Positions 1 through 64,000 of a stretch of DNA of 64,000 nucleotides are shown here, piece by piece. The stretch comes from Rhodococcoides fascians A25f. Lineage in GTDB: Bacteria; Actinomycetota; Actinomycetes; Mycobacteriales; Mycobacteriaceae. Positions within the stretch are counted from its first letter, which is position 1. Each line of letters opens with the position of its first letter. The position numbers and the translations under genes are program-made. The notes under the pieces are model-generated. The model saw nothing but the letters and a program-made list of their open reading frames with translations. It was not told the DNA's origin and did not search any database. The DNA lies in NCBI RefSeq assembly GCF_000760935.2, contig NZ_CP049744.1:992001-1056000 (forward strand). The letters run 5' to 3'.

Positions 1-236
1 GTGTCGTCGAGTCGCTGCGACAGCATGTCGCTGACGCCCTCGCGACCCTCGACGGTCTTGAGATTCCAGGTGAACGTGACGAGATCGCGCCAGAAGCTGC
101 TGACGGCGAACATGCCGGCAACTCGGGGGATGTCTCGTGCGACCAGTGCGTCCTCGAAGCTCGTCAGCCAGGCGTCGACCCGTTCCTGCGGGGTGTGCGT
201 GCGGGTGATCGAGGCCGGCTCGATGGTCTGGGTCAT
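1..236 (-). CDS. Flavin-containing monooxygenase, N-terminal part (partial)
   Basis: The gene starts at an ATG (reverse complement at 234-236) and runs off the left edge, so only about 78 residues are visible. They read MTQTIEPASITRT and later FWRDLVTFTWNLKTVEG, which resembles the NTF2/SnoaL-like N-terminal domain found on some long actinobacterial FAD/NAD(P)H flavin monooxygenases (CzcO-like). No FAD-binding GxGxxG is visible because it would lie outside the window. The upstream gap carries a GTTGC-N6-TTGCA element that also occurs in front of the butanediol genes, so the two may share a regulator. The family call rests on the N-terminus alone. Confidence 0.6.
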   Translation of the reverse strand, partial: MTQTIEPASITRTHTPQERVDAWLTSFEDALVARDIPRVAGMFAVSSFWRDLVTFTWNLKTVEGREGVSDMLSQRLDD

Positions 237-306
237 CAAAACTCCTAGCGGTTCGTGGTGCCTTCTATGTGACCCAGCACACTCCTCTTGCGGGTGTGGG
301 TCGAGA

Positions 307-322
307 GTTGCAATGCGTTGCA
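307..322. promoter_or_regulatory. GTTGC-N6-TTGCA element upstream of the monooxygenase gene
   Basis: The bases at 307-311 are GTTGC and those at 318-322 are TTGCA, separated by six bases. The same spaced pair occurs at 1513-1528 and, inverted, at 1544-1559 in the divergent promoter of the butanediol genes. It lies about 70 bp upstream of the monooxygenase start. It is probably a binding half-site for the AcoR-like regulator encoded at 3483-4784; this is inferred from repetition only. Confidence 0.45.
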
Positions 323-327
323 GCGGC

Positions 328-1443
328 TCAGGCGGGTGACAGCTTCTTCAGCCCCAAAGACTGGAATCCGACGACGTAGATCAACGTCCAGAGCACCAGC
401 CAGTCGATGAAGCCCAGCGCGTTACCGGAGATGCCTGCCGCCACGACGGGCTCGTGCAGGACGTGCTCCGCAACGACGAAGTAGTAGGCCAGGAACGTGC
501 CGATCGCCAGAGCAAAGGTCAGCACTGCGCGTCCCGCCGCGGGGAATCGATTGCCGAAGCCGTTGGCCCAGAAAATCATCCAGAAGGCCCAGCACACTCC
601 GATCTGCGCCGGGAACTGGTTGATGACGGAGCCGAGCTCGGCGGTGGCGTCGGACCCGACCAGGAGCTTCGCCAGGGGAACCATCAGGAAGTAGATCGCG
701 GTGCCGAGAACCGCGTTGCCGACCGTCGCCGCCAGGGCGGTTCGTCCGCCGCCACCGGCCAGTTTCCACGGCCAGTTGTCGAGGGTCTGGCCGGTGAGGA
801 TCACCGAGACGACGATCGAGTAGAACCAGCCCAGTACGGTGTCGACGGACATCAGTGGGTCGGTGGCCGAGAGCGAGACCGACGGCAGTCCGAACACGAA
901 ATACAGCGCCAGAGTCGGGACGGCAACGAAGGCGATCTCGCACAGCCCGATCAGCGGTTGCTTCATGCGCAGCACGGTCCACGGCCAGTGCTGCCAGTTC
1001 AGGACCACCATCACCCAGGTTCCGAAACCGAACAGCACGAACAGCGCACCGGCGAAATAGCCCAGTCCGCCCTCCCGGGAGCCGGCGAAATCCGGGTACA
1101 ACGCCCCGAGCCCGCTGCCGAGGATCCAGGTGACGGCAACGGCGAACACCGCCGTCGATGCCAGGATCGCGAGCCCGCGCATCGGTTGCTTCAGAGAGTC
1201 GAATCCCACGAACTCGCAATCGAATCCGATGAACACGATGAAGAGAATCGCCCAGAACAGCGCGGCGTTGAACGGCAGGGGATAGAAGTTCCACGGGCTG
1301 GTGGTGGGGTCTGCCAGCAGATACCACGTCGCAAGCGACACGGCCACCACGACGGCGAGGTTGGCAACTCCGAACACGAGCCAGTTGCCCTGTGGTGGAA
1401 CAATTTTCGGCGTGCTCAGCGGGCGGTCTGCGGTTGCGGTCAT
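328..1443 (-). CDS. Multi-pass membrane protein of unknown function
   Basis: A 371-residue, very hydrophobic and aromatic-rich protein with roughly nine to ten predicted membrane segments and a short hydrophilic N-terminus (MTATADRPLSTPK). I recognise no transporter signature. It is transcribed away from the butanediol dehydrogenase gene, from a shared 180-bp promoter region with a large inverted repeat, and lies just upstream of the flavin monooxygenase gene on the same strand. That context suggests a role in uptake or handling of a ketone, diol or other small oxygenated substrate, but this is inference. The ATG at 1443 starts the protein cleanly and I see no competing start. Confidence 0.8.
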   Translation of the reverse strand: MTATADRPLSTPKIVPPQGNWLVFGVANLAVVVAVSLATWYLLADPTTSPWNFYPLPFNAALFWAILFIVFIGFDCEFVGFDSLKQPMRGLAILASTAVFAVAVTWILGSGLGALYPDFAGSREGGLGYFAGALFVLFGFGTWVMVVLNWQHWPWTVLRMKQPLIGLCEIAFVAVPTLALYFVFGLPSVSLSATDPLMSVDTVLGWFYSIVVSVILTGQTLDNWPWKLAGGGGRTALAATVGNAVLGTAIYFLMVPLAKLLVGSDATAELGSVINQFPAQIGVCWAFWMIFWANGFGNRFPAAGRAVLTFALAIGTFLAYYFVVAEHVLHEPVVAAGISGNALGFIDWLVLWTLIYVVGFQSLGLKKLSPA

Positions 1444-1508
1444 GTGCTGCTCGTTTCGTTCGAGGCGAAGGTGACGCCGTCACTATGAGCTGAATCACAC
1501 CCGACCGT

Positions 1509-1563
1509 CAGGGTTGCGGGAGGTTGCACTGCGGCCGACGCAATGCAACGCGCTGCAACCCTG
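1509..1563. promoter_or_regulatory. Large inverted-repeat operator in the divergent butanediol promoter
   Basis: Arms at 1509-1528 and 1544-1563 read CAGGGTTGC-N6-TTGCA and its inverted complement TGCAA-N6-GCAACCCTG, so 14 of 20 positions in each arm pair exactly. The repeat sits between the divergent starts at 1443 and 1625. The half-site recurs at 307-322. This is the arrangement expected for a dimeric activator such as the AcoR-like protein encoded downstream; the protein-site link is inferred. Confidence 0.6.
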
Positions 1564-1624
1564 TCTGAAGTGGTCGGCGTCACATAGACATGAACGCATC
1601 CAATCCAGTCAGGAGTGAACACCG

Positions 1625-2683
1625 ATGCGCGCAGCTATGTACTACGGACCCAACAAGGTGGAGATCACCGACGTCCCCGAGCCTCATCCCGGTGAAGGGC
1701 AGGTCAAGATCAAGATCGGGTTCAACGGAATCTGCGGAACCGACCTGCACGAGTACTACGCCGGCCCCATTTTCATCCCCACCTCGCCGCATCCGCTGAC
1801 CGGTCAGGAGATGCCGCTGATCCTCGGGCACGAGTTCTCGGGCACCGTCACCGAGCTCGGCAACTCAGTCACCGGCGTGAAAATAGGCGACCGCGTCGCC
1901 ATCGAGCCGCTCTATCGCTGCGGACACTGCGGGCCGTGCCGGGCGGGCAACTACAACATCTGCGCGCAGATCGGCTTCCACGGACTGATGTCCGACGGCG
2001 GAATGGCCGAGTACACCGTGGTCCCCACCGACATGATTCACGTGTTGCCCGACAACGTCTCTCTCGAACTCGGAGCCCTCGTCGAGCCGATGTCGGTCGC
2101 CTATCATGCTGCGACACTGGGAGATCCGAATCCCGAGGACACCGCGATGGTGTTCGGAGCCGGGCCGATCGGCATCGGACTGTGGTTCGCACTGCGCGGC
2201 AAAGGACTCGACCACGTCTACGTCGTCGAACCGTCACCGACGCGTCGAGCATCGATCGAGGCCCTCGGAGCGAAGACCCTCGATCCGACGGCTCTCGACA
2301 TCCCGGCCTACATCGCCGACCTCACCGACGGCAAGGGTGCCGACGCCATCTACGACGCGGCCGGCGTGCAACCTGCCGTCGAGGCCGCGCTCGGTTGTAT
2401 CGGTGCGCGTAAGCCGCTGGTCAGCGTCGCTATCTACGAAAAGCCTCTCACCACGCCGCTGCAGAAGCTGGTGATGAACGAATCCCGAATTCAGGGCTCG
2501 CTGTGCTACACCTCCGCCGACTACGAGGCCGTCATCGATCTGATGAGCCAGGGCCACTACGACACGACGGGCTGGGTGGACAAGATTGCGCTCGACGGCG
2601 TCATCGACGACGGGTTCGAGGCGCTGCACGCAGGCACGAAGATGAAGGTTTTGGTCGATCCGTCGACTGGAGCATCCGCATGA
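1625..2683 (+). CDS. 2,3-butanediol dehydrogenase (zinc-dependent MDR family)
   Basis: A 352-residue medium-chain dehydrogenase. It should interconvert (R,R)-2,3-butanediol and acetoin with NAD(H) in the cytoplasm. Visible marks are the catalytic-zinc N-terminal motif [20 protein letters not shown], the structural-zinc cysteine cluster [15 protein letters not shown], and the nucleotide-binding stretch [11 protein letters not shown]. The length is normal for the family. The ATG at 1625 is preceded by AGGAGTGAAC. Its stop overlaps the start of the next gene by four bases (ATGA), giving a two-gene operon with an acetoin reductase, which supports butanediol/acetoin over generic sorbitol or threonine dehydrogenase activity. 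Confidence 0.85.
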
Positions 2684-3447
2684 GCGCGGTGTTGGTGACG
2701 GGAGCGGGGCAGGGCATCGGCCGGGCCATCGCATTGCGGTTGGCATCCGACGGTCACGACATCGCCTTGGTGGATCTGGCCGAGGACAAGATTGCCGGGG
2801 TCGCCGACGAGGTGCGTCGAACTGGCTCGAAGGCAACGACATTCGTGGCCGACGTCAGTGATCGCGACCAGGTGTTCGCGGCCGTCGACCACGCGCACAG
2901 TGCGCTCGGCGGCTTGGACGTCATCGTCAACAATGCGGGAATTGCGCAAGTAGCCCCGCTCGACGATGTTCGACCCGAGGACGTCGCGAAGATCTGGGCC
3001 GTCAACGTCGACGGTGTGCTGTGGGGAATTCAAGCTGCCGCAGCAAGATTCAAGTCTCTCGGCCAGAAGGGCAAGATCATCAACGCGTCGTCCATCGCGG
3101 GTCACGACGGATTTGCGATGCTCGGGGTCTACAGCGCAACAAAATTCGCCGTTCGGGCACTGACCCAGGCTGCGGCCAAGGAGTACGCGGCCGACGGCAT
3201 CACCGTCAACGCGTACTGCCCCGGTGTTGTCGGCACCGATATGTGGGTGACCATCGACAAACGATTCGCCGAGCTGACCGGCGCCGCGGAGGGCGAAACC
3301 TACGACAAGTTCGTCGGCGGTATCGCTCTCGGTCGGGCGCAGACGCCCGAGGACGTGGCAGCGTTCGTCTCGTATCTCGCCGGACCCGACTCCGACTACA
3401 TGACGGGCCAGGCACCGTTGATCGACGGTGGCGTGGTCTATCGGTAA
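2680..3447 (+). CDS. Acetoin/diacetyl reductase-like SDR
   Basis: A 255-residue classical short-chain dehydrogenase. The N-terminal cofactor motif [10 protein letters not shown], the NNAG motif and the catalytic Ser-Tyr-Lys set ([10 protein letters not shown], then YSATKFAV) are all present. The C-terminal [16 protein letters not shown] pattern resembles acetoin reductases of the BudC/ButA type, which reduce diacetyl or acetoin with NADH. The ATG at 2680 overlaps the butanediol dehydrogenase stop, so translation is probably coupled; longer in-frame starts would run deep into that gene. SDR substrate is hard to assign from sequence alone, and the butanediol reading leans on the neighbour. Confidence 0.8.
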
Positions 3448-3482
3448 CCCCCGTTGATATCGATCTGTGAGCTGGAGCACAA

Positions 3483-4784
3483 TTGACTGTAATGACGCAG
3501 TCGACAGGTCCTGAACCTGCGCTGGCGGCCGGCGAAGACCCGCGCCGCTACGCGCAGATTCTCACTGCCGTGTACGACGCGACCATGACCGGCGGCAAGT
3601 CGCCCGCACGTCCCCGCGAGGTCATCGGTGACTCGTGGCGGCGGTTGCAGACCCTGGGCATCGACCCCGAACTGGGCAACCCCGCCGAGACGCAGATGGA
3701 CGTCTCCGATCTCGAGCTGAGCCGACGCGAGTCGGGGTTGTTCGACATCCTGGACGATCTGGCCCGCGGCCTGGAATCGGTGGTGCAGGACGGCGACAAC
3801 ATCCTCGTCGTCGCCGATCGCCACGGCCGCGTGTTGTGGCGCAGCGGATCGACGGCCGTCCTCGACCGCGCCGACGATCTCGGATTCGTAGAGGGGGCCA
3901 ACTGGGCGGAGGACTCGGTGGGAACCAACGCCATCGGCACTGCACTGGTCTCACGGCGCGCGGTGCAGATCTTCTCGGCCGAACACTATGTGCGCAGCCA
4001 TCATTCGTGGACCTGCGCCGGAGCTCCCATCCGTGACCCGCGAACCGGTCAGGTACTGGGAGCCATCGACGTCAGCGGACCGGCCAAGACGGTGCACCCC
4101 ACCACCATCGCCCTGGTCGACGCCGTTGCACGTTTGGCCGAATCTCAACTGCGCGAGATTCACCGGAGCACCCTGGACCGACTGCGGTCGGTGGCCGCAC
4201 CGATGCTCGCGCGACTGCAGTCCCCGGCCCTGGCCGTCGACGCGAACGGCTGGGTCGCGGCCGTCGAATCGGTAGCGCTGCGCAATCGCATCCTGCTTCC
4301 CGAGGATCTCGCGACGGGACGCTTCTGGCTGCCGACCCTCGGCGTGTGCGACTTCGAACCCCTGCCCGGTGGATGGCTCGTCCGACCCGCCAGCACAATG
4401 GATTCCGGCGTCGCCGATGTCGGATCGACGAGAATTCGCATCGACCTGCGCAATTCGCAGAAACCTCGTATCGAAGTGCGCAGCGAGGTGGGGGAGTGGA
4501 CCCACGAGCCGACGCCCCGCCACGCCGAAATTCTGTACCTGCTCGCCACCCATCGACAGGGGCGTACCGCGTCGCAGATGGCAGCCGATCTCTTCGGCGA
4601 CGACGGCCGGGCGATCACCGTGCGGGCCGAGATGTCGCGGCTGCGCAAACACCTCGCCGGCATCATCTCCACGCAGCCGTATCGGTTGGACGAATCGGCG
4701 ACCGTAGAGGTGATCACGCCGTCGGACATGAGTCGGTTGCTACCGCATTCGTCGGCCCCGGCGATCCGGGCGGCACGGGGCTGA
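3483..4784 (+). CDS. AcoR-like GAF-domain transcriptional regulator without AAA+ domain
   Basis: A 433-residue regulator. Residues about 70-230 form a GAF-like sensor region containing NWAEDSVGTNAIGTAL and HSWTCAGAPIRDP, typical of AcoR-family activators of acetoin and ketone catabolism. The sigma-54 AAA+ module (GAFTGA loop, Walker motifs) is absent. The C-terminal region from about residue 345 (HAEILYLLATHRQG, then ITVRAEMSRLRKHLAG) resembles a winged-helix DNA-binding domain. A TTG at 3483 or the ATG at 3492 could be the start. It follows the two reductase genes by 35 bp and is the obvious candidate to bind the repeated GTTGC-N6-TTGCA elements. Confidence 0.75.
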   Translation: MTVMTQSTGPEPALAAGEDPRRYAQILTAVYDATMTGGKSPARPREVIGDSWRRLQTLGIDPELGNPAETQMDVSDLELSRRESGLFDILDDLARGLESVVQDGDNILVVADRHGRVLWRSGSTAVLDRADDLGFVEGANWAEDSVGTNAIGTALVSRRAVQIFSAEHYVRSHHSWTCAGAPIRDPRTGQVLGAIDVSGPAKTVHPTTIALVDAVARLAESQLREIHRSTLDRLRSVAAPMLARLQSPALAVDANGWVAAVESVALRNRILLPEDLATGRFWLPTLGVCDFEPLPGGWLVRPASTMDSGVADVGSTRIRIDLRNSQKPRIEVRSEVGEWTHEPTPRHAEILYLLATHRQGRTASQMAADLFGDDGRAITVRAEMSRLRKHLAGIISTQPYRLDESATVEVITPSDMSRLLPHSSAPAIRAARG

Positions 4785-4805
4785 GCCGTAGCGCAGAATC
4801 GAGGA

Positions 4806-6863
4806 ATGAACCGCCTCGCCCGAATCCTCGATGCCTCGGATCCGGGACAGGTACGGCTGCGGAGTGCGTCGGCGACCACGCTCACGGTGCTGCTGGCGAT
4901 GGTGACGCTGGTGTCGATCACGCGCGCCATCGGGCAGCCGGTGACGGTCGCGATGCTCGGAACCGTGGTGGCGATGCAGGCGTCGGCGGCGGTGAAGGAC
5001 AAGGACCAGCACAGTCGGCTGATCACCACCGCACTGATGGCGCTGCCTGCCTCGGCGGCAGTGACGTTGGCGGCGTTGCTCTCCGAGCTCGGCAAGGTGG
5101 CCGACGTCGGCTTCATTGCGGTGTTGTTCGCGGCGGTGTGGGTCCGCAGATTCGGCCCCCGCGGCACGGCGCTGGGGATGGTGTCGTTCATCTCGTACTT
5201 CTTCGCGCTGTTTCTGCGCGCGACCCCGGGGCAGCTGCCGATGCTCATCGCGGCGATCCTCGGCGGTTTGGCGATCGCGCTGTTCGTGCGCGCGGTGATC
5301 TTCCCGGATCGGCCGATCGTGGAAGTCCGTCGGTTGCTGTTCGCCATGCGGGCGGTATCGGTATCGGTGCTCGAGGCGGCGTCGAGGCGAGAAGACCGTG
5401 ACTTGAACCTGTTGCGCCGCAGACTCGATCGGCTCGGCAACACAGCGCTGATGATCGACGACTGGCTCGACCGACACGACGCCGGTCAGCTGCTCAGTGT
5501 CACCAGCACCGATCTGTCGCTCCGCGTGTTCGACGCCCAGATCGCAACCGAACAACTCGTCAGCTCGCTCTGGGCTCTCGATCCGGCCAAGCCATGGCCC
5601 AAAGCGCTGGGCCAGGCGACGACGGCACTCGGGTCGGTCCTGCAGAACACGCCGTCCTCGGAACAGCTTCGGGCCGCCCGTCGGATGGCCGCAACGGCCG
5701 CCGAACGCGCCGATCCGTCGACCCCCGCAGGCATCGCTACGGTCTCCGCGCAGCGAGCCGTGCAGGCGCACATCGCTATTCATCACATCACCACCAATGC
5801 AGTCTCGGTTGCTGCGAGCCCCGAGCCCGATTCGACCGAGCCCGCGGCAAAGGACGAGCCGAGCGGGCTGAACCCCAGCACCAAGGCCGCAATTCAGGTG
5901 GCCGTGGCCACCAGCGCGGCGACCGTCTTGGGTGAACTGGTCTCGCCCGACCGCTGGTACTGGGCGGTGCTGACGGCGTTCCTGGTGTTCACCGGGGCGT
6001 CGACTCGGGGCGAAATCCTCACGCGCGCAGGCCAACGCGTCCTCGGAACCGTTGCTGGCGTGCTGGCCGGTGTGGTGATCGCCGCACTGGTGGGCAACAA
6101 TCAACCGCTGCAGCTGGTGTTGATCGTCGTCTGCGTCTTCTTCGCGTTCTACCTGGTGACCGTGGCGTACGCGTTGCTCTCGTTCTTCGTCACCATTCTG
6201 CTCGCGATGCTCTACGGGCTGTTGGGCACCTTCAGTATCGAGGTGCTCGAGCTTCGTATCACCGAGACCGCCGTCGGCGGCGTGGTCGGTATCGTCTCCG
6301 CGTACTTCATCTTCTCGACCGGAACTCGAAAGACGATGGTGGACAAGGTCGATACCTACCTCGAACAGTTGGACGCGTTGATCGAGGCCAGTGTCGAAGC
6401 GGTGGTGGCGCCGGGAGGAGAGACCGACCTGGTGGCGTCGACCCGCGCGCTCGACAACGCGTTGAAGGACGTCGTAACGGCCGGAAAGCCACTCGTCCTG
6501 GGGCCGACGACCCGCAGCAGGCGAGGCGCGAAACGACTGCTGCGAGTGTTGGCCGTCAGTAGCCGATCTGCCCATGCATTGGCCCGAGCCGGTGTGCTGG
6601 CCTCTCGCGCCGACGCGGAAACGGCCCCGTCGGACGACACGGCCCGGGCTCTGCGCGATGCTGCGGCTCTGGTGCGCGAGACCGTACGTCACGTCGAGGC
6701 GGCCGCGGCGGGCAAGCACGTCGAGCCGCCGGAGAAAGTCACCGAGACGACAGTCCTGGATGTCATGCTCACCTCCACCAACGCGCCCGGTCCACTGCGG
6801 GGTGCGGTGCGCGCGCTGAACACGATGAACCGAACTCTCGCGGACGTGCTGAGTCGGGGTTGA
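4806..6863 (+). CDS. FUSC-family membrane protein
   Basis: A 685-residue protein with two hydrophobic blocks (roughly residues 20-170 and 355-500), each followed by a long soluble alpha-helical region. This duplicated layout is typical of FUSC / aromatic-acid-exporter-like inner-membrane proteins. The second block contains RWYWAVLTAFLVFTG, a recognisable FUSC feature. Export of aromatic acids or other small amphipathic compounds is the family expectation, but the substrate is unknown. The ATG at 4806 begins MNRLARILDASDPGQ. It follows the AcoR-like gene by about 20 bp on the same strand and could be co-transcribed. Confidence 0.75.
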   Translation: MNRLARILDASDPGQVRLRSASATTLTVLLAMVTLVSITRAIGQPVTVAMLGTVVAMQASAAVKDKDQHSRLITTALMALPASAAVTLAALLSELGKVADVGFIAVLFAAVWVRRFGPRGTALGMVSFISYFFALFLRATPGQLPMLIAAILGGLAIALFVRAVIFPDRPIVEVRRLLFAMRAVSVSVLEAASRREDRDLNLLRRRLDRLGNTALMIDDWLDRHDAGQLLSVTSTDLSLRVFDAQIATEQLVSSLWALDPAKPWPKALGQATTALGSVLQNTPSSEQLRAARRMAATAAERADPSTPAGIATVSAQRAVQAHIAIHHITTNAVSVAASPEPDSTEPAAKDEPSGLNPSTKAAIQVAVATSAATVLGELVSPDRWYWAVLTAFLVFTGASTRGEILTRAGQRVLGTVAGVLAGVVIAALVGNNQPLQLVLIVVCVFFAFYLVTVAYALLSFFVTILLAMLYGLLGTFSIEVLELRITETAVGGVVGIVSAYFIFSTGTRKTMVDKVDTYLEQLDALIEASVEAVVAPGGETDLVASTRALDNALKDVVTAGKPLVLGPTTRSRRGAKRLLRVLAVSSRSAHALARAGVLASRADAETAPSDDTARALRDAAALVRETVRHVEAAAAGKHVEPPEKVTETTVLDVMLTSTNAPGPLRGAVRALNTMNRTLADVLSRG

Positions 6864-6873
6864 CCTTGGCACG

Positions 6874-7542
6874 GTGACAAGGTCTTGGCTGGGCCGCATG
6901 AACTCGATGAATTCGGTAAACGGGGCACTGCACCACAGCAATCCGTCGGCCCGGCTGCGGGCCGCGCTCGATCTCGGTACGACACCGGATCTGCAGTTCC
7001 TCGACGCACTGCTGCAGCGATGCGCCGTCGAACCGGATTTTCAGGTGCGGGAGATGTTGACCTGGGCCCTGATACGGCTACCCGCGTCGCCGACGGTTCC
7101 GCGGTTGATGGAGGAAGTGCGATCCGGCGGGGCCCAAGCTCGCAGCCAGGCGCTGCACACGTTGTCCAAGATCAAGGATCGGGCGGCGTGGCAGGTCATC
7201 ACCGAGGCGTTGATCTCCGACCCCGACGACGAAGTCGCACGTAGCGCGTGGCGAGCCGCGGTGGTTCTGGTTCCGACCGGAAGCGAAGAACAGCTGGCCG
7301 CGATGCTGGGCACGCAACTCGGGCGAGGTGGGCACGACGTCCAGCGGAGCCTGAGTCGTGCTCTGGTCGCACTGGGTTCGGTGATCGAGCCGATGTTGCG
7401 GCACGCCGCGTCGAGCAAGGATGTTGCTGTTCGTGCCCACGCGCTGGCCACCGAGTCGCTGCTCCGAGACCCGGATGCCGGGTTCGCGTTGTTCGAGGCC
7501 AAACGCGCCGATGCCCTTGGCGTAGTCGATACAGCGGGGTGA
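6874..7542 (+). CDS. HEAT-repeat protein
   Basis: Up to 222 residues made of repeated paired helices of HEAT type (for example AWQVITEALISDPDDEVARS and ASSKDVAVRAHALATESLL). No catalytic motif is visible; such proteins usually act as protein-binding scaffolds. The GTG at 6874 gives MTRSWLGRMNSMNSVN, and ATG codons at 6898 and 6907 are equally possible starts. It lies 10 bp before a gene that fuses a MerR DNA-binding domain to the same kind of repeats, so the two products probably interact or respond to the same signal. Confidence 0.65.
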   Translation: MTRSWLGRMNSMNSVNGALHHSNPSARLRAALDLGTTPDLQFLDALLQRCAVEPDFQVREMLTWALIRLPASPTVPRLMEEVRSGGAQARSQALHTLSKIKDRAAWQVITEALISDPDDEVARSAWRAAVVLVPTGSEEQLAAMLGTQLGRGGHDVQRSLSRALVALGSVIEPMLRHAASSKDVAVRAHALATESLLRDPDAGFALFEAKRADALGVVDTAG

Positions 7543-7551
7543 GATAGGACG

Positions 7552-8526
7552 ATGTTGATCGGTGAGGTGGCGCGGCGGTCCGGGGTCAGTGCGCGCATGC
7601 TCCGACACTACGACCGCCTCGGGCTCGTGCAGCCGACCTCGCGGAGCAGTACCGGCTACCGCGAATACTCCCCGGAGGATGTGCGGCGACTCTTCCACGT
7701 CGAATCCCTGCGTTCGCTTGGTCTGTCGTTGCACGACGTCGGTCGTGCGCTGGACGATCCGAGTTTTGCGGCCTCGGGACTCGTCGACGAGCTCGCGGCC
7801 CGAGCCGAAGAACGCATCGCGCGAGATACCGAATTGCTCACCCGGCTGCGTCGCATCGGCGGTGCCCGACCCGACGATTGGGAGGACGTGCTCGGCACCG
7901 TCGCGATGCTCGGCGATCTGCAGTCGGTGAGTGCAGGAAAGCGGCAGTCGGCGGCGCTGGCGTCCGTCGGAGATCGACCGATCCCGGCGGAGGCCCTGGC
8001 CGAAGCAGTGCTGCGCGAACCCGCAACCAACGTGGCCGGCGCGCTTCGGTGGGCTCTCGCCCAGACGGGTGGCGATGCGATGGGGCCGCTGCGGGAAGGT
8101 CTGCGTTCACCGGACCCCGATGTCCGACGCCGCGCCGTCGATACCGTCGTCGAGATCTCTCACCCCAACGCCACCGACGTGTTGCGTGAGGCGCTGGTCC
8201 ACGACGATGCGCAGATCAGGCGCGTTGCTGCCCTGGAATTGGCGGCCCGAGGAATCACCGACGCCATCCCGACGCTGATCGCGATGGTCCACGACGGAAC
8301 GAACGATGTGGACGCTGCAGATGCACTCGGGGTGCTGGGATCCGACGCGTCGACGGTTGCGGCGTTGATGGATGGCATCGACGACTCCGTGGTGCGACAA
8401 CGAGTGACGCAGGCGTTGGCGAGCATCCCGGGACCGGCAGCACTGCAGGCGCTGCAGGACTTGACCCGCGACTCGGACCGATCGATTGCGCTGACGGCCC
8501 AGTACATCCTCGGCCGGAGGGAATGA
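7552..8526 (+). CDS. MerR-type regulator fused to HEAT repeats
   Basis: A 324-residue protein. Residues 1-70 are a MerR winged helix-turn-helix (MLIGEVARRSGVSARMLRHY, then GYREYSPEDVRRL), followed by a short linker helix. The rest (about 135-324) is a run of HEAT-like repeats such as PDPDVRRRAVDTVVEISHP. No cysteine-rich metal site or known drug-binding domain is seen, so the sensor portion appears to be the repeat solenoid. It directly follows a separate HEAT-repeat gene. A protein rather than a small molecule may be the signal, but this is inference. Confidence 0.8.
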   Translation: MLIGEVARRSGVSARMLRHYDRLGLVQPTSRSSTGYREYSPEDVRRLFHVESLRSLGLSLHDVGRALDDPSFAASGLVDELAARAEERIARDTELLTRLRRIGGARPDDWEDVLGTVAMLGDLQSVSAGKRQSAALASVGDRPIPAEALAEAVLREPATNVAGALRWALAQTGGDAMGPLREGLRSPDPDVRRRAVDTVVEISHPNATDVLREALVHDDAQIRRVAALELAARGITDAIPTLIAMVHDGTNDVDAADALGVLGSDASTVAALMDGIDDSVVRQRVTQALASIPGPAALQALQDLTRDSDRSIALTAQYILGRRE

Positions 8527-8549
8527 GCCCTTTCGGTACCGTCGAGGTC

Positions 8550-8891
8550 ATGAAGGCATTCGGATTGTTCGCGGCACTGCTGATCACGTTGACTGCCTGC
8601 TCCACCGCCACCACCCCGGCCGCGTCCACCGAACCCGTTGCCGAGAATCAGGTCACCGTCGCCGACCGGATGTACTCGCCGAAGACACTGACGATCTCCG
8701 TGGGAGAGACCGTCACGTGGGTGTTCGCGGACAAAGGCATGGCACACAACGTTGTCGCCGACGACAACTCGTTTCGCAGTCAACTCATGGAGACCGGCCA
8801 GTTCACGCACACCTTCGACACCGCGGGCACCTTCACCTATCACTGCACGCCGCATCCGGACATGACGGCATCTATCGTCGTCGAGCCCTGA
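8550..8891 (+). CDS. Cupredoxin-domain lipoprotein
   Basis: A 113-residue secreted lipoprotein. The signal peptide MKAFGLFAALLITLTAC ends in a lipobox (LTAC), so it should be lipid-anchored outside the membrane. The mature part is a plastocyanin/azurin-like fold with copper ligands in place: His in MAHNVV, then Cys and His in YHCTPHPDM. It probably binds copper for electron transfer or copper handling. An earlier ATG at 8523 overlaps the MerR gene stop, but the 8550 start gives a normal signal peptide and was preferred. Confidence 0.75.
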   Translation: MKAFGLFAALLITLTACSTATTPAASTEPVAENQVTVADRMYSPKTLTISVGETVTWVFADKGMAHNVVADDNSFRSQLMETGQFTHTFDTAGTFTYHCTPHPDMTASIVVEP

Positions 8892-8910
8892 AACTCCTAG
8901 GCTCAGGGGC

Positions 8911-9321
8911 ATGACGGCACCGACCCGATCACGCAACATCGCCGCACCCCTCGGTGTGGCCGCTGCCGCTGTCGGTGGGGCAGTGCTGCTGCACGTTCGC
9001 GACCCGCGCACCTCGTCGTACCTTCCCTGCCCGTTCCATGCACTGACCGGACTGTGGTGCCCCGGATGCGGAGCCACCCGAGCGCTCGGTGACCTCACTC
9101 GCGGAGACATCGCGGCGGCCGCGTCGAGCAATGTCGTTGCGGTTGTCTTGGCTGTTGTTGCGGTCGGTGTCTGGGCCGCGTGGCTTCGCGCACGGTGGGC
9201 GCAGACACCTCTGACGTCGCCTCGGCCGAATCGGCCGACGGTACTGGTGCTCGCTGCTGTACTGACCGCCTTCACCGTGGTGCGCAACACCCCATGGGGC
9301 ACCGCGATCGCCCCGACCTGA
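8911..9321 (+). CDS. DUF2752 membrane protein
   Basis: A 136-residue protein with three hydrophobic segments. The motif CPFHALTGLWCPGCGATRA is the signature of DUF2752, a family of small integral membrane proteins of unknown function. The paired cysteines may bind metal or form disulfides; this is a guess. It lies 19 bp after the cupredoxin gene and is followed by two tiny genes on the same strand, so it may belong to one transcription unit. Confidence 0.75.
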   Translation: MTAPTRSRNIAAPLGVAAAAVGGAVLLHVRDPRTSSYLPCPFHALTGLWCPGCGATRALGDLTRGDIAAAASSNVVAVVLAVVAVGVWAAWLRARWAQTPLTSPRPNRPTVLVLAAVLTAFTVVRNTPWGTAIAPT

Positions 9322-9336
9322 ACCGAAGGAAGTGCC

Positions 9337-9435
9337 ATGCTGCTGGAAATCTTCTCGATCATCGTGCTGCTGGGCGTACTCATCGCGCTCATCCCCACGG
9401 CCCGACGTGTGTTCAAGAAAGGTGACGACGAATGA
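9337..9435 (+). CDS. Small single-span membrane protein (32 aa)
   Basis: The ATG at 9337, preceded by GAAGGAAG, opens a 32-residue ORF reading MLLEIFSIIVLLGVLIALIP and then TARRVFKKGDDE. One hydrophobic helix is followed by a positively charged tail, as expected for a bona fide small membrane protein. Its stop overlaps the next ATG (ATGA at 9432-9435), which argues for coupled translation. Function is unknown. Confidence 0.6.
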   Translation: MLLEIFSIIVLLGVLIALIPTARRVFKKGDDE

Positions 9436-9629
9436 GTGACTCTCTGAAGGATCGGGTGCGTGCGAAGCTGCTCGCGCAACTCGCCGACGACGGTGGGACG
9501 GCCGCCGAACAGGCCGAAGGGGACGACCCGCGGCTCAACGCACTGCGCGACGACCTGGAGGCACTCGAGTCGGCGCAGGACGGGGATCCGGTGATCGACG
9601 ACATCGCCGCACGCCACTGGGTTCCCTGA
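9432..9629 (+). CDS. Short hypothetical acidic protein
   Basis: A 65-residue, hydrophilic and acidic protein beginning MSDSLKDRVRAKLLAQLADD. It has two predicted amphipathic helices, no signal peptide and no recognised motif. The start overlaps the stop of the 32-residue membrane protein, so the two are probably made together and may form a complex. Confidence 0.6.
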   Translation: MSDSLKDRVRAKLLAQLADDGGTAAEQAEGDDPRLNALRDDLEALESAQDGDPVIDDIAARHWVP

Positions 9630-9688
9630 CCGACCCCTCCACACGGCGCGGTTTGGTGCACAGTTGAGGTGCATCTAGTATCTATGTT

Positions 9689-10345
9689 GTGCTCGAGACG
9701 AAATCTGCTGCCGATACGGCATACGCGACGGTCAAAGAGCTCATTGTCTCGGGTGATCTGCCCGGCGGTGAGCTCGTCAGCGAGGGTGAAATCGCAACCC
9801 GGCTCGAGATCAGTCGCACGCCCGTACGCGAGGCGTTTCTGCGTCTGCAAGTAGAGGGGTGGATGCGTCTGTACCCCAAGCGCGGGGCACTGGTGGTGCC
9901 GATCGCGGTGGGTGAGGCGGAAAGTGTCGTCGGTGCGCGTCGCCTCGTGGAGGCAGGAAGTGTTCGCGCGTTCATCGGCGACGTCACCGCCCGGGCATCT
10001 GTGGTGAACGCGCTGCGCGAGAACCTGCAGTTGCAGGGGAAGTTGGCGATCGACGGCACCGCCGCGCAGTTCAGCGCAGTCGACGCCGATTTTCATCGCA
10101 CCGTCGTCCGAGCCGGTGGCAATCCCTTGCTCGACGCGTTCTACGACGGACTTCGCGAGCGTCAGCGCCGGATGACCGCAGCCTCGGTGACGCGGGATCC
10201 GGGCCAGATCTCGCGCATCGTCGACGACCATCGCCGACTCACCGACCTGATCGAGGCCGGCGACGCAGACGGATTCGAGCGGGCCGTCGAACAACACATG
10301 CTCGGGGTGCACGGCCTGCGGCCAGGAAAAGGGGGATCGCGATGA
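9689..10345 (+). CDS. GntR-family (FCD) transcriptional regulator
   Basis: A 218-residue regulator. The N-terminal winged helix contains LPGGELVSEGEIATRLEISR and TPVREAFLRL, typical of GntR/FadR proteins. The all-helical C-terminal FCD domain has metal-ligand candidates in DADFHRTVV and a late HMLG. The GTG at 9689 is only a few bases after a TAGTAT sequence, suggesting a leaderless transcript. Its stop overlaps the start of an MFS transporter gene, so it most likely controls its own operon in response to the transported small acid or sugar acid. The ligand is not known. Confidence 0.85.
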   Translation: MLETKSAADTAYATVKELIVSGDLPGGELVSEGEIATRLEISRTPVREAFLRLQVEGWMRLYPKRGALVVPIAVGEAESVVGARRLVEAGSVRAFIGDVTARASVVNALRENLQLQGKLAIDGTAAQFSAVDADFHRTVVRAGGNPLLDAFYDGLRERQRRMTAASVTRDPGQISRIVDDHRRLTDLIEAGDADGFERAVEQHMLGVHGLRPGKGGSR

Positions 10346-11592
10346 GCGAAACGATCACGAACGATCGAGACATCGAGCTGACTGCGCGACGCTGGCTGCT
10401 GGTGGCGTCGGGCATGTTCGCCGTCGCCTGGGGCGGTAACGAGTTCACGCCGTTGTTGGTGATGTACCGGCTCGATCACGGCTTCTCTGCCGTGGTGGTC
10501 GATACGTTCCTGTTCGCCTACGTCCTGGGCATCATTCCGGCGATGCTGATTTGCGGGCCGCTGTCCGATCGACTCGGCCGACGCCCGATCATGTTGCCCG
10601 CCCCCGCAATTGCCGCGGCCGGTTCCATCCTGATCGCACTCGGACCCGACAACGCCTTCATGCTCTTCGGTGGACGTGTGCTCAGCGGCATCGCGCTCGG
10701 AATCGGCATGGCCGTGGGCGGCAGCTGGGTCAAGGAACTCTCGAGCCGTGATGCCACCGCCAAGCCCGGTGCTGGAGCGCGCCGAGCAGCGATGTCGCTG
10801 ACGGCGGGCTTCGCTCTCGGTGCCGGAGTTGCCGGTGTGCTCGCGCAATGGGCACCGTGGCCGACACACCTCGCCTACAGCGTGCACGTGCTCATCTGCA
10901 TCGTCGCCAGTATCGGCATGCTCTCCGTTCCCGAAACACGCACGGCGTCAGTGACATCGAAGAGCAAGAAGCTGCTCGACGACCTGAGGATCCCGTCCGC
11001 TTCGCATCGACGGTTCCTGTTCGTCGTACTGCCGTTGGCACCGTGGGTGTTCGGTGCCGCGAGCGTCGCCTATGCAGTGCTGCCGTCACTGATGGCCGAC
11101 GCATTGGCCGATGAGCCCGGTGGCGGCTATCCCGTTGCTCTCTCGGCGGCGATGGCGGTGATTGCCCTCGGCTCCGGATTTGCGATCCAGGCCGTCGGGC
11201 GACGGATCGACACACCCGCCAATGCGCGAGGTGCTCTGGTCGCACTGACTCTGTTGGTGGTCGGCATGGCTGTCGCGGCGTGGGCAGCGTCGGTGCTGAC
11301 CATTGCCGCGGCGTTGATCGCGGCAGCCGTACTCGGATGTGGATACGGCATGGCGTTGGTCTCGGGTCTGCAAGAGGTGCAACGCATTGCGGGCCCCGAC
11401 GACCTCGCCGGCCTCACCGCGGTGTTCTATTCGCTGACGTACCTGGGCTTCGCGGTGCCCGCTGTGCTGTCGGCGCTCACCGAGACCTGGCCCGGGGTGG
11501 TCACGTATCCGATCATCTTCGGGTTCGGCGCGGTGATGGCCGGAATCTGTGGCCTGGTGGTGCGATCTAAGACGTCTGCTCACCTGCCCTAG
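10342..11592 (+). CDS. MFS transporter
   Basis: A 416-residue major-facilitator protein with about twelve predicted membrane helices. The intracellular loop motif GPLSDRLGRRPIMLP between helices 2 and 3 is diagnostic. The ATG overlaps the GntR regulator stop (ATGA), so regulator and transporter form an operon closed by a perfect hairpin just after the stop codon. Substrate specificity cannot be read from the sequence; uptake or efflux of a compound sensed by the GntR protein is likely. Confidence 0.85.
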   Translation: MSETITNDRDIELTARRWLLVASGMFAVAWGGNEFTPLLVMYRLDHGFSAVVVDTFLFAYVLGIIPAMLICGPLSDRLGRRPIMLPAPAIAAAGSILIALGPDNAFMLFGGRVLSGIALGIGMAVGGSWVKELSSRDATAKPGAGARRAAMSLTAGFALGAGVAGVLAQWAPWPTHLAYSVHVLICIVASIGMLSVPETRTASVTSKSKKLLDDLRIPSASHRRFLFVVLPLAPWVFGAASVAYAVLPSLMADALADEPGGGYPVALSAAMAVIALGSGFAIQAVGRRIDTPANARGALVALTLLVVGMAVAAWAASVLTIAAALIAAAVLGCGYGMALVSGLQEVQRIAGPDDLAGLTAVFYSLTYLGFAVPAVLSALTETWPGVVTYPIIFGFGAVMAGICGLVVRSKTSAHLP

Positions 11593-11594
11593 GG

Positions 11595-11638
11595 TCGTGC
11601 GCGTTTTGCGTAGCTCTGAGTACGCAAAACGCGCACGA
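11595..11638. terminator. Perfect 18-bp stem-loop after the MFS gene
   Basis: Arms at 11595-11612 and 11621-11638 pair over 18 of 18 bases around an 8-base loop. The stem starts two bases after the MFS stop codon. There is no long T-tract, as is usual for actinobacterial terminators. It should end the GntR-MFS transcript and may also act in the other direction. Confidence 0.75.
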
Positions 11639-11790
11639 CGGGGGTCAGGACCCCTTGCGCGTTCCGAGTTCCTCACGTCGATGGCGGATCAACACCGCGG
11701 CACCGGCAATTGCCGCTGCGACGAGGACCACACCAGCGGCGTTACTGGTGGGTGCGCGCCGACCGGTTCGGCTCTAGGATCAGCGGCATC

Positions 11791-12405
11791 ATGCTGCAGT
11801 CCGCGCGCATTGCCCCGCCGCACCGAGTTCCTCCGACGGCGGCGCTGGCGGGTGCCACCGTGTGGAACCGCCGCGAGGCGTACTGGTTTCTGATCGCCGT
11901 GATCGTGCCGGCTGCCTGCTGGTCGAGGTATCCAGAGCTGGTGCCGTACATGTTCGCGATCGTGCTGCTCGGGGCCCTGGTGCTTAGATGCAGACGGATC
12001 GGTCAGTGGATGTCGATGCTGCGCTGGGGAGTGATCGCAGACGTCGAGACCGTCGACACGGCACTGCGCGGCGATCGCAACCTTCGCCTCGCGCACGCGA
12101 CCGGCTGGAACGTCAAACGACGTTGGTACACAGGCGTTGTCACAGAATCTGCGGTGCGATACCGGGCCGGGGAGGCGCGCGGTCACCTGTTCGTTCGGGG
12201 ACTGCCGTTCACCACCGGGGTGGTGCTCGCGCACTCGAAGCAGCCCTCGTCTGCCATGGCCATCAGCGACTTCCCCTGCGACCTGCGACTGGACGGCAAG
12301 GGACGCTGGGCGGCGTCGTTCCCGCGGGGGTTCTGGCGTCAAGCATTGGCAACGGCAGCGATGTACGGTGCCGCCGTCGCCGGGCTGATCATCTCGCTCG
12401 GGTAG
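11791..12405 (+). CDS. Membrane protein of unknown function
   Basis: A 204-residue protein with two adjacent hydrophobic segments near residues 30-65 and one at the C-terminal end, enclosing a soluble middle domain (RWGVIADVETVDTALRGDRN, then ESAVRYRAGEARG). No known domain is recognised. The ATG at 11791 is preceded by TAGGAT a few bases upstream, which looks like a -10 element of a leaderless message. Starts further upstream would lie within the preceding hairpin-containing gap and are less likely. Confidence 0.6.
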   Translation: MLQSARIAPPHRVPPTAALAGATVWNRREAYWFLIAVIVPAACWSRYPELVPYMFAIVLLGALVLRCRRIGQWMSMLRWGVIADVETVDTALRGDRNLRLAHATGWNVKRRWYTGVVTESAVRYRAGEARGHLFVRGLPFTTGVVLAHSKQPSSAMAISDFPCDLRLDGKGRWAASFPRGFWRQALATAAMYGAAVAGLIISLG

Positions 12406-12441
12406 CGATGAGGTGAACAGTCAGGTTTGCACCCCAAGGGG

Positions 12442-12471
12442 TTGACGGGCCCGCCGCCATTTCAATACTTT
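12442..12471 (+). promoter_or_regulatory. Sigma-70-like promoter for the exported-protein gene
   Basis: TTGACG at 12442-12447 and TACTTT at 12466-12471 are separated by 18 bp and lie about 35 bp upstream of the start at 12505. The match to the housekeeping consensus is good for this GC-rich DNA. Confidence 0.45.
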
Positions 12472-12504
12472 GGTTAAGGAAATGAATTGCTGAGACCGAA
12501 GGGG

Positions 12505-13050
12505 ATGATGAACAAGCGCAACGCCTCACGCATCGCTACCGGAATCTTCGTCGCCGCAGCAGGACTCGGCTCCATAGTGACGGCAGCAGTTCCTGTGCAG
12601 GCACAGACCGTGGATTCGCCCGCCCTCGGAGTCGCCAAAACCAGCGACAGTGACTTCACTGTGGCGCTGGTCGGCTACGACGTCGCAGTAGCGAACGATG
12701 GAACCGCAACCGCAACCAGCATCGAAACCGGAGCGACAGAGGCTTTGCCGACTGCGGCCACCTCGGCCGACGGTAGCCCTGTGGGGATTCAGTACGCAGT
12801 GTCAGGTTCGTCGTTGCGCGTGCACGCGGTAACTGTGCCCCGTCCAGGTGAAGTCACAACCTTGGGCATCGGTAACTGCATCGCCGGAATCGGTGGAGGC
12901 GCAGTGTCCGGAGGTACCGCAGCCGGACTCGCCGGTGCTGCTGTCGGGACGGTGACCTTGCCGATCGTGGGCACGGTCGGCGGTGGTCTGGTGGGCGCAA
13001 TCGGCGGAGCCGTCGGCGGTGGCCTTACCGGTGGAGCAACCTTCTGCTGA
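12505..13050 (+). CDS. Exported protein with glycine-zipper-like C-terminus
   Basis: A 181-residue protein with an N-terminal signal peptide (basic MMNKRNASR, hydrophobic stretch, AQA-type cleavage region near residue 33). The middle is Thr/Ala-rich. The last 55 residues are an alternating Gly/Ala/Val stretch (GGGAVSGGTAAGLAGAAVG and GGGLVGAIGGAVGGG) that could form tightly packed membrane helices, and the protein ends in Cys. This pattern recalls glycine-zipper surface or pore-forming peptides, but no family is recognised. ATG codons at 12505 and 12508 are both possible starts. Confidence 0.65.
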   Translation: MMNKRNASRIATGIFVAAAGLGSIVTAAVPVQAQTVDSPALGVAKTSDSDFTVALVGYDVAVANDGTATATSIETGATEALPTAATSADGSPVGIQYAVSGSSLRVHAVTVPRPGEVTTLGIGNCIAGIGGGAVSGGTAAGLAGAAVGTVTLPIVGTVGGGLVGAIGGAVGGGLTGGATFC

Positions 13051-13060
13051 AGGAGCGAAT

Positions 13061-13255
13061 ATGAAATACAACTACTCCGGACCCTGGCCGATTTTCGCCG
13101 TGCTGGGCGTCGTCGTGTTCTGGGTACTGTTTCAGGTCGTGGCACTCGATGCGAGTGTCGGCCGTGCCATCGCGTCGCCGATCAATCTTTTCGCATTGAT
13201 GTCGGCGGGCTTCTTGACCATCGGCTATGCGCAGAAGCGTCGTCGCCGGGTCTGA
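13061..13255 (+). CDS. Small two-span membrane protein
   Basis: A 64-residue protein (MKYNYSGPWPIFAVLGVVVF at the start, QKRRRRV at the end) with two hydrophobic helices. It begins 10 bp after the exported glycine-rich protein, with AGGAGCG as ribosome binding site, so the two are probably co-expressed. The role is unknown; a partner or immunity-like function for its exported neighbour is only a speculation. Confidence 0.6.
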   Translation: MKYNYSGPWPIFAVLGVVVFWVLFQVVALDASVGRAIASPINLFALMSAGFLTIGYAQKRRRRV

Positions 13256-13262
13256 TCGGCAG

Positions 13263-13327
13263 ATCGGCTCCCCGGATTCGGAAATATGCCTCCGATTGCA
13301 GGCCGATATCCGAAACTGGGGAGCCGA
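13263..13327. terminator. Imperfect stem-loop between convergent genes
   Basis: Arms near 13263-13285 and 13305-13327 pair over about 20 positions (ATCGGCTCCCC matches GGGGAGCCGAT exactly at the base of the stem, with a mismatched patch above). It lies between the stop at 13255 and the converging metallopeptidase stop at 13341, so it can serve as a bidirectional terminator. Confidence 0.65.
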
Positions 13328-13340
13328 TTGCCTGCTGGAA

Positions 13341-14684
13341 CTACGGCAACGACGGCAACTGTTTGTCGATCAACCATGCGTCCCAGAGAGTTCGGGGGCA
13401 ACCGAAGCGGGAGGCGAGGTCGGTGAAGTCCGCGGTCGCCACCGTCGAGTAGCGGTACTTGGAGGTCCATTCCTGGATCAGTCCGAAGAAGCGCTCGTCG
13501 CCGATGGTGCGTCGTACCGCATGCAGTGCCAGGGCACCGCGCTTGTAGACGCGATCGTCGAAGATGCGCTCGGGCCCAGGATCGGTGAGCTGCAGATCCA
13601 TCGCCAGACCACGCTGAATGGTGTGCGCGCGCTTGGCCTTGTCGTGAGCCGTTGCGCCGCCGGAGTTCTCGGCCCAGATCCACTCCGAGTAACACGCGAA
13701 TCCCTCGTGCAGCCAGATGTCGGCCCACTTGCCGAGGGTCAGCGAATTGCCGAACCACTGGTGCGCCAACTCGTGAGCCACCAGACGCTCGTAGTACCGG
13801 GAACCCGAACAGTGATTGGCCCCGAAGATCGACAGCCCCTGCGCCTCGATCGGAATCTCGAGATCGTCGTCGGTCACCACCACGGTGTACGACGCGAAAG
13901 GGTAAGGGCCGTACAGCCGTACGAAAGTGTCCATCATCTGCGGTTGACGGCCGAAATCGTGGTCGAACTGTGCGCGCAGTCGCGGGGGAGTGATCGCCTT
14001 CATCGGCACCGGACCCGGGCTGACGATGCGATGCTCGTACGGACCGATCTGGATGGTCGCGAGATACGTGGCCATCGGCTCGGGCTGCTCGTACACCCAC
14101 GTGGTTCGGCTGGCGCGAGTTTGCTTGCGCACCAACGTTCCGTTGGCCACCGCGTAGTACGGCGAATCGGTGGTGATGGTGATGCCGTAGCTGGCCTTGG
14201 ACACCGGATGATCGTCACACGGAAACCACGACGCAGCGCCGTTCGGCTGACTTGCGACGATCGATCCCTCGGTGAGCTCTTCCCAGCCGACCTCACCCCA
14301 CAAACCGTTGATGGGCTTGGGAGTTCCGCCGTACGTCACCGTCACCACCAACGCCGCACCCGAGGCGATCGGCTTGGCGGGCGTGATCTTCAACTTGCCG
14401 CGTTGATGGGTGAACTTCACCGAACGCGAACCGTTGACCGATACCTTTGACACGTTCATCGCCGGGCCGAGATCGAACGCGAACTTGGACACCGTCGCAG
14501 TGGTGACCGCCGTGATCTTCGCCTTGCCCGTCAACCGGTTGCTCTCCACCTTGTACTCGAGGTCGAGCTCGTAGCGTGAGACGCGGTAGCCGCGGTTGCC
14601 GTTCTGCGGAAGATACGTGTCGATCGGGTTGTCGCTGGAATCGACGTCGAACACCGGTGCCACCAATCTGCCTCCCACGATCAC
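13341..14684 (-). CDS. M1-family zinc metallopeptidase
   Basis: A 447-residue aminopeptidase-N-like enzyme. The zinc site HELAHQ (His304, Glu305, His308) with the third ligand Glu327 in LHEGFA is intact, so it should be active. It lacks a classical GAMEN; the equivalent stretch reads IPIEAQGLSIFG. It has no evident signal peptide and is shorter than PepN (about 870 residues), lacking the large C-terminal helical domain. Its start overlaps by four bases the stop of the Pls-type NRPS gene, so the two are translationally coupled. In epsilon-poly-lysine producers a zinc peptidase degrades the polymer; a similar trimming or self-protection role is inferred here. Confidence 0.8.
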   Translation of the reverse strand: MIVGGRLVAPVFDVDSSDNPIDTYLPQNGNRGYRVSRYELDLEYKVESNRLTGKAKITAVTTATVSKFAFDLGPAMNVSKVSVNGSRSVKFTHQRGKLKITPAKPIASGAALVVTVTYGGTPKPINGLWGEVGWEELTEGSIVASQPNGAASWFPCDDHPVSKASYGITITTDSPYYAVANGTLVRKQTRASRTTWVYEQPEPMATYLATIQIGPYEHRIVSPGPVPMKAITPPRLRAQFDHDFGRQPQMMDTFVRLYGPYPFASYTVVVTDDDLEIPIEAQGLSIFGANHCSGSRYYERLVAHELAHQWFGNSLTLGKWADIWLHEGFACYSEWIWAENSGGATAHDKAKRAHTIQRGLAMDLQLTDPGPERIFDDRVYKRGALALHAVRRTIGDERFFGLIQEWTSKYRYSTVATADFTDLASRFGCPRTLWDAWLIDKQLPSLP

Positions 14685-17600
14685 CCCTCGTTTCGGTCGT
14701 CGCGAATACGCGGAAAGGGATCACCCTTGGCCCACGGCGCGATCGGATTGCCTTGCCAACGAGTATGCGCGGGAACCGTATCGCCGCGCATCACCAGGGA
14801 GGCAGGCCCCACCGTCGCACCTTCACCTATACCCGAAGCGGGCAATGCGACACAGTGCGGTCCCAGAGTTGCGCCTGCGCCGAGATCGACAGTGTCCATG
14901 GACATGATCCGATCATGGAACAGGTGCGTCTGCACAACGCACCCTCGGTTGACCGTCGCACCGTCGGCCAACGTCACCAGATCGGCCTCCGGCAGCCAGT
15001 ACGTCTCACACCAGACACCGCGGCCGATGTCCGCGCCGAGCCACCGCAGCCACATGTTCAGGACGGCGGTGCCCTCGGCTGCGCGCGCGAACCACGGCGC
15101 GGCGACGGTCTCGACGAACGTGTCGGCCACCTCGTTGCGCCACACGAACGAACTCCACAGCGGGTGGTCGGTCTTGCCGATCCGGCCCACCCACAACCAC
15201 TTCGCCAACGCCGACACTGCCGCAGCCACGAAACCGGCGACGAGCAGCACGACGCCACTGAGCAGCGCAGCCAACCAGTAGCCGACGGAGTCGGCGATGG
15301 CGGTGAGCCCGAACAGCACCCCGAGCCCGATGCCGAACGTCACGACGACAGGAATCAACCGGCACGTCTCGACGAGTGCACGGGCGATCTTCAACTTCCT
15401 GGGCGGATCGAACGTGCGCGACGAGTCCGCGCTACCGGCCGCCCGGCGCAATCGCACCGGTGGGCTGCCGAGCCACGACGAGCCCGACTTCGCCTTGTCC
15501 GGCGTCGCCGACAGCACCGCGACCAAGCCGTTCTTCGGAACGGTTCGTCCTGGCCCGGTCATGCCGGAGTTACCGAGAAACGCCCGCTTGCCCACTTTGG
15601 CGTCGCCCAGATGCATCCAGCCGCCGCCGAGTTCGTAGCTGGCGACCATGGTGTCGTCGGCCAGGAACGCGCCGTCGGCGACGGTGGTGAACTTGGGGAT
15701 CATCAGCACGGTCGACGCTTCGACGTCCTTGCCGATCTTCGCACCGAGGAGTCGGAGCCAGTGCGGCGTCAGCAACGATGCGTAGAGCGGAAAGAGGAAC
15801 GTGCGCGCCGAGTCCATCAACCGTTCGGTGGCCCAGACCTGCCAGCCGATACGGCTGCGCACGGGGTGGTATCCGCCGACGAGTCCGATGCTGAGCAACC
15901 GGACTGCGACAACGGTGATCAGTGCGAACACCGCCAGCGACACCAGAGTGGCGACGGGCAACATCACCAGTCCACGTTGGAAGGCGTCGAGCACGGAGTC
16001 GGCAGTGTGAATCCACCAGCCCATGAGCACCAGGCTGACACCGATGGAGAACAGTGCCATGCCCGAGAGGAACAGGGATGCGACGCCGTACGCGAACACC
16101 CAATGGGTCGCGCGCGGAGGTGTCTCGGCGGGCCACGGATGATCGGCCTTGCCGACCTTCTGCGCAGGCGAACCGGACCACATCTGCCCGGCCTTCACTC
16201 GTCCGACGACGGCAGAGCCGGCGGTGACCACCGCGTTCTTGCCGACCTTGGTTCCGGGCAGAAGTGTCGAGCGGGCGCCGACGGTGGCCCCGGCACCGAT
16301 CTCGATGCCGCCGATGTAGACGAGATCGCCGTCGATCCAGTGCCCGGACAGATCCACCTCGGGCTCGATGGAACAGCCGTCGCCCAGCTCGAGCATGCCG
16401 GTGACCGGCGGCAGCGTATGCAGGTCGACGCCTTTGCCGATCTTCGAACCGAGAGCGCGCGCGTAATAGACCATCCACGGTGCACCCGAAAGATTGGAGG
16501 CACCGCTGGCATCGGTCAATCGTGTTGCCGCCCAAAGCCTTATGTGCATGCTCCCGCCGCGCTTGTATGCACCGGGTTTCAACCCGGCCAACAGGACGCG
16601 AGATCCGATCACCGAAATTGCCATCCGCCCGACCGGCGTGATGAACAGGACGAATGCGAGCAGAATCCACCACCACGACAGCGTCGGAGCCCACGACACG
16701 TCGCCGAACCACGACATGACGTTGAACAGCAACCCCAGCCAGGTGACCCACTGCAACCCGGTCAAGGTGGTCAACGGAACCGTCGCCAGAATCTGCGCCC
16801 ATTGGGCGGTGCGCGAAGTGGGGGCGACCTCACGTGGAACGGCCTCGACGACCGGCTTCAGGTCGTCGAGATACTGTGCGAGCGAACCCAATCGGGGGTG
16901 GTCGTACAACTGCGCGACGGTGACCTCGGGGAACCGCTCACGCAATGCCGTCACCAGTTGCGCGGCCGAGAGCGATCCGCCGCCGTTGGCGAAGAAATCG
17001 GCGTTCTCGTCCGATACCTGAGCACCGAGGATGTTGGTCCACAGCTGCGCCACCCACCCTGCCGTGCCGCCGAGCGCCGACGCACCAGCCGAGCCGGGCA
17101 GTGGCCAAGGCAGAGCGTTGCGGTCGACTTTGCCCGAGGTGCGCGTGGGCATCTCGTCGACCAATGCGAGGCGCGGTACGAGCGCCGACGGAAGCTGCTC
17201 GGCCAACAGTGTTCGGGCGGCCTCGAGATCGAAATCGGGGTCGGTGCTGGCGAGGTAGCCGACCAGAACCGAGTTTCCCGCACCGGTCTTGCGCACGGCC
17301 GCAGCAGCACCGCTGACACCCGGAAGTGCTTGCAGCGCATTGTCTATCTCGCCGAGTTCGATGCGTCGACCACCGAGCTTGATCTGATCGTCGGCGCGGC
17401 CCTGAAAGAGCAGGCCTTCGAGCTCGAGCTTGACCAGATCGCCGCTCCGATACGCCCGCTCCCATCCGAGTGAGGGCATGGGCGCATACTTTTCGGCGTC
17501 CTTGGCCGGATCGAGATACCGCGCCAGTCCGACGCCGCCGATGACGAGTTCTCCGATGTCACCGACCTGTACCGGAGCGCCCGACGCGTCGACCACAGCC

Positions 17601-18628
17601 AGGTCCCACCCGTCCAACGGCAATCCGATGCGGACGGGACCCTTCCCGTCCATGATGGCCGCGCACGCGACGACCGTTGCTTCGGTGGGGCCGTAGGTGT
17701 TCCAGACCTCGCGGCCCTCGACGGCGAGTCGCTCGGCCAGCTCCGGGGGGCATGCTTCACCGCCGAAGATGAGCAGCCGCACCGCCTCCAGTGCGACCGC
17801 GGGCCACAGCGACGCGAGGGTCGGCACCGTCGAGACGACACTGATGTCGCGGGAGACGAGCCACGGACCGAGATCGAAGCCGGACCGCACCAGCGAACGC
17901 GGCGCGGGCACAAGGCACGCACCGTGTCGCCACGCCAACCACATCTCCTCGCACGACGCGTCGAACGCCACCGACAGGCCGGCGAGCACGCGGTCGCCGG
18001 GGCCCAGTGGATCCTTCTGCAGGAACATGCGCGCTTCGGCGTCGACGAACGCCGCCGCGTTGCGATGACTGACCGCAACGCCCTTGGGTGTGCCGGTGGA
18101 ACCCGAGGTGAAGATGACCCACGCATCGTCCTCGGGAGTGGGTGGCACAGCGCTGTGTTCGGGTTCGTCCTGGGGGATGTCCTGCTTGGGGGCAGTACCG
18201 GCCGCGATACCGCCTGCGGTGACGATGGCCGTCACCTTGGCCTCCCCGAAGACCAGCTCGGCGCGCTCTTCGGGGTCGTCCGCGTCGACCGGAACGTAGG
18301 CAGCACCGGCCGCGAGGATGGACAGAATGGCCACGTAGAGCGAAAAGGAACCCGACGGCATGCGGATGCCGACGCGATCGCCGCGCCGGACGCCGGCATC
18401 GGCGAGCCACTTGGCACCCTCGGCGATGTCGTCCAACAATTCGGAGTAGCTGACCGACACGGCACCGTCGTCGATGGCGGGGGCGTCGGGAAAACGATGG
18501 GCGGTGTCGCGGAGAACGTCGATGAGCGTCCGGGCGGGAGGAGCGAGAGACGAGCGAAGAAACGCCGCCGGTGCAGGCGCGATGTCCGCGCTCGAACCCG
18601 GCAGATCGTTCTCTTGATGCACAGACAA
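14681..18628 (-). CDS. Pls/PosA-type membrane nonribosomal peptide synthetase (poly-amino-acid synthetase)
   Basis: A 1315-residue single-module NRPS. Residues about 30-510 are an adenylation domain (FTSGSTGTPKG at 174-183 region, NTYGPTE at 310-316, YRSGDL, and catalytic Lys500 in RTSGKVDRN). A carrier domain follows with Ser552 in GGGSLS. From about residue 620 the protein alternates membrane spans with three left-handed beta-helix, acyltransferase-like domains rich in hexapeptide repeats (for example EIGAGATVGARSTLLPG). This is the architecture and length of Streptomyces epsilon-poly-L-lysine synthetase. The ten specificity residues, aligned by eye to GrsA, read D-A-E-S-I-G-T-V-V-K, which I recall as lysine-like. 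The product is likely a homopolymer such as poly-lysine; other basic amino acids are possible. Confidence 0.85.
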   Translation of the reverse strand: MSVHQENDLPGSSADIAPAPAAFLRSSLAPPARTLIDVLRDTAHRFPDAPAIDDGAVSVSYSELLDDIAEGAKWLADAGVRRGDRVGIRMPSGSFSLYVAILSILAAGAAYVPVDADDPEERAELVFGEAKVTAIVTAGGIAAGTAPKQDIPQDEPEHSAVPPTPEDDAWVIFTSGSTGTPKGVAVSHRNAAAFVDAEARMFLQKDPLGPGDRVLAGLSVAFDASCEEMWLAWRHGACLVPAPRSLVRSGFDLGPWLVSRDISVVSTVPTLASLWPAVALEAVRLLIFGGEACPPELAERLAVEGREVWNTYGPTEATVVACAAIMDGKGPVRIGLPLDGWDLAVVDASGAPVQVGDIGELVIGGVGLARYLDPAKDAEKYAPMPSLGWERAYRSGDLVKLELEGLLFQGRADDQIKLGGRRIELGEIDNALQALPGVSGAAAAVRKTGAGNSVLVGYLASTDPDFDLEAARTLLAEQLPSALVPRLALVDEMPTRTSGKVDRNALPWPLPGSAGASALGGTAGWVAQLWTNILGAQVSDENADFFANGGGSLSAAQLVTALRERFPEVTVAQLYDHPRLGSLAQYLDDLKPVVEAVPREVAPTSRTAQWAQILATVPLTTLTGLQWVTWLGLLFNVMSWFGDVSWAPTLSWWWILLAFVLFITPVGRMAISVIGSRVLLAGLKPGAYKRGGSMHIRLWAATRLTDASGASNLSGAPWMVYYARALGSKIGKGVDLHTLPPVTGMLELGDGCSIEPEVDLSGHWIDGDLVYIGGIEIGAGATVGARSTLLPGTKVGKNAVVTAGSAVVGRVKAGQMWSGSPAQKVGKADHPWPAETPPRATHWVFAYGVASLFLSGMALFSIGVSLVLMGWWIHTADSVLDAFQRGLVMLPVATLVSLAVFALITVVAVRLLSIGLVGGYHPVRSRIGWQVWATERLMDSARTFLFPLYASLLTPHWLRLLGAKIGKDVEASTVLMIPKFTTVADGAFLADDTMVASYELGGGWMHLGDAKVGKRAFLGNSGMTGPGRTVPKNGLVAVLSATPDKAKSGSSWLGSPPVRLRRAAGSADSSRTFDPPRKLKIARALVETCRLIPVVVTFGIGLGVLFGLTAIADSVGYWLAALLSGVVLLVAGFVAAAVSALAKWLWVGRIGKTDHPLWSSFVWRNEVADTFVETVAAPWFARAAEGTAVLNMWLRWLGADIGRGVWCETYWLPEADLVTLADGATVNRGCVVQTHLFHDRIMSMDTVDLGAGATLGPHCVALPASGIGEGATVGPASLVMRGDTVPAHTRWQGNPIAPWAKGDPFPRIRDDRNEG

Positions 18629-18779
18629 CCGGGCGTCCTTATCGATTCGTTGGCAAGTGACTCTGTGGTGCTGGTGAGCAGCAGCGCCGTTGGTTATCTC
18701 ACGTTCTGTTTGCCAGCAGGTGAACGAGCGCGCGTTCCCACCGCGGAAATCCTACTGCTGCACACGTGTGAGTCCCGGG

Positions 18780-18785
18780 TTGACA
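18780..18785 (+). promoter_or_regulatory. Possible -35 box upstream of the SAM-IV element
   Basis: TTGACA at 18780-18785 matches the housekeeping -35 exactly and lies about 35 bp before the predicted riboswitch. The -10 region about 17 bp further on is weak, so this is tentative. The 18628-18818 stretch otherwise holds the divergent promoter region of the NRPS gene. Confidence 0.3.
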
Positions 18786-18817
18786 AAACCGCAGCGGGTT
18801 TGCAAAGGTTCTGTCCA

Positions 18818-18935
18818 CGGTCACGAGTACCAGCATCAAGCCCCGGCTAGCTGGTCGGCAACCCTCCTCCGCGGTGGGGTGCTCCGGGTGACGACCAGGC
18901 TGTTGCCGGAAAACCGGCGCGGCAAGCGCGGACTC
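18818..18935 (+). ncRNA. SAM-IV riboswitch
   Basis: The leader carries the conserved SAM-IV core: the pairing arms GGTCACGAG near 18819 and GGTGACGACC at 18887-18896, with CAAGCCCCGGCT, GGTCGGCAACCCTCC and GCGGTGGGGTGC between them, then a 3' arm ending in GCGGCAAGCGCGG. SAM-IV elements occur in actinobacteria ahead of sulfur-metabolism genes and shut them down when S-adenosylmethionine is high. Here the element precedes a desulfurase-like gene by about 50 bp. Identification is by eye from the conserved core. Confidence 0.85.
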
Positions 18936-18987
18936 GTTCACGAACTCTTCGGTTGCGGGTCCCTCGAACGTGAGGGCTTGATCTGTC

Positions 18988-20319
18988 ATGACATCTGTAC
19001 TTTCCCGCCCCTGTGCTCCTTTTGCCCCTGTTTCGGGCACGGATCTGCAGGTACCCCTGGTGCAGGGTGGCACGTGCACCTACGCCAACTTCGACTACGC
19101 GGCCAGCGCGCCGGCCCTGGCGGCAGTGACCGATCGGATCGCCGAACTGCTGCCGTTCTACTCGAGCGTGCATCGAGGTGCCGGCTACGCCTCGCGCGTC
19201 TCGACGGCTGCCTACGAGAAGGCTCGGGTGACCGTCGCCGATTTTGTTGGTGCGCAGAAGGATTCGGTGGTGGTTTTCACGCGGAACACCACCGACTCGC
19301 TCAATCTGCTGGCCGCGTGTGTGCCGGGCGACACCGTGGTGCTCGATATCGAGCACCACGCGAACCTGCTTCCGTGGCGTGATCGCCGCGTCGTGGTGGC
19401 CGCGTCGACACTTGCCGAGACCATCGACCGTCTCGACGCCGAGCTGGCCGTGAAACCTGCTGCACTGCTGGCGATCACGGGTGCATCGAACGTCACCGGC
19501 GAGGTTCTTCCCATTGCGGAACTCGCAGCTCTGGCACATCGGCACGGCGCGCGGATCGCGGTGGACGGAGCTCAGCTGGTTCCGCATCGCCGCATCGACA
19601 TCGCTGCCCTCGGCGTGGACTACCTCGCCTTCTCCGGGCACAAGCTGTACGCACCGTTCGGTGCGGGAGTGCTTGTGGGCGCGCGTGATTGGCTCGACGC
19701 CGGTGAGCCTCACCTGGCCGGTGGCGGCGCGGTACGCAGCGTGAGCATCGACCACACGGAGTGGGCCCCAGCACCTCAGCGGCACGAGGCAGGCACTCCC
19801 AACGTGCTCGGAGTTGCCGCACTGGCTGCAGCCTGTGAGGCCATCGCGGGATTCGACGACGCCGAGCTGCAGGCACACGAGCACGAATTGTCGTCCCGAC
19901 TGCGGGCCGGCCTGGCGGATCTGGAGGGCGTCGAACTACTGCAGGTGTGGGCCGACGCGCCCGACACCGTCGGCATCGTCACCTTCACGGTGGCCGGACG
20001 CGACCCGGGTGAGGTGGCTGCGTATCTCTCGGCCGAGCACGGCATCGGCGTGCGGGACGGAAAGTTCTGCGCGCATCCACTGCTCCGCCGGCTGGGCCAT
20101 GCAGACGGCGCGGTTCGAGCCAGCATCGGCCTCGGCAGTTCCTCGGCCGATGTCGACCGGCTCGTCGACGCACTCGCCGCCCTGGTGGAGTCCGGGCCGG
20201 ACTGGCACTACGAAGAGGACGGCGGCTGGTGGAACCCCGTGCCGGACCCTCGACCCTTTCCGGGCCTGGTCGACGGGGCCGCCGGGGTTGGATCCCCGTG
20301 CACCCCCTCGGACGGTTAG
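18988..20319 (+). CDS. Class-V aminotransferase-fold enzyme, cysteine-desulfurase-like
   Basis: A 443-residue PLP enzyme. The Schiff-base lysine is Lys219 in SGHKLYAP, the PLP-phosphate and ring contacts are in VDGAQLVPHRRID, and Cys361 in RDGKFCAHP sits where SufS-type (group II) desulfurases carry their catalytic cysteine. It should release sulfur or selenium from cysteine or a related amino acid. The N-terminus is about 25 residues longer than usual, and the C-terminus has a Trp/Pro-rich extension. The ATG at 18988 follows a SAM-IV riboswitch, which places it in methionine/cysteine metabolism rather than general Fe-S assembly. No Suf or Isc partner genes are nearby. Confidence 0.8.
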   Translation: MTSVLSRPCAPFAPVSGTDLQVPLVQGGTCTYANFDYAASAPALAAVTDRIAELLPFYSSVHRGAGYASRVSTAAYEKARVTVADFVGAQKDSVVVFTRNTTDSLNLLAACVPGDTVVLDIEHHANLLPWRDRRVVVAASTLAETIDRLDAELAVKPAALLAITGASNVTGEVLPIAELAALAHRHGARIAVDGAQLVPHRRIDIAALGVDYLAFSGHKLYAPFGAGVLVGARDWLDAGEPHLAGGGAVRSVSIDHTEWAPAPQRHEAGTPNVLGVAALAAACEAIAGFDDAELQAHEHELSSRLRAGLADLEGVELLQVWADAPDTVGIVTFTVAGRDPGEVAAYLSAEHGIGVRDGKFCAHPLLRRLGHADGAVRASIGLGSSSADVDRLVDALAALVESGPDWHYEEDGGWWNPVPDPRPFPGLVDGAAGVGSPCTPSDG

Positions 20320-20328
20320 CATGGCGTC

Positions 20329-20457
20329 ATGACCGTGAGTGTCGCGTGGCTGGGCAACCGCCACTGGTGCAACAGATACGTGGATCTGTGCCGCACTGCG
20401 TCCGGCTCGTGTTCGATTTCGGCTCCGCTCCGACCGAATGCGTTCTCCGACTTCTAG
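20329..20457 (+). CDS. Putative cysteine-containing leader peptide
   Basis: A 42-residue ORF begins at ATG 20329 (a GTG at 20335 is also possible) and ends 17 bp before the next gene. It contains NRYVDLCRTASGSC, which matches the R-H/Y-I/V-D-L-C-R-x-x-S pattern of short leader peptides found ahead of actinobacterial sulfur-assimilation genes. Ribosome stalling at the Cys codons when Cys-tRNA is scarce is thought to switch on the downstream gene. It lies 10 bp after the SAM-IV-controlled desulfurase gene. Confidence 0.6.
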   Translation: MTVSVAWLGNRHWCNRYVDLCRTASGSCSISAPLRPNAFSDF

Positions 20458-20474
20458 AATCAGGACCACCACTC

Positions 20475-20978
20475 ATGTCGCACAACCACACTCGCGTCGC
20501 TGTCGAATTCGATGCGATCTGGTCCGAACTGACCGTGGCTCCGGACGCGGACATCGTCCGAATCCAGGCCTCCGACCTGCGGGAAGCGCAGCAGCAACGC
20601 GCGCGGCTACGCGCCGAAACCGTCGAGCGCGGCGAGTCGGCCGACGGTACAGCTGTGTTCCTCGACCTCGAGATCCACATCGCGGCCGATGCTCGGACGG
20701 CTCGTCGCGAGTTCGCCGGACTGGACGCGCCGATCAGCCCGTCGTCCGTCCGCTACGTCGGTACACCATCGGGATTGGCCAGTCTGATCTCCGACGTCAC
20801 CGCGGCCGACGTCGCCGACGGGGTGACGTTGCAGGTCCACGACGATGTGAATCGGCAGTCGACATTCCTGAGCTCCGGGGTGCTGCCGCTGCTCGGATCG
20901 CGCGGAACTCGGTTCGACGTCGATGCCGTCGACGAAGTCCTCGGAGCATCGCGCATCGCCCCGACCCTCGCATCCTGA
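20475..20978 (+). CDS. Stand-alone C-terminal domain of a luciferase-like monooxygenase
   Basis: A 167-residue protein starting MSHNHTRVAVEFDAIWSELT. ADIVRIQASDLREAQQQRAR, AVFLDLEIHIAADARTAR and YVGTPSGLASLISDV followed by DGVTLQ resemble the C-terminal third of FMN/F420-dependent luciferase-like monooxygenases, which are normally 330-450 residues. The N-terminal barrel with the flavin site is missing, and the DNA before the start encodes the leader peptide instead. Either this is a remnant or it acts as a separate subunit. Its position after a Cys-type leader peptide fits a sulfur-scavenging role. The family assignment is by pattern only. Confidence 0.5.
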   Translation: MSHNHTRVAVEFDAIWSELTVAPDADIVRIQASDLREAQQQRARLRAETVERGESADGTAVFLDLEIHIAADARTARREFAGLDAPISPSSVRYVGTPSGLASLISDVTAADVADGVTLQVHDDVNRQSTFLSSGVLPLLGSRGTRFDVDAVDEVLGASRIAPTLAS

Positions 20979-21020
20979 GGGCTCGTGTCCTGAGGTCTCG
21001 CGTCTTCAGGGCGTCGGGGG

Positions 21021-21494
21021 TCAGGTGACGTCGATGGCCAAGCCCGCGGTGATCCGCAACAATTCGGTGTACGTCGATCGAAAGATCGTGTTGGTGTGGC
21101 CTGCCGCGGCCCACACCTCGGCGTGACCGGCCAGATCCTGGTCGACGAAAGTGTCCAGGTTCGTGGGGTGGCCGACCGGTGCGATACCACCGATCGGCTG
21201 CCCGGTCGCGTGTTTGGCCGTGTCGAGATCCGCCCGTGCCAACCTGCCACCGAGACGCTCACCGGTGTGCTCGAGATGAACATTGTGCGCTCCGGACACG
21301 AGCAACAGCACCGGCTCGTCGTCGAGCAGAAACACCATCGACTTCACGATCGCACCCACCTCGACACCCAGTGCCGCAGCGGCATCGGCGGCAGTGTGGG
21401 TGCCCTCCGGACTGTTCACCACCACTCCGTGATGACCACGTGAAATCAGAGTGTCGGCCACATGGGCTGCATTCGGATGAAGTAGCCGGGACAT
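21021..21494 (-). CDS. YbaK/ProX-like aminoacyl-tRNA deacylase
   Basis: A 157-residue protein of the YbaK/EbsC family, which hydrolyses mischarged aminoacyl-tRNAs (Cys-tRNA-Pro and relatives). Family marks are AALGVEVGAIVKSMVF with the conserved lysine, the GGRLARADLDTAKHATGQPI stretch, GGIAPVGHP, and DQDLAGHAEVWAAAGH near the end. The full length is present. It converges with the luciferase-like fragment and lies 28 bp after the allantoicase gene on the same strand. Confidence 0.8.
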   Translation of the reverse strand: MSRLLHPNAAHVADTLISRGHHGVVVNSPEGTHTAADAAAALGVEVGAIVKSMVFLLDDEPVLLLVSGAHNVHLEHTGERLGGRLARADLDTAKHATGQPIGGIAPVGHPTNLDTFVDQDLAGHAEVWAAAGHTNTIFRSTYTELLRITAGLAIDVT

Positions 21495-21521
21495 GAACCA
21501 ACCCTATTGCCCCAGCCTCGT

Positions 21522-22487
21522 TTACGCAGATGTGTCGAGATCACCGAACAGTCTCAATCGCGCCATCCCGCCGTCGGGGAAGATGTCCATCCGAACCTCC
21601 GAGACCGGAGTCTCGTGGTCGAGTACGAAGCGATGCCGGGTGTCGGGCTGCAACGTCGTTCTCGGCAACAGCTCGATCCATTCGCCGTCACCGAGCCGTC
21701 CGCGCAACGATGCGGCACCCGGCGCATTGCCGAGGAAGCACGTGGTGTCGAGCTCGGCGAGGCGGACGAGTCCGGTGCCCGCCAGTTGCACCTGGACCCA
21801 GTCGTTCGCATCGTTGCGTCGACGCGAGGTCTCCCAGCCCTCGCCCATCGACCGCGGAGGACCGGGGAACAGCAGATTGTTGGGGGAGCTGTAGAACATG
21901 TTGGAGCATGCCGAGACGTAGGCACCGTTCTCGAGGGCGGCCAGGTCGACCGGCCCGGCCGCGAGGAACTTGGGGTCGGGCTTGCCGCGGCCGAGGACTC
22001 GCAGGCGAGCCACTCCGCCGTCGGGATAGATCGACAGCTTCACGTGCGTCCACCGAGCGTCGGAGGCGACCTGGAATCTGTTCTCGCTGTCACCGTTGAC
22101 CGGACTACGGGCGACGATGGTGGTCCACTCGGTCTGCGTGCGGAGCTCGTCCGGGGAGGCAAACCCCTCGACCTCGGCGGCCTCGATCGAGATCTCCGGC
22201 GGGTAGTTGCCGGTGAACCACGAGGTGTCGACGACGATCGCCGATACGACGCCGGGTGCCCCGAGACGCACGATGGCCTCGTCGTATCCGGCCTCGCGGC
22301 GCCGACGCGTCTCCCAACCGTCGTAGATCTGACCCTTGTGTCCGAACGTCGCCGTCGAATAGTCGGCTTTGCCCGGACTGACGAGATTCTCCTTCTCCGC
22401 GAACGTCTCGTCGTTCGCCCACACCACTGCGCCTCCGAGAGTGCGGACGGCGAGATCTGGCAGTGGCAGGGGGAAGGTGGCAGTCAT
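21522..22487 (-). CDS. alc: Allantoicase
   Basis: A 321-residue protein with two homologous jelly-roll domains. Each has a DGWETRRRR-like motif (DGWETRRRREAGYDEAIVRL and GEGWETSRRRNDANDWVQVQL), an IDTSWFTGN-like motif (VDTSWFTGNYPP and LDTTCFLGNAPG) and a YPDGG(V/M)ARLR motif. This duplicated pattern is diagnostic of allantoicase, which cleaves allantoate to ureidoglycolate and urea in purine catabolism. It starts 4 bp after the permease-like gene on the same strand, so they are likely co-transcribed under the divergent TetR regulator. An OHCU-decarboxylase-like gene at 24502 adds to the purine-degradation theme. Confidence 0.88.
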   Translation of the reverse strand: MTATFPLPLPDLAVRTLGGAVVWANDETFAEKENLVSPGKADYSTATFGHKGQIYDGWETRRRREAGYDEAIVRLGAPGVVSAIVVDTSWFTGNYPPEISIEAAEVEGFASPDELRTQTEWTTIVARSPVNGDSENRFQVASDARWTHVKLSIYPDGGVARLRVLGRGKPDPKFLAAGPVDLAALENGAYVSACSNMFYSSPNNLLFPGPPRSMGEGWETSRRRNDANDWVQVQLAGTGLVRLAELDTTCFLGNAPGAASLRGRLGDGEWIELLPRTTLQPDTRHRFVLDHETPVSEVRMDIFPDGGMARLRLFGDLDTSA

Positions 22488-22491
22488 GGGA

Positions 22492-23496
22492 TCACACTTT
22501 ACTGGTCTCGCGTGAGCTCACCGGGTGGTGTGCCCGCCGACGCCGCAGTGCCGCGGCACCCAGGAGTGCCGTACCGGCCAGGATGTAGAGCGCCAGTCCG
22601 AGTGCCGGCTGCCCCAGCCCGGTGCCGGAGAAGTACACGATGCTCCGCACGCCCTCGGTGCCGATGCCCGGGGTGATCCAGCGCCCGATCGAGGCGTAGA
22701 GCGACGGCAGCACATCGGCTCCGAATGCTCCTCCTGCGCTCGGGTTTCCGAGGATCACGAACAGTACGATCGCGGCAGGCACCGCAGCGACGCCGATCAG
22801 TGCGCGCAGGCCCATGGTGACCAGTCCGGTGGCGAAGACCACGCCGGTGCCCAGCAGGGTGAGTGGGAACCAGTGGCCGGCAAAGGTTTCCAGAACGTGG
22901 GTGGTGAGAAACGCTCCGAGCGCTCCGGAAGCGAGGGAGTACACCGCGAGAATGCCGACGTGCATGTAGGTTTCGCGGCGCGAGGACGGTGCCCCGATCA
23001 GCAGTCCGAATGCCGCGGCCAGCAGGTAGCCGCCGACGACCCAGCCGACCGAGAGGTAGAAACCGGACAACCCTCGGTTGTCGTGGACCCCGACCGGGAT
23101 CTCGTCGCGAACCACGAACTGGCGGCCCTGCGCGGCGTCCACCTCGGTGAAGATCGATTGCAACGCGGTGGCCTCGGAACTGCCGGCCGCACTGGCAGTG
23201 ATGAGCGTGTCCGTTCCGTTCGCGCCGACGACATAGGCCCCGATGATGTCGCGGTCGCGGAGCAGCGAGCGAACCTCGGCGGTGTCGACTGCGGTGCGTG
23301 CGTCGAGCGGCGCACCGTCGATGGCGTCCAGACGATCGGCGGTCTGCTGATCGAGTCCTTCCGGGAGGCCTGCTTCGGTCACCACCGCGATCGGGATCGC
23401 GTGCGGCGTCGGCTGATGGAACGCCGAGACATAGCTCAGGATGAAGCCGAGCTGTAGCACCAGGACTGCGGCGGCGAGCAATGACATCTTGCGCAT
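22492..23496 (-). CDS. ABC-2/YhgE-Pip-like membrane protein
   Basis: A 334-residue protein with one N-terminal membrane helix, an extracytoplasmic domain of about 130 residues (HAIPIAVVTEAGLPEGLDQQ onward), then five to six C-terminal helices. This layout is typical of ABC-2-type permease subunits of the YhgE/Pip or DUF3533 kind. No ATPase gene is adjacent. It is divergent from a TetR regulator with a palindromic operator between them, an arrangement common for drug or lipid exporters. Its short distance from allantoicase could be operonic or coincidental. Confidence 0.6.
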   Translation of the reverse strand: MRKMSLLAAAVLVLQLGFILSYVSAFHQPTPHAIPIAVVTEAGLPEGLDQQTADRLDAIDGAPLDARTAVDTAEVRSLLRDRDIIGAYVVGANGTDTLITASAAGSSEATALQSIFTEVDAAQGRQFVVRDEIPVGVHDNRGLSGFYLSVGWVVGGYLLAAAFGLLIGAPSSRRETYMHVGILAVYSLASGALGAFLTTHVLETFAGHWFPLTLLGTGVVFATGLVTMGLRALIGVAAVPAAIVLFVILGNPSAGGAFGADVLPSLYASIGRWITPGIGTEGVRSIVYFSGTGLGQPALGLALYILAGTALLGAAALRRRRAHHPVSSRETSKV

Positions 23497-23551
23497 GGGT
23501 GAACTCCTGAACCGTGTGAAATCTGCGGGGTCGAATTCCGCGAGCCTTGTC

Positions 23552-23582
23552 GATACCCGAGGTATTCAATACTCTAGGTATC
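23552..23582. promoter_or_regulatory. TetR-type palindromic operator
   Basis: Arms at 23552-23566 (GATACCCGAGGTATT) and 23568-23582 (AATACTCTAGGTATC) are inverted repeats, matching at 11 of 15 positions, around one central base. The site abuts the GTG start at 23583 and faces the divergent permease gene, as expected for an autoregulated TetR repressor. Confidence 0.65.
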
Positions 23583-24227
23583 GTGATTGCCGAGGAGCAA
23601 GAAAAGTGGGGGTCGACACAGTCGCAGCGACGACCGCAGCGTGCCGACGTGCGAGACCGATTGCTCGCCGCCGCTGCCGACGAGTTCACCGAAAAGGGTT
23701 ATGCAGCAGCCAAACTCACTGATATCGCGGACCGCGCCGGCTTCACCAAGGGGGCCGTGTACTCGAACTTCGAGTCCAAGCAGGCGCTGTTCGCCGAGTT
23801 GCTCGCCAAACGCTCACTCGACCTCGCGGCCCGCGTGCTGGCCCACATCTCCGATCTGGATTCCGGTGCCGCAGCAGGAGCGGGCGGCAACGAGATCGCC
23901 TCGTGGGTGGTCGCCGAACCTCGCTGGCCGCTGCTCACCGTCGAGTTCGGCATCCTGGCCGGACGCGACCCGGCCGTCGCCGAGCGCTACCGCACCGACC
24001 GTCGAGCGCTGCGGCGTGAGCTCGAACGTCTCATCGCCGAACGCGCGGACCAGTGGGGCGTGGGCGACAAGTTCGATGCCCGACGCGTCGCGACGTCACT
24101 GACGGCCTTGATCTCCGGATTGGCCGTCGAACATTCGGTGGATCCGGAGGACATCGACGAGGGAATCATCGCCGACGCGGTGTCCGAACTGTTCGCCGGA
24201 GCGATAGCTAGGGCACATCTCGATTGA
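23583..24227 (+). CDS. TetR-family transcriptional regulator
   Basis: A 214-residue repressor. The N-terminal helix-turn-helix is clear: RDRLLAAAADEFTEKGYAA, then LTDIADRAGFTKGAVYSNFE, ending with SKQALFAELL. The ligand-binding C-terminal half is not assignable. The start chosen is the GTG at 23583, immediately after a 31-bp palindrome; a longer frame from 23547 would make the operator coding and is less likely. It probably represses itself and the divergent permease-allantoicase operon. Confidence 0.85.
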   Translation: MIAEEQEKWGSTQSQRRPQRADVRDRLLAAAADEFTEKGYAAAKLTDIADRAGFTKGAVYSNFESKQALFAELLAKRSLDLAARVLAHISDLDSGAAAGAGGNEIASWVVAEPRWPLLTVEFGILAGRDPAVAERYRTDRRALRRELERLIAERADQWGVGDKFDARRVATSLTALISGLAVEHSVDPEDIDEGIIADAVSELFAGAIARAHLD

Positions 24228-24255
24228 GGGTGACCGCACCGGGTAACCACGCAAG

Positions 24256-24480
24256 ATGAATGCTCAGAATCCGGATCCGGACGTCACCGCAGGACTCGAA
24301 GCGGGTGGCGGCGTCACCCCAGGAGACACCCCGCCCGCCGAGACAGGTATCGGCGGACCCAACCACGAACCGCCGCAGCGCAGCCGAGTGATGCCGATCG
24401 TGATCATCTGCGTGGTCGCATTGCTGGCGATCCTGATCGCCGGTGGACTTATCGGTCGCGTCGTCGGCCTGTTCGGCTGA
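24256..24480 (+). CDS. DUF6480-like small membrane protein
   Basis: A 74-residue protein starting MNAQNPDPDVTAGLEAGGGV followed by TPGDTPPAE, a pattern I associate with DUF6480. The hydrophilic Pro/Gly-rich N-terminal half is followed by one C-terminal membrane helix (MPIVIICVVALLAILIAGGL). Function is unknown. It follows the TetR gene by 28 bp and converges with the OHCU-decarboxylase-like gene. Confidence 0.65.
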   Translation: MNAQNPDPDVTAGLEAGGGVTPGDTPPAETGIGGPNHEPPQRSRVMPIVIICVVALLAILIAGGLIGRVVGLFG

Positions 24481-24501
24481 TCCCGGACCTGTCTCGGGCG
24501 G

Positions 24502-24999
24502 TCAGTACGGAGGCCACCCACCCTCGGGGCCGAGAAGTCGGTTCAGTCGAATGTGGTTGATCTCCGCGAGCTCGTTGCGCATGATCTTGCGCTCGGTGCG
24601 GTCGTCGTTGTCGAGTCGGTGACCCAGATCCACCAGGATCTCGCGTGGCTCGAACCCCTCGGGTCCGAACATCACACTGGCCACGTACGGAAATCCGAAG
24701 CGCTCGTCGTAGGCGCGAGCAGCGGTTCCCAGCGCTCCTCGCGTGTTCGCATCCATGGCGGCGCACACTTTGCCGGGCTCCGGAAGATTGGCGGCGAGCG
24801 AATCGACGTCCTGGTCCGACAACTCGGCCAGTTCGGCATCGGCTGCGGAGAACAGGTCGGCGCGGGAGCGATAGCTGCGGCCGTCGGCCACCCGTGAAGC
24901 CCACGCCACCGAGCAGCAGCACTCGTACAGTGCGTGCACCGCTTTGCGACGCGGCAGGTCGTTGAACGTTTCCAGTCCCAATCCCTGGTGCATCAGCAT
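24502..24999 (-). CDS. OHCU-decarboxylase-like protein (UraD family)
   Basis: About 165 residues from MLMHQGLGLETFNDLPRRKA. The family frame is visible: F/N..PR.KA.HALYECC near the N-terminus, the YDERFGFPYV motif, and a C-terminal RLDNDDRTERKIMRNELAE with INHIRLNRL. True UraD decarboxylates OHCU to (S)-allantoin. However, the catalytic-His HPxIG motif is replaced by LPEPGKV, so activity is doubtful. A longer frame to 25089 exists, but the downstream ATG at 24999 fits the family N-terminus. It lies near allantoicase but not in the same operon. Confidence 0.7.
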   Translation of the reverse strand: MLMHQGLGLETFNDLPRRKAVHALYECCCSVAWASRVADGRSYRSRADLFSAADAELAELSDQDVDSLAANLPEPGKVCAAMDANTRGALGTAARAYDERFGFPYVASVMFGPEGFEPREILVDLGHRLDNDDRTERKIMRNELAEINHIRLNRLLGPEGGWPPY

Positions 25000-25060
25000 G
25001 TGTCGATAGTGGGCCGACTGCGCCGGATGTACCAGAGCTGAGCAGGGACTTAGCGCAGAC

Positions 25061-25075
25061 GTTACGCGCCGTAAC
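25061..25075. promoter_or_regulatory. Perfect palindrome GTTACG-CGC-CGTAAC
   Basis: A 6-3-6 perfect inverted repeat lies in the divergent gap between the UraD-like gene and the crotonase gene, about 45 bp before the latter. The MarR-type regulator encoded just after the crotonase gene is the natural candidate to bind it; this pairing is inferred. Confidence 0.45.
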
Positions 25076-25118
25076 ATGCGGTGCGGCAATCTCAGGCGAT
25101 CCCGCTAGGCTCGCACGC

Positions 25119-25946
25119 ATGACGGAACGTACCTGGAAAGCCTTCTCTGTCGAGATCGCGGACCACATCGCGCAAGTGACACTTCTCGGGCCCGGCAAGG
25201 GCAACGCAATGGGCCCCGACTTCTGGAGCGAGAGCACCGAGCTGTTCGCGCAGCTCGATGCCGATCCCGAGGTTCGGGCAGTGGTGCTCGCCGGCTCCGG
25301 CAAGAACTTCACCTACGGACTGGATCTGGCCGCGATGGCAGGCACGTTCGGCCCTCTCATGGCAGACAAGGCGCTGGCCGGTCCTCGAACGTCCTTCCAC
25401 GACACCATCAAGACGATGCAGAAGGCGATCAACGCCGTCGCGGACTGCCGCAAGCCCGTCGTCGCAGCGATCCAAGGCTGGTGCATCGGCGGTGGCGTCG
25501 ACCTCATCACCGCCGCCGACGTGCGATACGCCAGCGCCGACGCGAAGTTCAGCGTGCGCGAGGTGCGGGTCGCGATCGTCGCCGACATGGGTTCTCTGGC
25601 CCGGCTCCCCGCGATCATCGGCGACGGCCACCTGCGTGAGCTCGCGTTGACCGGCAAGGACATCGACGCGGCCCGCGCCGAGAAGATCGGCCTGGTCAAC
25701 GACGTGTTCGAGGACCACGATGCCACCCTCGCCGCCGCCCGTGAGTGCGCGGCCGCCATCGCCGCCAACCCGCCGCTGGTGGTGCAGGGCATCAAGACCG
25801 TACTGGACCACTCCCGGTCCTCCAGCGTCGACGACTCGCTGCGGTACGTGGCGGCCTGGAATGCCGCCTTCCTCGCCTCGCACGATCTCACCGAGGCGAT
25901 CACCTCCGTGTTCGAGAAGCGGCCGGCTCAGTTCACCGGTAGCTGA
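25119..25946 (+). CDS. Crotonase/enoyl-CoA hydratase-family protein
   Basis: A 275-residue crotonase-fold protein, probably acting on acyl-CoA. The oxyanion-hole segments are GSGKNFTYGLDLAAMAG and IQGWCIGGGVDLITAAD, and an acidic residue in the EVRVAIVADMGSL stretch sits where dienoyl-CoA isomerases carry a catalytic Asp. This pattern is closer to delta(3,5)-delta(2,4)-dienoyl-CoA isomerases than to a plain hydratase and resembles mycobacterial EchA21-type proteins. It is directly followed by a MarR regulator gene one base after the stop. The precise reaction is not certain. Confidence 0.8.
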   Translation: MTERTWKAFSVEIADHIAQVTLLGPGKGNAMGPDFWSESTELFAQLDADPEVRAVVLAGSGKNFTYGLDLAAMAGTFGPLMADKALAGPRTSFHDTIKTMQKAINAVADCRKPVVAAIQGWCIGGGVDLITAADVRYASADAKFSVREVRVAIVADMGSLARLPAIIGDGHLRELALTGKDIDAARAEKIGLVNDVFEDHDATLAAARECAAAIAANPPLVVQGIKTVLDHSRSSSVDDSLRYVAAWNAAFLASHDLTEAITSVFEKRPAQFTGS

Positions 25947-25947
25947 C

Positions 25948-26412
25948 GTGGTCGAGTTTGCCGAGGAGTTGGGCACCCAGCTGGTTCGATTGCAGCGCCT
26001 ACGCGAGCGCAACATCGCGCAGATCTCGTCGTCGGGTGGCGTCGAAGGTGCCGCCTACGTCTGTCTGTTCCGGCTCTTGCGTGACGGGCCCATGAGGTCC
26101 AGTGAGCTTGCTGCCATGGTGAATTCGGATCCGTCGACGGTGAGCAGGCAGGTGGCTCAGCTCGTCGAACTGGGTCACGTCGAGCGGCTGCCCGACGAAC
26201 GGGACGGTCGGGCCTTCGTCCTCGCGGTGACGCAGTCGGGCCAGGAAGTTGCCGCGGCGATTCAGCAACGCCGAACCGAGGCGCTCGGGCGAGTCATCGA
26301 GAAATGGGAGAGGGACGACAGATCGGCGCTGGTCGGGCTGTTGGATCGATTCTTGACCGATTACGAAACCGTCAGGCCGGACCTACCCGATCAGCGCACG
26401 GGTAACGTCTGA
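25948..26412 (+). CDS. MarR-family transcriptional regulator
   Basis: A 154-residue MarR protein: MRSSELAAMVNSDPSTVSRQ forms the recognition helices and ERLPDERDGRAFVLAVTQSG the wing. The GTG at 25948 begins one base after the crotonase stop, indicating an operon. It probably senses an acyl-CoA, fatty acid or aromatic acid and controls the crotonase promoter, where a 15-bp perfect palindrome is found. Confidence 0.82.
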   Translation: MVEFAEELGTQLVRLQRLRERNIAQISSSGGVEGAAYVCLFRLLRDGPMRSSELAAMVNSDPSTVSRQVAQLVELGHVERLPDERDGRAFVLAVTQSGQEVAAAIQQRRTEALGRVIEKWERDDRSALVGLLDRFLTDYETVRPDLPDQRTGNV

Positions 26413-26535
26413 GCCGCGAGGAACCTGAACAGCGTGGGATCTCGAGTTCGTCCCGTACTCGTGATCCCAGCGACGATCGGGACGCAGGCGATGCCTTACC
26501 CGGACGCTCGAACTGCCCGAACGGACGGAGGGAAT

Positions 26536-27615
26536 GTGGTGCCAACCGATCACGACGGGCCTCCCCAGTCCTCCGACCGGGGACCAGGATCGGCTTCGGT
26601 TCGGCTCGAACGCCGCGTTGCGAGAGGAATCGCAGTTCTCGTTCCGTCGTTCGGGTTGATCGGCTCGATCATCATGCTGTCCGGCGACGGCCCGGTCGGC
26701 GCGACGGCCGTCGTGATCTGCATGATCGTGCTGCTCTCGACCGTGCCGGTGGGAGCGTGGTGGTGGCTGCGCTCGGTCGACGCGTCGCACATGCCCGGGT
26801 GGTTCGTGATCTATGCCGACGTGGGCGTGTCCGTGATGTTGCTGACCTTCGACGACCGGGATCTCGCCCTGTACGGCGCGGCCCTGTTCTCGGTGATCGG
26901 CACCTACATCGCCTACTTCTCCCGGCGCAACGTGCTCAAATTCCACACCGCATTCGTCAACGCCGTGATTCTTCTGCTCGCCGTGTTGGCCGTCGTCGAG
27001 CAGCCGGGCGATCCCGCGTCGATCGTCGCGCGGGCACTGGTGACGGTGTTGGTGGTCAACTCGGTGCTGGCGTTCAGAGCCGTCATTCAGCGCCAACTCG
27101 ACCTCGCCAATACGGACTCTCTGACAGGCCTGCTCAACAGACGGGGTCTGGAATTGCGACTCGACCGAATGATGGCTCGATTGACGGAGGAGCAGTCGGC
27201 GGCGCTGATGGTGGTCGATCTCGATCAGTTCAAGCTGGTCAACGACACCTACGGGCACGCCGTGGGCGACCGGGTCCTGCGCCGAACGGCCCGGCGCCTC
27301 ACCGCCGCAACGGGTAGACGGCCCTGCGTGGCGCGCACCGGGGGCGAGGAATTCACGATCGCGGTACCGGTCTGCGGCGACTCGGCCGACCACCTCGCAG
27401 ACGATATTCGCGAGGCAGTGCACGACGCGAGTGACGACGTGCCGGTCACGGTCAGCATCGGTGTCGCCGTACTCGATGCCGCTCGGTGGCGAGCGGCCGT
27501 GTCCTCGTACGCCGCAGCCGAGCTGGTGCGCAACGTGCTGCTCGATGCCGACACGGCAATGTACGAGTCGAAGCACGCGGGTGGAAACAGAACGACGGTG
27601 TATGCCGGCGATTGA
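26536..27615 (+). CDS. Membrane-anchored GGDEF diguanylate cyclase
   Basis: About 359 residues. The N-terminal half has five to six membrane spans; the C-terminal half is a GGDEF domain with an intact active site (ARTGGEEF) and DTDSLTGLLNRRGLEL-type entry (NTDSLTGLLNRRG). It should make cyclic di-GMP from GTP. The inhibitory I-site RxxD is not seen before GGEEF (the stretch is RRPCVART), suggesting weak product inhibition. GGAGGG at 26527-26532 supports a GTG start at 26536 or 26539; ATG 26491 is an alternative. It converges with a PAS-domain gene. Confidence 0.82.
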   Translation: MVPTDHDGPPQSSDRGPGSASVRLERRVARGIAVLVPSFGLIGSIIMLSGDGPVGATAVVICMIVLLSTVPVGAWWWLRSVDASHMPGWFVIYADVGVSVMLLTFDDRDLALYGAALFSVIGTYIAYFSRRNVLKFHTAFVNAVILLLAVLAVVEQPGDPASIVARALVTVLVVNSVLAFRAVIQRQLDLANTDSLTGLLNRRGLELRLDRMMARLTEEQSAALMVVDLDQFKLVNDTYGHAVGDRVLRRTARRLTAATGRRPCVARTGGEEFTIAVPVCGDSADHLADDIREAVHDASDDVPVTVSIGVAVLDAARWRAAVSSYAAAELVRNVLLDADTAMYESKHAGGNRTTVYAGD

Positions 27616-27652
27616 TCAGCCGGCACACACCGTCACTCGTTTGGGGAGAACG

Positions 27653-28111
27653 TCAGCGCAAGGCGCTCTTGGGGTCGTTCCACAACTGGTCCGTGAAATC
27701 CTCGAGCGCGACGAGAACGATGGTGTCCTCGGTGCGGCGCAGGATCGACTTGCTGGCGCGTACCTGAACGACGTCACCGGTCTTGTCGGTCATCCGCCAC
27801 AGCGAATCCGCGCGGGTGGCCACCGTCGTCAAGAACATGTCGGCGACGTTGACCCCCTCCGGTGCCCGGTCGGGAAAGATGTCGTGCAGGTGGAAGTCGA
27901 CGCGTTCGGTGCGGTCGAGACCGAACAGATCGTCGAAGGCCTCGTTTGCGAACACGATCGCACCGCTGGGATCGACAGCGAGGATCGGCACCGGAATTCG
28001 GTCGAGAACGACCGTCACCGGCAGATCGGGGAACTGCGTCGGATCCGAGATGGCCCGCGAGTCGAGATTGCGCCGATCACCGGCGGCGCCGTTGGAACTG
28101 CTGTCGGTCAT
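27653..28111 (-). CDS. Single PAS-domain protein
   Basis: About 152 residues from MTDSSSNGAAGDRRN (an ATG at 28123 would add four residues). Residues about 35-145 form one PAS domain (VLDRIPVPILAVDPSGAIVF, then ANEAFDDLFGL and SLWRMTDKTGDVVQVRAS). There is no output domain, so it must act by binding partners. It converges with a GGDEF gene, and a functional link to c-di-GMP is possible but unproven. Confidence 0.72.
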   Translation of the reverse strand: MTDSSSNGAAGDRRNLDSRAISDPTQFPDLPVTVVLDRIPVPILAVDPSGAIVFANEAFDDLFGLDRTERVDFHLHDIFPDRAPEGVNVADMFLTTVATRADSLWRMTDKTGDVVQVRASKSILRRTEDTIVLVALEDFTDQLWNDPKSALR

Positions 28112-28174
28112 AGGTCTCCCCAAACTGTGTTTCGTCGGCGCTCGGCCGAGACGAAGTGTGTAGTGCCGAAACGA

Positions 28175-28666
28175 TCAGTGACCCGGATTGTCCGTCAAGC
28201 GCTTGAACGATGCGGCGATTTCGGCCTCGGCCTCTGCGCGCCCCACCCAGTCTGCCCCGGTGACGTGCTTGTTGGGTTCGAGATCCTTGTAATGGACGAA
28301 GAAATGCTTGATCGCGTCGAGCTCGAACGTCGATACGTCGCTCAGATCCTGGATGTGATCCCAGCGGGTGTCACCTGCAGGCACGCACAACACCTTGTCG
28401 TCGCCGCCCGCTTCGTCGACCATCTTGAACATCGCGACAGGCCGCGCCTCGACGATGACACCCGGGTAGACCGACTCGGGCAGCAGCACCAGTGCGTCCA
28501 GCGGATCGCCGTCCTCGCCGAGCGTGTTCTCGATGAAACCGTAATCGGCTGGATACGCCATCGCGGTGTAGAGGTAGCGGTCGAGGCGCACACGTCCGGT
28601 GACGTGGTCGACCTCGTACTTGTTGCGCTGCCCCTTGGGGATCTCGATGGTGACGTCGAACGGCAC
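28175..28666 (-). CDS. ppa: Inorganic pyrophosphatase
   Basis: A 163-residue family-I soluble pyrophosphatase, hydrolysing PPi to phosphate with Mg2+. Visible active-site parts are [38 protein letters not shown] with the Asp cluster, and [19 protein letters not shown]. The length and order match the Mycobacterium tuberculosis enzyme, and divergent dacB sits where it does there. It is likely essential and constitutively expressed. Confidence 0.95.
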
Positions 28667-28809
28667 GTGCAGTCCTTACTGTCTTCGTCGAGCCGGTGGG
28701 GCCCGAGCGGTTACGAATGCGAAAGATGGTGGCGGCGCAAGGCTACCGGACCCGAGGATACTGTTGACTGGACGATCATGGGTACGACCACGGCAATGAC
28801 GGAGGAACG

Positions 28810-30213
28810 GTGGCGGGGCTGACACGGCGGTTCCTCGGTCCCACAGCGGGCCGGCGGCGCAGGAAGAAGCGGTTGATCCTGACGCTGTGCGCGGTGTTCG
28901 TGGTGATCCTTGCCGTGACCACCGCCGCGCTCGTGCTCCCGTCGGTGTCCGACGGTGCCGAGACCGCGATCGCGCCGCCGCCCGACACCGTGCTGCCGAA
29001 CCCGAAGATCACTGCGTTTCCCGAGTCCGCACCGTCGCCCAGCTCGGCGGGGCTGGCCGGCGCACTGGCCGGGGTGGTGGACGATTCCGATCTCGGCACC
29101 TTCACCGGAACCGTCGCCGACGCACAGACCGGCCAGGTTCTGTGGTCCCGGAACCCCGATGCGCCGATGACTCCGGCCTCGACGACCAAGGTGCTCACCG
29201 CGGCCGCCGCGATGCTCGCGCTCCCGGCCGATCACCGCGTCACCACTCGCGTCGTCCAGGGCAGCGGCGAAGGAAACATCGTGCTGATCGCGGGCGGAGA
29301 CCCCACGCTCACCGCACTGCCGGTCGGCACCGTCGGGTTCTATCCGGGCGCGGCCCGCATCGACGATCTCGTGGAGCAGATCCGCCGCAGCGGAACGACG
29401 GTACGCAGCATCAGCGTCGACACCTCGATCTACTCCGGCGACACCATGGCGCAGGGCTGGTTTCCAGCCGACATCGCCGCCGGTTCGATCACCCCGATCG
29501 AACCGATCATGCTCGACGGCGGAAGGTCCGATCCGCTCGTCGACGAGTCACCCCGCAGCACCACTCCGGCGCTCGACGCGGGCCGCGCACTGGCGGCAGG
29601 ACTGGGCGTCGATCCGGCGGCAGTGACGACGGGTACGGCCGCCGAGGGCGCCGATCAGCTCGCGTCGGTGCAGTCCGCCCCGCTGCGAAACCGCTTGCAG
29701 CAGATGATCTATCGCTCCGACAACGTCCTCGCCGAGGCGGTCGGACGCGAACTGTCGATCGACATGAACACGGCAGCAAGCTTTTCCGGCGCGGTGGCGG
29801 CCATCGGACAGACTCTCTACACGGCAGGTTTCGATATGGCCGGGTTGGCTCTGGAGGATGCCAGTGGGCTGTCGGTGGACGGCAAGATTCCGGCCCGACT
29901 GCTCGATCAGGTGCTGACCTCGGCCGCCGGATCCGAACAGCCGACGTTGCGTCCGATGCTCGACTACCTGCCCGTCGCCGGTGCCACCGGAACGTTGTCG
30001 GATCGGTATGCCTCGGGGGATCGAACCGGAGCGGGTTGGGTGCGAGCCAAGACCGGAACCCTCTCCAATGCAAGCGCTCTCGCGGGATACGTCGTCGATG
30101 TCGACGGCCGTGTGCTGACCTTCGCGCTGATGTCGAACGACCGGCCACCCGAGGTCAGTCGCCCCGCCCTCGATGCCGTGGCATCGACCTTGAGATTGTG
30201 TGGTTGCCAGTGA
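28810..30213 (+). CDS. dacB: D-alanyl-D-alanine carboxypeptidase/endopeptidase (PBP4, DacB family)
   Basis: A 467-residue class-C penicillin-binding protein that trims peptidoglycan stem peptides outside the cell. An N-terminal membrane anchor follows a basic start (RRRRKKRLILTLCAVFVVIL). Active-site motifs are SxxK at Ser124 (STTKVL), SDN (YRSDNVLAEAVG) and KTG (AKTGTLSNASALAG). The region between the motifs carries the PBP4-type insertion. The GTG start at 28810 follows GGAGGAACG. Its stop overlaps the GTG of the DUF2342 protease gene, starting a tightly packed dacB-protease-tilS-hpt operon. Confidence 0.9.
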   Translation: MAGLTRRFLGPTAGRRRRKKRLILTLCAVFVVILAVTTAALVLPSVSDGAETAIAPPPDTVLPNPKITAFPESAPSPSSAGLAGALAGVVDDSDLGTFTGTVADAQTGQVLWSRNPDAPMTPASTTKVLTAAAAMLALPADHRVTTRVVQGSGEGNIVLIAGGDPTLTALPVGTVGFYPGAARIDDLVEQIRRSGTTVRSISVDTSIYSGDTMAQGWFPADIAAGSITPIEPIMLDGGRSDPLVDESPRSTTPALDAGRALAAGLGVDPAAVTTGTAAEGADQLASVQSAPLRNRLQQMIYRSDNVLAEAVGRELSIDMNTAASFSGAVAAIGQTLYTAGFDMAGLALEDASGLSVDGKIPARLLDQVLTSAAGSEQPTLRPMLDYLPVAGATGTLSDRYASGDRTGAGWVRAKTGTLSNASALAGYVVDVDGRVLTFALMSNDRPPEVSRPALDAVASTLRLCGCQ

Positions 30214-31295
30214 AGTCAGCAGCAGCGGCGAGTGCCGACGAGAACGAGAGCACGTCCGGGTTCGCCGGTGCGGTCGATTGGTCGGTAGCCGCCAAAGCCG
30301 GGGCAAAGCTGGCCCGGCCGGGTCCGGCCACCTCGCGCTACACCGCCGAGGCGGCCGTGGAAGAGCTTGCCGCCGCATCGATTCGAGCCGAGGGGCCGGT
30401 TCGTGAGACCACCGGTCTGGCCGATGGGCTCCCGGTGCCCGACGCCCAGGTGGTCGATCGAGCAGGCTGGATCGCCGCGGCCGCGTCGTCGATGAAGCAC
30501 CTCACCGGGGACGACGACGACACGCCACCGTCGGGGCTCCTCGGCGGAAAACCCGCAGGACTTCAGGCGGGCGCGATGCTGGCGTTTCTCTCCAGTGCCA
30601 TTCTGGGACAGTACGATCCGTTCACCGGGGAGAACGGAACGTTGCTGCTGGTCGCACCGAACGTGATTGCCGTCGAACGCGCACTGCGCGTCTCGCCCAG
30701 CGACTTCCGCCTGTGGGTGTGCCTGCACGAAGTGACGCACCGAGTGCAGTTCTCCTCCGCGCCGTGGCTCGGCGGCTACATGCGCGAGAACGTGGGGGTG
30801 CTCTCCGACGGCACCGACGAGCCACTCTCGGACGTCGCCAATCGGTTGACCGGTGCGTTGAAGGCCCGCAAGAATCCGAGCGGAACGACAAAATCGGAGG
30901 ACGCAGGCATCGTCGGCCTGCTGCGTGCCACCCAACCCCAGCCGCAGCGCGACGCCATCGATCGGCTCCTGGTGCTCGGTACTCTGCTCGAAGGCCACGC
31001 CGACCACGTGATGGACGCCGTCGGGCCGGCCGTCGTGCCGACCGTGACGCAGATTCGCGGTGCATTCGACCAACGGCGACGACGCAAGGTCAACCCGCTC
31101 CAACGCGTCGTCCGGGCATTGCTGGGGATGGATGCGAAGATGGCGCAGTACGTCCGCGGCAAGGCATTCGTCGATCACGTGGTCGCCGCAGTGGGAATGG
31201 AACGCTTCAACACCGTGTGGACGGGCCCCGACACGCTGCCGCTGCTGTCCGAAATCGAGAACCCGGACGCGTGGATCGCGCGAGTTCTGGGCTAG
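30210..31295 (+). CDS. DUF2342 zinc-dependent metalloprotease family protein
   Basis: A 361-residue protein. The HEVTHR motif (LHEVTHRVQF) followed by EGHADHVMDAVGP supplies a putative zinc site, as in the DUF2342 / F420-biosynthesis-associated family of actinobacteria. Its substrate is unknown. The GTG at 30210 overlaps the dacB stop (GTGA) and the stop overlaps the tilS start by one base, so it is embedded in the operon exactly as in M. tuberculosis (Rv3626c). In-frame sequence upstream within dacB is open but not protein-like. Confidence 0.82.
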   Translation: MKSAAAASADENESTSGFAGAVDWSVAAKAGAKLARPGPATSRYTAEAAVEELAAASIRAEGPVRETTGLADGLPVPDAQVVDRAGWIAAAASSMKHLTGDDDDTPPSGLLGGKPAGLQAGAMLAFLSSAILGQYDPFTGENGTLLLVAPNVIAVERALRVSPSDFRLWVCLHEVTHRVQFSSAPWLGGYMRENVGVLSDGTDEPLSDVANRLTGALKARKNPSGTTKSEDAGIVGLLRATQPQPQRDAIDRLLVLGTLLEGHADHVMDAVGPAVVPTVTQIRGAFDQRRRRKVNPLQRVVRALLGMDAKMAQYVRGKAFVDHVVAAVGMERFNTVWTGPDTLPLLSEIENPDAWIARVLG

Positions 31296-32287
31296 TGCTC
31301 TTGCCCGAGGGAGTGGAGCCTGCGGAACGACCCAGATTGCCCGAGGGCCCCGCGTTGCTCGAGATCAGGCATGCGGTGCGGGCGTGGCTCGCTGCGCACC
31401 CCGGTCCGGTTGCCGTTGCGCTGTCCGGTGGCGCGGATTCGCTCGCCTTGACGGCCGCGGGCGTGGCCGAGGCCCCGAACGTGCGTGCGCTGATCGTCGA
31501 CCACGGTCTTCAGGAGGGTTCGGCCGAGGTCGCGGCGACGGCGGCGGCACGGGCGCTGGAGTTGGGTGTGGTCGATGCCCGGGTTCTGCCGGTGCACGTC
31601 ACCGGTTCCGGAGGGACGGAAGCAGCGGCCCGCAGAGCCAGATACGACGCGTTGAATCTCGCGCGCGGCGACGCGTCGGTGCTGGTGGCGCACACTCTCG
31701 ACGATCAGGCCGAGACGGTGCTGCTCGGGTTGGGCCGCGGATCGGGGCCGCGGTCGATTGCGGGCATGACGGCGTTCGCCGCACCGTGGGGCCGTCCGCT
31801 GCTCGGAGTCAGGCGGGCGATCACCCGGGCCGCGTGCGTCGAGCTGGGGCTCGAGCCGTTCGAGGATCCGCACAACACCGATACCGATTTCACTCGGGTG
31901 CGGCTGCGCCACGAGGTGTTGCCGTTGCTCGAGGACGTGCTGGGCGGCGGCGTCGCCGCTGCGCTCGCGCGGACGGCCGAGCAGTTGCGTGAGGACGGCG
32001 ACGTGCTCGACGCGCTTGCCGGGTCCGTTGCAGACACCGACGGATCGGACATCGAGGTCTCGGCGATCGAGACGCTCGCCCCCGCAGTACGCCGCCGCGT
32101 GCTGCGCCGATGGTTGCTCGGCCGGGGAGTGACGTCGTCGACCGATCGACAGCTCCGAGCCGTCGATGCCCTTGTCGTACGGTGGACTGGCCAGGGCGGG
32201 GTTGCCCTGCCAGGCGGAACGCCCGACGCCAGGTTGGTGTGCTCGCGTCGACGTGGCAGGCTGAGCGTCGGCCTGGAGAACGAATGA
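31295..32287 (+). CDS. tilS: tRNA(Ile)-lysidine synthetase
   Basis: A 330-residue N-type ATP pyrophosphatase that converts C34 of tRNA-Ile(CAU) to lysidine, letting it read AUA. The PP-loop is [11 protein letters not shown], and the TilS signature [20 protein letters not shown] is present, as is [13 protein letters not shown]. The GTG at 31295 overlaps the preceding stop by one base (TAGTG). The downstream hpt gene starts within or just after its end. It should be essential. Confidence 0.9.
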
Positions 32288-32298
32288 AGGGAAACCCC

Positions 32299-32850
32299 GT
32301 GTACGAGGGCGACATCGAATCGGTTCTCATTTCCGAGGAACAGATCAAAGCGCGCACTGCGGAACTCGCAGAAGAGATCGCCAAGCGGTATCCCGAAGGC
32401 TCCCCGGAAGGCGACCTGCTCCTGGTCGGCGTCCTCAAGGGCGCGATCATGTTCATGACCGACTTCGCCCGGGCGCTGCCGATCCCGGCGCAGCTCGAGT
32501 TCATGGCGGTCAGCTCCTACGGCTCGTCGACGTCGTCCTCCGGCGTCGTCCGGATTCTCAAGGACCTCGACCGCGACATCACCGGACGCCACGTGCTGAT
32601 CGTCGAGGACATCATCGACTCCGGTCTGACGCTGAGCTGGCTCAAGCGCAACCTCGCGACCCGCTCGCCTGCCTCGCTCTCGGTGGTGACCCTGCTGCGC
32701 AAGCCCGACGCCATCAAGGTCGACGTCGAGGTCGCGAACGTGGGCTTCGACATCCCCAACGAGTTCGTCGTGGGATACGGCCTCGACTACAACGAGCGCT
32801 ACCGAGATCTGCCGTACATCGGCCTGCTGGACCCCAAGGTCTACAGCTGA
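32299..32850 (+). CDS. hpt: Hypoxanthine phosphoribosyltransferase
   Basis: A 183-residue type-I PRTase that salvages hypoxanthine and guanine to IMP and GMP. The PRPP motif [14 protein letters not shown] and the flexible-loop region [17 protein letters not shown] are intact, as is [17 protein letters not shown] at the C-terminus. A GTG at 32299 has GAAGGG 7 bp upstream and was preferred; an ATG at 32284 overlapping the tilS stop is the alternative. It ends the dacB-protease-tilS-hpt operon. Confidence 0.92.
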
Positions 32851-32896
32851 GCCGTGTCGTTCGGTCCACCCGGTTCGCGTGAACCGCCCCGCGTGA

Positions 32897-32935
32897 ATGG
32901 ACCATTGCCGCGCCGACACGTATGCAATGGTCCAT
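32897..32935. terminator. Inverted repeat after hpt
   Basis: Twelve-base arms ATGGACCATTGC (32897-32908) and GCAATGGTCCAT (32924-32935) pair perfectly around a 15-base loop. The repeat lies about 45 bp after the hpt stop and 220 bp before ftsH, so it may end the hpt transcript or be an operator for ftsH. The rest of the 300-bp gap is GC-rich with no ORF I would support. Confidence 0.5.
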
Positions 32936-33153
32936 CGATGCGGATAGGGTGCCGAAGAGGTGGGGAACTGCCGGGGGAGTGCGGTCGTTGGAGGGGAAGA
33001 AGCGTCGACGCAAACTGGTGCGTGGACGCAGAGCGCCAGGTATGAGCGAGTCAGATGTCCGAGTCTCGCGCTAGCCTGGAGTATCCGGCGGGCAGGGAGC
33101 AGCCAGCGCGCGGGAGCGGACTGAAAGGACACGGCCGAGTCGGCTGAAGCTGT

Positions 33154-35997
33154 ATGAATCGGAAGACAGTAATACGAAATCTTGCCATCGTTTTCGGCAT
33201 TCTGTTGGTGATCTATGCCTTCAGTTACTTCGGTAACGACACGCGGGACTGGAAGACGGTCGACACCTCGGTGGCGATCGCCCAGCTCGATGATCGCAAC
33301 GTCGAGTCCGCGCAGATCGACGACCGTGAGCAACAGGTTCGGCTGACACTCAAAGAGGCCTCCGACGCCACCGACAACGAGACGAAGATCATCGCGAAGT
33401 ACCCGGACTCGGCGTCCGAGCAGATCTTCGACAAGGTCGACTCGCAGGGCCTCGACAGCTACAACACCACCGTCACCCAGGAGAGCTGGTTCAGCTCCTT
33501 CCTGCTGCTGATCCTTCCGATGGTGCTGATCCTCGGCGTGATCATCTTCGTGATGAGCCGCATGCAGGGTGGCGGTCGCGGCGGAGTCATGGGCTTCGGC
33601 AAGTCCAAGGCCAAGCAGCTGACGAAAGACATGCCCAAGACCACCTTCGCCGACGTGGCAGGTGCGGACGAGGCCGTCGAAGAGCTGTACGAGATCAAGG
33701 ATTTCCTGCAGAACCCAGCGCGCTACCAAGCGCTCGGTGCCAAGATTCCGCGCGGCGTGCTGCTCTACGGCCCTCCCGGAACCGGCAAGACGCTGCTCGC
33801 GCGCGCCGTCGCAGGCGAGGCGGGCGTCCCGTTCTTCACCATCTCGGGCTCGGACTTCGTCGAGATGTTCGTCGGTGTCGGTGCATCCCGCGTGCGCGAC
33901 CTCTTCGAGCAGGCCAAGCAGAACAGCCCCTGCATCATCTTCGTCGACGAGATCGACGCCGTCGGTCGCCAGCGCGGTGCAGGTATGGGCGGCGGTCACG
34001 ACGAGCGCGAGCAGACGCTCAACCAGTTGCTCGTCGAGATGGACGGCTTCGGTGAGCGCACCGGCGTGATCCTCATCGCCGCGACCAACCGCCCCGACAT
34101 CCTCGACCCCGCGCTGCTGCGTCCGGGCCGCTTCGATCGGCAGATCCCGGTCGGTGCCCCCGACCTGGCCGGCCGTCGAGCAATCCTGAAGGTGCACTCG
34201 GCAGGCAAGCCCGTTGCTCAGGACGCCGACCTCGAGGGTCTCGCCAAGCGAACCGTCGGAATGTCGGGTGCAGACCTGGCCAACGTCATCAACGAAGCGG
34301 CGCTGCTCACCGCGCGTGAGAACGGCACCGTCATCACCGAGGCTTCCCTCGAGGAGTCGGTGGACCGCGTCGTCGGTGGTCCGCGTCGCAAGAGCCGCAT
34401 CATCAGCGAGCACGAGCGCAAGATCACCGCGTACCACGAGGGTGGACACACACTCGCCGCGTGGGCGATGCCCGATATCGAGCCGGTCTACAAGGTCACC
34501 ATCCTCGCGCGCGGCCGTACCGGCGGCCATGCGATGACGGTGCCCGAGGACGACAAGGGCCTGATGACGCGGTCGGAAATGATCGCTCGTCTCGTGATGG
34601 CCATGGGCGGCCGCGCAGCGGAGGAGCTCGTGTTCCACGAGCCGACCACCGGTGCGTCATCCGACATCGACCAAGCCACCAAGATCGCCCGCGCGATGGT
34701 CACCGAGTACGGCATGAGCAGCAAGCTCGGAGCCGTTCGGTACGGGCAGGAACAGGGCGACCCGTTCCTCGGCCGTTCGATGGGTCAGCAGTCCGACTTC
34801 TCGCACGAGGTCGCCCGTGAGATCGACGAGGAGGTGCGCAAGCTCATCGAGGCCGCGCACACCGAAGCGTGGGCCATCCTCAACGAGTACCGCGACCTGC
34901 TCGACACCCTTGCCTCCGAGCTGCTCGAACGTGAGACGCTCACCCGCAAGGACCTGGAGAAGATCTTCCACAGCGTCACCAAGCGCCCGCGCATCACCTT
35001 GTTCAACGACTTCGGTGACCGCAAGCCCTCGGACAAGCCGCCGGTGAAGACTCCGCGCGAACTTGCCGCCGAGCGCGGCGAGCCGTGGCCTCCGGTGCCG
35101 CCGGCTCCGAAACAGCTTCCGCCGCAACAGGTTCCGCAGCCCAGTTACTCCGGTTCGCCGCAGCTGAGCAAGGGCGGCTACCCGAACGGAAGCAACGGAT
35201 ACAACGGCGGCCCGGTCAACGGTGCTCCGACGAACGGCGCTCCCACGAACGGTGCCCCGACGAACGGGATTCCGAGCAACGGTGCCCCGAGCAACGGCGG
35301 CCCGATGCATGGTGGCGGCTACAACGGCGGTGGCCCCAACGGCAATTACGGCGGTGCTCCCAACGGCGGTGCTCCCAACGGCGGTGCTCCCAACGAGGGC
35401 GGCTACTCCGAGGGCTATCGCAGACCGGAACCACGGCCGGCCCCCAACTCGGGTTCACGGCCCGATTACGGCGCTCCGGCAGGATGGTCTGCTCCGGGCT
35501 GGCCGCCGCGCGATCAGCCGTCGGTCCCGCGCTACCAAGGCCCGACCACTCCGCCGGCCCAGAACCAGCCGACTCGTGAGCAGCCGGAATCGGATCGGCC
35601 GGAACAGAATCGGTACGAGCCTCCTCAGGGCCAGCCGACCTACCGACAGCACCCGACGTATCAGCAGCCGCCGTCGTACCAACCGCCGACCGGCCAACAG
35701 GCGTACCAACCGCCGCAGTATCAGCCGGATCCGTTCCGGCCGGATACGCGGGATCAAGGTCGGACGTCTCGACACGCGCCTCCGTACGGCGAGAACGCGG
35801 ACGGTTCCGCGCACGAGGAGCCGTCGGCTGCGTCGTGGCAGGTGCCCGGTCCGTCGCAGAACTACCCGCTTCCCGGTGACGACCGTTCCGGCGACACTTC
35901 GTCCGAGGATTCGCGGCGCGACGAGCGAGCCGAGGACGACGGCGACGAAGGTCCGCAGACGCACCGCTGGGAAGGGCCGGGGGGTTCGTACCGCTAG
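33154..35997 (+). CDS. ftsH: ATP-dependent zinc metalloprotease FtsH with long disordered tail
   Basis: A 947-residue membrane AAA protease that degrades misfolded and regulatory membrane and cytosolic proteins. Two membrane helices (about residues 9-26 and 114-135) flank a small periplasmic domain. The AAA module has Walker A GPPGTGKT at 206-213, Walker [12 protein letters not shown] and the second region of homology [19 protein letters not shown]. The zinc site is H428-E-G-G-H432. From about residue 630 a roughly 318-residue low-complexity Pro/Gln/Gly/Asn tail follows, with [16 protein letters not shown] repeats and many PxYxxPP units. FtsH of M. tuberculosis is about 760 residues, so this tail is unusually long. 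Confidence 0.95.
35215..35400 (+). repeat. Tandem Asn-Gly-Ala-Pro repeats in the FtsH tail
   Basis: Units encoding [10 protein letters not shown] and GGAPN recur here (four NGAPT or NGIPS-like units, then GAPNGG three times), with near-identical 12-15-bp DNA repeats such as GGCGGTGCTCCCAAC. The stretch is prone to length change by slippage. Confidence 0.6.
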
Positions 35998-36146
35998 GCC
36001 TGTCATTAGGCTTGCTGGGTCGATCGTGACGGTCGGCCCAGCACGTCGTTCGAACTGTGTTGGGCTCATCCGCAATTGTTCGCTTCGGACCGTTGCAGGT
36101 GGGCCCAGCCGTCACATTCGTGAAGCCCAAACGGAGGTACGTTCAC

Positions 36147-36815
36147 GTGTCAGTCAATCGGACCGACGAGTCGACCAGCGACTCGGCAGAAGTCCCGGCA
36201 GTCGAGCAGCGAGCGGTCGAGCAGACGGTTGCCTACGCCACCGGGGCAGTCTTCGACCAGCCTCGCGCCGAGGCCGCAGTACGTGAGTTGTTGATCGCCG
36301 TCGGCGAGGATCCCGATCGCCCCGGCCTGCTCGACACCCCGGCCCGCGTCGCGCGTTCCTACCGCGAAATCTTCGCCGGGCTCTACACCGACCCGGACAC
36401 GGCGTTGAACACGACGTTCGACGAGGGACATCAGGAACTGGTACTCGTCCGCGACATCCCGATGTACTCCACGTGCGAGCACCACCTGGTCTCGTTCCAT
36501 GGCGTCGCACACGTTGGATACATCCCCGGCAAGAGCGGCAAGGTCACGGGCCTGTCGAAACTGGCGCGCGTGGTGGACATGTACGCCAAGCGTCCTCAGG
36601 TGCAGGAACGTCTGACCAGTCAGATCGCCGACGCCTTGATGCGCAAGCTCGATCCGCGCGGAGCGATCGTCGTCATCGAGGCCGAACACCTGTGCATGGC
36701 GATGCGCGGAATTCGCAAGCCGGGGGCCAGCACCACCACCTCGGCCGTGCGCGGTCTGCTGCAGTCCAGCGCGGCATCGCGTTCGGAAGCACTGGACCTG
36801 ATTCTGCGGAAATGA
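36147..36815 (+). CDS. folE: GTP cyclohydrolase I
   Basis: A 222-residue enzyme that makes 7,8-dihydroneopterin triphosphate, the first step of folate synthesis. Zinc ligands are in [12 protein letters not shown] and [11 protein letters not shown]; the catalytic region [18 protein letters not shown] is intact. GGAGG at 36134-36138 positions the GTG at 36147. The in-frame ORF opens earlier, at 36057, without a comparable ribosome site. It heads the folE-folP-folB-folK run, downstream of ftsH as in mycobacteria. Confidence 0.93.
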
Positions 36816-36834
36816 CGCGACCGGTCGATACCCG

Positions 36835-37683
36835 ATGAGTCTTGCGAGGAGTATCCCGTCGGCCCCCGTCGTCATGGGCGTTCTCAACGTCACTGCCGAC
36901 TCCTTTTCCGACGGCGGTCGGTACCTCGACGTCGACGCCGCCGTCGAGCACGGGTTGGCGATGCATCGCCGCGGAGTCGACGTCGTGGACATCGGTGGTG
37001 AATCGACGCGTCCAGGGGCCGACCGAATCGACCCGGTTCTCGAGGCTGAGCGTGTGGTGCCGGTGATCGCTGCGCTGGCCGCAGAAGGCGTGGTGACCAG
37101 TGTCGATACGATGCGCGCCTCGGTTGCCGAGGCCGCCATCGAGGCGGGCGTGTCGATAGTGAACGACGTATCGGGCGGACGGGCCGATTCGGCCATGGCC
37201 GGGGTGGTCGCGGACGGCGGGTTGCCGTGGATCCTGATGCACTGGCGGGCCGCCGGGTCCGAGTATCGGCACTCCGGTCCGGCCGACCGGTACGACGACG
37301 TGGTTGCCGACGTACGCAGCGAACTACTGGAACAGGTCGATCGTGCGGTGGCCGCGGGGGTCGACGAATCGGCGCTCGTGCTCGACCCCGGCCTCGGCTT
37401 CGCCAAGAACGCCCAGCACAACTGGCAACTGCTGCGCGGCCTACCCGAGCTGGTGGCGGCCGGTTTTCCGGTACTCGTAGGTGCCTCTCGCAAACGCTTC
37501 CTCGGGTCGCTTCTGGCCGACGAAGACGGTTCGCCTCGACCGCCGGACGGACGCGAGATCGCCACGGCCGTCGTCTCGGCACTCGCCGTCGCAGGCGGCG
37601 CTTGGGGTGTGCGGGTGCACGACGTCCAGGCGTCACTCGACGCGGTCGCCGTCGTGAAGGCATGGCAGGGTGATCGGGCATGA
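36835..37683 (+). CDS. folP: Dihydropteroate synthase
   Basis: A 282-residue enzyme that joins p-aminobenzoate to the pterin pyrophosphate; it is the sulfonamide target. Family signatures are [15 protein letters not shown] at the N-terminus, [27 protein letters not shown] and GASRKRFLG. All expected substrate-contact residues seem present. The ATG at 36835 lies 19 bp after folE, and its stop overlaps the folB ATG (ATGA). Confidence 0.94.
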
Positions 37684-38129
37684 GCGAGAGCAGTAGCCCT
37701 GAGATCAGTGGCCCCGAGATCAGTGGCCCCGAGATCAGTGGCCGCGACGGTCTCGGAACGCGTCGCAGCGACCGCATCGAACTACGTGGCCTGACGGTCC
37801 GCGGAAATCACGGAGTCTTCGACTTCGAGAAGCGTGACGGTCAGGACTTCGTCGTCGACATCACCGTGTGGATGAGCCTTCGTCCCGCAGCCGAGAGCGA
37901 TGATCTGACCGAGACGCTGCACTACGGCGAACTGGCCGAACGTGCCGCGGCCGTGATCTCGGGACCTTCCCGGGACCTGATCGAGACGGTCTCGGCCGAG
38001 ATCGCCGAGGTGGTGCTGGCATACGATTCCCGCGTCGACGCGGTGGAAGTAGTGCTGCACAAGCCGTCTGCCCCCATCCCACTGTCATTCGAGGACGTGG
38101 CCGTGGTGGCGTACCGGGAGCGGACGTGA
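37680..38129 (+). CDS. folB: Dihydroneopterin aldolase
   Basis: A 149-residue aldolase that converts dihydroneopterin to 6-hydroxymethyl-dihydropterin. The core begins at about residue 31 with [20 protein letters not shown] and continues with [12 protein letters not shown] and [11 protein letters not shown]. The core is of normal length (about 120). Preceding it is an unusual N-terminal extension containing PEISG three times in tandem, encoded by a 15-bp DNA repeat. The ATG at 37680 overlaps folP, and no ATG or GTG occurs between it and the core, so the extension should be translated. Confidence 0.9.
37701..37745 (+). repeat. Three-copy 15-bp tandem repeat in folB
   Basis: GAGATCAGTGGCCCC at 37701-37715 is repeated at 37716-37730 and again, with one change, at 37731-37745. 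It encodes an Ile-Ser-Gly-Pro-Glu-type unit three times (EISGP), in frame. Confidence 0.9.
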
Positions 38130-38635
38130 CGCGTGCGGTGCTGTCGATCGGCAGCAACATCGGCGACTCGATGGGCCACTTACGTTCTGTGACAACAGAA
38201 TTGGGATCGCGAATCGTTGCTTGTTCGGCCGTCTACCGATCTGCGCCCTGGGGTGGCGTCGAGCAGCAGGATTTTCTCAATGCGGCCCTGGTGGCCGAGG
38301 ACGACGCGTACGACCCCTGGGACTGGTTGTGCCTGGGGCAGCAACTCGAGGAAGCGGCGGATCGCGTTCGAGTGCAGCGGTGGGGGCCACGCAGCCTCGA
38401 CGTCGACGTGATCGTGTGCGACGACGTGATCAGCGAGGACCCTCGACTGCTACTGCCGCATCCCCGCGCGCACGAGCGGGCATTCGTGCTGCTGCCGTGG
38501 CTGGACGTCGAACCCGACGCCACCTTGCGCGTCGGTGACGAGGATGTGCCGGTGACCGAGTTGCTGTCGCGATTGAGTGCGGAGGAGCGTGCCGGAGTCG
38601 TACGTCTCGACGGCATCGGTGATCGCCTGTGGTGA
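38126..38635 (+). CDS. folK: HPPK (6-hydroxymethyl-dihydropterin pyrophosphokinase)
   Basis: A 169-residue kinase that pyrophosphorylates hydroxymethyl-dihydropterin for DHPS. Marks are [14 protein letters not shown] at the N-terminus, [17 protein letters not shown] with the Mg2+-binding aspartates, and [18 protein letters not shown]. Its GTG start overlaps the folB stop (GTGA), completing the folate operon. The next gene also overlaps its end. Confidence 0.93.
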
Positions 38636-39102
38636 CCAATCCCACCAAGGTCGGGGATGTCTTGGGTATTTTCCTGGTCGCCTCGGTCGGCACCTGGCTG
38701 CTGGTCCGGGTTTTCTACGGTTCGTTGCCGCCGATTCCGGTGTACGCCGGGGCGTCGTTGTATCTGGTGGCGGTGGTGGAAGTGGTGACCGCGGTGATCG
38801 TCCGCAATCGCATCGCGGAGCACCGCGTGGGCACCGGTCTGCACGATCTGAATCCGTTGACGGTCTACAGGGCGCTCGTGCTGGCGAAGGCATCGATGCT
38901 GGTGGGGACGGCTGTCGTCGGGGTGTGTGTCGGATTTCTGGTGTATGTGATGCCGCGTGCCACGACGGTGCGGGCGGCGTCGTCCGATCGGGTCGGGGCG
39001 ATGGTGGCGCTGGTTGCGGGAGTGGCCGTCGTCGGTGCCGCGGTGTGGCTCGAGCAATGTTGCCGAACCCCGAAAGATCGGGACGACGAGCGTTCCCGGT
39101 AA
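38629..39102 (+). CDS. DUF3180 membrane protein
   Basis: A 157-residue protein with four predicted membrane helices and an NPLTVYRALVLAKAS stretch between helices 2 and 3, characteristic of DUF3180. GTG codons at 38629 and 38632 are both possible; the second gives a 4-bp GTGA overlap with folK. Function is unknown, but the position after folK is conserved in mycobacteria (Rv3605c). Confidence 0.82.
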   Translation: MVTNPTKVGDVLGIFLVASVGTWLLVRVFYGSLPPIPVYAGASLYLVAVVEVVTAVIVRNRIAEHRVGTGLHDLNPLTVYRALVLAKASMLVGTAVVGVCVGFLVYVMPRATTVRAASSDRVGAMVALVAGVAVVGAAVWLEQCCRTPKDRDDERSR

Positions 39103-39192
39103 CGCACGAAACATTTGATTGTTACCTCGGTTGTGTAAGCGATCGGCCGAGGATGACTATTTGCGAACGGGTTGCCAGTTACCCTTGTGAAC

Positions 39193-40524
39193 ATGACAGA
39201 TCAGACTCGCGCAAAGAAGGGGCGCCGAAACAGGCGTAGTGCGAGCCAGCTGTTTCTTGCGGCGCTCGTCGTGTTCGGCATCGTCGCCAGTGTGTTCCTG
39301 TTGTTCACCGAGAGTGTTCAGTGGATGAGGGTCGGTGTTCTCTCCGCGCTGTGGGCTGCCGTGATCGGTGCTTTCGCAATGACCAAGTACCGCCGGGAAT
39401 CGGCTGCGGACCAGACCAAGGCCAAGGATCTGCAGACGGTCTACGAGTTGCAGTTGGCCCGTGAGATTTCGGCGCGACGCGAGTACGAGATGAGCGTCGA
39501 GGCCAGGGTTCGTAGCGAATCGCGAATGGAGATCGACGAAGTCGCAGCATTGCGCAACGAACTCGCCGCGCTCCGCCAGAACCTGCAGGTGCTGTTCGAC
39601 GGCAATCTGCCGACCGAACGTGTCGCGTTACGGGCCGAGGCGATGAGAATGCAGGAACTCGGCGGTCGGCGATACGACAGCTACCAGCCTGCGCCGTCCG
39701 GCTTGTACATCCCCGGTGGTGGGAACAGCAATGGTGTCGGAACTCCCTACGACGAGCCGGTCACGGCCGAGACGTCGGTGGTGTACCCCGAAGGACCGGA
39801 CGAGATGCCGCAGGCCACCGCCGCGCAGGGTTCGTACGCCGAGAACTCGTTCGAGACCGAGGAGCCGAGCTACGACGCGACGGCAACAGCGGTGGACGAG
39901 GTCGATGCTTTCGAGCGCCCAGCAGCGCGACCGCGTCCGTACGGCGCGCCGAGGCCGGCCGCGCGAGTCACTCCGCCCAGCTCGCCGTTCACGGCGTACA
40001 ACTTCGAGCAGACGCGTCCGCCGGCAGCGGAGCCGGACGCGCAGGACTACGAACCTCGGCCCGCCGCGGAAACGTACGAGGCCGAGACCGACGTGGCCGA
40101 GGAGTACCAGGCCCCCGAAGTTCAGGCCCCCGAGTTTCAGGCCGAGGAGTTCTCGACTCCCGTCGAGCCTGATCAGCCCGAGTATTCCGAAACCGAGCCT
40201 GCAGCGGACTACGTCTCGGGTCCTGCGTACGGATCGGACTCGGCCCAGGACGGCGACCCCTACCCGGCGTCGCGCAGTGCGTTGCGTGAATCGGCGGATG
40301 CGTTCTTCTCGGCCGATCGTGACCACGAGACTTCGGCTGCGGATACTTCCAGTTCGCCTCGGCGCGGTCGTAGGCGCGCAGAGTCGACCGACGAGGATGC
40401 CACCGGCGCACACTCGAACGGTCGTTCCGTCGCCGAGATCATGGCCGGTCTGGCCGGCGGCGACTCGGCCGACACGACGACCACCGACGCAGGCACGCGG
40501 CGTCGTCGCCGTCGCGCAGACTGA
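39193..40524 (+). CDS. DUF6779-like membrane protein with long acidic tail
   Basis: A 443-residue protein from ATG 39193 (MTDQTRAKKGRRNRR). Two adjacent membrane helices (residues about 19-60) are followed by a coiled-coil-like stretch (ADQTKAKDLQTVYELQLARE onward, to about 145). A low-complexity Glu/Pro/Ala-rich region then runs to a basic C-terminus (TRRRRRRAD). The topology suggests a cell-envelope scaffold with a cytoplasmic disordered tail. Its place between DUF3180 and DUF2520 genes matches Rv3604c of M. tuberculosis. The DUF number is from memory. Confidence 0.7.
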   Translation: MTDQTRAKKGRRNRRSASQLFLAALVVFGIVASVFLLFTESVQWMRVGVLSALWAAVIGAFAMTKYRRESAADQTKAKDLQTVYELQLAREISARREYEMSVEARVRSESRMEIDEVAALRNELAALRQNLQVLFDGNLPTERVALRAEAMRMQELGGRRYDSYQPAPSGLYIPGGGNSNGVGTPYDEPVTAETSVVYPEGPDEMPQATAAQGSYAENSFETEEPSYDATATAVDEVDAFERPAARPRPYGAPRPAARVTPPSSPFTAYNFEQTRPPAAEPDAQDYEPRPAAETYEAETDVAEEYQAPEVQAPEFQAEEFSTPVEPDQPEYSETEPAADYVSGPAYGSDSAQDGDPYPASRSALRESADAFFSADRDHETSAADTSSSPRRGRRRAESTDEDATGAHSNGRSVAEIMAGLAGGDSADTTTTDAGTRRRRRRAD

Positions 40525-40638
40525 GAACCAGATCACACCGGTTTTCCATGGCACCGCCGGTGCCGCTGTCGCTATTGTTCCCTGCAGGACGTCTGGTACC
40601 CGCCGAGCGGGACTGGAACGAACGAGAGGAAGTTTTCG

Positions 40639-41553
40639 GTGACCTCATCAGGGTTCACTGGTGGTCTGTCTCCAGCTCGATTGACGGTGGGTGTCGTCTC
40701 GGCCGGGCGGGTAGGTACTGCATTCGGTGAGGCGCTCGAACGCGTCGGACACGTTGTCGTGGGTGCTGCGGCTGTGTCGGACGCGTCGCTCGCTCGGGTG
40801 CGCGACCGTTTGCCCGAGTCGCAGGTTCTGCCTGTCGACGACGTCGCTCGCCGCGCAGAACTGCTCATTCTTGCTGTGCCGGACAGTGAACTGGCGTCGA
40901 TCGTCGCCGGCCTGGCAGCAACGGGAGCGGTGGCGCCCGGCAAGTTGGTGGTGCACACCTCCGGTGCGAACGGCGTCTCGGTCCTCGAACCACTGGCCGC
41001 CCTCGGTGCCGTGCCTCTTGCCATCCATCCGGCCATGACGTTCAGCGGCAGAGCCGAGGACACCGACCGGATGACGGCGGCGTGTTTCGGGATCACCGCG
41101 GGTGACGAGATCGGTTACGCCGTCGCGCAGGCTCTGGTGCTCGAGATCGGCGGCGAGCCGGTGCATGTGGCCGAGAACAATCGGGCGCTCTACCACGCTG
41201 CGCTCGCGCACGGTAGCAATCACCTCGTCACCCTTGTGGTCGACGCGGTCGAGGCGCTTCGAGTTGCGTTGGCCGGACCGGGTTTTCCTGGCTCCGACGC
41301 CGAACGTGGTGTGCCCGAGCGTGTTCTGGCTCCACTGCTCGAAGCTGCGCTGGACAATGCACTGCGCAACGGGCAATCGGCGCTCACCGGCCCGGTGGCC
41401 CGAGGCGATACCGCCGCCGTCGGTAAGCACCTCGACGTGCTGGGGACCGTCGATCCTCGAATCGCTGCCGGGTATCGGGCGCTGTCTCTTCGCTCTGCGC
41501 AGCGCATCGGTGCCAGGGCAGACCTGATCGAACTTCTGGAAGGGAAGCAATGA
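40639..41553 (+). CDS. Rossmann-like and DUF2520 domain protein
   Basis: A 304-residue protein. The N-terminal Rossmann domain ([17 protein letters not shown]) and the C-terminal DUF2520 helices ([18 protein letters not shown]) give the layout of ketopantoate/6-phosphogluconate-type dehydrogenases. It overlaps panC by four bases (ATGA), so a role in pantothenate synthesis, for example reducing ketopantoate, is plausible but not shown. The GTG at 40639 follows GAGAGGAAG. Confidence 0.82.
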
Positions 41554-42458
41554 CCCTCGCGGGTAGCTACGCCAAGGGGCAGTTGACAGTTCACCACGAT
41601 CCCGCGGTGATCACGTCGGTGTCCAAGGCCCTACGGGGTGTCGGGAAGCAGGTCGCGCTGGTGCCGACCATGGGTGCGCTGCACGCCGGTCACCTGCAAT
41701 TGGTGCGCCAGGCCAAGCTCACCGGCGCGGTGGTCATCGTGTCGATCTTCGTCAACCCCCTTCAGTTCGGGGTCGGCGAGGATCTCGATGCCTACCCACG
41801 AACCCTCGACGCCGATGTCGCTCTGCTCCGCGAGGAGGGCGTCGAGCTGGTCTTCGCGCCGTCGGTATCGGACATGTATCCGTCGGGACCGCGCACCACC
41901 GTCAATCCCGGACCGCTCGGCGCAGAACTCGAAGGCGGCAGCAGGCCAACGCATTTCGCGGGTATGCTCACCGTCGTCGCCAAGCTGCTGCAGATCGCGG
42001 CTCCCCATCGCGCGTACTTCGGGGAAAAGGACTACCAGCAGCTGACGCTGATCCGGCAGATGGTGCGAGATTTGAACTTCGACGTCGCCGTCATCGGGGT
42101 ACCGACGGTCCGCGAGCAGGACGGTCTCGCACTGTCCTCGCGTAACCGGTATCTGGACCCCGAGCAGCGAGATGCGGCGATGGCCCTGTCGGCCGCGCTG
42201 GTGGCCGGGGCACACGCTGCGGCGGGCGGCACGGAGGCCATCATCGCCACTGCGCGTGCCGTTCTGGACGAGGCACCGCTGGTGCAGGTCGATTACCTCG
42301 AGGTACGAGACCCGCATCTCGGCCCGGCTCCCGAGCGCGGAGACGGCAGACTGCTCGTGGCAGCCAAGGTGGGCACCACGAGATTGATCGACAACGTCGG
42401 TGTCGCCGTCGGCACCGGCTTTCTTGAATACCCCGACGATCCCAAAAGTGGAGAGTGA
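41550..42458 (+). CDS. panC: Pantothenate synthetase
   Basis: A 302-residue enzyme that condenses D-pantoate and beta-alanine with ATP. Motifs are [20 protein letters not shown] with the HxGH site, [26 protein letters not shown], and the KMSKS-equivalent [10 protein letters not shown]. The ATG overlaps the DUF2520 stop, and panD begins 4 bp after its own stop, forming a compact pantothenate operon. Confidence 0.95.
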
Positions 42459-42462
42459 CACG

Positions 42463-42894
42463 ATGTTTCGTACCATGATGAAGTCCAAGATCCATCGCGC
42501 CACCGTCACGCATGCAGACCTGCACTACGTGGGCTCGGTGACTGTCGATCAGGATCTGATGGAGGCCGCCGATCTGCTCGAAGGCGAGCAGGTCACCATC
42601 GTCGATATCGACAACGGGGCTCGGCTGGAAACCTATGTGATCACCGGTGAGCGCGGCAGCGGGGTCATCGGAATCAACGGAGCTGCAGCGCATTTGGTGA
42701 ACCCAGGTGACCTGGTCATTCTGATCGCCTACGGGGTGATGAACGAGCAGGAAGTAGCCGACTACGCGCCTCGGGTCGTGTTCGTCGACGAGAAGAACCG
42801 GCCGGTCGAACTCGGCAGCGACCCGGCTCATGCGCCTGCGGGCTCGGGTCTGATCACGCCGCGCGATCTGCGGGCCGATTCCGTGCTGGTCTGA
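42463..42894 (+). CDS. panD: Aspartate 1-decarboxylase
   Basis: A 143-residue pyruvoyl enzyme that makes beta-alanine from aspartate. The self-cleavage site Gly24-Ser25 (HYVGSVTV) is in the standard place, generating the pyruvoyl group on the alpha chain. [15 protein letters not shown] ([18 protein letters not shown]), INGAAAHL and [11 protein letters not shown] are typical. The C-terminal tail after residue 115 is slightly extended, as in mycobacterial PanD. The ATG at 42463 was chosen for the family N-terminus [16 protein letters not shown]. Confidence 0.95.
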
Positions 42895-42899
42895 TTTCG

Positions 42900-43700
42900 A
42901 TGCTCCTCGCGATCGATGTGCGCAACACCAGCACCGTGGTCGGGCTGTTCACCGGCACCGGTGATCACTCGAAGCTGCTGCGGGACTGGCGCATTCGAAC
43001 TGACCCTCATGTGACGGCCGACGAGCTGGCGTTGATGTTGCGTGGGTTGCTCGGAGCCGATTCGGAACAGATCACCGGTATCACCGCGCTGTCGACGGTG
43101 CCGTCGGTGCTGCGAGAGATGCGCACCATGCTCACGCGCTACTGGGATCATGTGGTACACGTGGTCGTCGAACCCGGCGTCCGGACCGGTGTTCCGCTGC
43201 TGGTGGACAATCCCAAAGAAGTCGGAGCCGATCGGATCGTCAATACCCTTGCCGCGCATGATCTGTACGACTCGGCGTGCATCGTGGTGGATTTCGGCAC
43301 CACCACCTGCGTCGACGTCGTATCGGCCAAAGGGGAATTCCTCGGCGGTGCCATTGCACCCGGCCTCGAAATGTCGGCGTGGGCGATGTCGACCCGCACC
43401 GCCACGCTGCGCGAGGTGGAGATGGTCCGACCGCGGTCGGTACTGGGCAAGAACACCGTCGAATGCATCCAGTCGGGCACCATCTTCGGGTTCGCGGGCC
43501 TGGTGGACGGTCTCGTCGGACGGATCAGGCGCGAGGTGCCGGAGGTTACCGGTAAGGACGTCGCGGTCATCGGCACCGGAGACATCGCGGCGCTGATCCT
43601 GCCCGAGTCGACCACCATCGAGCACCACGAACCGGACCTGACGCTCGAGGGGCTCCGCTTGGTCTACGAACGCAACATGGCAAAGCGGCGGCCACGCTAG
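42900..43700 (+). CDS. coaX: Type III pantothenate kinase
   Basis: A 266-residue ASKHA-fold kinase performing the first step of CoA synthesis. The phosphate loop is [16 protein letters not shown], where the usual DxGNT-like motif reads DVRNT. The [12 protein letters not shown] and [11 protein letters not shown] motifs are intact, as is [11 protein letters not shown]. It starts 5 bp after panD, completing a DUF2520-panC-panD-coaX operon. Confidence 0.94.
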
Positions 43701-43780
43701 ATGTTTCAGTGGCGTCCGCGCTGAATGCTTCGGTGAGCGGGTAGCGCATCGGGCGTTCGTGTGTCAGAATCGTCGGCGTG

Positions 43781-43819
43781 ATGACGTGCATGGCCACCCA
43801 GGAGTGTTGTCGAGGCTGA
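43781..43819 (+). CDS. Cysteine-rich leader peptide (putative attenuator uORF)
   Basis: ATG 43781 opens a 12-codon ORF reading MTCMATQECCRG (a GTG at 43778 adds one residue). Three of twelve codons are Cys, two of them adjacent. It lies 40 bp before a cysteine dioxygenase gene. CGAGG at 43811-43815 can pair with CCTCG at 43826-43830 to form a hairpin overlapping its end. A sequence resembling a -10 box (CAGAAT) sits a few bases before the GTG. Cys-codon-driven attenuation is the likely role. Confidence 0.6.
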   Translation: MTCMATQECCRG

Positions 43820-43859
43820 CCGTTGCCTCGTTCGTCACACACCCCTGGAGTAGAGCTTC

Positions 43860-44429
43860 ATGCTTTCCACACCTGTATTTTCTGCACCCTCCCGACCCAC
43901 ATTGTCCTCGCGGTCGGTCTCGACGTTTCCGACGCGGCTGCGTCCTCCCGACCTGCTGCGGATCACCGACCAAGGCGCATCGGACGTCCTAGAAGGTCGC
44001 TTCGACCACCTGCTACCCGGCGGTGGGCTGTGGCCTACCGACGAGCGCTGGGCCACTCGACTGCATTCCGACGACGATCTGGACGTTTGGTTGATCAGCT
44101 GGGTTCCCGAGCGATCCACCGAACTGCACGATCACGCCGGATCGCTCGGTGCACTGACCGTCCTGAGTGGGTCCCTGCTCGAATATCGTTGGGCAGGAAC
44201 CGAACTGAAGGAGCGTCATCTCGACGCTGGAGATCAGGCGGCCTTCCCGCTGGGATGGGTGCACGACGTGATGCACGATCCGGCGTCGACCACGACCGGG
44301 CCCACTCTCAGCGTGCACGCATACTCACCGCCACTGACGGCGATGTCCTACTACGAGGTCACAGAGCGCGCGACTCTGCGCCGCACCCGCAGCGAGCTCA
44401 CCGACGAACCCGAGAAGGCCACACGATGA
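43860..44429 (+). CDS. Cysteine dioxygenase family protein (cupin)
   Basis: A 189-residue cupin. Iron ligands are in STELHDHAGSLGALTVLSGS (two His) and the later GWVHDVMH. Bacterial cysteine dioxygenases oxidise cysteine to cysteine sulfinate with O2, lowering excess cysteine. The ATG at 43860 gives a slightly extended N-terminus. It overlaps the rhodanese gene (ATGA), and a 12-residue Cys-rich ORF lies upstream, both consistent with cysteine catabolism. Other thiol dioxygenase substrates are possible. Confidence 0.82.
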   Translation: MLSTPVFSAPSRPTLSSRSVSTFPTRLRPPDLLRITDQGASDVLEGRFDHLLPGGGLWPTDERWATRLHSDDDLDVWLISWVPERSTELHDHAGSLGALTVLSGSLLEYRWAGTELKERHLDAGDQAAFPLGWVHDVMHDPASTTTGPTLSVHAYSPPLTAMSYYEVTERATLRRTRSELTDEPEKATR

Positions 44430-44863
44430 CCATTCACACCATGACCATCGTCGACATGCTCGAATCCGCTCGCGAGACCATCGACCGCATCACCGTCTTC
44501 GAGCTGCGCGACGCAGTCGACCGCGGTGCCGTCGTGATCGACATTCGCCCGCAGGCCCAGCGTGCCGTCGAGGGAACGCTGCCCGGCGCGCTGGCCATCG
44601 AACGCAACGTTCTCGAATGGCGTTTGGATCCCACCAGCGACGCGCGTCTGGCGATCGCCACCGACCACGACGTCGAGTGGATCGTCATCTGCTCCGAGGG
44701 CTATACCTCCTCGCTCGCGGCCGCGTCGCTCAAGCTGCTGGGTCTGCACAAGGCCACCGATCTGGTCGGCGGCTATCAGGCCCTCAAATCGGCCGGGCTG
44801 CTCGGAGTGTTGACGCAGGCCAAGCACTGCGTTCGTGAGGCAGAGGCCGTCGCAGCGCACTGA
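44426..44863 (+). CDS. Rhodanese-like domain protein
   Basis: A 145-residue single-domain rhodanese. FELRDAVDRGAVVIDIRPQA is the first rhodanese motif and the active-site loop is ICSEGYTSSLAA with catalytic Cys. It likely accepts or transfers sulfane sulfur produced in cysteine breakdown. The ATG overlaps the cysteine dioxygenase stop, so the two enzymes should be made together. In M. tuberculosis this coaX-lysS interval holds only a tiny ORF, so the pair appears inserted here. Confidence 0.82.
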   Translation: MTIHTMTIVDMLESARETIDRITVFELRDAVDRGAVVIDIRPQAQRAVEGTLPGALAIERNVLEWRLDPTSDARLAIATDHDVEWIVICSEGYTSSLAAASLKLLGLHKATDLVGGYQALKSAGLLGVLTQAKHCVREAEAVAAH

Positions 44864-44899
44864 CCGTCCTTACCCGCTCGGACTGTAAAGTATCTGCGC

Positions 44900-46423
44900 G
44901 TGAGTGATACAGCTTCTACCCAGCCCGCCGACGACACCCCGGAGCAGCTACGGATTCGTCGTGCCAAGCGCGCTGCGCTGCTCGAGCGCGGGGTCGAGGC
45001 GTACCCGGTGTCGGTTCCGCGGACCCATTCCCTGCTCGAGATCCGCACCGAGTTTCCCGAGCTCGAAGCCGACACGACCACCGGTCTCATCGTGGGAGTC
45101 GTCGGCCGCGTCATCTTCGTCCGCAACACCGGCAAGCTCTGCTTCGCCACGCTGCAGGAGGGCGACGGTACCCAGCTGCAGGCGATGATCAGCCTGGCCG
45201 GCGTCGGCGAGGACGCCCTCGCAGCATGGAAGGCCGATGTCGACCTCGGCGACTTCGTGTTCGTGCACGGAGAGGTGATCAGCTCCCGACGCGGCGAGCT
45301 CTCGGTCATGGCAGATGCGTGGCAGATCGCGTCGAAGTCGTTGCGGCCGTTGCCCGTCGCGCACAAGGAACTGAGCGAAGAGACGCGCATCCGGCAGCGT
45401 TACCTGGATCTGATCACAAACCCGACCTCGCGTGAAACTGCGCGCAAGCGCATCGCTGTGGTTCGCGAGCTGCGCAACGCGCTCGAGCGTCGCGGCTTCC
45501 TCGAAGTCGAGACACCGATGCTGCAGACGCTGCACGGCGGTGCCGCGGCCCGGCCGTTCGTCACCCATTCCAATGCCATGGACACAGATCTCTTTCTGCG
45601 GATCGCGCCGGAGCTGTTCCTCAAGCGATGCGTCGTCGGCGGCATCGAGAAGGTCTTCGAGATCAATCGCAACTTCCGTAACGAAGGTGCCGACTCCTCG
45701 CACTCGCCGGAGTTCGCGATGCTCGAGACGTACGAGGCCTACGGCACGTACGACGATTCGGCGAAGATGACGCGTGAGCTCGTTCAGGAAGTGGCCATGG
45801 CCGCGCTGGGATCGACGGTCGTGACGTTGCCCGACGGCACCACCTACGATCTCGGCGGAGAATGGGCGACGCTGGAGATGTACCCGTCGTTGTCGGAGTC
45901 GCTCGGGTTCGACGTCACCCCCGACACCACCGTCGACGAACTGCTCGCGATCGCGGACAAGGTCGGGCTGGACGTGCCGCGCAAGGACGGCGTCCCGATC
46001 TACGGCCACGGCAAGCTGGTCGAGGAGCTGTGGGAACACCAGGTGGGTGACGCGTTGACCGAGCCGACGTTTGTTCGCGATTTCCCCGTCGAGACGTCCC
46101 CGCTGACGCGGCAGCACCGGAGCAAGCCCGGCGTCACCGAGAAGTGGGACCTGTACGTTCGCGGATTCGAGCTGGCGACCGGATACTCCGAGTTGATCGA
46201 CCCGATCATCCAGCGCGAGCGTTTCGAGGACCAAGCTCGTCAGGCTGCGGCGGGCGACGACGAGGCGATGGTTCTGGACGAGGACTTCCTCGCCGCGATG
46301 GAGCAGGGCATGCCGCCGACCACCGGAACGGGCATGGGCATCGACCGTCTGTTGATGGCGCTGACCGGCCTCGGCATCCGCGAAACGATCCTGTTTCCGA
46401 TCGTCAAGCCCTCCCAGGCCTGA
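44900..46423 (+). CDS. lysS: Lysyl-tRNA synthetase (class II)
   Basis: A 507-residue class-II synthetase. The N-terminal OB-fold anticodon domain runs to about residue 150 ([20 protein letters not shown]). Motif 2 is [20 protein letters not shown] and motif 3 [15 protein letters not shown]. It charges tRNA-Lys. The GTG at 44900 begins [12 protein letters not shown]. Supply of Lys-tRNA is unrelated to the lysine-type NRPS, which activates free amino acid. Confidence 0.96.
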
Positions 46424-46439
46424 TCGGTCGGTACAGCGC

Positions 46440-46457
46440 TGTTCGCCAGCAGCGGAC
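46440..46457 (+). promoter_or_regulatory. Possible ClgR-like site upstream of clpC
   Basis: TGTTCGCCAGCAGCGGAC at 46440-46457 resembles the ClgR recognition sequence recalled from Corynebacterium (WNNWCGCYNANRGCGWWS), with two mismatches. It lies just before the SigH-like -35 box. ClgR regulates clp genes in actinobacteria, so the location is sensible but the match is imperfect. Confidence 0.3.
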
Positions 46458-46464
46458 ATCGAAT

Positions 46465-46492
46465 GGGAAACGTTTTGCATTGTGCCTGCGTT
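46465..46492 (+). promoter_or_regulatory. SigH-type promoter for clpC
   Basis: GGGAAAC at 46465-46471 and CGTT at 46489-46492 are separated by 17 bp. This matches the GGGAA-N16/17-GTT pattern of actinobacterial SigH (heat and thiol-oxidative stress). It lies about 200 bp before clpC, and SigH control of clp genes is known in Corynebacteriales. Confidence 0.45.
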
Positions 46493-46610
46493 ATGAACAG
46501 TAAGCAGGCAAGGCAGTCCGTATTCGCGGGCGGTTGCGCAGCATTTCAGGGGTGGAGGGTCGGCGTTCGTAACGTCGGCCAACTACAGTGAGTACCAGTC
46601 TTACCTTCAA

Positions 46611-46688
46611 ATGCACAAGCGACCTCAGCGTATGGACACTGCGGCGCTAGAAGAACTGGTGGGCGAGCTACCACCCACCAAGAAGTGA
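46611..46688 (+). CDS. Small ORF before clpC (25 aa)
   Basis: ATG 46611 gives MHKRPQRMDTAALEELVGEL followed by PPTKK, ending 9 bp before the clpC ATG. The reading frame is open for about 37 codons upstream and looks protein-like there as well, but I see no good start codon in that stretch. It occupies the place where lsr2 is found in M. tuberculosis, yet it shows no likeness to Lsr2. It could be a small conserved protein or chance. Confidence 0.35.
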   Translation: MHKRPQRMDTAALEELVGELPPTKK

Positions 46689-46697
46689 GGGAGAGCG

Positions 46698-49238
46698 ATG
46701 TTCGAGAGGTTCACCGATCGCGCGCGGCGTGTTGTCGTCCTGGCTCAAGAAGAAGCCCGGATGCTCAACCACAACTACATCGGCACGGAGCACATTCTGC
46801 TCGGCCTCATCCACGAGGGCGAAGGCGTCGCCGCCAAGTCTCTCGAGTCGCTGGGCATCTCCCTCGAAGGAGTACGCAGCCAGGTCGAGGAGATCATCGG
46901 CCAGGGCCAGCAGGCTCCGTCCGGTCACATCCCGTTCACCCCGCGCGCCAAGAAAGTACTCGAGCTCAGTCTGCGTGAAGCACTGCAGCTCGGCCACAAC
47001 TACATCGGCACCGAGCACATCCTGCTCGGCCTGATCCGCGAAGGCGAAGGCGTCGCAGCTCAGGTTCTGGTCAAGCTCGGAGCCGACCTCAACCGGGTAC
47101 GCCAGCAGGTCATTCAGCTGCTGTCCGGCTACCAGGGCAAGGAGCCGTCCGAGAGCGGCAGCGGTCGCGGCGAGGCGGGCACCCCGTCCACGTCACTGGT
47201 CCTCGATCAGTTCGGTCGCAACCTCACCCAGGCAGCGCTCGAAGGCAAGCTCGACCCGGTCATCGGTCGCGCGAAGGAAATCGAGCGCGTCATGCAGGTG
47301 CTCTCGCGTCGTACCAAGAACAACCCTGTTCTGATCGGCGAGCCCGGTGTCGGTAAGACGGCCGTCGTCGAGGGACTGGCTCAGGCCATCGTCAACGGCG
47401 AAGTTCCCGAGACGCTCAAGGACAAGCAGCTCTACACCCTCGACCTCGGCTCGCTCGTGGCCGGCAGCCGTTACCGCGGTGACTTCGAGGAGCGCCTGAA
47501 GAAGGTGCTCAAGGAGATCAACACCCGCGGCGACATCATCCTGTTCATCGACGAGCTGCACACGCTCGTCGGCGCGGGTGCTGCCGAAGGTGCCATCGAT
47601 GCCGCGTCGATCCTCAAGCCGAAGTTGGCTCGTGGTGAGCTGCAGACCATCGGTGCCACCACTCTCGACGAGTACCGCAAGTACATCGAGAAGGACGCCG
47701 CACTCGAGCGTCGTTTCCAGCCCGTCCAGGTCGGCGAGCCGACCGTCGAGCACACCATCGAGATCCTCAAGGGTCTGCGCGATCGCTACGAGGCACACCA
47801 CCGCGTCTCGATCACCGACGGTGCACTCGTCGCGGCCGCCACGTTGGCCGACCGGTACATCAACGATCGGTTCTTGCCCGACAAGGCAATCGACCTCATC
47901 GACGAGGCGGGCGCTCGGATGCGCATCCGCCGGATGACCGCGCCGCCAGACCTGCGCGAGTTCGACGACAAGATCGCCGACGCGCGCCGGGAGAAGGAAT
48001 CGGCCATCGACGCACAGGACTTCGAGAAGGCTGCGAACCTGCGCGACAAGGAGAAGACCCTCGTCGGTCAGCGTGCCGAGCGTGAGAAGCAGTGGCGCTC
48101 CGGCGATCTCGACGTTATCGCCGAGGTGGACGACGAGCAGATCGCCGAGGTTCTGGGCAACTGGACCGGCATCCCCGTCTTCAAGCTCACCGAGGAAGAG
48201 ACCACTCGTCTGCTCCGCATGGAGGACGAGCTGCACAAGCGGATCATCGGTCAGGTCGAGGCAGTCAAGGCCGTCTCGAAGGCGATCCGTCGTACCCGTG
48301 CAGGTCTGAAGGACCCGAAGCGTCCGTCGGGCTCGTTCATCTTCGCCGGCCCGTCCGGTGTCGGTAAGACCGAGCTGTCGAAGGCTCTCGCGAACTTCCT
48401 CTTCGGTGAGGACGACGCGCTGATCCAGATCGACATGGGCGAGTTCCACGACCGCTTCACCGCCTCGCGTCTGTTCGGTGCTCCTCCCGGATACGTCGGC
48501 TACGAAGAGGGTGGCCAGCTCACCGAGAAGGTTCGCCGCAAGCCGTTCTCCGTCGTGCTGTTCGACGAGATCGAGAAGGCCCACTCGGAGATCTACAACA
48601 CTCTGTTGCAGGTCCTCGAAGACGGTCGCCTGACCGATGGACAGGGACGCACGGTCGACTTCAAGAACACCGTGCTGATCTTCACCTCGAACCTCGGTAC
48701 CTCGGACATCTCGAAGGCAGTCGGTCTCGGCTTCTCCTCGGGTGAAGGCACCGGCTCGAACTACGAGCGGATGAAGCTCAAGGTCAACGACGAGCTGAAG
48801 AAGCACTTCCGCCCCGAGTTCCTGAACCGTATCGACGACATCGTCGTGTTCCACCAGCTCACCAAGGACGAGATCATCCAGATGGTCGATCTCATGCTCA
48901 ACCGAGTCGAAGGTGCGCTCAAGAACAAGGACATGGCGATCGAGGTCACCGAGAAGGCGAAGTCGTTGCTGGCCAAGCGTGGATTCGACCCCGTCCTGGG
49001 TGCGCGGCCGCTGCGTCGCACCATCCAGCGCGAGATCGAGGACGCGTTGTCGGAGAAGATCCTCTTCGGCGAAATCGAAGCCGGCCAGATCATCCTGGTC
49101 GACGTCGAGAACTGGGACGGCGAAGGCGCAGGCGAGGACGCGAAGTTCACGTTCCGCGGCGAGAAGAAGGCCATCATCGTCCCCGACGAGGTCCCGGTCG
49201 ATCTGGCCAAGGCCACCGGAGACAGCGACAGCGAGTAA
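46698..49238 (+). CDS. clpC: ATP-dependent Clp protease ATPase subunit ClpC
   Basis: An 846-residue Hsp100 unfoldase that feeds substrates to ClpP. Two N-terminal Clp-N repeats ([19 protein letters not shown] and [19 protein letters not shown]) are followed by AAA-1 with Walker A GEPGVGKT, a UVR coiled-coil insertion ([20 protein letters not shown]), AAA-2 with Walker [11 protein letters not shown], and a C-terminal ClpP-docking region. The length is standard for mycobacterial ClpC1. GGGAGAG before the ATG at 46698 is a good ribosome site. A SigH-like promoter lies upstream, and a strong terminator follows. Confidence 0.96.
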
Positions 49239-49254
49239 GTTCCACCAGCTCCAC

Positions 49255-49290
49255 ACAACGGGCGATCCTCTTCGGAGGGTCGCCCGTTGT
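49255..49290 (+). terminator. Terminator hairpin after clpC
   Basis: Arms at 49255-49269 (ACAACGGGCGATCCT) and 49276-49290 (AGGGTCGCCCGTTGT) pair over 15 positions with one G-T style mismatch, around a CTTCGG loop. It lies 16 bp after the clpC stop and faces the converging serine hydrolase gene. Confidence 0.8.
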
Positions 49291-49396
49291 CGTATGTCCA
49301 GCCGTTCCCACCGACCCTTCCGCCCGCCGACCACTCCCACCCCGACGCCCACCCCGCCGCCGACCCCTCCGCTTTGTGGATCAATGTGGATTTCAG

Positions 49397-50722
49397 TCAG
49401 TCAGACTGCAACAAAGGCGCATTGATCCAGACCCGAGGGACGAGGGCAACAGCGATGATCGCAAGTTCGGCCAGCACGATCCAGAACAGCAGGGTCACAT
49501 CCGGAGCCCAGCGGGAAAGGGTCGAGATGGGGGCACCGGTGAGCATCGGCATCCCGAAGTACAGCTTTCCGCCGGCAATGACGGCCATCAGGATGTGCGC
49601 AGGTGCCCATCGACCCGGGGCAGTCCTGATGCGAAGCAGGATTCGGCCTGCGCACAGTGCCAGCAACACCGCGAGTGTGCTCGACGCGATCAGCGCGATC
49701 TCGTACATGCCGAGGCCGGTGCTGCGGGGTTCGTCGATCCCGAGTCGGTTGAGGACGAGTGAGCGGGACGCCGACGCCAGGTTTTCGGCCTCCAGTTCGC
49801 CGTATCTGTTGGTCGCGAACACCACGGCCAGGTGGCGTTCGGGAATCAGCGCAACGTGCGTGAAGTAGCCGGGAACCGCTCCCGAATGCCAGCGCATCCG
49901 AGTACCGTCGGGCAGCGTTTCGACGTACCACCCGTCTCCGTATGCCGTGCCCGAGCCCGTCGGCACCGTGTCGAGACTGTGCGAGGCCGGGTCGGTCAGT
50001 TGCCGCGCCGCGTAACGCGAGAGTTCGTCGATCGAACCACCGAGGTAGCCGTAGCCGAGTCCTGCGGCATCTATCCCGGTGTCGATGCGTCGAGGTAGTC
50101 CGAAGAACGGAACGTGTCCGGGCGCGACGGCACCCACGGTGTGCACTCCGGTTTCACGAGCCACGACGTTCGCAAACGGTTCGGCAGTCATCTTCTCGAC
50201 GATGGCCTGCAGCAGTAAATAATTCAGGCTGGAGTATCGGAAAGTGCCGCGCTCCGCAGCGGTGACGTCGAGGGTGGGCACGACGTCGAGTGCCCGGTCG
50301 GTTCGTCCCCACACATCGAGTGGGGCGACGTCGTGGGGGAGTCCGCTGGTGTGGTGGATCAGGTCGGTGATCGTGACGTCGTCGGGAAGGATCGAATCAC
50401 TTTCCGGGAGAATCGAATTCACGGTGCCATCCAGACCGAGGCGATGTTGCGAGGCGAGAGAGTGCACCGTTGCTGCCGTCACCGACTTCGATACCGAACC
50501 CCAGACGAACGGCGTGCCGTCATCGATCGGCGCACCGTGTCCGTCCACTCCGTACTCGACGTTCTCGATGACCTCACGTTCGGAGACCACTCGAAAAGCC
50601 ACTCCCGGCAGGCCCAATTCCTGGGCGACGACCTCGACATCCGACGCGGTCTCACCACCGGGCAAGGTAGGCGATGCGGTCAGGACTGCTGCGACGGTCA
50701 GGAGGGCGTGCACGATTCGCAT
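49397..50722 (-). CDS. Secreted serine hydrolase (class C beta-lactamase family) with C-terminal membrane helices
   Basis: A 441-residue protein. An N-terminal signal peptide (about 1-22) is followed by a beta-lactamase/DD-peptidase-like domain with Ser76-x-x-Lys79 (WGSVSKSVTAATVH). The usual YxN tyrosine motif appears as YSSLNYLLL. After residue about 340 come three membrane helices. This layout is common in esterase/D-aminopeptidase-like relatives that act on envelope components. Substrate is unknown. The ATG at 50722 starts MRIVHALLTVAAVLTASP. Confidence 0.78.
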   Translation of the reverse strand: MRIVHALLTVAAVLTASPTLPGGETASDVEVVAQELGLPGVAFRVVSEREVIENVEYGVDGHGAPIDDGTPFVWGSVSKSVTAATVHSLASQHRLGLDGTVNSILPESDSILPDDVTITDLIHHTSGLPHDVAPLDVWGRTDRALDVVPTLDVTAAERGTFRYSSLNYLLLQAIVEKMTAEPFANVVARETGVHTVGAVAPGHVPFFGLPRRIDTGIDAAGLGYGYLGGSIDELSRYAARQLTDPASHSLDTVPTGSGTAYGDGWYVETLPDGTRMRWHSGAVPGYFTHVALIPERHLAVVFATNRYGELEAENLASASRSLVLNRLGIDEPRSTGLGMYEIALIASSTLAVLLALCAGRILLRIRTAPGRWAPAHILMAVIAGGKLYFGMPMLTGAPISTLSRWAPDVTLLFWIVLAELAIIAVALVPRVWINAPLLQSD

Positions 50723-50787
50723 GGATGGAGTGAACCAACGTCACCGGGGTCGACGCCTCGGTGAACACCCTGATTTCACACCTGAGA

Positions 50788-51975
50788 TCAGCTCGAGCGC
50801 ATGAGGTCTGCGATCCAGGGCAGGACGTCGGAGTATGCGGCCAGTGATCCGGGGAGGTGGTTCGCGCCCTTGTAGGGGATGGCCGGAAACTCGTACTCGC
50901 GGTAGGTGACCTGTGCGCCCAGATCCTGCCAGCGCTCGCGCAGAGTTCGACTCTGCTCGACGGGCACGGTGTCGTCCTCGACTGCATGCGACAGGTACAC
51001 CGGCATGGTGGGGGCGATGCGGCCGACGGTGTTCGTTGCGGTCACCTCGACGAAAGCTGGGTTGCTCAGCTGCTCGATCAGTGGTCGGCCGTCCCGGGTG
51101 AGGTCGCTGGTGTGCACGATGTCGGTGGCCGCGGGGTCGGTGGTGCACCAGTTCTGCGCGGCATCGAGGGCGGCGATGCCGTCGGAGTCGAAGAAGCTGC
51201 GGATGTTCTCCGCTCGTTCCGGGTAGGAGTTGATCATGCCGTCGACGGCGAAGAGTACGGCGCTGCCGAGAGTCGTGTTGTCCAGGTTGTCGATGTTGAG
51301 CGTCGGATCTGCCGGTGGTGCACCGACATACGCCCCGACGATATCGAGGTCCGGGGCGTATGTGGCAGCGAGTTCGGCGGCGGCCCCCGACGCGAATCCG
51401 CCTTCGGAGTAGCCGAACAACACGACCGGGGTGGCTGGGTCGGCGTCTGCCGCTCTGGCTGCGTCCAGCAGAGCGCGGCCCGAGGCGATCCGGTTCAGAT
51501 ACGTGTGTCCGCCGGGAGTGCCCAGCCCCTGGTAGTCGGTTGCGACGACGCGGTATCCGGCGAGGAGCAGCGGCAGGATGGCCGGGGACGACCCGACGGT
51601 GCCGAGAACGGCCGATCCAGCGCAGCGGTCGGCCATGCCGGAGGTGCCGGGTGCGTAGGCGATCACCGGCCGCGGGCCGGGGCCAGGCCACGGAGCGGTG
51701 GGGGTCATGGAGTAGCCGGACACGACCATGGGGTCGTCGTGAGTGTCGTTGGACCGATAGAGGATGCGTTCGATGTCGAAGCCCAAGCCGAATCCCTTGG
51801 GTGAGGTAACCGGCTTGGTCCGCACCACCTCGCCGGGGGCCGCTGCGGCGATGTTCGGGACGGGCGCGTCGTAGAAGTCGCGCAGTGAATCGGCACCCGC
51901 CACCGGTGTCGACATCACTGCACTCGCCAGCATCACCGCCGCTGCGATCACCACTGCTCGAGAGCAGTTCTTCAT
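50788..51975 (-). CDS. Secreted lipase-family alpha/beta hydrolase
   Basis: A 395-residue protein from the ATG at 51975, which gives a clean signal peptide (MKNCSRAVVIAAAVMLASAV, cleaved near AGA). A longer frame to 52068 lacks that feature. The nucleophile elbow is FGYSEGGFA, the fold marker YAPGTSGMADRC precedes it, and the C-terminal DDTVPVEQSR and GANHLPG hold the likely Asp and His. These match the secretory lipase (LIP) family. It probably hydrolyses extracellular esters. Confidence 0.82.
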   Translation of the reverse strand: MKNCSRAVVIAAAVMLASAVMSTPVAGADSLRDFYDAPVPNIAAAAPGEVVRTKPVTSPKGFGLGFDIERILYRSNDTHDDPMVVSGYSMTPTAPWPGPGPRPVIAYAPGTSGMADRCAGSAVLGTVGSSPAILPLLLAGYRVVATDYQGLGTPGGHTYLNRIASGRALLDAARAADADPATPVVLFGYSEGGFASGAAAELAATYAPDLDIVGAYVGAPPADPTLNIDNLDNTTLGSAVLFAVDGMINSYPERAENIRSFFDSDGIAALDAAQNWCTTDPAATDIVHTSDLTRDGRPLIEQLSNPAFVEVTATNTVGRIAPTMPVYLSHAVEDDTVPVEQSRTLRERWQDLGAQVTYREYEFPAIPYKGANHLPGSLAAYSDVLPWIADLMRSS

Positions 51976-52086
51976 CTGTTGCACCCTTCGTGTCGAGATT
52001 CCCGCACTCGATGGCCCGGCCGTGCCGCCGACGTTAGCCTGAGTATCGGTCCTACACAGGGTCGACAACGAAAGGATTGAAGTCCG

Positions 52087-52524
52087 ATGCCAACTCGTAC
52101 CTCACGCACAGCTTGGAACGGCACTCTCGAGCAGGGTTCCGGCCAGGTCGAGCTGTCCAGTTCCGGCGCAGCGACTTTCGACGTCTCGTTTCCCAAGCGC
52201 GCCGCCGAGAATGCCGACGGCACCACCAGCCCCGAGGAACTGATCGCAGCTGCTCACTCGAGTTGCTACGCGATGCAGCTGTCGGCCCTGATCGCCGAGG
52301 CGGGTGGTACCCCGCAGAGCCTCGAGGTCACCGCCGACGTGTCGCTCGGTCCCGACCAGCCCGGGTTCAAGTTGACGGGTATCAAGCTGACCGTTCGAGG
52401 CGAGGTCGACGGTCTCGACGCAGACGGGTTTGCGAAGGCTGCTCAGGCTGCAAAAGAAACGTGTCCCGTCAGCAAGGCGCTGACCGGCGTCGACATCACT
52501 TTGGATGCGTCTTTGGAGGGCTGA
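52087..52524 (+). CDS. OsmC/Ohr-family peroxiredoxin
   Basis: A 145-residue OsmC-type thiol peroxidase that reduces organic hydroperoxides. The two catalytic cysteines are in HSSCYAMQLS and ETCPVSKAL. SPEELIAAAHSSCYAM is the family signature. The ATG at 52087 is preceded by AAGGATTGAAG. It diverges from the secreted lipase gene. Induction by osmotic or oxidative stress is typical for relatives but not visible here. Confidence 0.9.
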   Translation: MPTRTSRTAWNGTLEQGSGQVELSSSGAATFDVSFPKRAAENADGTTSPEELIAAAHSSCYAMQLSALIAEAGGTPQSLEVTADVSLGPDQPGFKLTGIKLTVRGEVDGLDADGFAKAAQAAKETCPVSKALTGVDITLDASLEG

Positions 52525-52697
52525 ACAGACGCGGGGCCCGATGTGAGACTGGCGAACGATCGTCAGGTTTGAAATAGTTCGTTAATTGACCCATCTACGG
52601 ATGATTCGGTGACGAATCGAGGTCAAACGTCGGGTTCGATCGGCTGTTGCGTACGTTCGGGGTACGCACCGAGCGGCCTAGGAAGGATCGGCCCACC

Positions 52698-55010
52698 ATG
52701 TTGTGGACGCGCTTCCTGGGTCTCGGTGCGATTGCGGTGGTGGCCTACGCAATTGCCCCGCAGGGATTACCCCGGAACGCGATCTACGCAATCGTGGTCT
52801 CGGCCACAGTGGCTGCCTTCGTGCACCGCTACGTGCGTGAACCCGGCCCGGACAAGCGGACGTGGAAGTACATGGCCGTCGGCTTCGGCAGCTGGGGCAT
52901 CGGGGACGCGCTGATAGCTGTGATGAAGATCGACGGTGGTCGGGTACCGACGTTCTCCGCTGCCGACGTGCCCTACCTTCTCGGGTACGCGATCATCGCA
53001 GTCGGGTTCGCCCGGGCCGCCGACGAGAACGGTCTGGTGTTCGGGCTGGAGGAACTGTACGAGTGCCTGATCGTCGCCGTCGGATTCGGTCTCGTCACCT
53101 GGGTGTTCGTCATCTCCGACGGCTCGACCCGGTCGTTCTCGGAGGCCATGGCCCTGTGGCCGGCAACGGCATACCTCACCGTCGACGCGTTCCTGTTGAC
53201 CCTCGTCGGCAGTTTGTACCTCGTCACGCGGTCGGCCACAGTTCCCCTTCTGGCCGCGGCAGCAGGGGTAGTGATGCTCGTATCGGCCGACTTCGCGTCC
53301 TACGCCGCCGCGAGCAATACCGAGGTCTACCGATCGACGATTCCGAACGTGTTGTGGTTGGCCTCGAACGTCTGCTTCGGAGTGGTCGCCCTGCACGATG
53401 TGCAGAAGTCGGCCAGGCGGGCCGCCCGGCCCGGTCCGTTCAAATTCGGTAGGGGACGGTTTTTCGGACTCTCGGTTGCGGTCGCCGTGACACCGACGGT
53501 GATGACTGTGCAGCTGGCCCGCGGCGTCCCCGTCGAGCAATGGGGTTGGGTCATCGTGGGATCCTCGGCGCTGGTCATCCTGCTTGTCGGGTTCCGGATG
53601 GCGCGCTTCGTGCGAACTCTGCGACTGCAGGCCGCCATTCTCGAGGACGTTGCCCGTACGGACGCGGTGACCGGACTCGCCAGTCGGCGTCTGCTGCGGG
53701 AGCGGTTGGACACGATGCTCGCAACTCGCGGTGATTCGGACATCTTCACGCTGGTGGTCGACATCGACCGCTTCGCGCAGATCAACGAGACGTTCGGCTA
53801 CAGCGTCGGCGACAGTGTGCTGCGTGAGATCGGCCATCGACTCGTCGCATCGGTTCGATCCGACGATCTGGTCGGACGCCTCGGTGGTGATCAATTCGTT
53901 GTGGCGATGCGCAGAACTTCCGATCGGATCGATGTGTGCGAGACCGCCGCACAGCTGCAGTTCGCCGTCAGTCGCAAGATGTTCGTCCACGACATCAACG
54001 TCGCCCTCGATGCGACGGTCGGAATAGCGGCCATCGAAGAGTCGGCGGTATGTGCACACCGGCCGGAGGGCGCATCGGCGACGCCGATCGACGGTGAGGC
54101 GATGATGCAGCAGGCTCACGTAGCGCTGACTGCGGCCAAGGCAGCGCAGACCAGAGTCGGTCGATACGAACCCGACATGGATCGTGACCGCCACGATCAG
54201 ATGCGGTTGCTGGGCGAGCTCGACACTGCGATTCGGGATCATCAGCTTCGGGTGTTCTTCCAGCCGTGCCTGGATCTGGAATCGGGCAGCGTCGATCGCG
54301 TCGAAGCTCTGCTGCGGTGGCAGCATCCACGTGAGGGCTTGATCGGTCCGTCGATCTTTCTGCCCGACGCCGAGCGCACCGGCATGCTGCCCGCCATCAC
54401 CGCGTTGGTGCTCGACGAGGCGTTGGCGCAGTGCAGCGCGCTACGGCGGGGCGGCATCAATCTGTCTGTCTCGGTGAATCTTTCGGTCCGGAATCTGCTC
54501 GACGAGACGCTCACCGAACAGGTGTCGGCTGCGCTGGCCAAGTACGCGGTGCCCGCGCACACCCTGGAATTCGAGGTCACCGAAACAACCGCGATGACCG
54601 ACCCCGTGCGTTCGGTGAACGCGCTGGCGTCCCTGCGCAGCCTGGGGGTGACCATCGCTATCGACGATTACGGCACCGGGTACAGCTCGTTGGCGTATCT
54701 GCAGAGTCTGCCGGTGCAGACGCTCAAGATCGACCGCTCGTTCGTGTCGAAGATGAACACCGACGACACCGATGCGTCGATCGTGCGCTCGACCATCGAC
54801 CTGGCTCGAAGCCTCGGGGTACGAGTGATGGCAGAGGGGGTCGAGGACGCGGGCACGCTCGATGCGCTCCGACTGCTCGGGTGCGACGGTGCCCAGGGCT
54901 ACTTCCTGGGTAGACCGATGCCCGCAGAGTTCCTGGCCGACGCCGTGACGAAACTTGATTCGGAGACGCCGACGAAACTCGAGTGGGAACTCGCTCGCGA
55001 ACGCATCTGA
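52698..55010 (+). CDS. Membrane GGDEF-EAL protein
   Basis: A 770-residue protein. About eight membrane helices fill residues 1-300. The GGDEF domain has the altered site RLGGDQF near residue 395 but retains an I-site (RSDD five residues before). The EAL domain has the key residues EALLRW near 534, SVNLSVRN, FEVTETTAM, AIDDYGTGYSSL, KIDRSFV and AEGVED, so phosphodiesterase activity is expected. It may degrade c-di-GMP with the GGDEF part sensing nucleotide. ATG 52698 was chosen (AGGAAGG upstream); a TTG at 52647 is possible. A small hairpin (TGCGTAC arms, 52648-52668) lies upstream. Confidence 0.85.
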   Translation: MLWTRFLGLGAIAVVAYAIAPQGLPRNAIYAIVVSATVAAFVHRYVREPGPDKRTWKYMAVGFGSWGIGDALIAVMKIDGGRVPTFSAADVPYLLGYAIIAVGFARAADENGLVFGLEELYECLIVAVGFGLVTWVFVISDGSTRSFSEAMALWPATAYLTVDAFLLTLVGSLYLVTRSATVPLLAAAAGVVMLVSADFASYAAASNTEVYRSTIPNVLWLASNVCFGVVALHDVQKSARRAARPGPFKFGRGRFFGLSVAVAVTPTVMTVQLARGVPVEQWGWVIVGSSALVILLVGFRMARFVRTLRLQAAILEDVARTDAVTGLASRRLLRERLDTMLATRGDSDIFTLVVDIDRFAQINETFGYSVGDSVLREIGHRLVASVRSDDLVGRLGGDQFVVAMRRTSDRIDVCETAAQLQFAVSRKMFVHDINVALDATVGIAAIEESAVCAHRPEGASATPIDGEAMMQQAHVALTAAKAAQTRVGRYEPDMDRDRHDQMRLLGELDTAIRDHQLRVFFQPCLDLESGSVDRVEALLRWQHPREGLIGPSIFLPDAERTGMLPAITALVLDEALAQCSALRRGGINLSVSVNLSVRNLLDETLTEQVSAALAKYAVPAHTLEFEVTETTAMTDPVRSVNALASLRSLGVTIAIDDYGTGYSSLAYLQSLPVQTLKIDRSFVSKMNTDDTDASIVRSTIDLARSLGVRVMAEGVEDAGTLDALRLLGCDGAQGYFLGRPMPAEFLADAVTKLDSETPTKLEWELARERI

Positions 55011-55020
55011 GCGGCGTTGT

Positions 55021-55332
55021 TCACGATGTGGCAGGCACGTCCAGCACAACCTCGAATTCGAGCAGTGACGCTCCCGACGAAACCGGTTTGCCCTCACCGG
55101 AACCGGCGTGTGCCTGGCGAGACGGTCCACCGGACCAGGCCTGGAACGACTCCTCGTCTTCCCATTGGGTGACGACGAAGTAGCGCGATTCACCCTTGAC
55201 CGGCCGGAGGAGTTGGAACCCGAGGAATCCGGGGGAGCCGTCGACGGTTCCGGCGCGCGCGGCGAAGCGCTTCTCGAGTTCGGGGCCTGCGCCCTCCGGT
55301 ACGTCGATCGCGTTGATCTTCACAATGGCCAT
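55021..55332 (-). CDS. mhuD: Heme-degrading monooxygenase MhuD
   Basis: A 103-residue ABM-fold protein closely matching mycobacterial MhuD (Rv3592), which cleaves heme to mycobilin and releases iron. The heme-site residues Asn7 (VKINAI), Trp66 and His75 (FQAWSGGPSRQAHAG) are all at the expected positions, and SPGFLGFQLLRPVKGESRYF is typical. It converges with the GGDEF-EAL gene and diverges from an alpha/beta hydrolase gene, as around Rv3591c-Rv3592. Confidence 0.92.
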   Translation of the reverse strand: MAIVKINAIDVPEGAGPELEKRFAARAGTVDGSPGFLGFQLLRPVKGESRYFVVTQWEDEESFQAWSGGPSRQAHAGSGEGKPVSSGASLLEFEVVLDVPATS

Positions 55333-55368
55333 TCTCGAGAGATTACTCCGCCGTTATGCTCGGCGGTG

Positions 55369-56106
55369 ATGCTCTACGACGAGGGTGGATCCGGCCGTTC
55401 GATACTGCTGCTGCACGGGTTGATGGGCAGTGCGGCCACCTGGCGTCGACAGGTTCCGTGGCTTCGAGAATTCGGGCACGTGCACACCTACGACGCACCC
55501 GGGCACCGGCGGCCGGCACCGGCCGAGCTCACGACGGAGTCGTTCGTAGCGGACCTTCTGCAGAATCTGGAGTCGCTCGGCCCGAGTGTGTTGATCGGCC
55601 ATTCGATGGGGGCGCTGCACGGCTGGTGCGCGGCAGCACGGCGACCCGACCTGGTGACCGCCCTCGTCGTCGAAGACATCGCGCCGGACTTCCGGGGCCG
55701 CACCGCCGACGATTGGGCCACCATGATGCGGGCATGGCCGCAACCCTTTCCCGACGCGGATGCGGTGCGTGCGTTTTTCGGAGACGTTGCAGGACAATAC
55801 TTTCTGGACTCCTTCGAGCGCGATGACGCCGGCTGGCGACTGCACGGCGACATCGACACCTTCGAGGCGATCTCGCAGGAATGGGGTACGCGTCATTTCT
55901 GGAACGAATGGGATGCCGTCGATGCTCCGGTGTTGCTGATCGAGGGCGAACACACCATCACACCGGCCGGACAGATGAGACAGATGCACGCACGCAATCC
56001 CGAATCGACGTATGTGCGGATCGAGAACGCAGCGCACCTGATTCACGACGAGTGCCCCGAGCGATATCGCGCGGCCGTCGAGGGGTTCCTGAGCACACTA
56101 AGATGA
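55369..56106 (+). CDS. Alpha/beta hydrolase (Rv3591c-like)
   Basis: A 245-residue hydrolase. The oxyanion motif LLLHGLMGSAATW, nucleophile elbow IGHSMGALHGW with catalytic Ser, the Asp region LLIEGEHTITP and late His in NAAHLIHDE are all visible. Substrate is unknown. The chosen ATG at 55369 follows a GTG at 55366 that is also possible. It is next to mhuD as in M. tuberculosis and 4 bp before a second hydrolase gene. Confidence 0.82.
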   Translation: MLYDEGGSGRSILLLHGLMGSAATWRRQVPWLREFGHVHTYDAPGHRRPAPAELTTESFVADLLQNLESLGPSVLIGHSMGALHGWCAAARRPDLVTALVVEDIAPDFRGRTADDWATMMRAWPQPFPDADAVRAFFGDVAGQYFLDSFERDDAGWRLHGDIDTFEAISQEWGTRHFWNEWDAVDAPVLLIEGEHTITPAGQMRQMHARNPESTYVRIENAAHLIHDECPERYRAAVEGFLSTLR

Positions 56107-56110
56107 TCCG

Positions 56111-56920
56111 ATGCCGCTCGCGAAGCTCAACGGAATCGACCTCAACTACGACGTGACCGGCGACGGTCCGCTGGTGGTGCTGGTGATGGGCACCGGTAGT
56201 CCGGGACGAGTGTGGCGAACCCATCAGGTTCCGACCCTGGTGAAGCAGGGATACCGGGTCGTCACATTCGACAATCGCGGCATCGCACCGTCTTCCGAGT
56301 GCGCAGGCGGGATGATGCTCGACGACCTGGTGGCCGACACCGCTGCCCTCGTCGAGCACCTCGGTGGTGGCCCCGCGCGCGTCGTGGGTACCTCGATGGG
56401 TGCCCGCGTCACCCAGGAATTGGCTTTGGCCCGGCCGGATCTGGTGTCGCATGCAGTGATGATGGCCACCTTCGGTAAGACCACCACCTTTCGTGCGCAG
56501 ATGTCGAAGGGCGAGAAGGATCTCCACGACGCCGGAATCGAACTTCCCGCGTCGTACCGCGCGGCAATGACTGCGATGCAGAACTTTTCACCGAAAACCC
56601 TGGCCGACGACAGTGCGATCGGTGACTGGCTGGCAGTTCTCGAATATTCGGGCGGCAGGAAGACGGCGGGAATGCGGGCGCAGATCGGACTCGAAATGCG
56701 CTCCGGGACAGACCGATTGGCGGCGTATCGGGCAATCAGGGCGAAATCTCTGGTGATCGGATTCGCCGACGACCGCATGATTCCGGTGCAGCAGTGCCGC
56801 GACGTTGCCGCCGCGATACCCGGTGCGCAGTACGTCGAAATCGCCGACACCGGTCACTTCGGCTACCTCGAACGCCCCGATGCGGTCAACGCCGCGCTCG
56901 GGGAGTTTCTCTCGCGGTAG
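56111..56920 (+). CDS. Alpha/beta hydrolase
   Basis: A 269-residue hydrolase fold. The oxyanion region (LVVLVMGTGSPGRVW), nucleophile elbow GTSMGARVTQEL with catalytic Ser, DDRMIPVQQCRD (Asp) and DTGHFGYLERPD (His) complete the triad. It is closest in outline to 3-oxoadipate enol-lactonase-like or peroxidase-like hydrolases, but no substrate can be assigned. It lies 4 bp after another hydrolase gene, so a two-gene operon is likely. Confidence 0.82.
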   Translation: MPLAKLNGIDLNYDVTGDGPLVVLVMGTGSPGRVWRTHQVPTLVKQGYRVVTFDNRGIAPSSECAGGMMLDDLVADTAALVEHLGGGPARVVGTSMGARVTQELALARPDLVSHAVMMATFGKTTTFRAQMSKGEKDLHDAGIELPASYRAAMTAMQNFSPKTLADDSAIGDWLAVLEYSGGRKTAGMRAQIGLEMRSGTDRLAAYRAIRAKSLVIGFADDRMIPVQQCRDVAAAIPGAQYVEIADTGHFGYLERPDAVNAALGEFLSR

Positions 56921-56951
56921 CGAACTATCCTGCGTCGGAAGACTGCTCGGT

Positions 56952-57311
56952 CTACGAGGTGAGTGCGCCCAGGCGCTCGCGAGTCTCCTCGAGAGCGGCT
57001 TGTTGTCGATCCAATCGGTCCGACAGCGCGTCCACCTCCGCACGGAGTCGGGGACACATGTCCAAGGTGATGCCGTGGTCGCCGCTTCGTGCGCATTCGA
57101 GGTACCGAGCGATCGTGGCCGTCGTGAGCCCCGCGGCGATCATCGACTTGATCTGCAGCACGCGCAGCACGTCGGACTCGGCGTACACGCGGTAGCCGTT
57201 GGCATCGCGGTGGGGGACGAGCACCTCGCGACTTTCGTAGTGGCGCAGGGCGCGCGCCGACACCCCGGTTCGTGCAGCGAGCTCGCTGATCAACATCTCT
57301 GCCCCTCGCAC
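56952..57311 (-). CDS. MerR-family transcriptional regulator
   Basis: A 119-residue regulator: LISELAARTGVSARALRHYE and YRVYAESDVLRVLQIK form the DNA-binding domain, followed by a C-terminal coiled coil (AEVDALSDRLDRQQAALEET). No metal-binding cysteine cluster is present, so it is not a classical metal sensor. It diverges from an RBBP9-type hydrolase gene across a promoter with long -35/-10 spacing typical of MerR targets. Confidence 0.82.
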   Translation of the reverse strand: MRGAEMLISELAARTGVSARALRHYESREVLVPHRDANGYRVYAESDVLRVLQIKSMIAAGLTTATIARYLECARSGDHGITLDMCPRLRAEVDALSDRLDRQQAALEETRERLGALTS

Positions 57312-57343
57312 TTGACCTTCTCGCCGGTGTCAACCCTTATCGT
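57312..57343 (+). promoter_or_regulatory. MerR-type promoter with long spacer
   Basis: TTGACC at 57312-57317 and TATCGT at 57338-57343 are separated by 20 bp, longer than the normal 17. TTGAC and GTCAA (57312-57316 and 57329-57333) form an inverted repeat within the spacer. MerR proteins activate by untwisting such promoters. The downstream ATG at 57352 would be nearly leaderless. Confidence 0.4.
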
Positions 57344-57351
57344 CCGGCAGT

Positions 57352-57921
57352 ATGGCATTCACAACCAGCAGACGAGCGGTGATCTTCCACGGATACCGGG
57401 CAACGCCCGAGGACCATTGGTTCGGTTGGCTCGCCGAGCAATTGGACAGCGTTGGAATCTCTGCGCACATCCCTCCGTTGCCGGATCCCGCGTCGCCGAA
57501 TCGGGATTGCTGGGAGGCAGAGGTAGCAGCGACGCTCGGGACGCCGGGGCCCGACACGATCGTGGTGGCGCACAGCCTTGGATGCCTCGCCGTACTGCGG
57601 CACCTCGCCACCCTCACGGGGCCATGGCAGTTGGGAACGCTCGTCTTGGTCTCGGGGTTCGTCGACAGGCTACCTGCGCTACCCGTTCTCGACGGCTTCG
57701 TTGCCGGCGGTGTGATGCTGTCGACGATGCAGGACCACGTCGAGTCGATCTCGATCCTGCGATCGGACGACGACCCGATCGTTCCCCCTACGCACACCGA
57801 TCGGCTGGCTCGACTGCTCGACGCGTCGGTGCAGATCGTTCCCGGTGCGGGCCACTTTCTCGCCGACGACGGAGTCACCTCCCTGCCACCCGTCTTCGAT
57901 GCGGTGGCCCGATTTCGCTGA
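57352..57921 (+). CDS. RBBP9/YdeN-family alpha/beta hydrolase
   Basis: A 189-residue serine hydrolase. FHGYRATPEDHWFGWLAEQL, the elbow VAHSLGCLAVL with catalytic Ser, SDDDPIVPPTHTDRL (Asp) and PGAGHFLADDGV (His) match the RBBP9/YdeN group of small hydrolases. Physiological substrates are unknown. It diverges from a MerR regulator gene, which may activate it. Confidence 0.85.
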   Translation: MAFTTSRRAVIFHGYRATPEDHWFGWLAEQLDSVGISAHIPPLPDPASPNRDCWEAEVAATLGTPGPDTIVVAHSLGCLAVLRHLATLTGPWQLGTLVLVSGFVDRLPALPVLDGFVAGGVMLSTMQDHVESISILRSDDDPIVPPTHTDRLARLLDASVQIVPGAGHFLADDGVTSLPPVFDAVARFR

Positions 57922-57955
57922 CGGTCCGGCATCTGGGTAGCGGCTGTAGCTGCTC

Positions 57956-58840
57956 TCAGCCGTCCGAGCCCTCACCCGCGAGGGCGAACAATCCCGATTC
58001 GGTTTGTTCGATCAACCCGTCGGTCAGCAGTGAATCGAGAGCTCGATCGCGCTGGGTCGGGTCGGTGGGCCAGACGATGTCGAGCTGAGCTCGCTCGACG
58101 GGGCCGGTGCTCTCGCGCAGCACCGACATGAGTTTGCCGCGAACCTGTCGGTCGGTGCCCGCGAACTTCTGGACCTTCTTCGCAGGACCGGTGTGCGCCG
58201 GTCTGCCCGCCTCGATCCAGGCGCACTCCGGCAGCGGGCACAGTAGACACGCAGGATTCTTGGCGGTGCAGATCAACGCGCCGAGCTCCATCAATGCCGC
58301 CGAGTATCGAGCGGCCCGCGGGACGCTCACCGGAAGCAGCTGTTCCACATCGGCCAGATCCCTCGAGGTGGACGGATTTCCGGGCTCGGCGTTGCCATGC
58401 TGCGCACGCGCGACAACGCGTCGAACATTGGTGTCCACCACCGGAACTCGCTGACCGTAAGCAAAAGTCGCGACCGCTCTTGCTGTGTAGGCACCGATGC
58501 CCGGCAGGCTCAGCAGTGTCTCCACGTCGCTCGGCACCTCGTCGCCGTACTCCTCGGCGAGCACTCGCGAGCACTCGTGCAACCGCAGCGCTCGACGCGG
58601 ATAGCCCAACTTGCCCCACGCACGCAGTACCTCGGCCTGGGAGGACGCGGCCATCGCCGAGGGCACCGGCCACCGCTGCACCCACTGCTCCCAGATGGGT
58701 GCCACCCGCACCACCGGAGTCTGCTGCAGCATGATCTCGCTCATCAGGATCTGCCAGGCGCTGACGCCCGGACTACGCCACGGCAGGTCGCGTCCGTCGG
58801 TGTCGAACCACCCGAGCAGAGCCTCGGCATCGATCGGCAA
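57956..58840 (-). CDS. mutY: A/G-specific adenine glycosylase
   Basis: A 294-residue DNA repair glycosylase that removes adenine mispaired with 8-oxoguanine. The catalytic Glu is in LMSEIMLQQTPV, and the helix-hairpin-helix is LLSLPGIGAYTARAV followed by VPVVDTNVRRV with catalytic Asp. The 4Fe-4S ligands are CTAKNPACLLCPLPEC; spacing between the last two is four residues rather than the five of E. coli MutY. The C-terminal A/G-recognition (NUDIX-like) domain appears shortened. It diverges from carbonic anhydrase, as in mycobacteria. Confidence 0.92.
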   Translation of the reverse strand: MPIDAEALLGWFDTDGRDLPWRSPGVSAWQILMSEIMLQQTPVVRVAPIWEQWVQRWPVPSAMAASSQAEVLRAWGKLGYPRRALRLHECSRVLAEEYGDEVPSDVETLLSLPGIGAYTARAVATFAYGQRVPVVDTNVRRVVARAQHGNAEPGNPSTSRDLADVEQLLPVSVPRAARYSAALMELGALICTAKNPACLLCPLPECAWIEAGRPAHTGPAKKVQKFAGTDRQVRGKLMSVLRESTGPVERAQLDIVWPTDPTQRDRALDSLLTDGLIEQTESGLFALAGEGSDG

Positions 58841-58930
58841 CTGTGCGCCCTTCTTCTCGTGTCTGTGATCGAGATCAACAGTAGTGAACCCGACTCGCCC
58901 CGCGCCCGCTCCGCGTGCACAATGAAACCC

Positions 58931-59557
58931 ATGCCTGCTTCGAATCCGATCGCTGCCTGGAAGTCACTCAAGGAAGGCAACCAACGGTTCGTCTCCGGAG
59001 AGGTCCTGCACCCGTCGCAGGGCATCGAGGACCGTGCTCGTCTCGAGAGCGCTCAGCATCCCGGTGCCATCCTGTTCGGCTGCGCCGACTCGCGCGTTGC
59101 GGCCGAGATCATCTTCGATCAGGGCCTCGGTGACATGTTCGTCGTTCGCACCGCCGGTCACGTGGTCGACTCCGCCGTCCTCGGTTCCATCGAGTACGGC
59201 GTCGCGGTGCTGAACGCGCCACTGATCGTGGTGCTCGGCCACGATCACTGCGGTGCAGTGCAGGCGACCGTCGATGCCCTCGAAAGCGGAGACGTCCCCG
59301 GTGGCTACATCCGCGACGTCGTCGAGCGCGTCACCCCGTCGGTGCTCTCGGCCCGCCGCGACGGCTACCAGGCCGTCGACGAGTTCGAGGCACGGCACGT
59401 CGAGGAGACCGGCAATCTTTTGATGCAGCGCTCCCGCATCGTGGCCGAGAAGGTAGAGGCCGGGGAACTCGCGATCGTCGGCCTCACCTACCAGCTGTCG
59501 AAGGGGCACGCTCAGCTCCGCGAGGTCATCGGCGACATCGGCGAACAGCCCGCCTGA
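58931..59557 (+). CDS. Beta-class carbonic anhydrase
   Basis: A 208-residue zinc enzyme that interconverts CO2 and bicarbonate. Zinc ligands are in FGCADSRVAAE (Cys and the Asp-Arg dyad) and LGHDHCGAV (His, Cys). It corresponds to Rv3588c (CanB). ATG codons at 58922 and 58931 are both usable. It diverges from mutY. Confidence 0.9.
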   Translation: MPASNPIAAWKSLKEGNQRFVSGEVLHPSQGIEDRARLESAQHPGAILFGCADSRVAAEIIFDQGLGDMFVVRTAGHVVDSAVLGSIEYGVAVLNAPLIVVLGHDHCGAVQATVDALESGDVPGGYIRDVVERVTPSVLSARRDGYQAVDEFEARHVEETGNLLMQRSRIVAEKVEAGELAIVGLTYQLSKGHAQLREVIGDIGEQPA

Positions 59558-59647
59558 CTCGTGCCCGAGCCCGTGCGAGCGAGTCGTTCGCGCGACACGC
59601 CGCGTGGGCTCAGGGAAAGGTTGCCTCCGGCCGCATACGGTTGATTC

Positions 59648-60385
59648 GTGTTGGAACCGAGCGGGCCTTTGCCTCCCGAAATCTATTGGCGACGCCGCGC
59701 GCTCGCCATCGGTGCGGCCGTTGTCGTCCTCGGATTGATCGTGTGGTTCATCGCGTCGCTCAGCGGCGGTTCCGACGACACCGAGGCCGCACCGGCCGGT
59801 GTCGTGTCGGCACCGGCATCGACCTCGGCTCTGCCATCACCCAGTTCGTCCGCTACCGAAGGTGATTCCGGCGGCTCGGGTGGCTCCGGCGGCGGTTCCG
59901 GTGGATCGGGTGGATCGGGTGGAGGCACCGACTCTGCAGCCGGTGGCGGTGCAGCAGTGACCACCAGCGGTGCACCGGCTCCGGTGATCGCCAATCAGTG
60001 CCCGGACCAGTCACTGGCAATCAAGGTGACGCCGGAGAAGGCCACCTACCGTCTGGGTGAAGAGCCCGTGTTCACCGTGGTCATCACCAACATCGGCTCC
60101 GCCGAATGTCAGCGTGACGTCGGTGCCGGTCTGCAGCAGGCACTCGTCTACACCCTCGACAATCAGCGCATCTGGTCCAACGTCGACTGCTTCCCCAACG
60201 CCGCGTCCGATCTGCGTACCTTCAAGCCCGGCGAGCAAGCCGGATTCACGGTCAAGTGGTCGGGTACCAACTCCGTCCCCGGCTGCGGTGAAGAGCGCAT
60301 CCCGGTGGGTGTCGGTGCGTACCAGGCGATCGCGCAGCTCGGCGAGCTCAAGAGTGTGCCGGAGCCGTTCAACATCACCGGCTGA
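59648..60385 (+). CDS. Membrane-anchored protein with Gly/Ser linker (Rv3587c-like)
   Basis: A 245-residue protein. A single N-terminal membrane helix (about residues 17-38) is followed by a Ser/Gly-rich linker including GGSGGSGGGSGGSGGSGGG. A folded beta-rich extracellular domain of about 130 residues then follows (CPDQSLAIKVTPEKATYRLG, with paired Cys). The domain resembles DUF4232-like or Ig-type ligand domains, without a known function. Position between carbonic anhydrase and disA matches Rv3587c. Confidence 0.72.
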   Translation: MLEPSGPLPPEIYWRRRALAIGAAVVVLGLIVWFIASLSGGSDDTEAAPAGVVSAPASTSALPSPSSSATEGDSGGSGGSGGGSGGSGGSGGGTDSAAGGGAAVTTSGAPAPVIANQCPDQSLAIKVTPEKATYRLGEEPVFTVVITNIGSAECQRDVGAGLQQALVYTLDNQRIWSNVDCFPNAASDLRTFKPGEQAGFTVKWSGTNSVPGCGEERIPVGVGAYQAIAQLGELKSVPEPFNITG

Positions 60386-60400
60386 GTACGGTCGAATCTC

Positions 60401-61276
60401 ATGACCACTTCGACAGCCCTCGCCCGTGTCGCCTACAAGACTCTCGAACCCTTTCACGTCACCGCCTACTTCAATCCCGAGTTGGGGACGGCCTACGAGG
60501 ACACCGGACTCGACGGTCATGCCTGGTACGTCGGTGCACGGGCCGCCCCGATGGGCCCGTGCGCGCCGAGTGTCGTTGCGGCTGCGTTCTACAACTTCAA
60601 CCCGGTGCTGATCGAGCGCGCGTGGCCTGCCGCTGTGGCCGTCGGTCTGGATGCGGTGTCCGACCGTCGGTGGGCACTGCTCGATTCCGTTCTCGGAACG
60701 GCTCTCGGCTCCTTGGCGGACGACCCGGCGCTCGCCACGTTGGCTGGCCGTCTGGGCGATATCGGCGACACCGCCTCGTTCGCCGGTCGGCCGCTCTCCG
60801 CAGCGTGGCATTCCACCGAACGACCCGACGTGCCGCATCTTGCCCTCTGGCATTCGATCACCGTTCTGCGTGAATGGCGCGGCGACGGCCACCTCGCCGC
60901 CTTGATCGACGCAGAACTCGACCCGACGGAAGCGGCCGTGTTCCACGAGGCCGTCCGCCCGACCCCGCAGCCCGGCCGCCGAGCACTCGGCAAGCGCATC
61001 ACGCAGCTGACGAGGCAGTGGTCCGAGAGCGAATGGGACTCGGCCGCAGCACGACTCGCCACCCGCGGACTGCTCACCACCTCTGCCGACGGTGAGACTC
61101 TGACCGACAACGGCACCGCTCTCGATCAGCACATCGAAGAGCGCACCGATGCCATGGCGTCGGCAGTGTGGAACAACGTCCCGGACGCGGAGCAGTTGAT
61201 CACGAGCGCACGGCCGTATGTGAAGGCCGTGATCGACGCCGGTTTCCTGCCGGGGACGAAGAAGAAAGCGTCCTAG
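60401..61276 (+). CDS. SCO6745-family protein
   Basis: A 291-residue protein. [20 protein letters not shown] and [20 protein letters not shown] at the N-terminus and a C-terminal winged-helix-like part ([20 protein letters not shown]) resemble the SCO6745/SalK group of uncharacterised actinobacterial proteins. The stop TAG overlaps the disA stop on the opposite strand (CTAG, 61273-61276). Function unknown. Confidence 0.7.
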
Positions 61277-62358
61277 TCGTACGGACCCGAGATCGAGGCC
61301 TCCGCCAGTCTGGAGAGGCCTTCCCTGATGTGTCGGGCCCACAGTCCACCGATTCCGTCGACCGACTGCAGATCGGCAGCAGTGGCGGCCAGTAGCCCCT
61401 GCAGCGTGCCGAAGGCACCGACGAGTCGGTGAATCTGGCTGAACTGCAACCGCGGAACGCGCGTCAGTACCCGATACCCGCGAGGACTCATCGGGGTGTC
61501 GAGGGCCTCGATGGTCGCGGGGTAGCCGAAGGCGCGGGCCAGAGTGGTCAGATCCAGCAGATCGACGTCGGTCAGCTTGTCGAGGGCGGCGAGTGCCTTC
61601 TCCACCCCGGTGGTGCTCGACGGCTCGTTGCCGGCCAGGTAGTCGCGCACCACCAGTTGGCGATCGACGTCGTTGTCGCCCAACAACTCTTCGAGCTGCA
61701 GGGCGAGCTGGCGGCCGTCGGTGCCGAGTTCGAGAACGTTCTGTTCGATCTCCACCGACACTCGTCGCACCATCTCGAGCCGCTGCGCGACGGTCAGGGC
61801 GTCGCGCAGAGTCACGAAGTCCTCGATCTCGACGACCGAGAGTTGACGGGTGTTCTCGTCGAGCCGGGCCTTGTAACGCTCGAGGGTCGCGACGGCCTGA
61901 TTGGCGCGAGAGAGGATGGTGGCCGAGCCCTCGACGACGTGTCTGATGCCGCCGATGTACACGCTGACGATGCTCATCGACTGGCTCACGGAGACAACGG
62001 GATAGCCGGTCTGCATGGCGGTGCGCTCGGCGGCGCGGTGCCGAGTACCGGATTCGACCGTAGGAATCTTGTGGTCGGGCACCAGCTGGACATTGGACCG
62101 AACGATGCGCTTGCCGTCGGTCGAAAGCACCACTGCGCCATCCATTTTCGACAACTCGCGAAGCCTGGTCGGGGCGAACTCGACATCGAGCTCGAAGCCT
62201 CCGTCGCAGATCGCTTCGACTTCTTCGTCGTACCCGAGGACGATCAACCCGCCGGTGCGGCCGCGCAGAATTCGCTCCAGGCCGTCACGCAGCGCAGTCC
62301 CCGGTGCGAGCCGAGCAATGGTCTCGCGCAACGCTGGGGACGGCGTGGTGCCCTCCAT
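61273..62358 (-). CDS. disA: DNA integrity scanning protein, diadenylate cyclase DisA
   Basis: A 361-residue octameric enzyme that makes c-di-AMP from two ATP and is inhibited by branched DNA. The DAC domain has the catalytic DGA ([11 protein letters not shown]) and RHR ([10 protein letters not shown]) motifs, followed by a helical linker and a C-terminal HhH DNA-binding domain ([20 protein letters not shown]). The ATG at 62358 is preceded by AGGGGG; a longer frame to 62415 is less likely. It follows radA on the same strand, the usual actinobacterial pair. Confidence 0.95.
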
Positions 62359-62431
62359 GGCCAACCCCCTCGTGTTCGTATCGGCGTCGTGCTGCGGATC
62401 TACTCGTGCGAACACAGAGTACTGCGCTGCT

Positions 62432-62468
62432 ACACCGGGCAGCCCGACAAAGAGTACTGCCCGGTGTC
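62432..62468 (-). terminator. Hairpin at the end of radA
   Basis: Eleven-base arms ACACCGGGCAG (62432-62442) and CTGCCCGGTGT (62458-62468) pair perfectly and overlap the radA stop codon. The hairpin may attenuate transcription into disA. The 10-bp sequence AGAGTACTGC occurs twice in this gap. Confidence 0.5.
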
Positions 62469-63864
62469 ATACGGGACGCATACGCGTATAGGTCAACGCC
62501 TCACCGACGTTCGTCACCGTCTTGACCTTGATGCCGTCGGGAATGGGGCCTGCGTCCTCGGGGACGATCGCGTAATTGAAGCCCAGTCGTGCAGCTTCGG
62601 CGAGTCGGCGGCCCAACCCGGCCACGCGTCGCACCTCGCCGGCCAGGCCCACTTCGCCCAGAATCACCATTCCCGCAGGGAGGGGTTGATCGCGCACGGC
62701 CGAGGCGACGGCCGCCGCGAGAGCGAGGTCCGCGGACGGTTCGCTGGTGCGCATGCCGCCGACGGTGGCCGCGTAGACCTCGGCCTTGGAGACCTTGACC
62801 CCGCACCGGCGTTCGAGGACGGCCAGGATCATCGCCACGCGAGCATGGTCGAGTCCGCTGACCGCGCGCCGGGGCGACGGCATCGCGGTGTCGACTATCA
62901 GTGCTTGCAACTCCGCCAGCAGCGGCCGTTTGCCGTCCATGGTGACCGTGACGGCCGTACCGGGGACGGCGTCGCTTCGATGATGCAGAAACAACCCGGA
63001 CGGATCGCTGATGCCGACGATGCCGGTCTCTCGCAACTCGAAGCACCCCACCTCGTCGGAGGCCCCGAACCGGTTCTTGACGCCCCGGATCATCCGCAGA
63101 GTGGAGTGCTTGTCACCCTCGAAGTTGAGCACCACGTCGACCAGATGCTCGAGCGACCGCGGACCTGCCACCGCGCCGTCCTTGGTGACATGTCCGACGA
63201 GCAGCACCGCCACCCCGGTGGTCTTGGCCAGGGTGGTCAGGGCACTGGTGATGGCGCGAACCTGCGTGACTCCGCCGATGACCCCGTCGACGTCGGCGGC
63301 GAGCATCGTCTGTACCGAATCGACGATCAACAGGCTGGGCTTGACCTGCTCGACATGGCCGAACACCGTGGCCAGATCGGATTCCGCGGCGAGGAATACT
63401 CGCTCGTGTACCGCGCCGGTGCGGTCCGCGCGCAACCGAACCTGGCCGGCTGATTCCTCACCCGTGACGTAGAGCGCGCGGCGATCCGGTGCCGAGCGGG
63501 CCCACCGATGCACGACCTCGAGCAGCAGGGTCGATTTTCCGACTCCGGGCTCACCCGCGAGCAGAACGACCGAACCGGGGACGAGACCGCCGCCCAGTAC
63601 GCGGTCGAACTCGTCGATCCCGGTGGTGTTGGCCTGAGACGTGGCACTGCTGATGGTCGTCAGAGCAGCTGCGGGCGTGGTCGGGACCATCGCCCCGCCG
63701 CCGGAACGCAGTGCCGACGCGCCTGCGCGGGTGGTCAGAGGAGCGGCGGTGGCCTGGACCTCGTCCATCGATCCCCAGTTACCGCATTCGGGACAGCGCC
63801 CGACCCATTTCGAGACCGAGTGATGACATGCGGAGCAGCGGTAGCTCGACTTCAGTTTGACCAC
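62467..63864 (-). CDS. radA: DNA repair protein RadA (Sms)
   Basis: A 465-residue RecA-like ATPase that promotes branch migration in recombination. An N-terminal zinc finger ([20 protein letters not shown]) is followed by Walker [14 protein letters not shown], the RadA-specific KNRFG motif ([12 protein letters not shown]) and a C-terminal Lon-like domain ([13 protein letters not shown]). It is upstream of disA and most likely co-transcribed with it. Confidence 0.95.
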
Positions 63865-63917
63865 TGTTGGAGCCTAACGATCGGCACCGACAGGGTGATG
63901 CGACCTCGAGAGGGAGA

Positions 63918-64000
63918 TCAGTGGCCGCCGCTGTGCTCGGAGACTGCCTCTTCGGAACGCTCGAGCTCGTGACCGGCGTCGACGGGCACGTTGACGACGA
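63918..64000 (-). CDS. C-terminal end of a possible LpqE-like protein (partial)
   Basis: The stop TGA is at 63918-63920 (reverse complement) and the frame is open to the right edge, giving about 27 residues ending VNVPVDAGHELERSEEAVSE followed by HSGGH. The histidine-rich end and the position next to radA recall LpqE/PCuAC-type copper lipoproteins (Rv3584 beside radA), but too little is visible to be sure. Confidence 0.4.
   Translation of the reverse strand, partial: VVNVPVDAGHELERSEEAVSEHSGGH

Follow-up and report, generated by a model that had tools for sequence, protein, structure and literature searches.

Rhodococcoides fascians A25f carries a predicted epsilon-poly-L-lysine synthetase gene that overlaps an M1 metallopeptidase gene

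In Streptomyces albulus, the gene for the epsilon-poly-L-lysine synthetase (Pls) is followed by pldII, which is described as translationally coupled to pls and as encoding the major epsilon-poly-lysine-degrading enzyme (PMC9223678). Operons of pls with a peptidase gene are reported from both Streptomyces and Corynebacterium (PMC8117764). The Pls encoded in such an operon of Corynebacterium variabile yielded epsilon-poly-lysine in Streptomyces coelicolor under an S. albulus promoter, according to the same report; no polymer was detected in C. variabile itself, whose cultures contained no detectable Pls protein, and none was made in Corynebacterium glutamicum, although the C. variabile protein was expressed in that host (PMC8117764). 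The report also describes Pls homologues in coryneform bacteria, including Rhodococcus, with substrate pockets identical or highly similar to those of confirmed Pls enzymes (PMC8117764). In silico, an epsilon-poly-lysine NAPAA cluster is reported in all five Rhodococcus erythropolis strains compared (PMC10819586), and NAPAA in 218 of 263 Nocardia genomes (PMC12153302); PMC4035055 describes Pls genes of Nocardia, including one that shares 55% identity with the S. albulus enzyme. A NAPAA region is likewise reported for a marine Rhodococcus (PMC8396431), and epsilon-poly-lysine NAPAA clusters for the comparison strain DSM 45380 (PMC11475406) and for K. rosea (PMC10740426), while a related enzyme, the PDAP synthetase, is described in PMC4668381. 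The kind of enzyme, its substrate code and its occurrence in Rhodococcus are already in print. An earlier note on the DNA studied here had regarded poly-lysine as notable for such an organism, a judgement that does not stand beside the Pls homologues and clusters already reported in Rhodococcus, coryneforms and Nocardia (PMC8117764, PMC10819586, PMC12153302). Among the open-licence papers listed by our searches, we found no report of the epsilon-poly-lysine polymer itself from a Rhodococcus.

We analysed a window of 64,000 nucleotides (the whole stretch of DNA under study) from Rhodococcoides fascians A25f. It contains a gene, pls, that very probably encodes an epsilon-poly-L-lysine synthetase, the product being predicted from sequence. 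This reading is based on a full-length family match, on a substrate pocket shared with the characterised structure 7WEW, which is also the best PDB match, on the presence of the carrier serine, and on the pairing of pls with a peptidase gene. The features of the locus are as follows.

14681 to 18628, minus strand: pls, Pls/PosA-family non-ribosomal peptide synthetase (1315 aa; TTG start; AAGGA 7 nt upstream)
17093 to 18583, minus strand: adenylation (A) domain (residues 16-512, the span aligned to 7WEW; pocket DAESIGTVVK)
16868 to 17056, minus strand: carrier (PP-binding) domain (residues 525-587; phosphopantetheine site Ser552)
14741 to 16798, minus strand: TIGR02353 terminal (polymerisation) domain (residues 611-1296; three repeats, each a helix pair and a beta-helix)
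13341 to 14684, minus strand: M1-family metallopeptidase (447 aa; GTG start; 4-nt overlap, GTGA, with the pls stop; HExxH-x18-E at residues 304-327)

The pls gene is a single intact open reading frame. The plus strand over the same stretch also has long open frames, as is usual in high-GC DNA. Among the nearest named relatives of the locus are those in Rhodococcus sp. IEGM 1381 (97% identity for the best segment, which covers query residues 1-1315) and R. fascians A44A (89% identity; residues 4-1308). The source genome (5.89 Mb, 4 contigs) holds one member of the TIGR02353 family above the cut-off; a second Pls copy was considered and rejected, the two other profile matches reaching 25.2 and 22.9 bits, far under the cut-off. 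Scans of the locus gave 1 promoter against 0.8 expected and 3 terminators against 3.7 expected. A larger biosynthetic cluster was also considered and rejected. When 16 neighbouring open reading frames were checked in 80 related loci (the best 80 of 592), the M1 peptidase gene recurred in 79, a SufS-like gene in 25 and the rest in 0 to 20; these loci extend at most 6 kb per side, and the outermost frames may be missed.

At the domain level, Pfam recognised an A domain at residues 40-370, a carrier domain at residues 525-587 (PF00550) and a Hexapep stretch at residues 775-807. The NCBIfam profile TIGR02353 matched residues 611-1296 over profile positions 2-695 of 695, with 738.8 bits against a cut-off of 423.1. 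We rejected a fragment of a conventional non-ribosomal peptide synthetase: the Pfam matches were AMP-binding, PP-binding and Hexapep only, with neither a condensation nor a thioesterase domain, and the TIGR02353 match is full-length. The carrier serine is Ser552, within GGGSLSAAQL, and serine occupies this position in all 81 aligned sequences (the query and the 80 loci).

The terminal domain was modelled with AlphaFold over residues 600-1315, using an alignment of 36 rows (the pls protein, 24 of the 80 related loci and 11 proteins from a protein search). The best of five models had a pLDDT of 83.0 (75 to 77 for the others) and a pTM of 0.86. It contains six long helices in three pairs (at about 606-638, 652-679, 842-873, 879-913, 1077-1114 and 1117-1147) and three beta-helices, each repeat consisting of a long helix pair followed by a strand, shorter helices and a beta-helix; pLDDT falls below 50 at approximately 809-830, a part of the first beta-helix. 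Foldseek of this model against the PDB placed hexapeptide acyltransferases on top (best E value, 1.3e-3), with no match of the whole model below an E value of 0.001. A PDB search with the terminal-domain sequence gave 71 matches, short or weak (best, 4.9e-5), and those listed included hexapeptide acyltransferases, gamma carbonic anhydrases and similar beta-helix proteins. No solved structure of a Pls terminal domain was found in these two PDB searches, and no cryo-EM study of a Pls enzyme in the open-licence literature. A hydropathy scan of residues 600-1315 gave peaks but did not discriminate, since shuffled versions of the same residues averaged 5.9 segments and reached 14. By analogy with characterised relatives, we infer that the six long helices lie in the membrane.

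The ten substrate-pocket residues of the A domain (D223, A224, E227, S266, I287, G289, T311, V319, V320 and K500) read DAESIGTVVK. They were mapped by motif anchors to what we take to be the corresponding GrsA positions, and the alignment with 7WEW, the A domain of an epsilon-poly-L-lysine synthase, returned the same ten letters. This structure was the best PDB match of the A domain (632 bits; next match, 378 bits), with 64% identity over 485 residues and the same residue at 10 of 10 pocket positions. DAESIGTVVK was also read in 81 of 81 sequences, comprising the query and the best 80 of the 592 loci, a uniformity that is partly a selection effect. In a second set of 29 loci the same pocket was found in 26, with no A domain aligned in the other three. 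A contrast set of 18 regions, many of them chosen from the searched genomes for low scores, contained 8 with DAESIGTVVK, 5 with DFEY(I/L)GTVTK, 1 with DFECLSAVTK and 4 without an A domain in the usual place; 15 of these regions were new, and 3 (L128, L129 and L130) were repeated from the 29-locus set with other flanks.

The results for the pocket and the domains agree with most of what the earlier note had proposed. All ten residues that it had named, from Asp223 to Lys500, were correct. Its domain order (A domain, carrier, three beta-helix units) is borne out by Pfam, the full-length TIGR02353 match and the AlphaFold model, and its DAESIG-type lysine code by the identity with 7WEW at 10 of 10 positions, the note having itself proposed an alignment with characterised Pls proteins. 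The carrier serine, whose absence it had set down as evidence against Pls, is present. The strand of pls and the partner peptidase are additions to what the note had described. Its overall reading of the gene as a poly-lysine-type synthetase, with the product as a prediction, is thus supported by the family match, the pocket, the carrier serine, 7WEW and the gene pair.

The substrate itself deserves scrutiny, as the enzyme might instead polymerise another diamino acid, such as ornithine, diaminobutyrate, diaminopropionate or beta-lysine. Other monomers do occur in the family: PMC10522769 gives a predicted pocket of DMEHNGTVSK for PosA, the delta-poly-L-ornithine synthetase of Acinetobacter baumannii, and a pocket of DGESISVVNK for a beta-lysine enzyme. 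PosA has, moreover, been crystallised with ornithine and with L-lysine in one site, so the pocket code is not absolute. PosA shares the NCBIfam family of the present enzyme by name, and its terminal-domain fold, as worded in PMC10522769, agrees with our AlphaFold model; it differs in its pocket and in having no obvious co-transcribed neighbour, as described there, whereas the gene studied here has DAESIGTVVK and an overlapping peptidase gene. The second pocket position is reported in PMC10522769 as Ala in lysine-activating members, Met in PosA and Phe in PDAP/PDAB synthetases, and the full identity with 7WEW, which includes this Ala, argues against a different monomer.

The members with DFE pockets point the same way. 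L114 to L118 (DFEY(I/L)GTVTK) and L119 (DFECLSAVTK) have the same arrangement of A domain, carrier and TIGR02353 terminal domain, but they differ in their pockets and are just 35-36% identical to the query in the A domain and 31-32% in the terminal domain. In an A-domain tree of 30 rows, in which 7WEW was the sole characterised enzyme, these six were split 100/100 as a separate branch from the other 24 rows (the query, 7WEW and 22 more sequences with DAESIGTVVK). Polymerisation of a diamino acid other than lysine appears very improbable, and lysine homopolymerisation is our best prediction for the product of the pls enzyme.

The protein encoded next to pls belongs to the M1 family (Peptidase_M1, PF01433; 88.8 bits against a cut-off of 27.7) and carries the zinc motif HExxH-x18-E at residues 304-327. 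GxMEN, the canonical aminopeptidase motif of M1 peptidases, is missing: the pattern G[AG]M[ED]N was unmatched, and a looser pattern gave GLSIFG only. A simple hydrophobicity scan of the peptidase found no hydrophobic segment, while S. albulus PldII is described as located outside the membrane (PMC9223678); we counted this difference and the missing GxMEN motif against the Pls-PldII reading.

The pairing of the two genes was observed well beyond strain A25f. Of the 80 loci (best 80 of 592), 79 had a same-strand M1 gene downstream of pls, at a distance of at most about 2.1 kb, the one exception being L066, which stops at a contig edge. The M1 start was assigned by a crude rule, as the first start codon met when reading from a point 60 nt upstream of the pls stop. 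Assigned in this way, the start possibly overlapped the pls stop in 69 of these 79 loci (by exactly 4 nt in 28), followed it within 50 nt in 4 and lay farther away, up to 2.1 kb, in 6. In the 29-locus set, M1 was downstream in 25 of the 26 loci with the Pls pocket. At L106, which has this pocket, no M1 gene was found downstream within about 5 kb (examined as the extended region L128), and at L120, also with the Pls pocket, none was found in the roughly 1.5 kb examined downstream. From its position and family, the M1 peptidase is probably the counterpart of PldII.

The locus resembles S. albulus Pls and pldII in the order of A domain, carrier and three-repeat terminal domain, in the ten-residue pocket (7WEW) and in the overlapping downstream metallopeptidase gene; it differs in that A-domain identity is 64%, and for the terminal domain and peptidase the comparison with S. 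albulus is by description. The enzyme would act as follows, with lysine as substrate, the epsilon linkage, membrane insertion, export and the role of the peptidase all being extrapolated from characterised relatives. L-lysine, activated with ATP by the A domain, would be loaded by it onto the carrier's phosphopantetheine arm. The terminal domain, with three beta-helix units each placed after a membrane helix pair, would join lysines repeatedly via the epsilon-amino group and may deliver the short lysine homopolymer outside the cell. The co-translated M1 metallopeptidase would then trim or destroy the polymer, protecting the producer.

To examine how widely the family occurs, we searched 61 genomes, including that of A25f, with the family profile, and 45 scored above the cut-off. 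A TIGR02353 family member above the cut-off was found in all 37 genomes of the genus, compared with 8 of 24 from the rest of the order, and in 73 of 296 genomes of a class sample. The cut-off alone is informative here, as at an E value of 0.001 or less the profile matched 13 of 14 control genomes, of which 1 was above the cut-off. Of the 8000 candidates scored in a protein search, 7793 had an E value of 1e-30 or less, and many of the 120 matches listed are named by NCBI as members of the Pls/PosA family, Rhodococcus proteins included.

Such a gene could also be silent or inactive, with an intact sequence and no polymer formed in nature, which would be compatible with its identity as Pls. A parallel is C. 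variabile, likened here by description: it too is a mycolic-acid actinobacterium, and its Pls has the same architecture and an operon with a peptidase gene (PMC8117764). Its Pls was proven by heterologous expression, whereas that of Rhodococcoides is predicted from sequence. Because the C. variabile gene gave polymer only in S. coelicolor, with none detectable in C. variabile and no Pls protein detected in its cultures (PMC8117764), silence of pls in Rhodococcus is possible. On the other side, the reading frame is unbroken both in A25f and in its relatives, neither the pocket nor Ser552 varies among the 81 sequences, and each of the 37 genus genomes has a family member, so we regard a silent locus as unlikely. 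The intact frame, the conserved pocket and Ser552, and the genus-wide presence suggest that pls may be under selection.

What the polymer would do for the cell is a separate matter, and it bears on the role of a Pls product without altering the identification as Pls. The product might serve as a constitutive polycation of the envelope or stress response and not as an antibiotic released from the cell; the M1 peptidase would then adjust how long the chains become. Presence of the family above the cut-off in 37 of 37 genus genomes fits a core function better than an antibiotic cluster of sporadic occurrence, and repression of pldII is reported to shift chain lengths in S. albulus (PMC9223678). 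The counts of 8 of 24 genomes in the rest of the order and, for the class sample, 73 of 296 indicate, however, that the family is dispensable more widely, and we consider an envelope or stress role rather unlikely. We would offer with similar reserve, because every genus genome examined keeps a family member, the speculation that the genus makes poly-lysine as a core trait and that the polymer belongs permanently to the cell surface or the stress physiology of Rhodococcoides and of related mycolic-acid bacteria; 'core' here refers to the family and not strictly to the lysine pocket, since the pocket code was read for some of the 37 genus members.

Overall, given the intact epsilon-poly-lysine gene pair predicted here, it is reasonable to add this Rhodococcoides lineage to the candidate sources of a polymer used commercially as a preservative. 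With the enzyme and its code already described, the constant presence of the family in the genus is the remaining point of mild interest, and its occurrence in 37 of 37 genomes turns the role of the polymer for the cell into a testable question.

The gene for the predicted epsilon-poly-L-lysine synthetase (pls) is divergent from a SufS-like gene, which is preceded by a SAM-IV riboswitch:

18819-18934, + strand, SAM-IV riboswitch (112 bits against a cut-off of 38)
18988-20319, + strand, class-V aminotransferase/SufS-like gene, divergent from pls

In a scan of eight related loci, a SAM-IV match was observed on the opposite strand upstream of pls in six, and a homologue of the SufS-like gene was present in 25 of the best 80 of the 592 related loci.

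A pairing of pls with an M1 peptidase gene was also found in L079, a contig whose label assigns it to a metagenome-assembled genome of Bifidobacterium breve. Its Pls shared 69% identity with the query over the best segment, the same level as mycobacterial relatives, and the label is possibly a binning error. The pairing has an exception in L128 (G197:C32:9000-19000), a locus from the same taxonomic family as the window, where the synthetase carries the Pls pocket (DAESIGTVVK) and no M1 gene was found within approximately 5 kb downstream.

An N-terminal A domain was absent from the TIGR02353 proteins of four loci. In three of these (L121, L129, and L130), Pfam detected a carrier domain and Hexapep and no AMP-binding domain. 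The fourth belongs to the genus of the window itself:

L113, 1945-6300, + strand, TIGR02353 protein

Its domain order is rearranged, with the carrier close to the start and the AMP-binding domain C-terminal.

GxMEN is the canonical aminopeptidase motif. A pattern search did not find it in the M1 peptidase (13341-14684, - strand), and a looser pattern matched GLSIFG, which might be a sign of an unusual isopeptide substrate.
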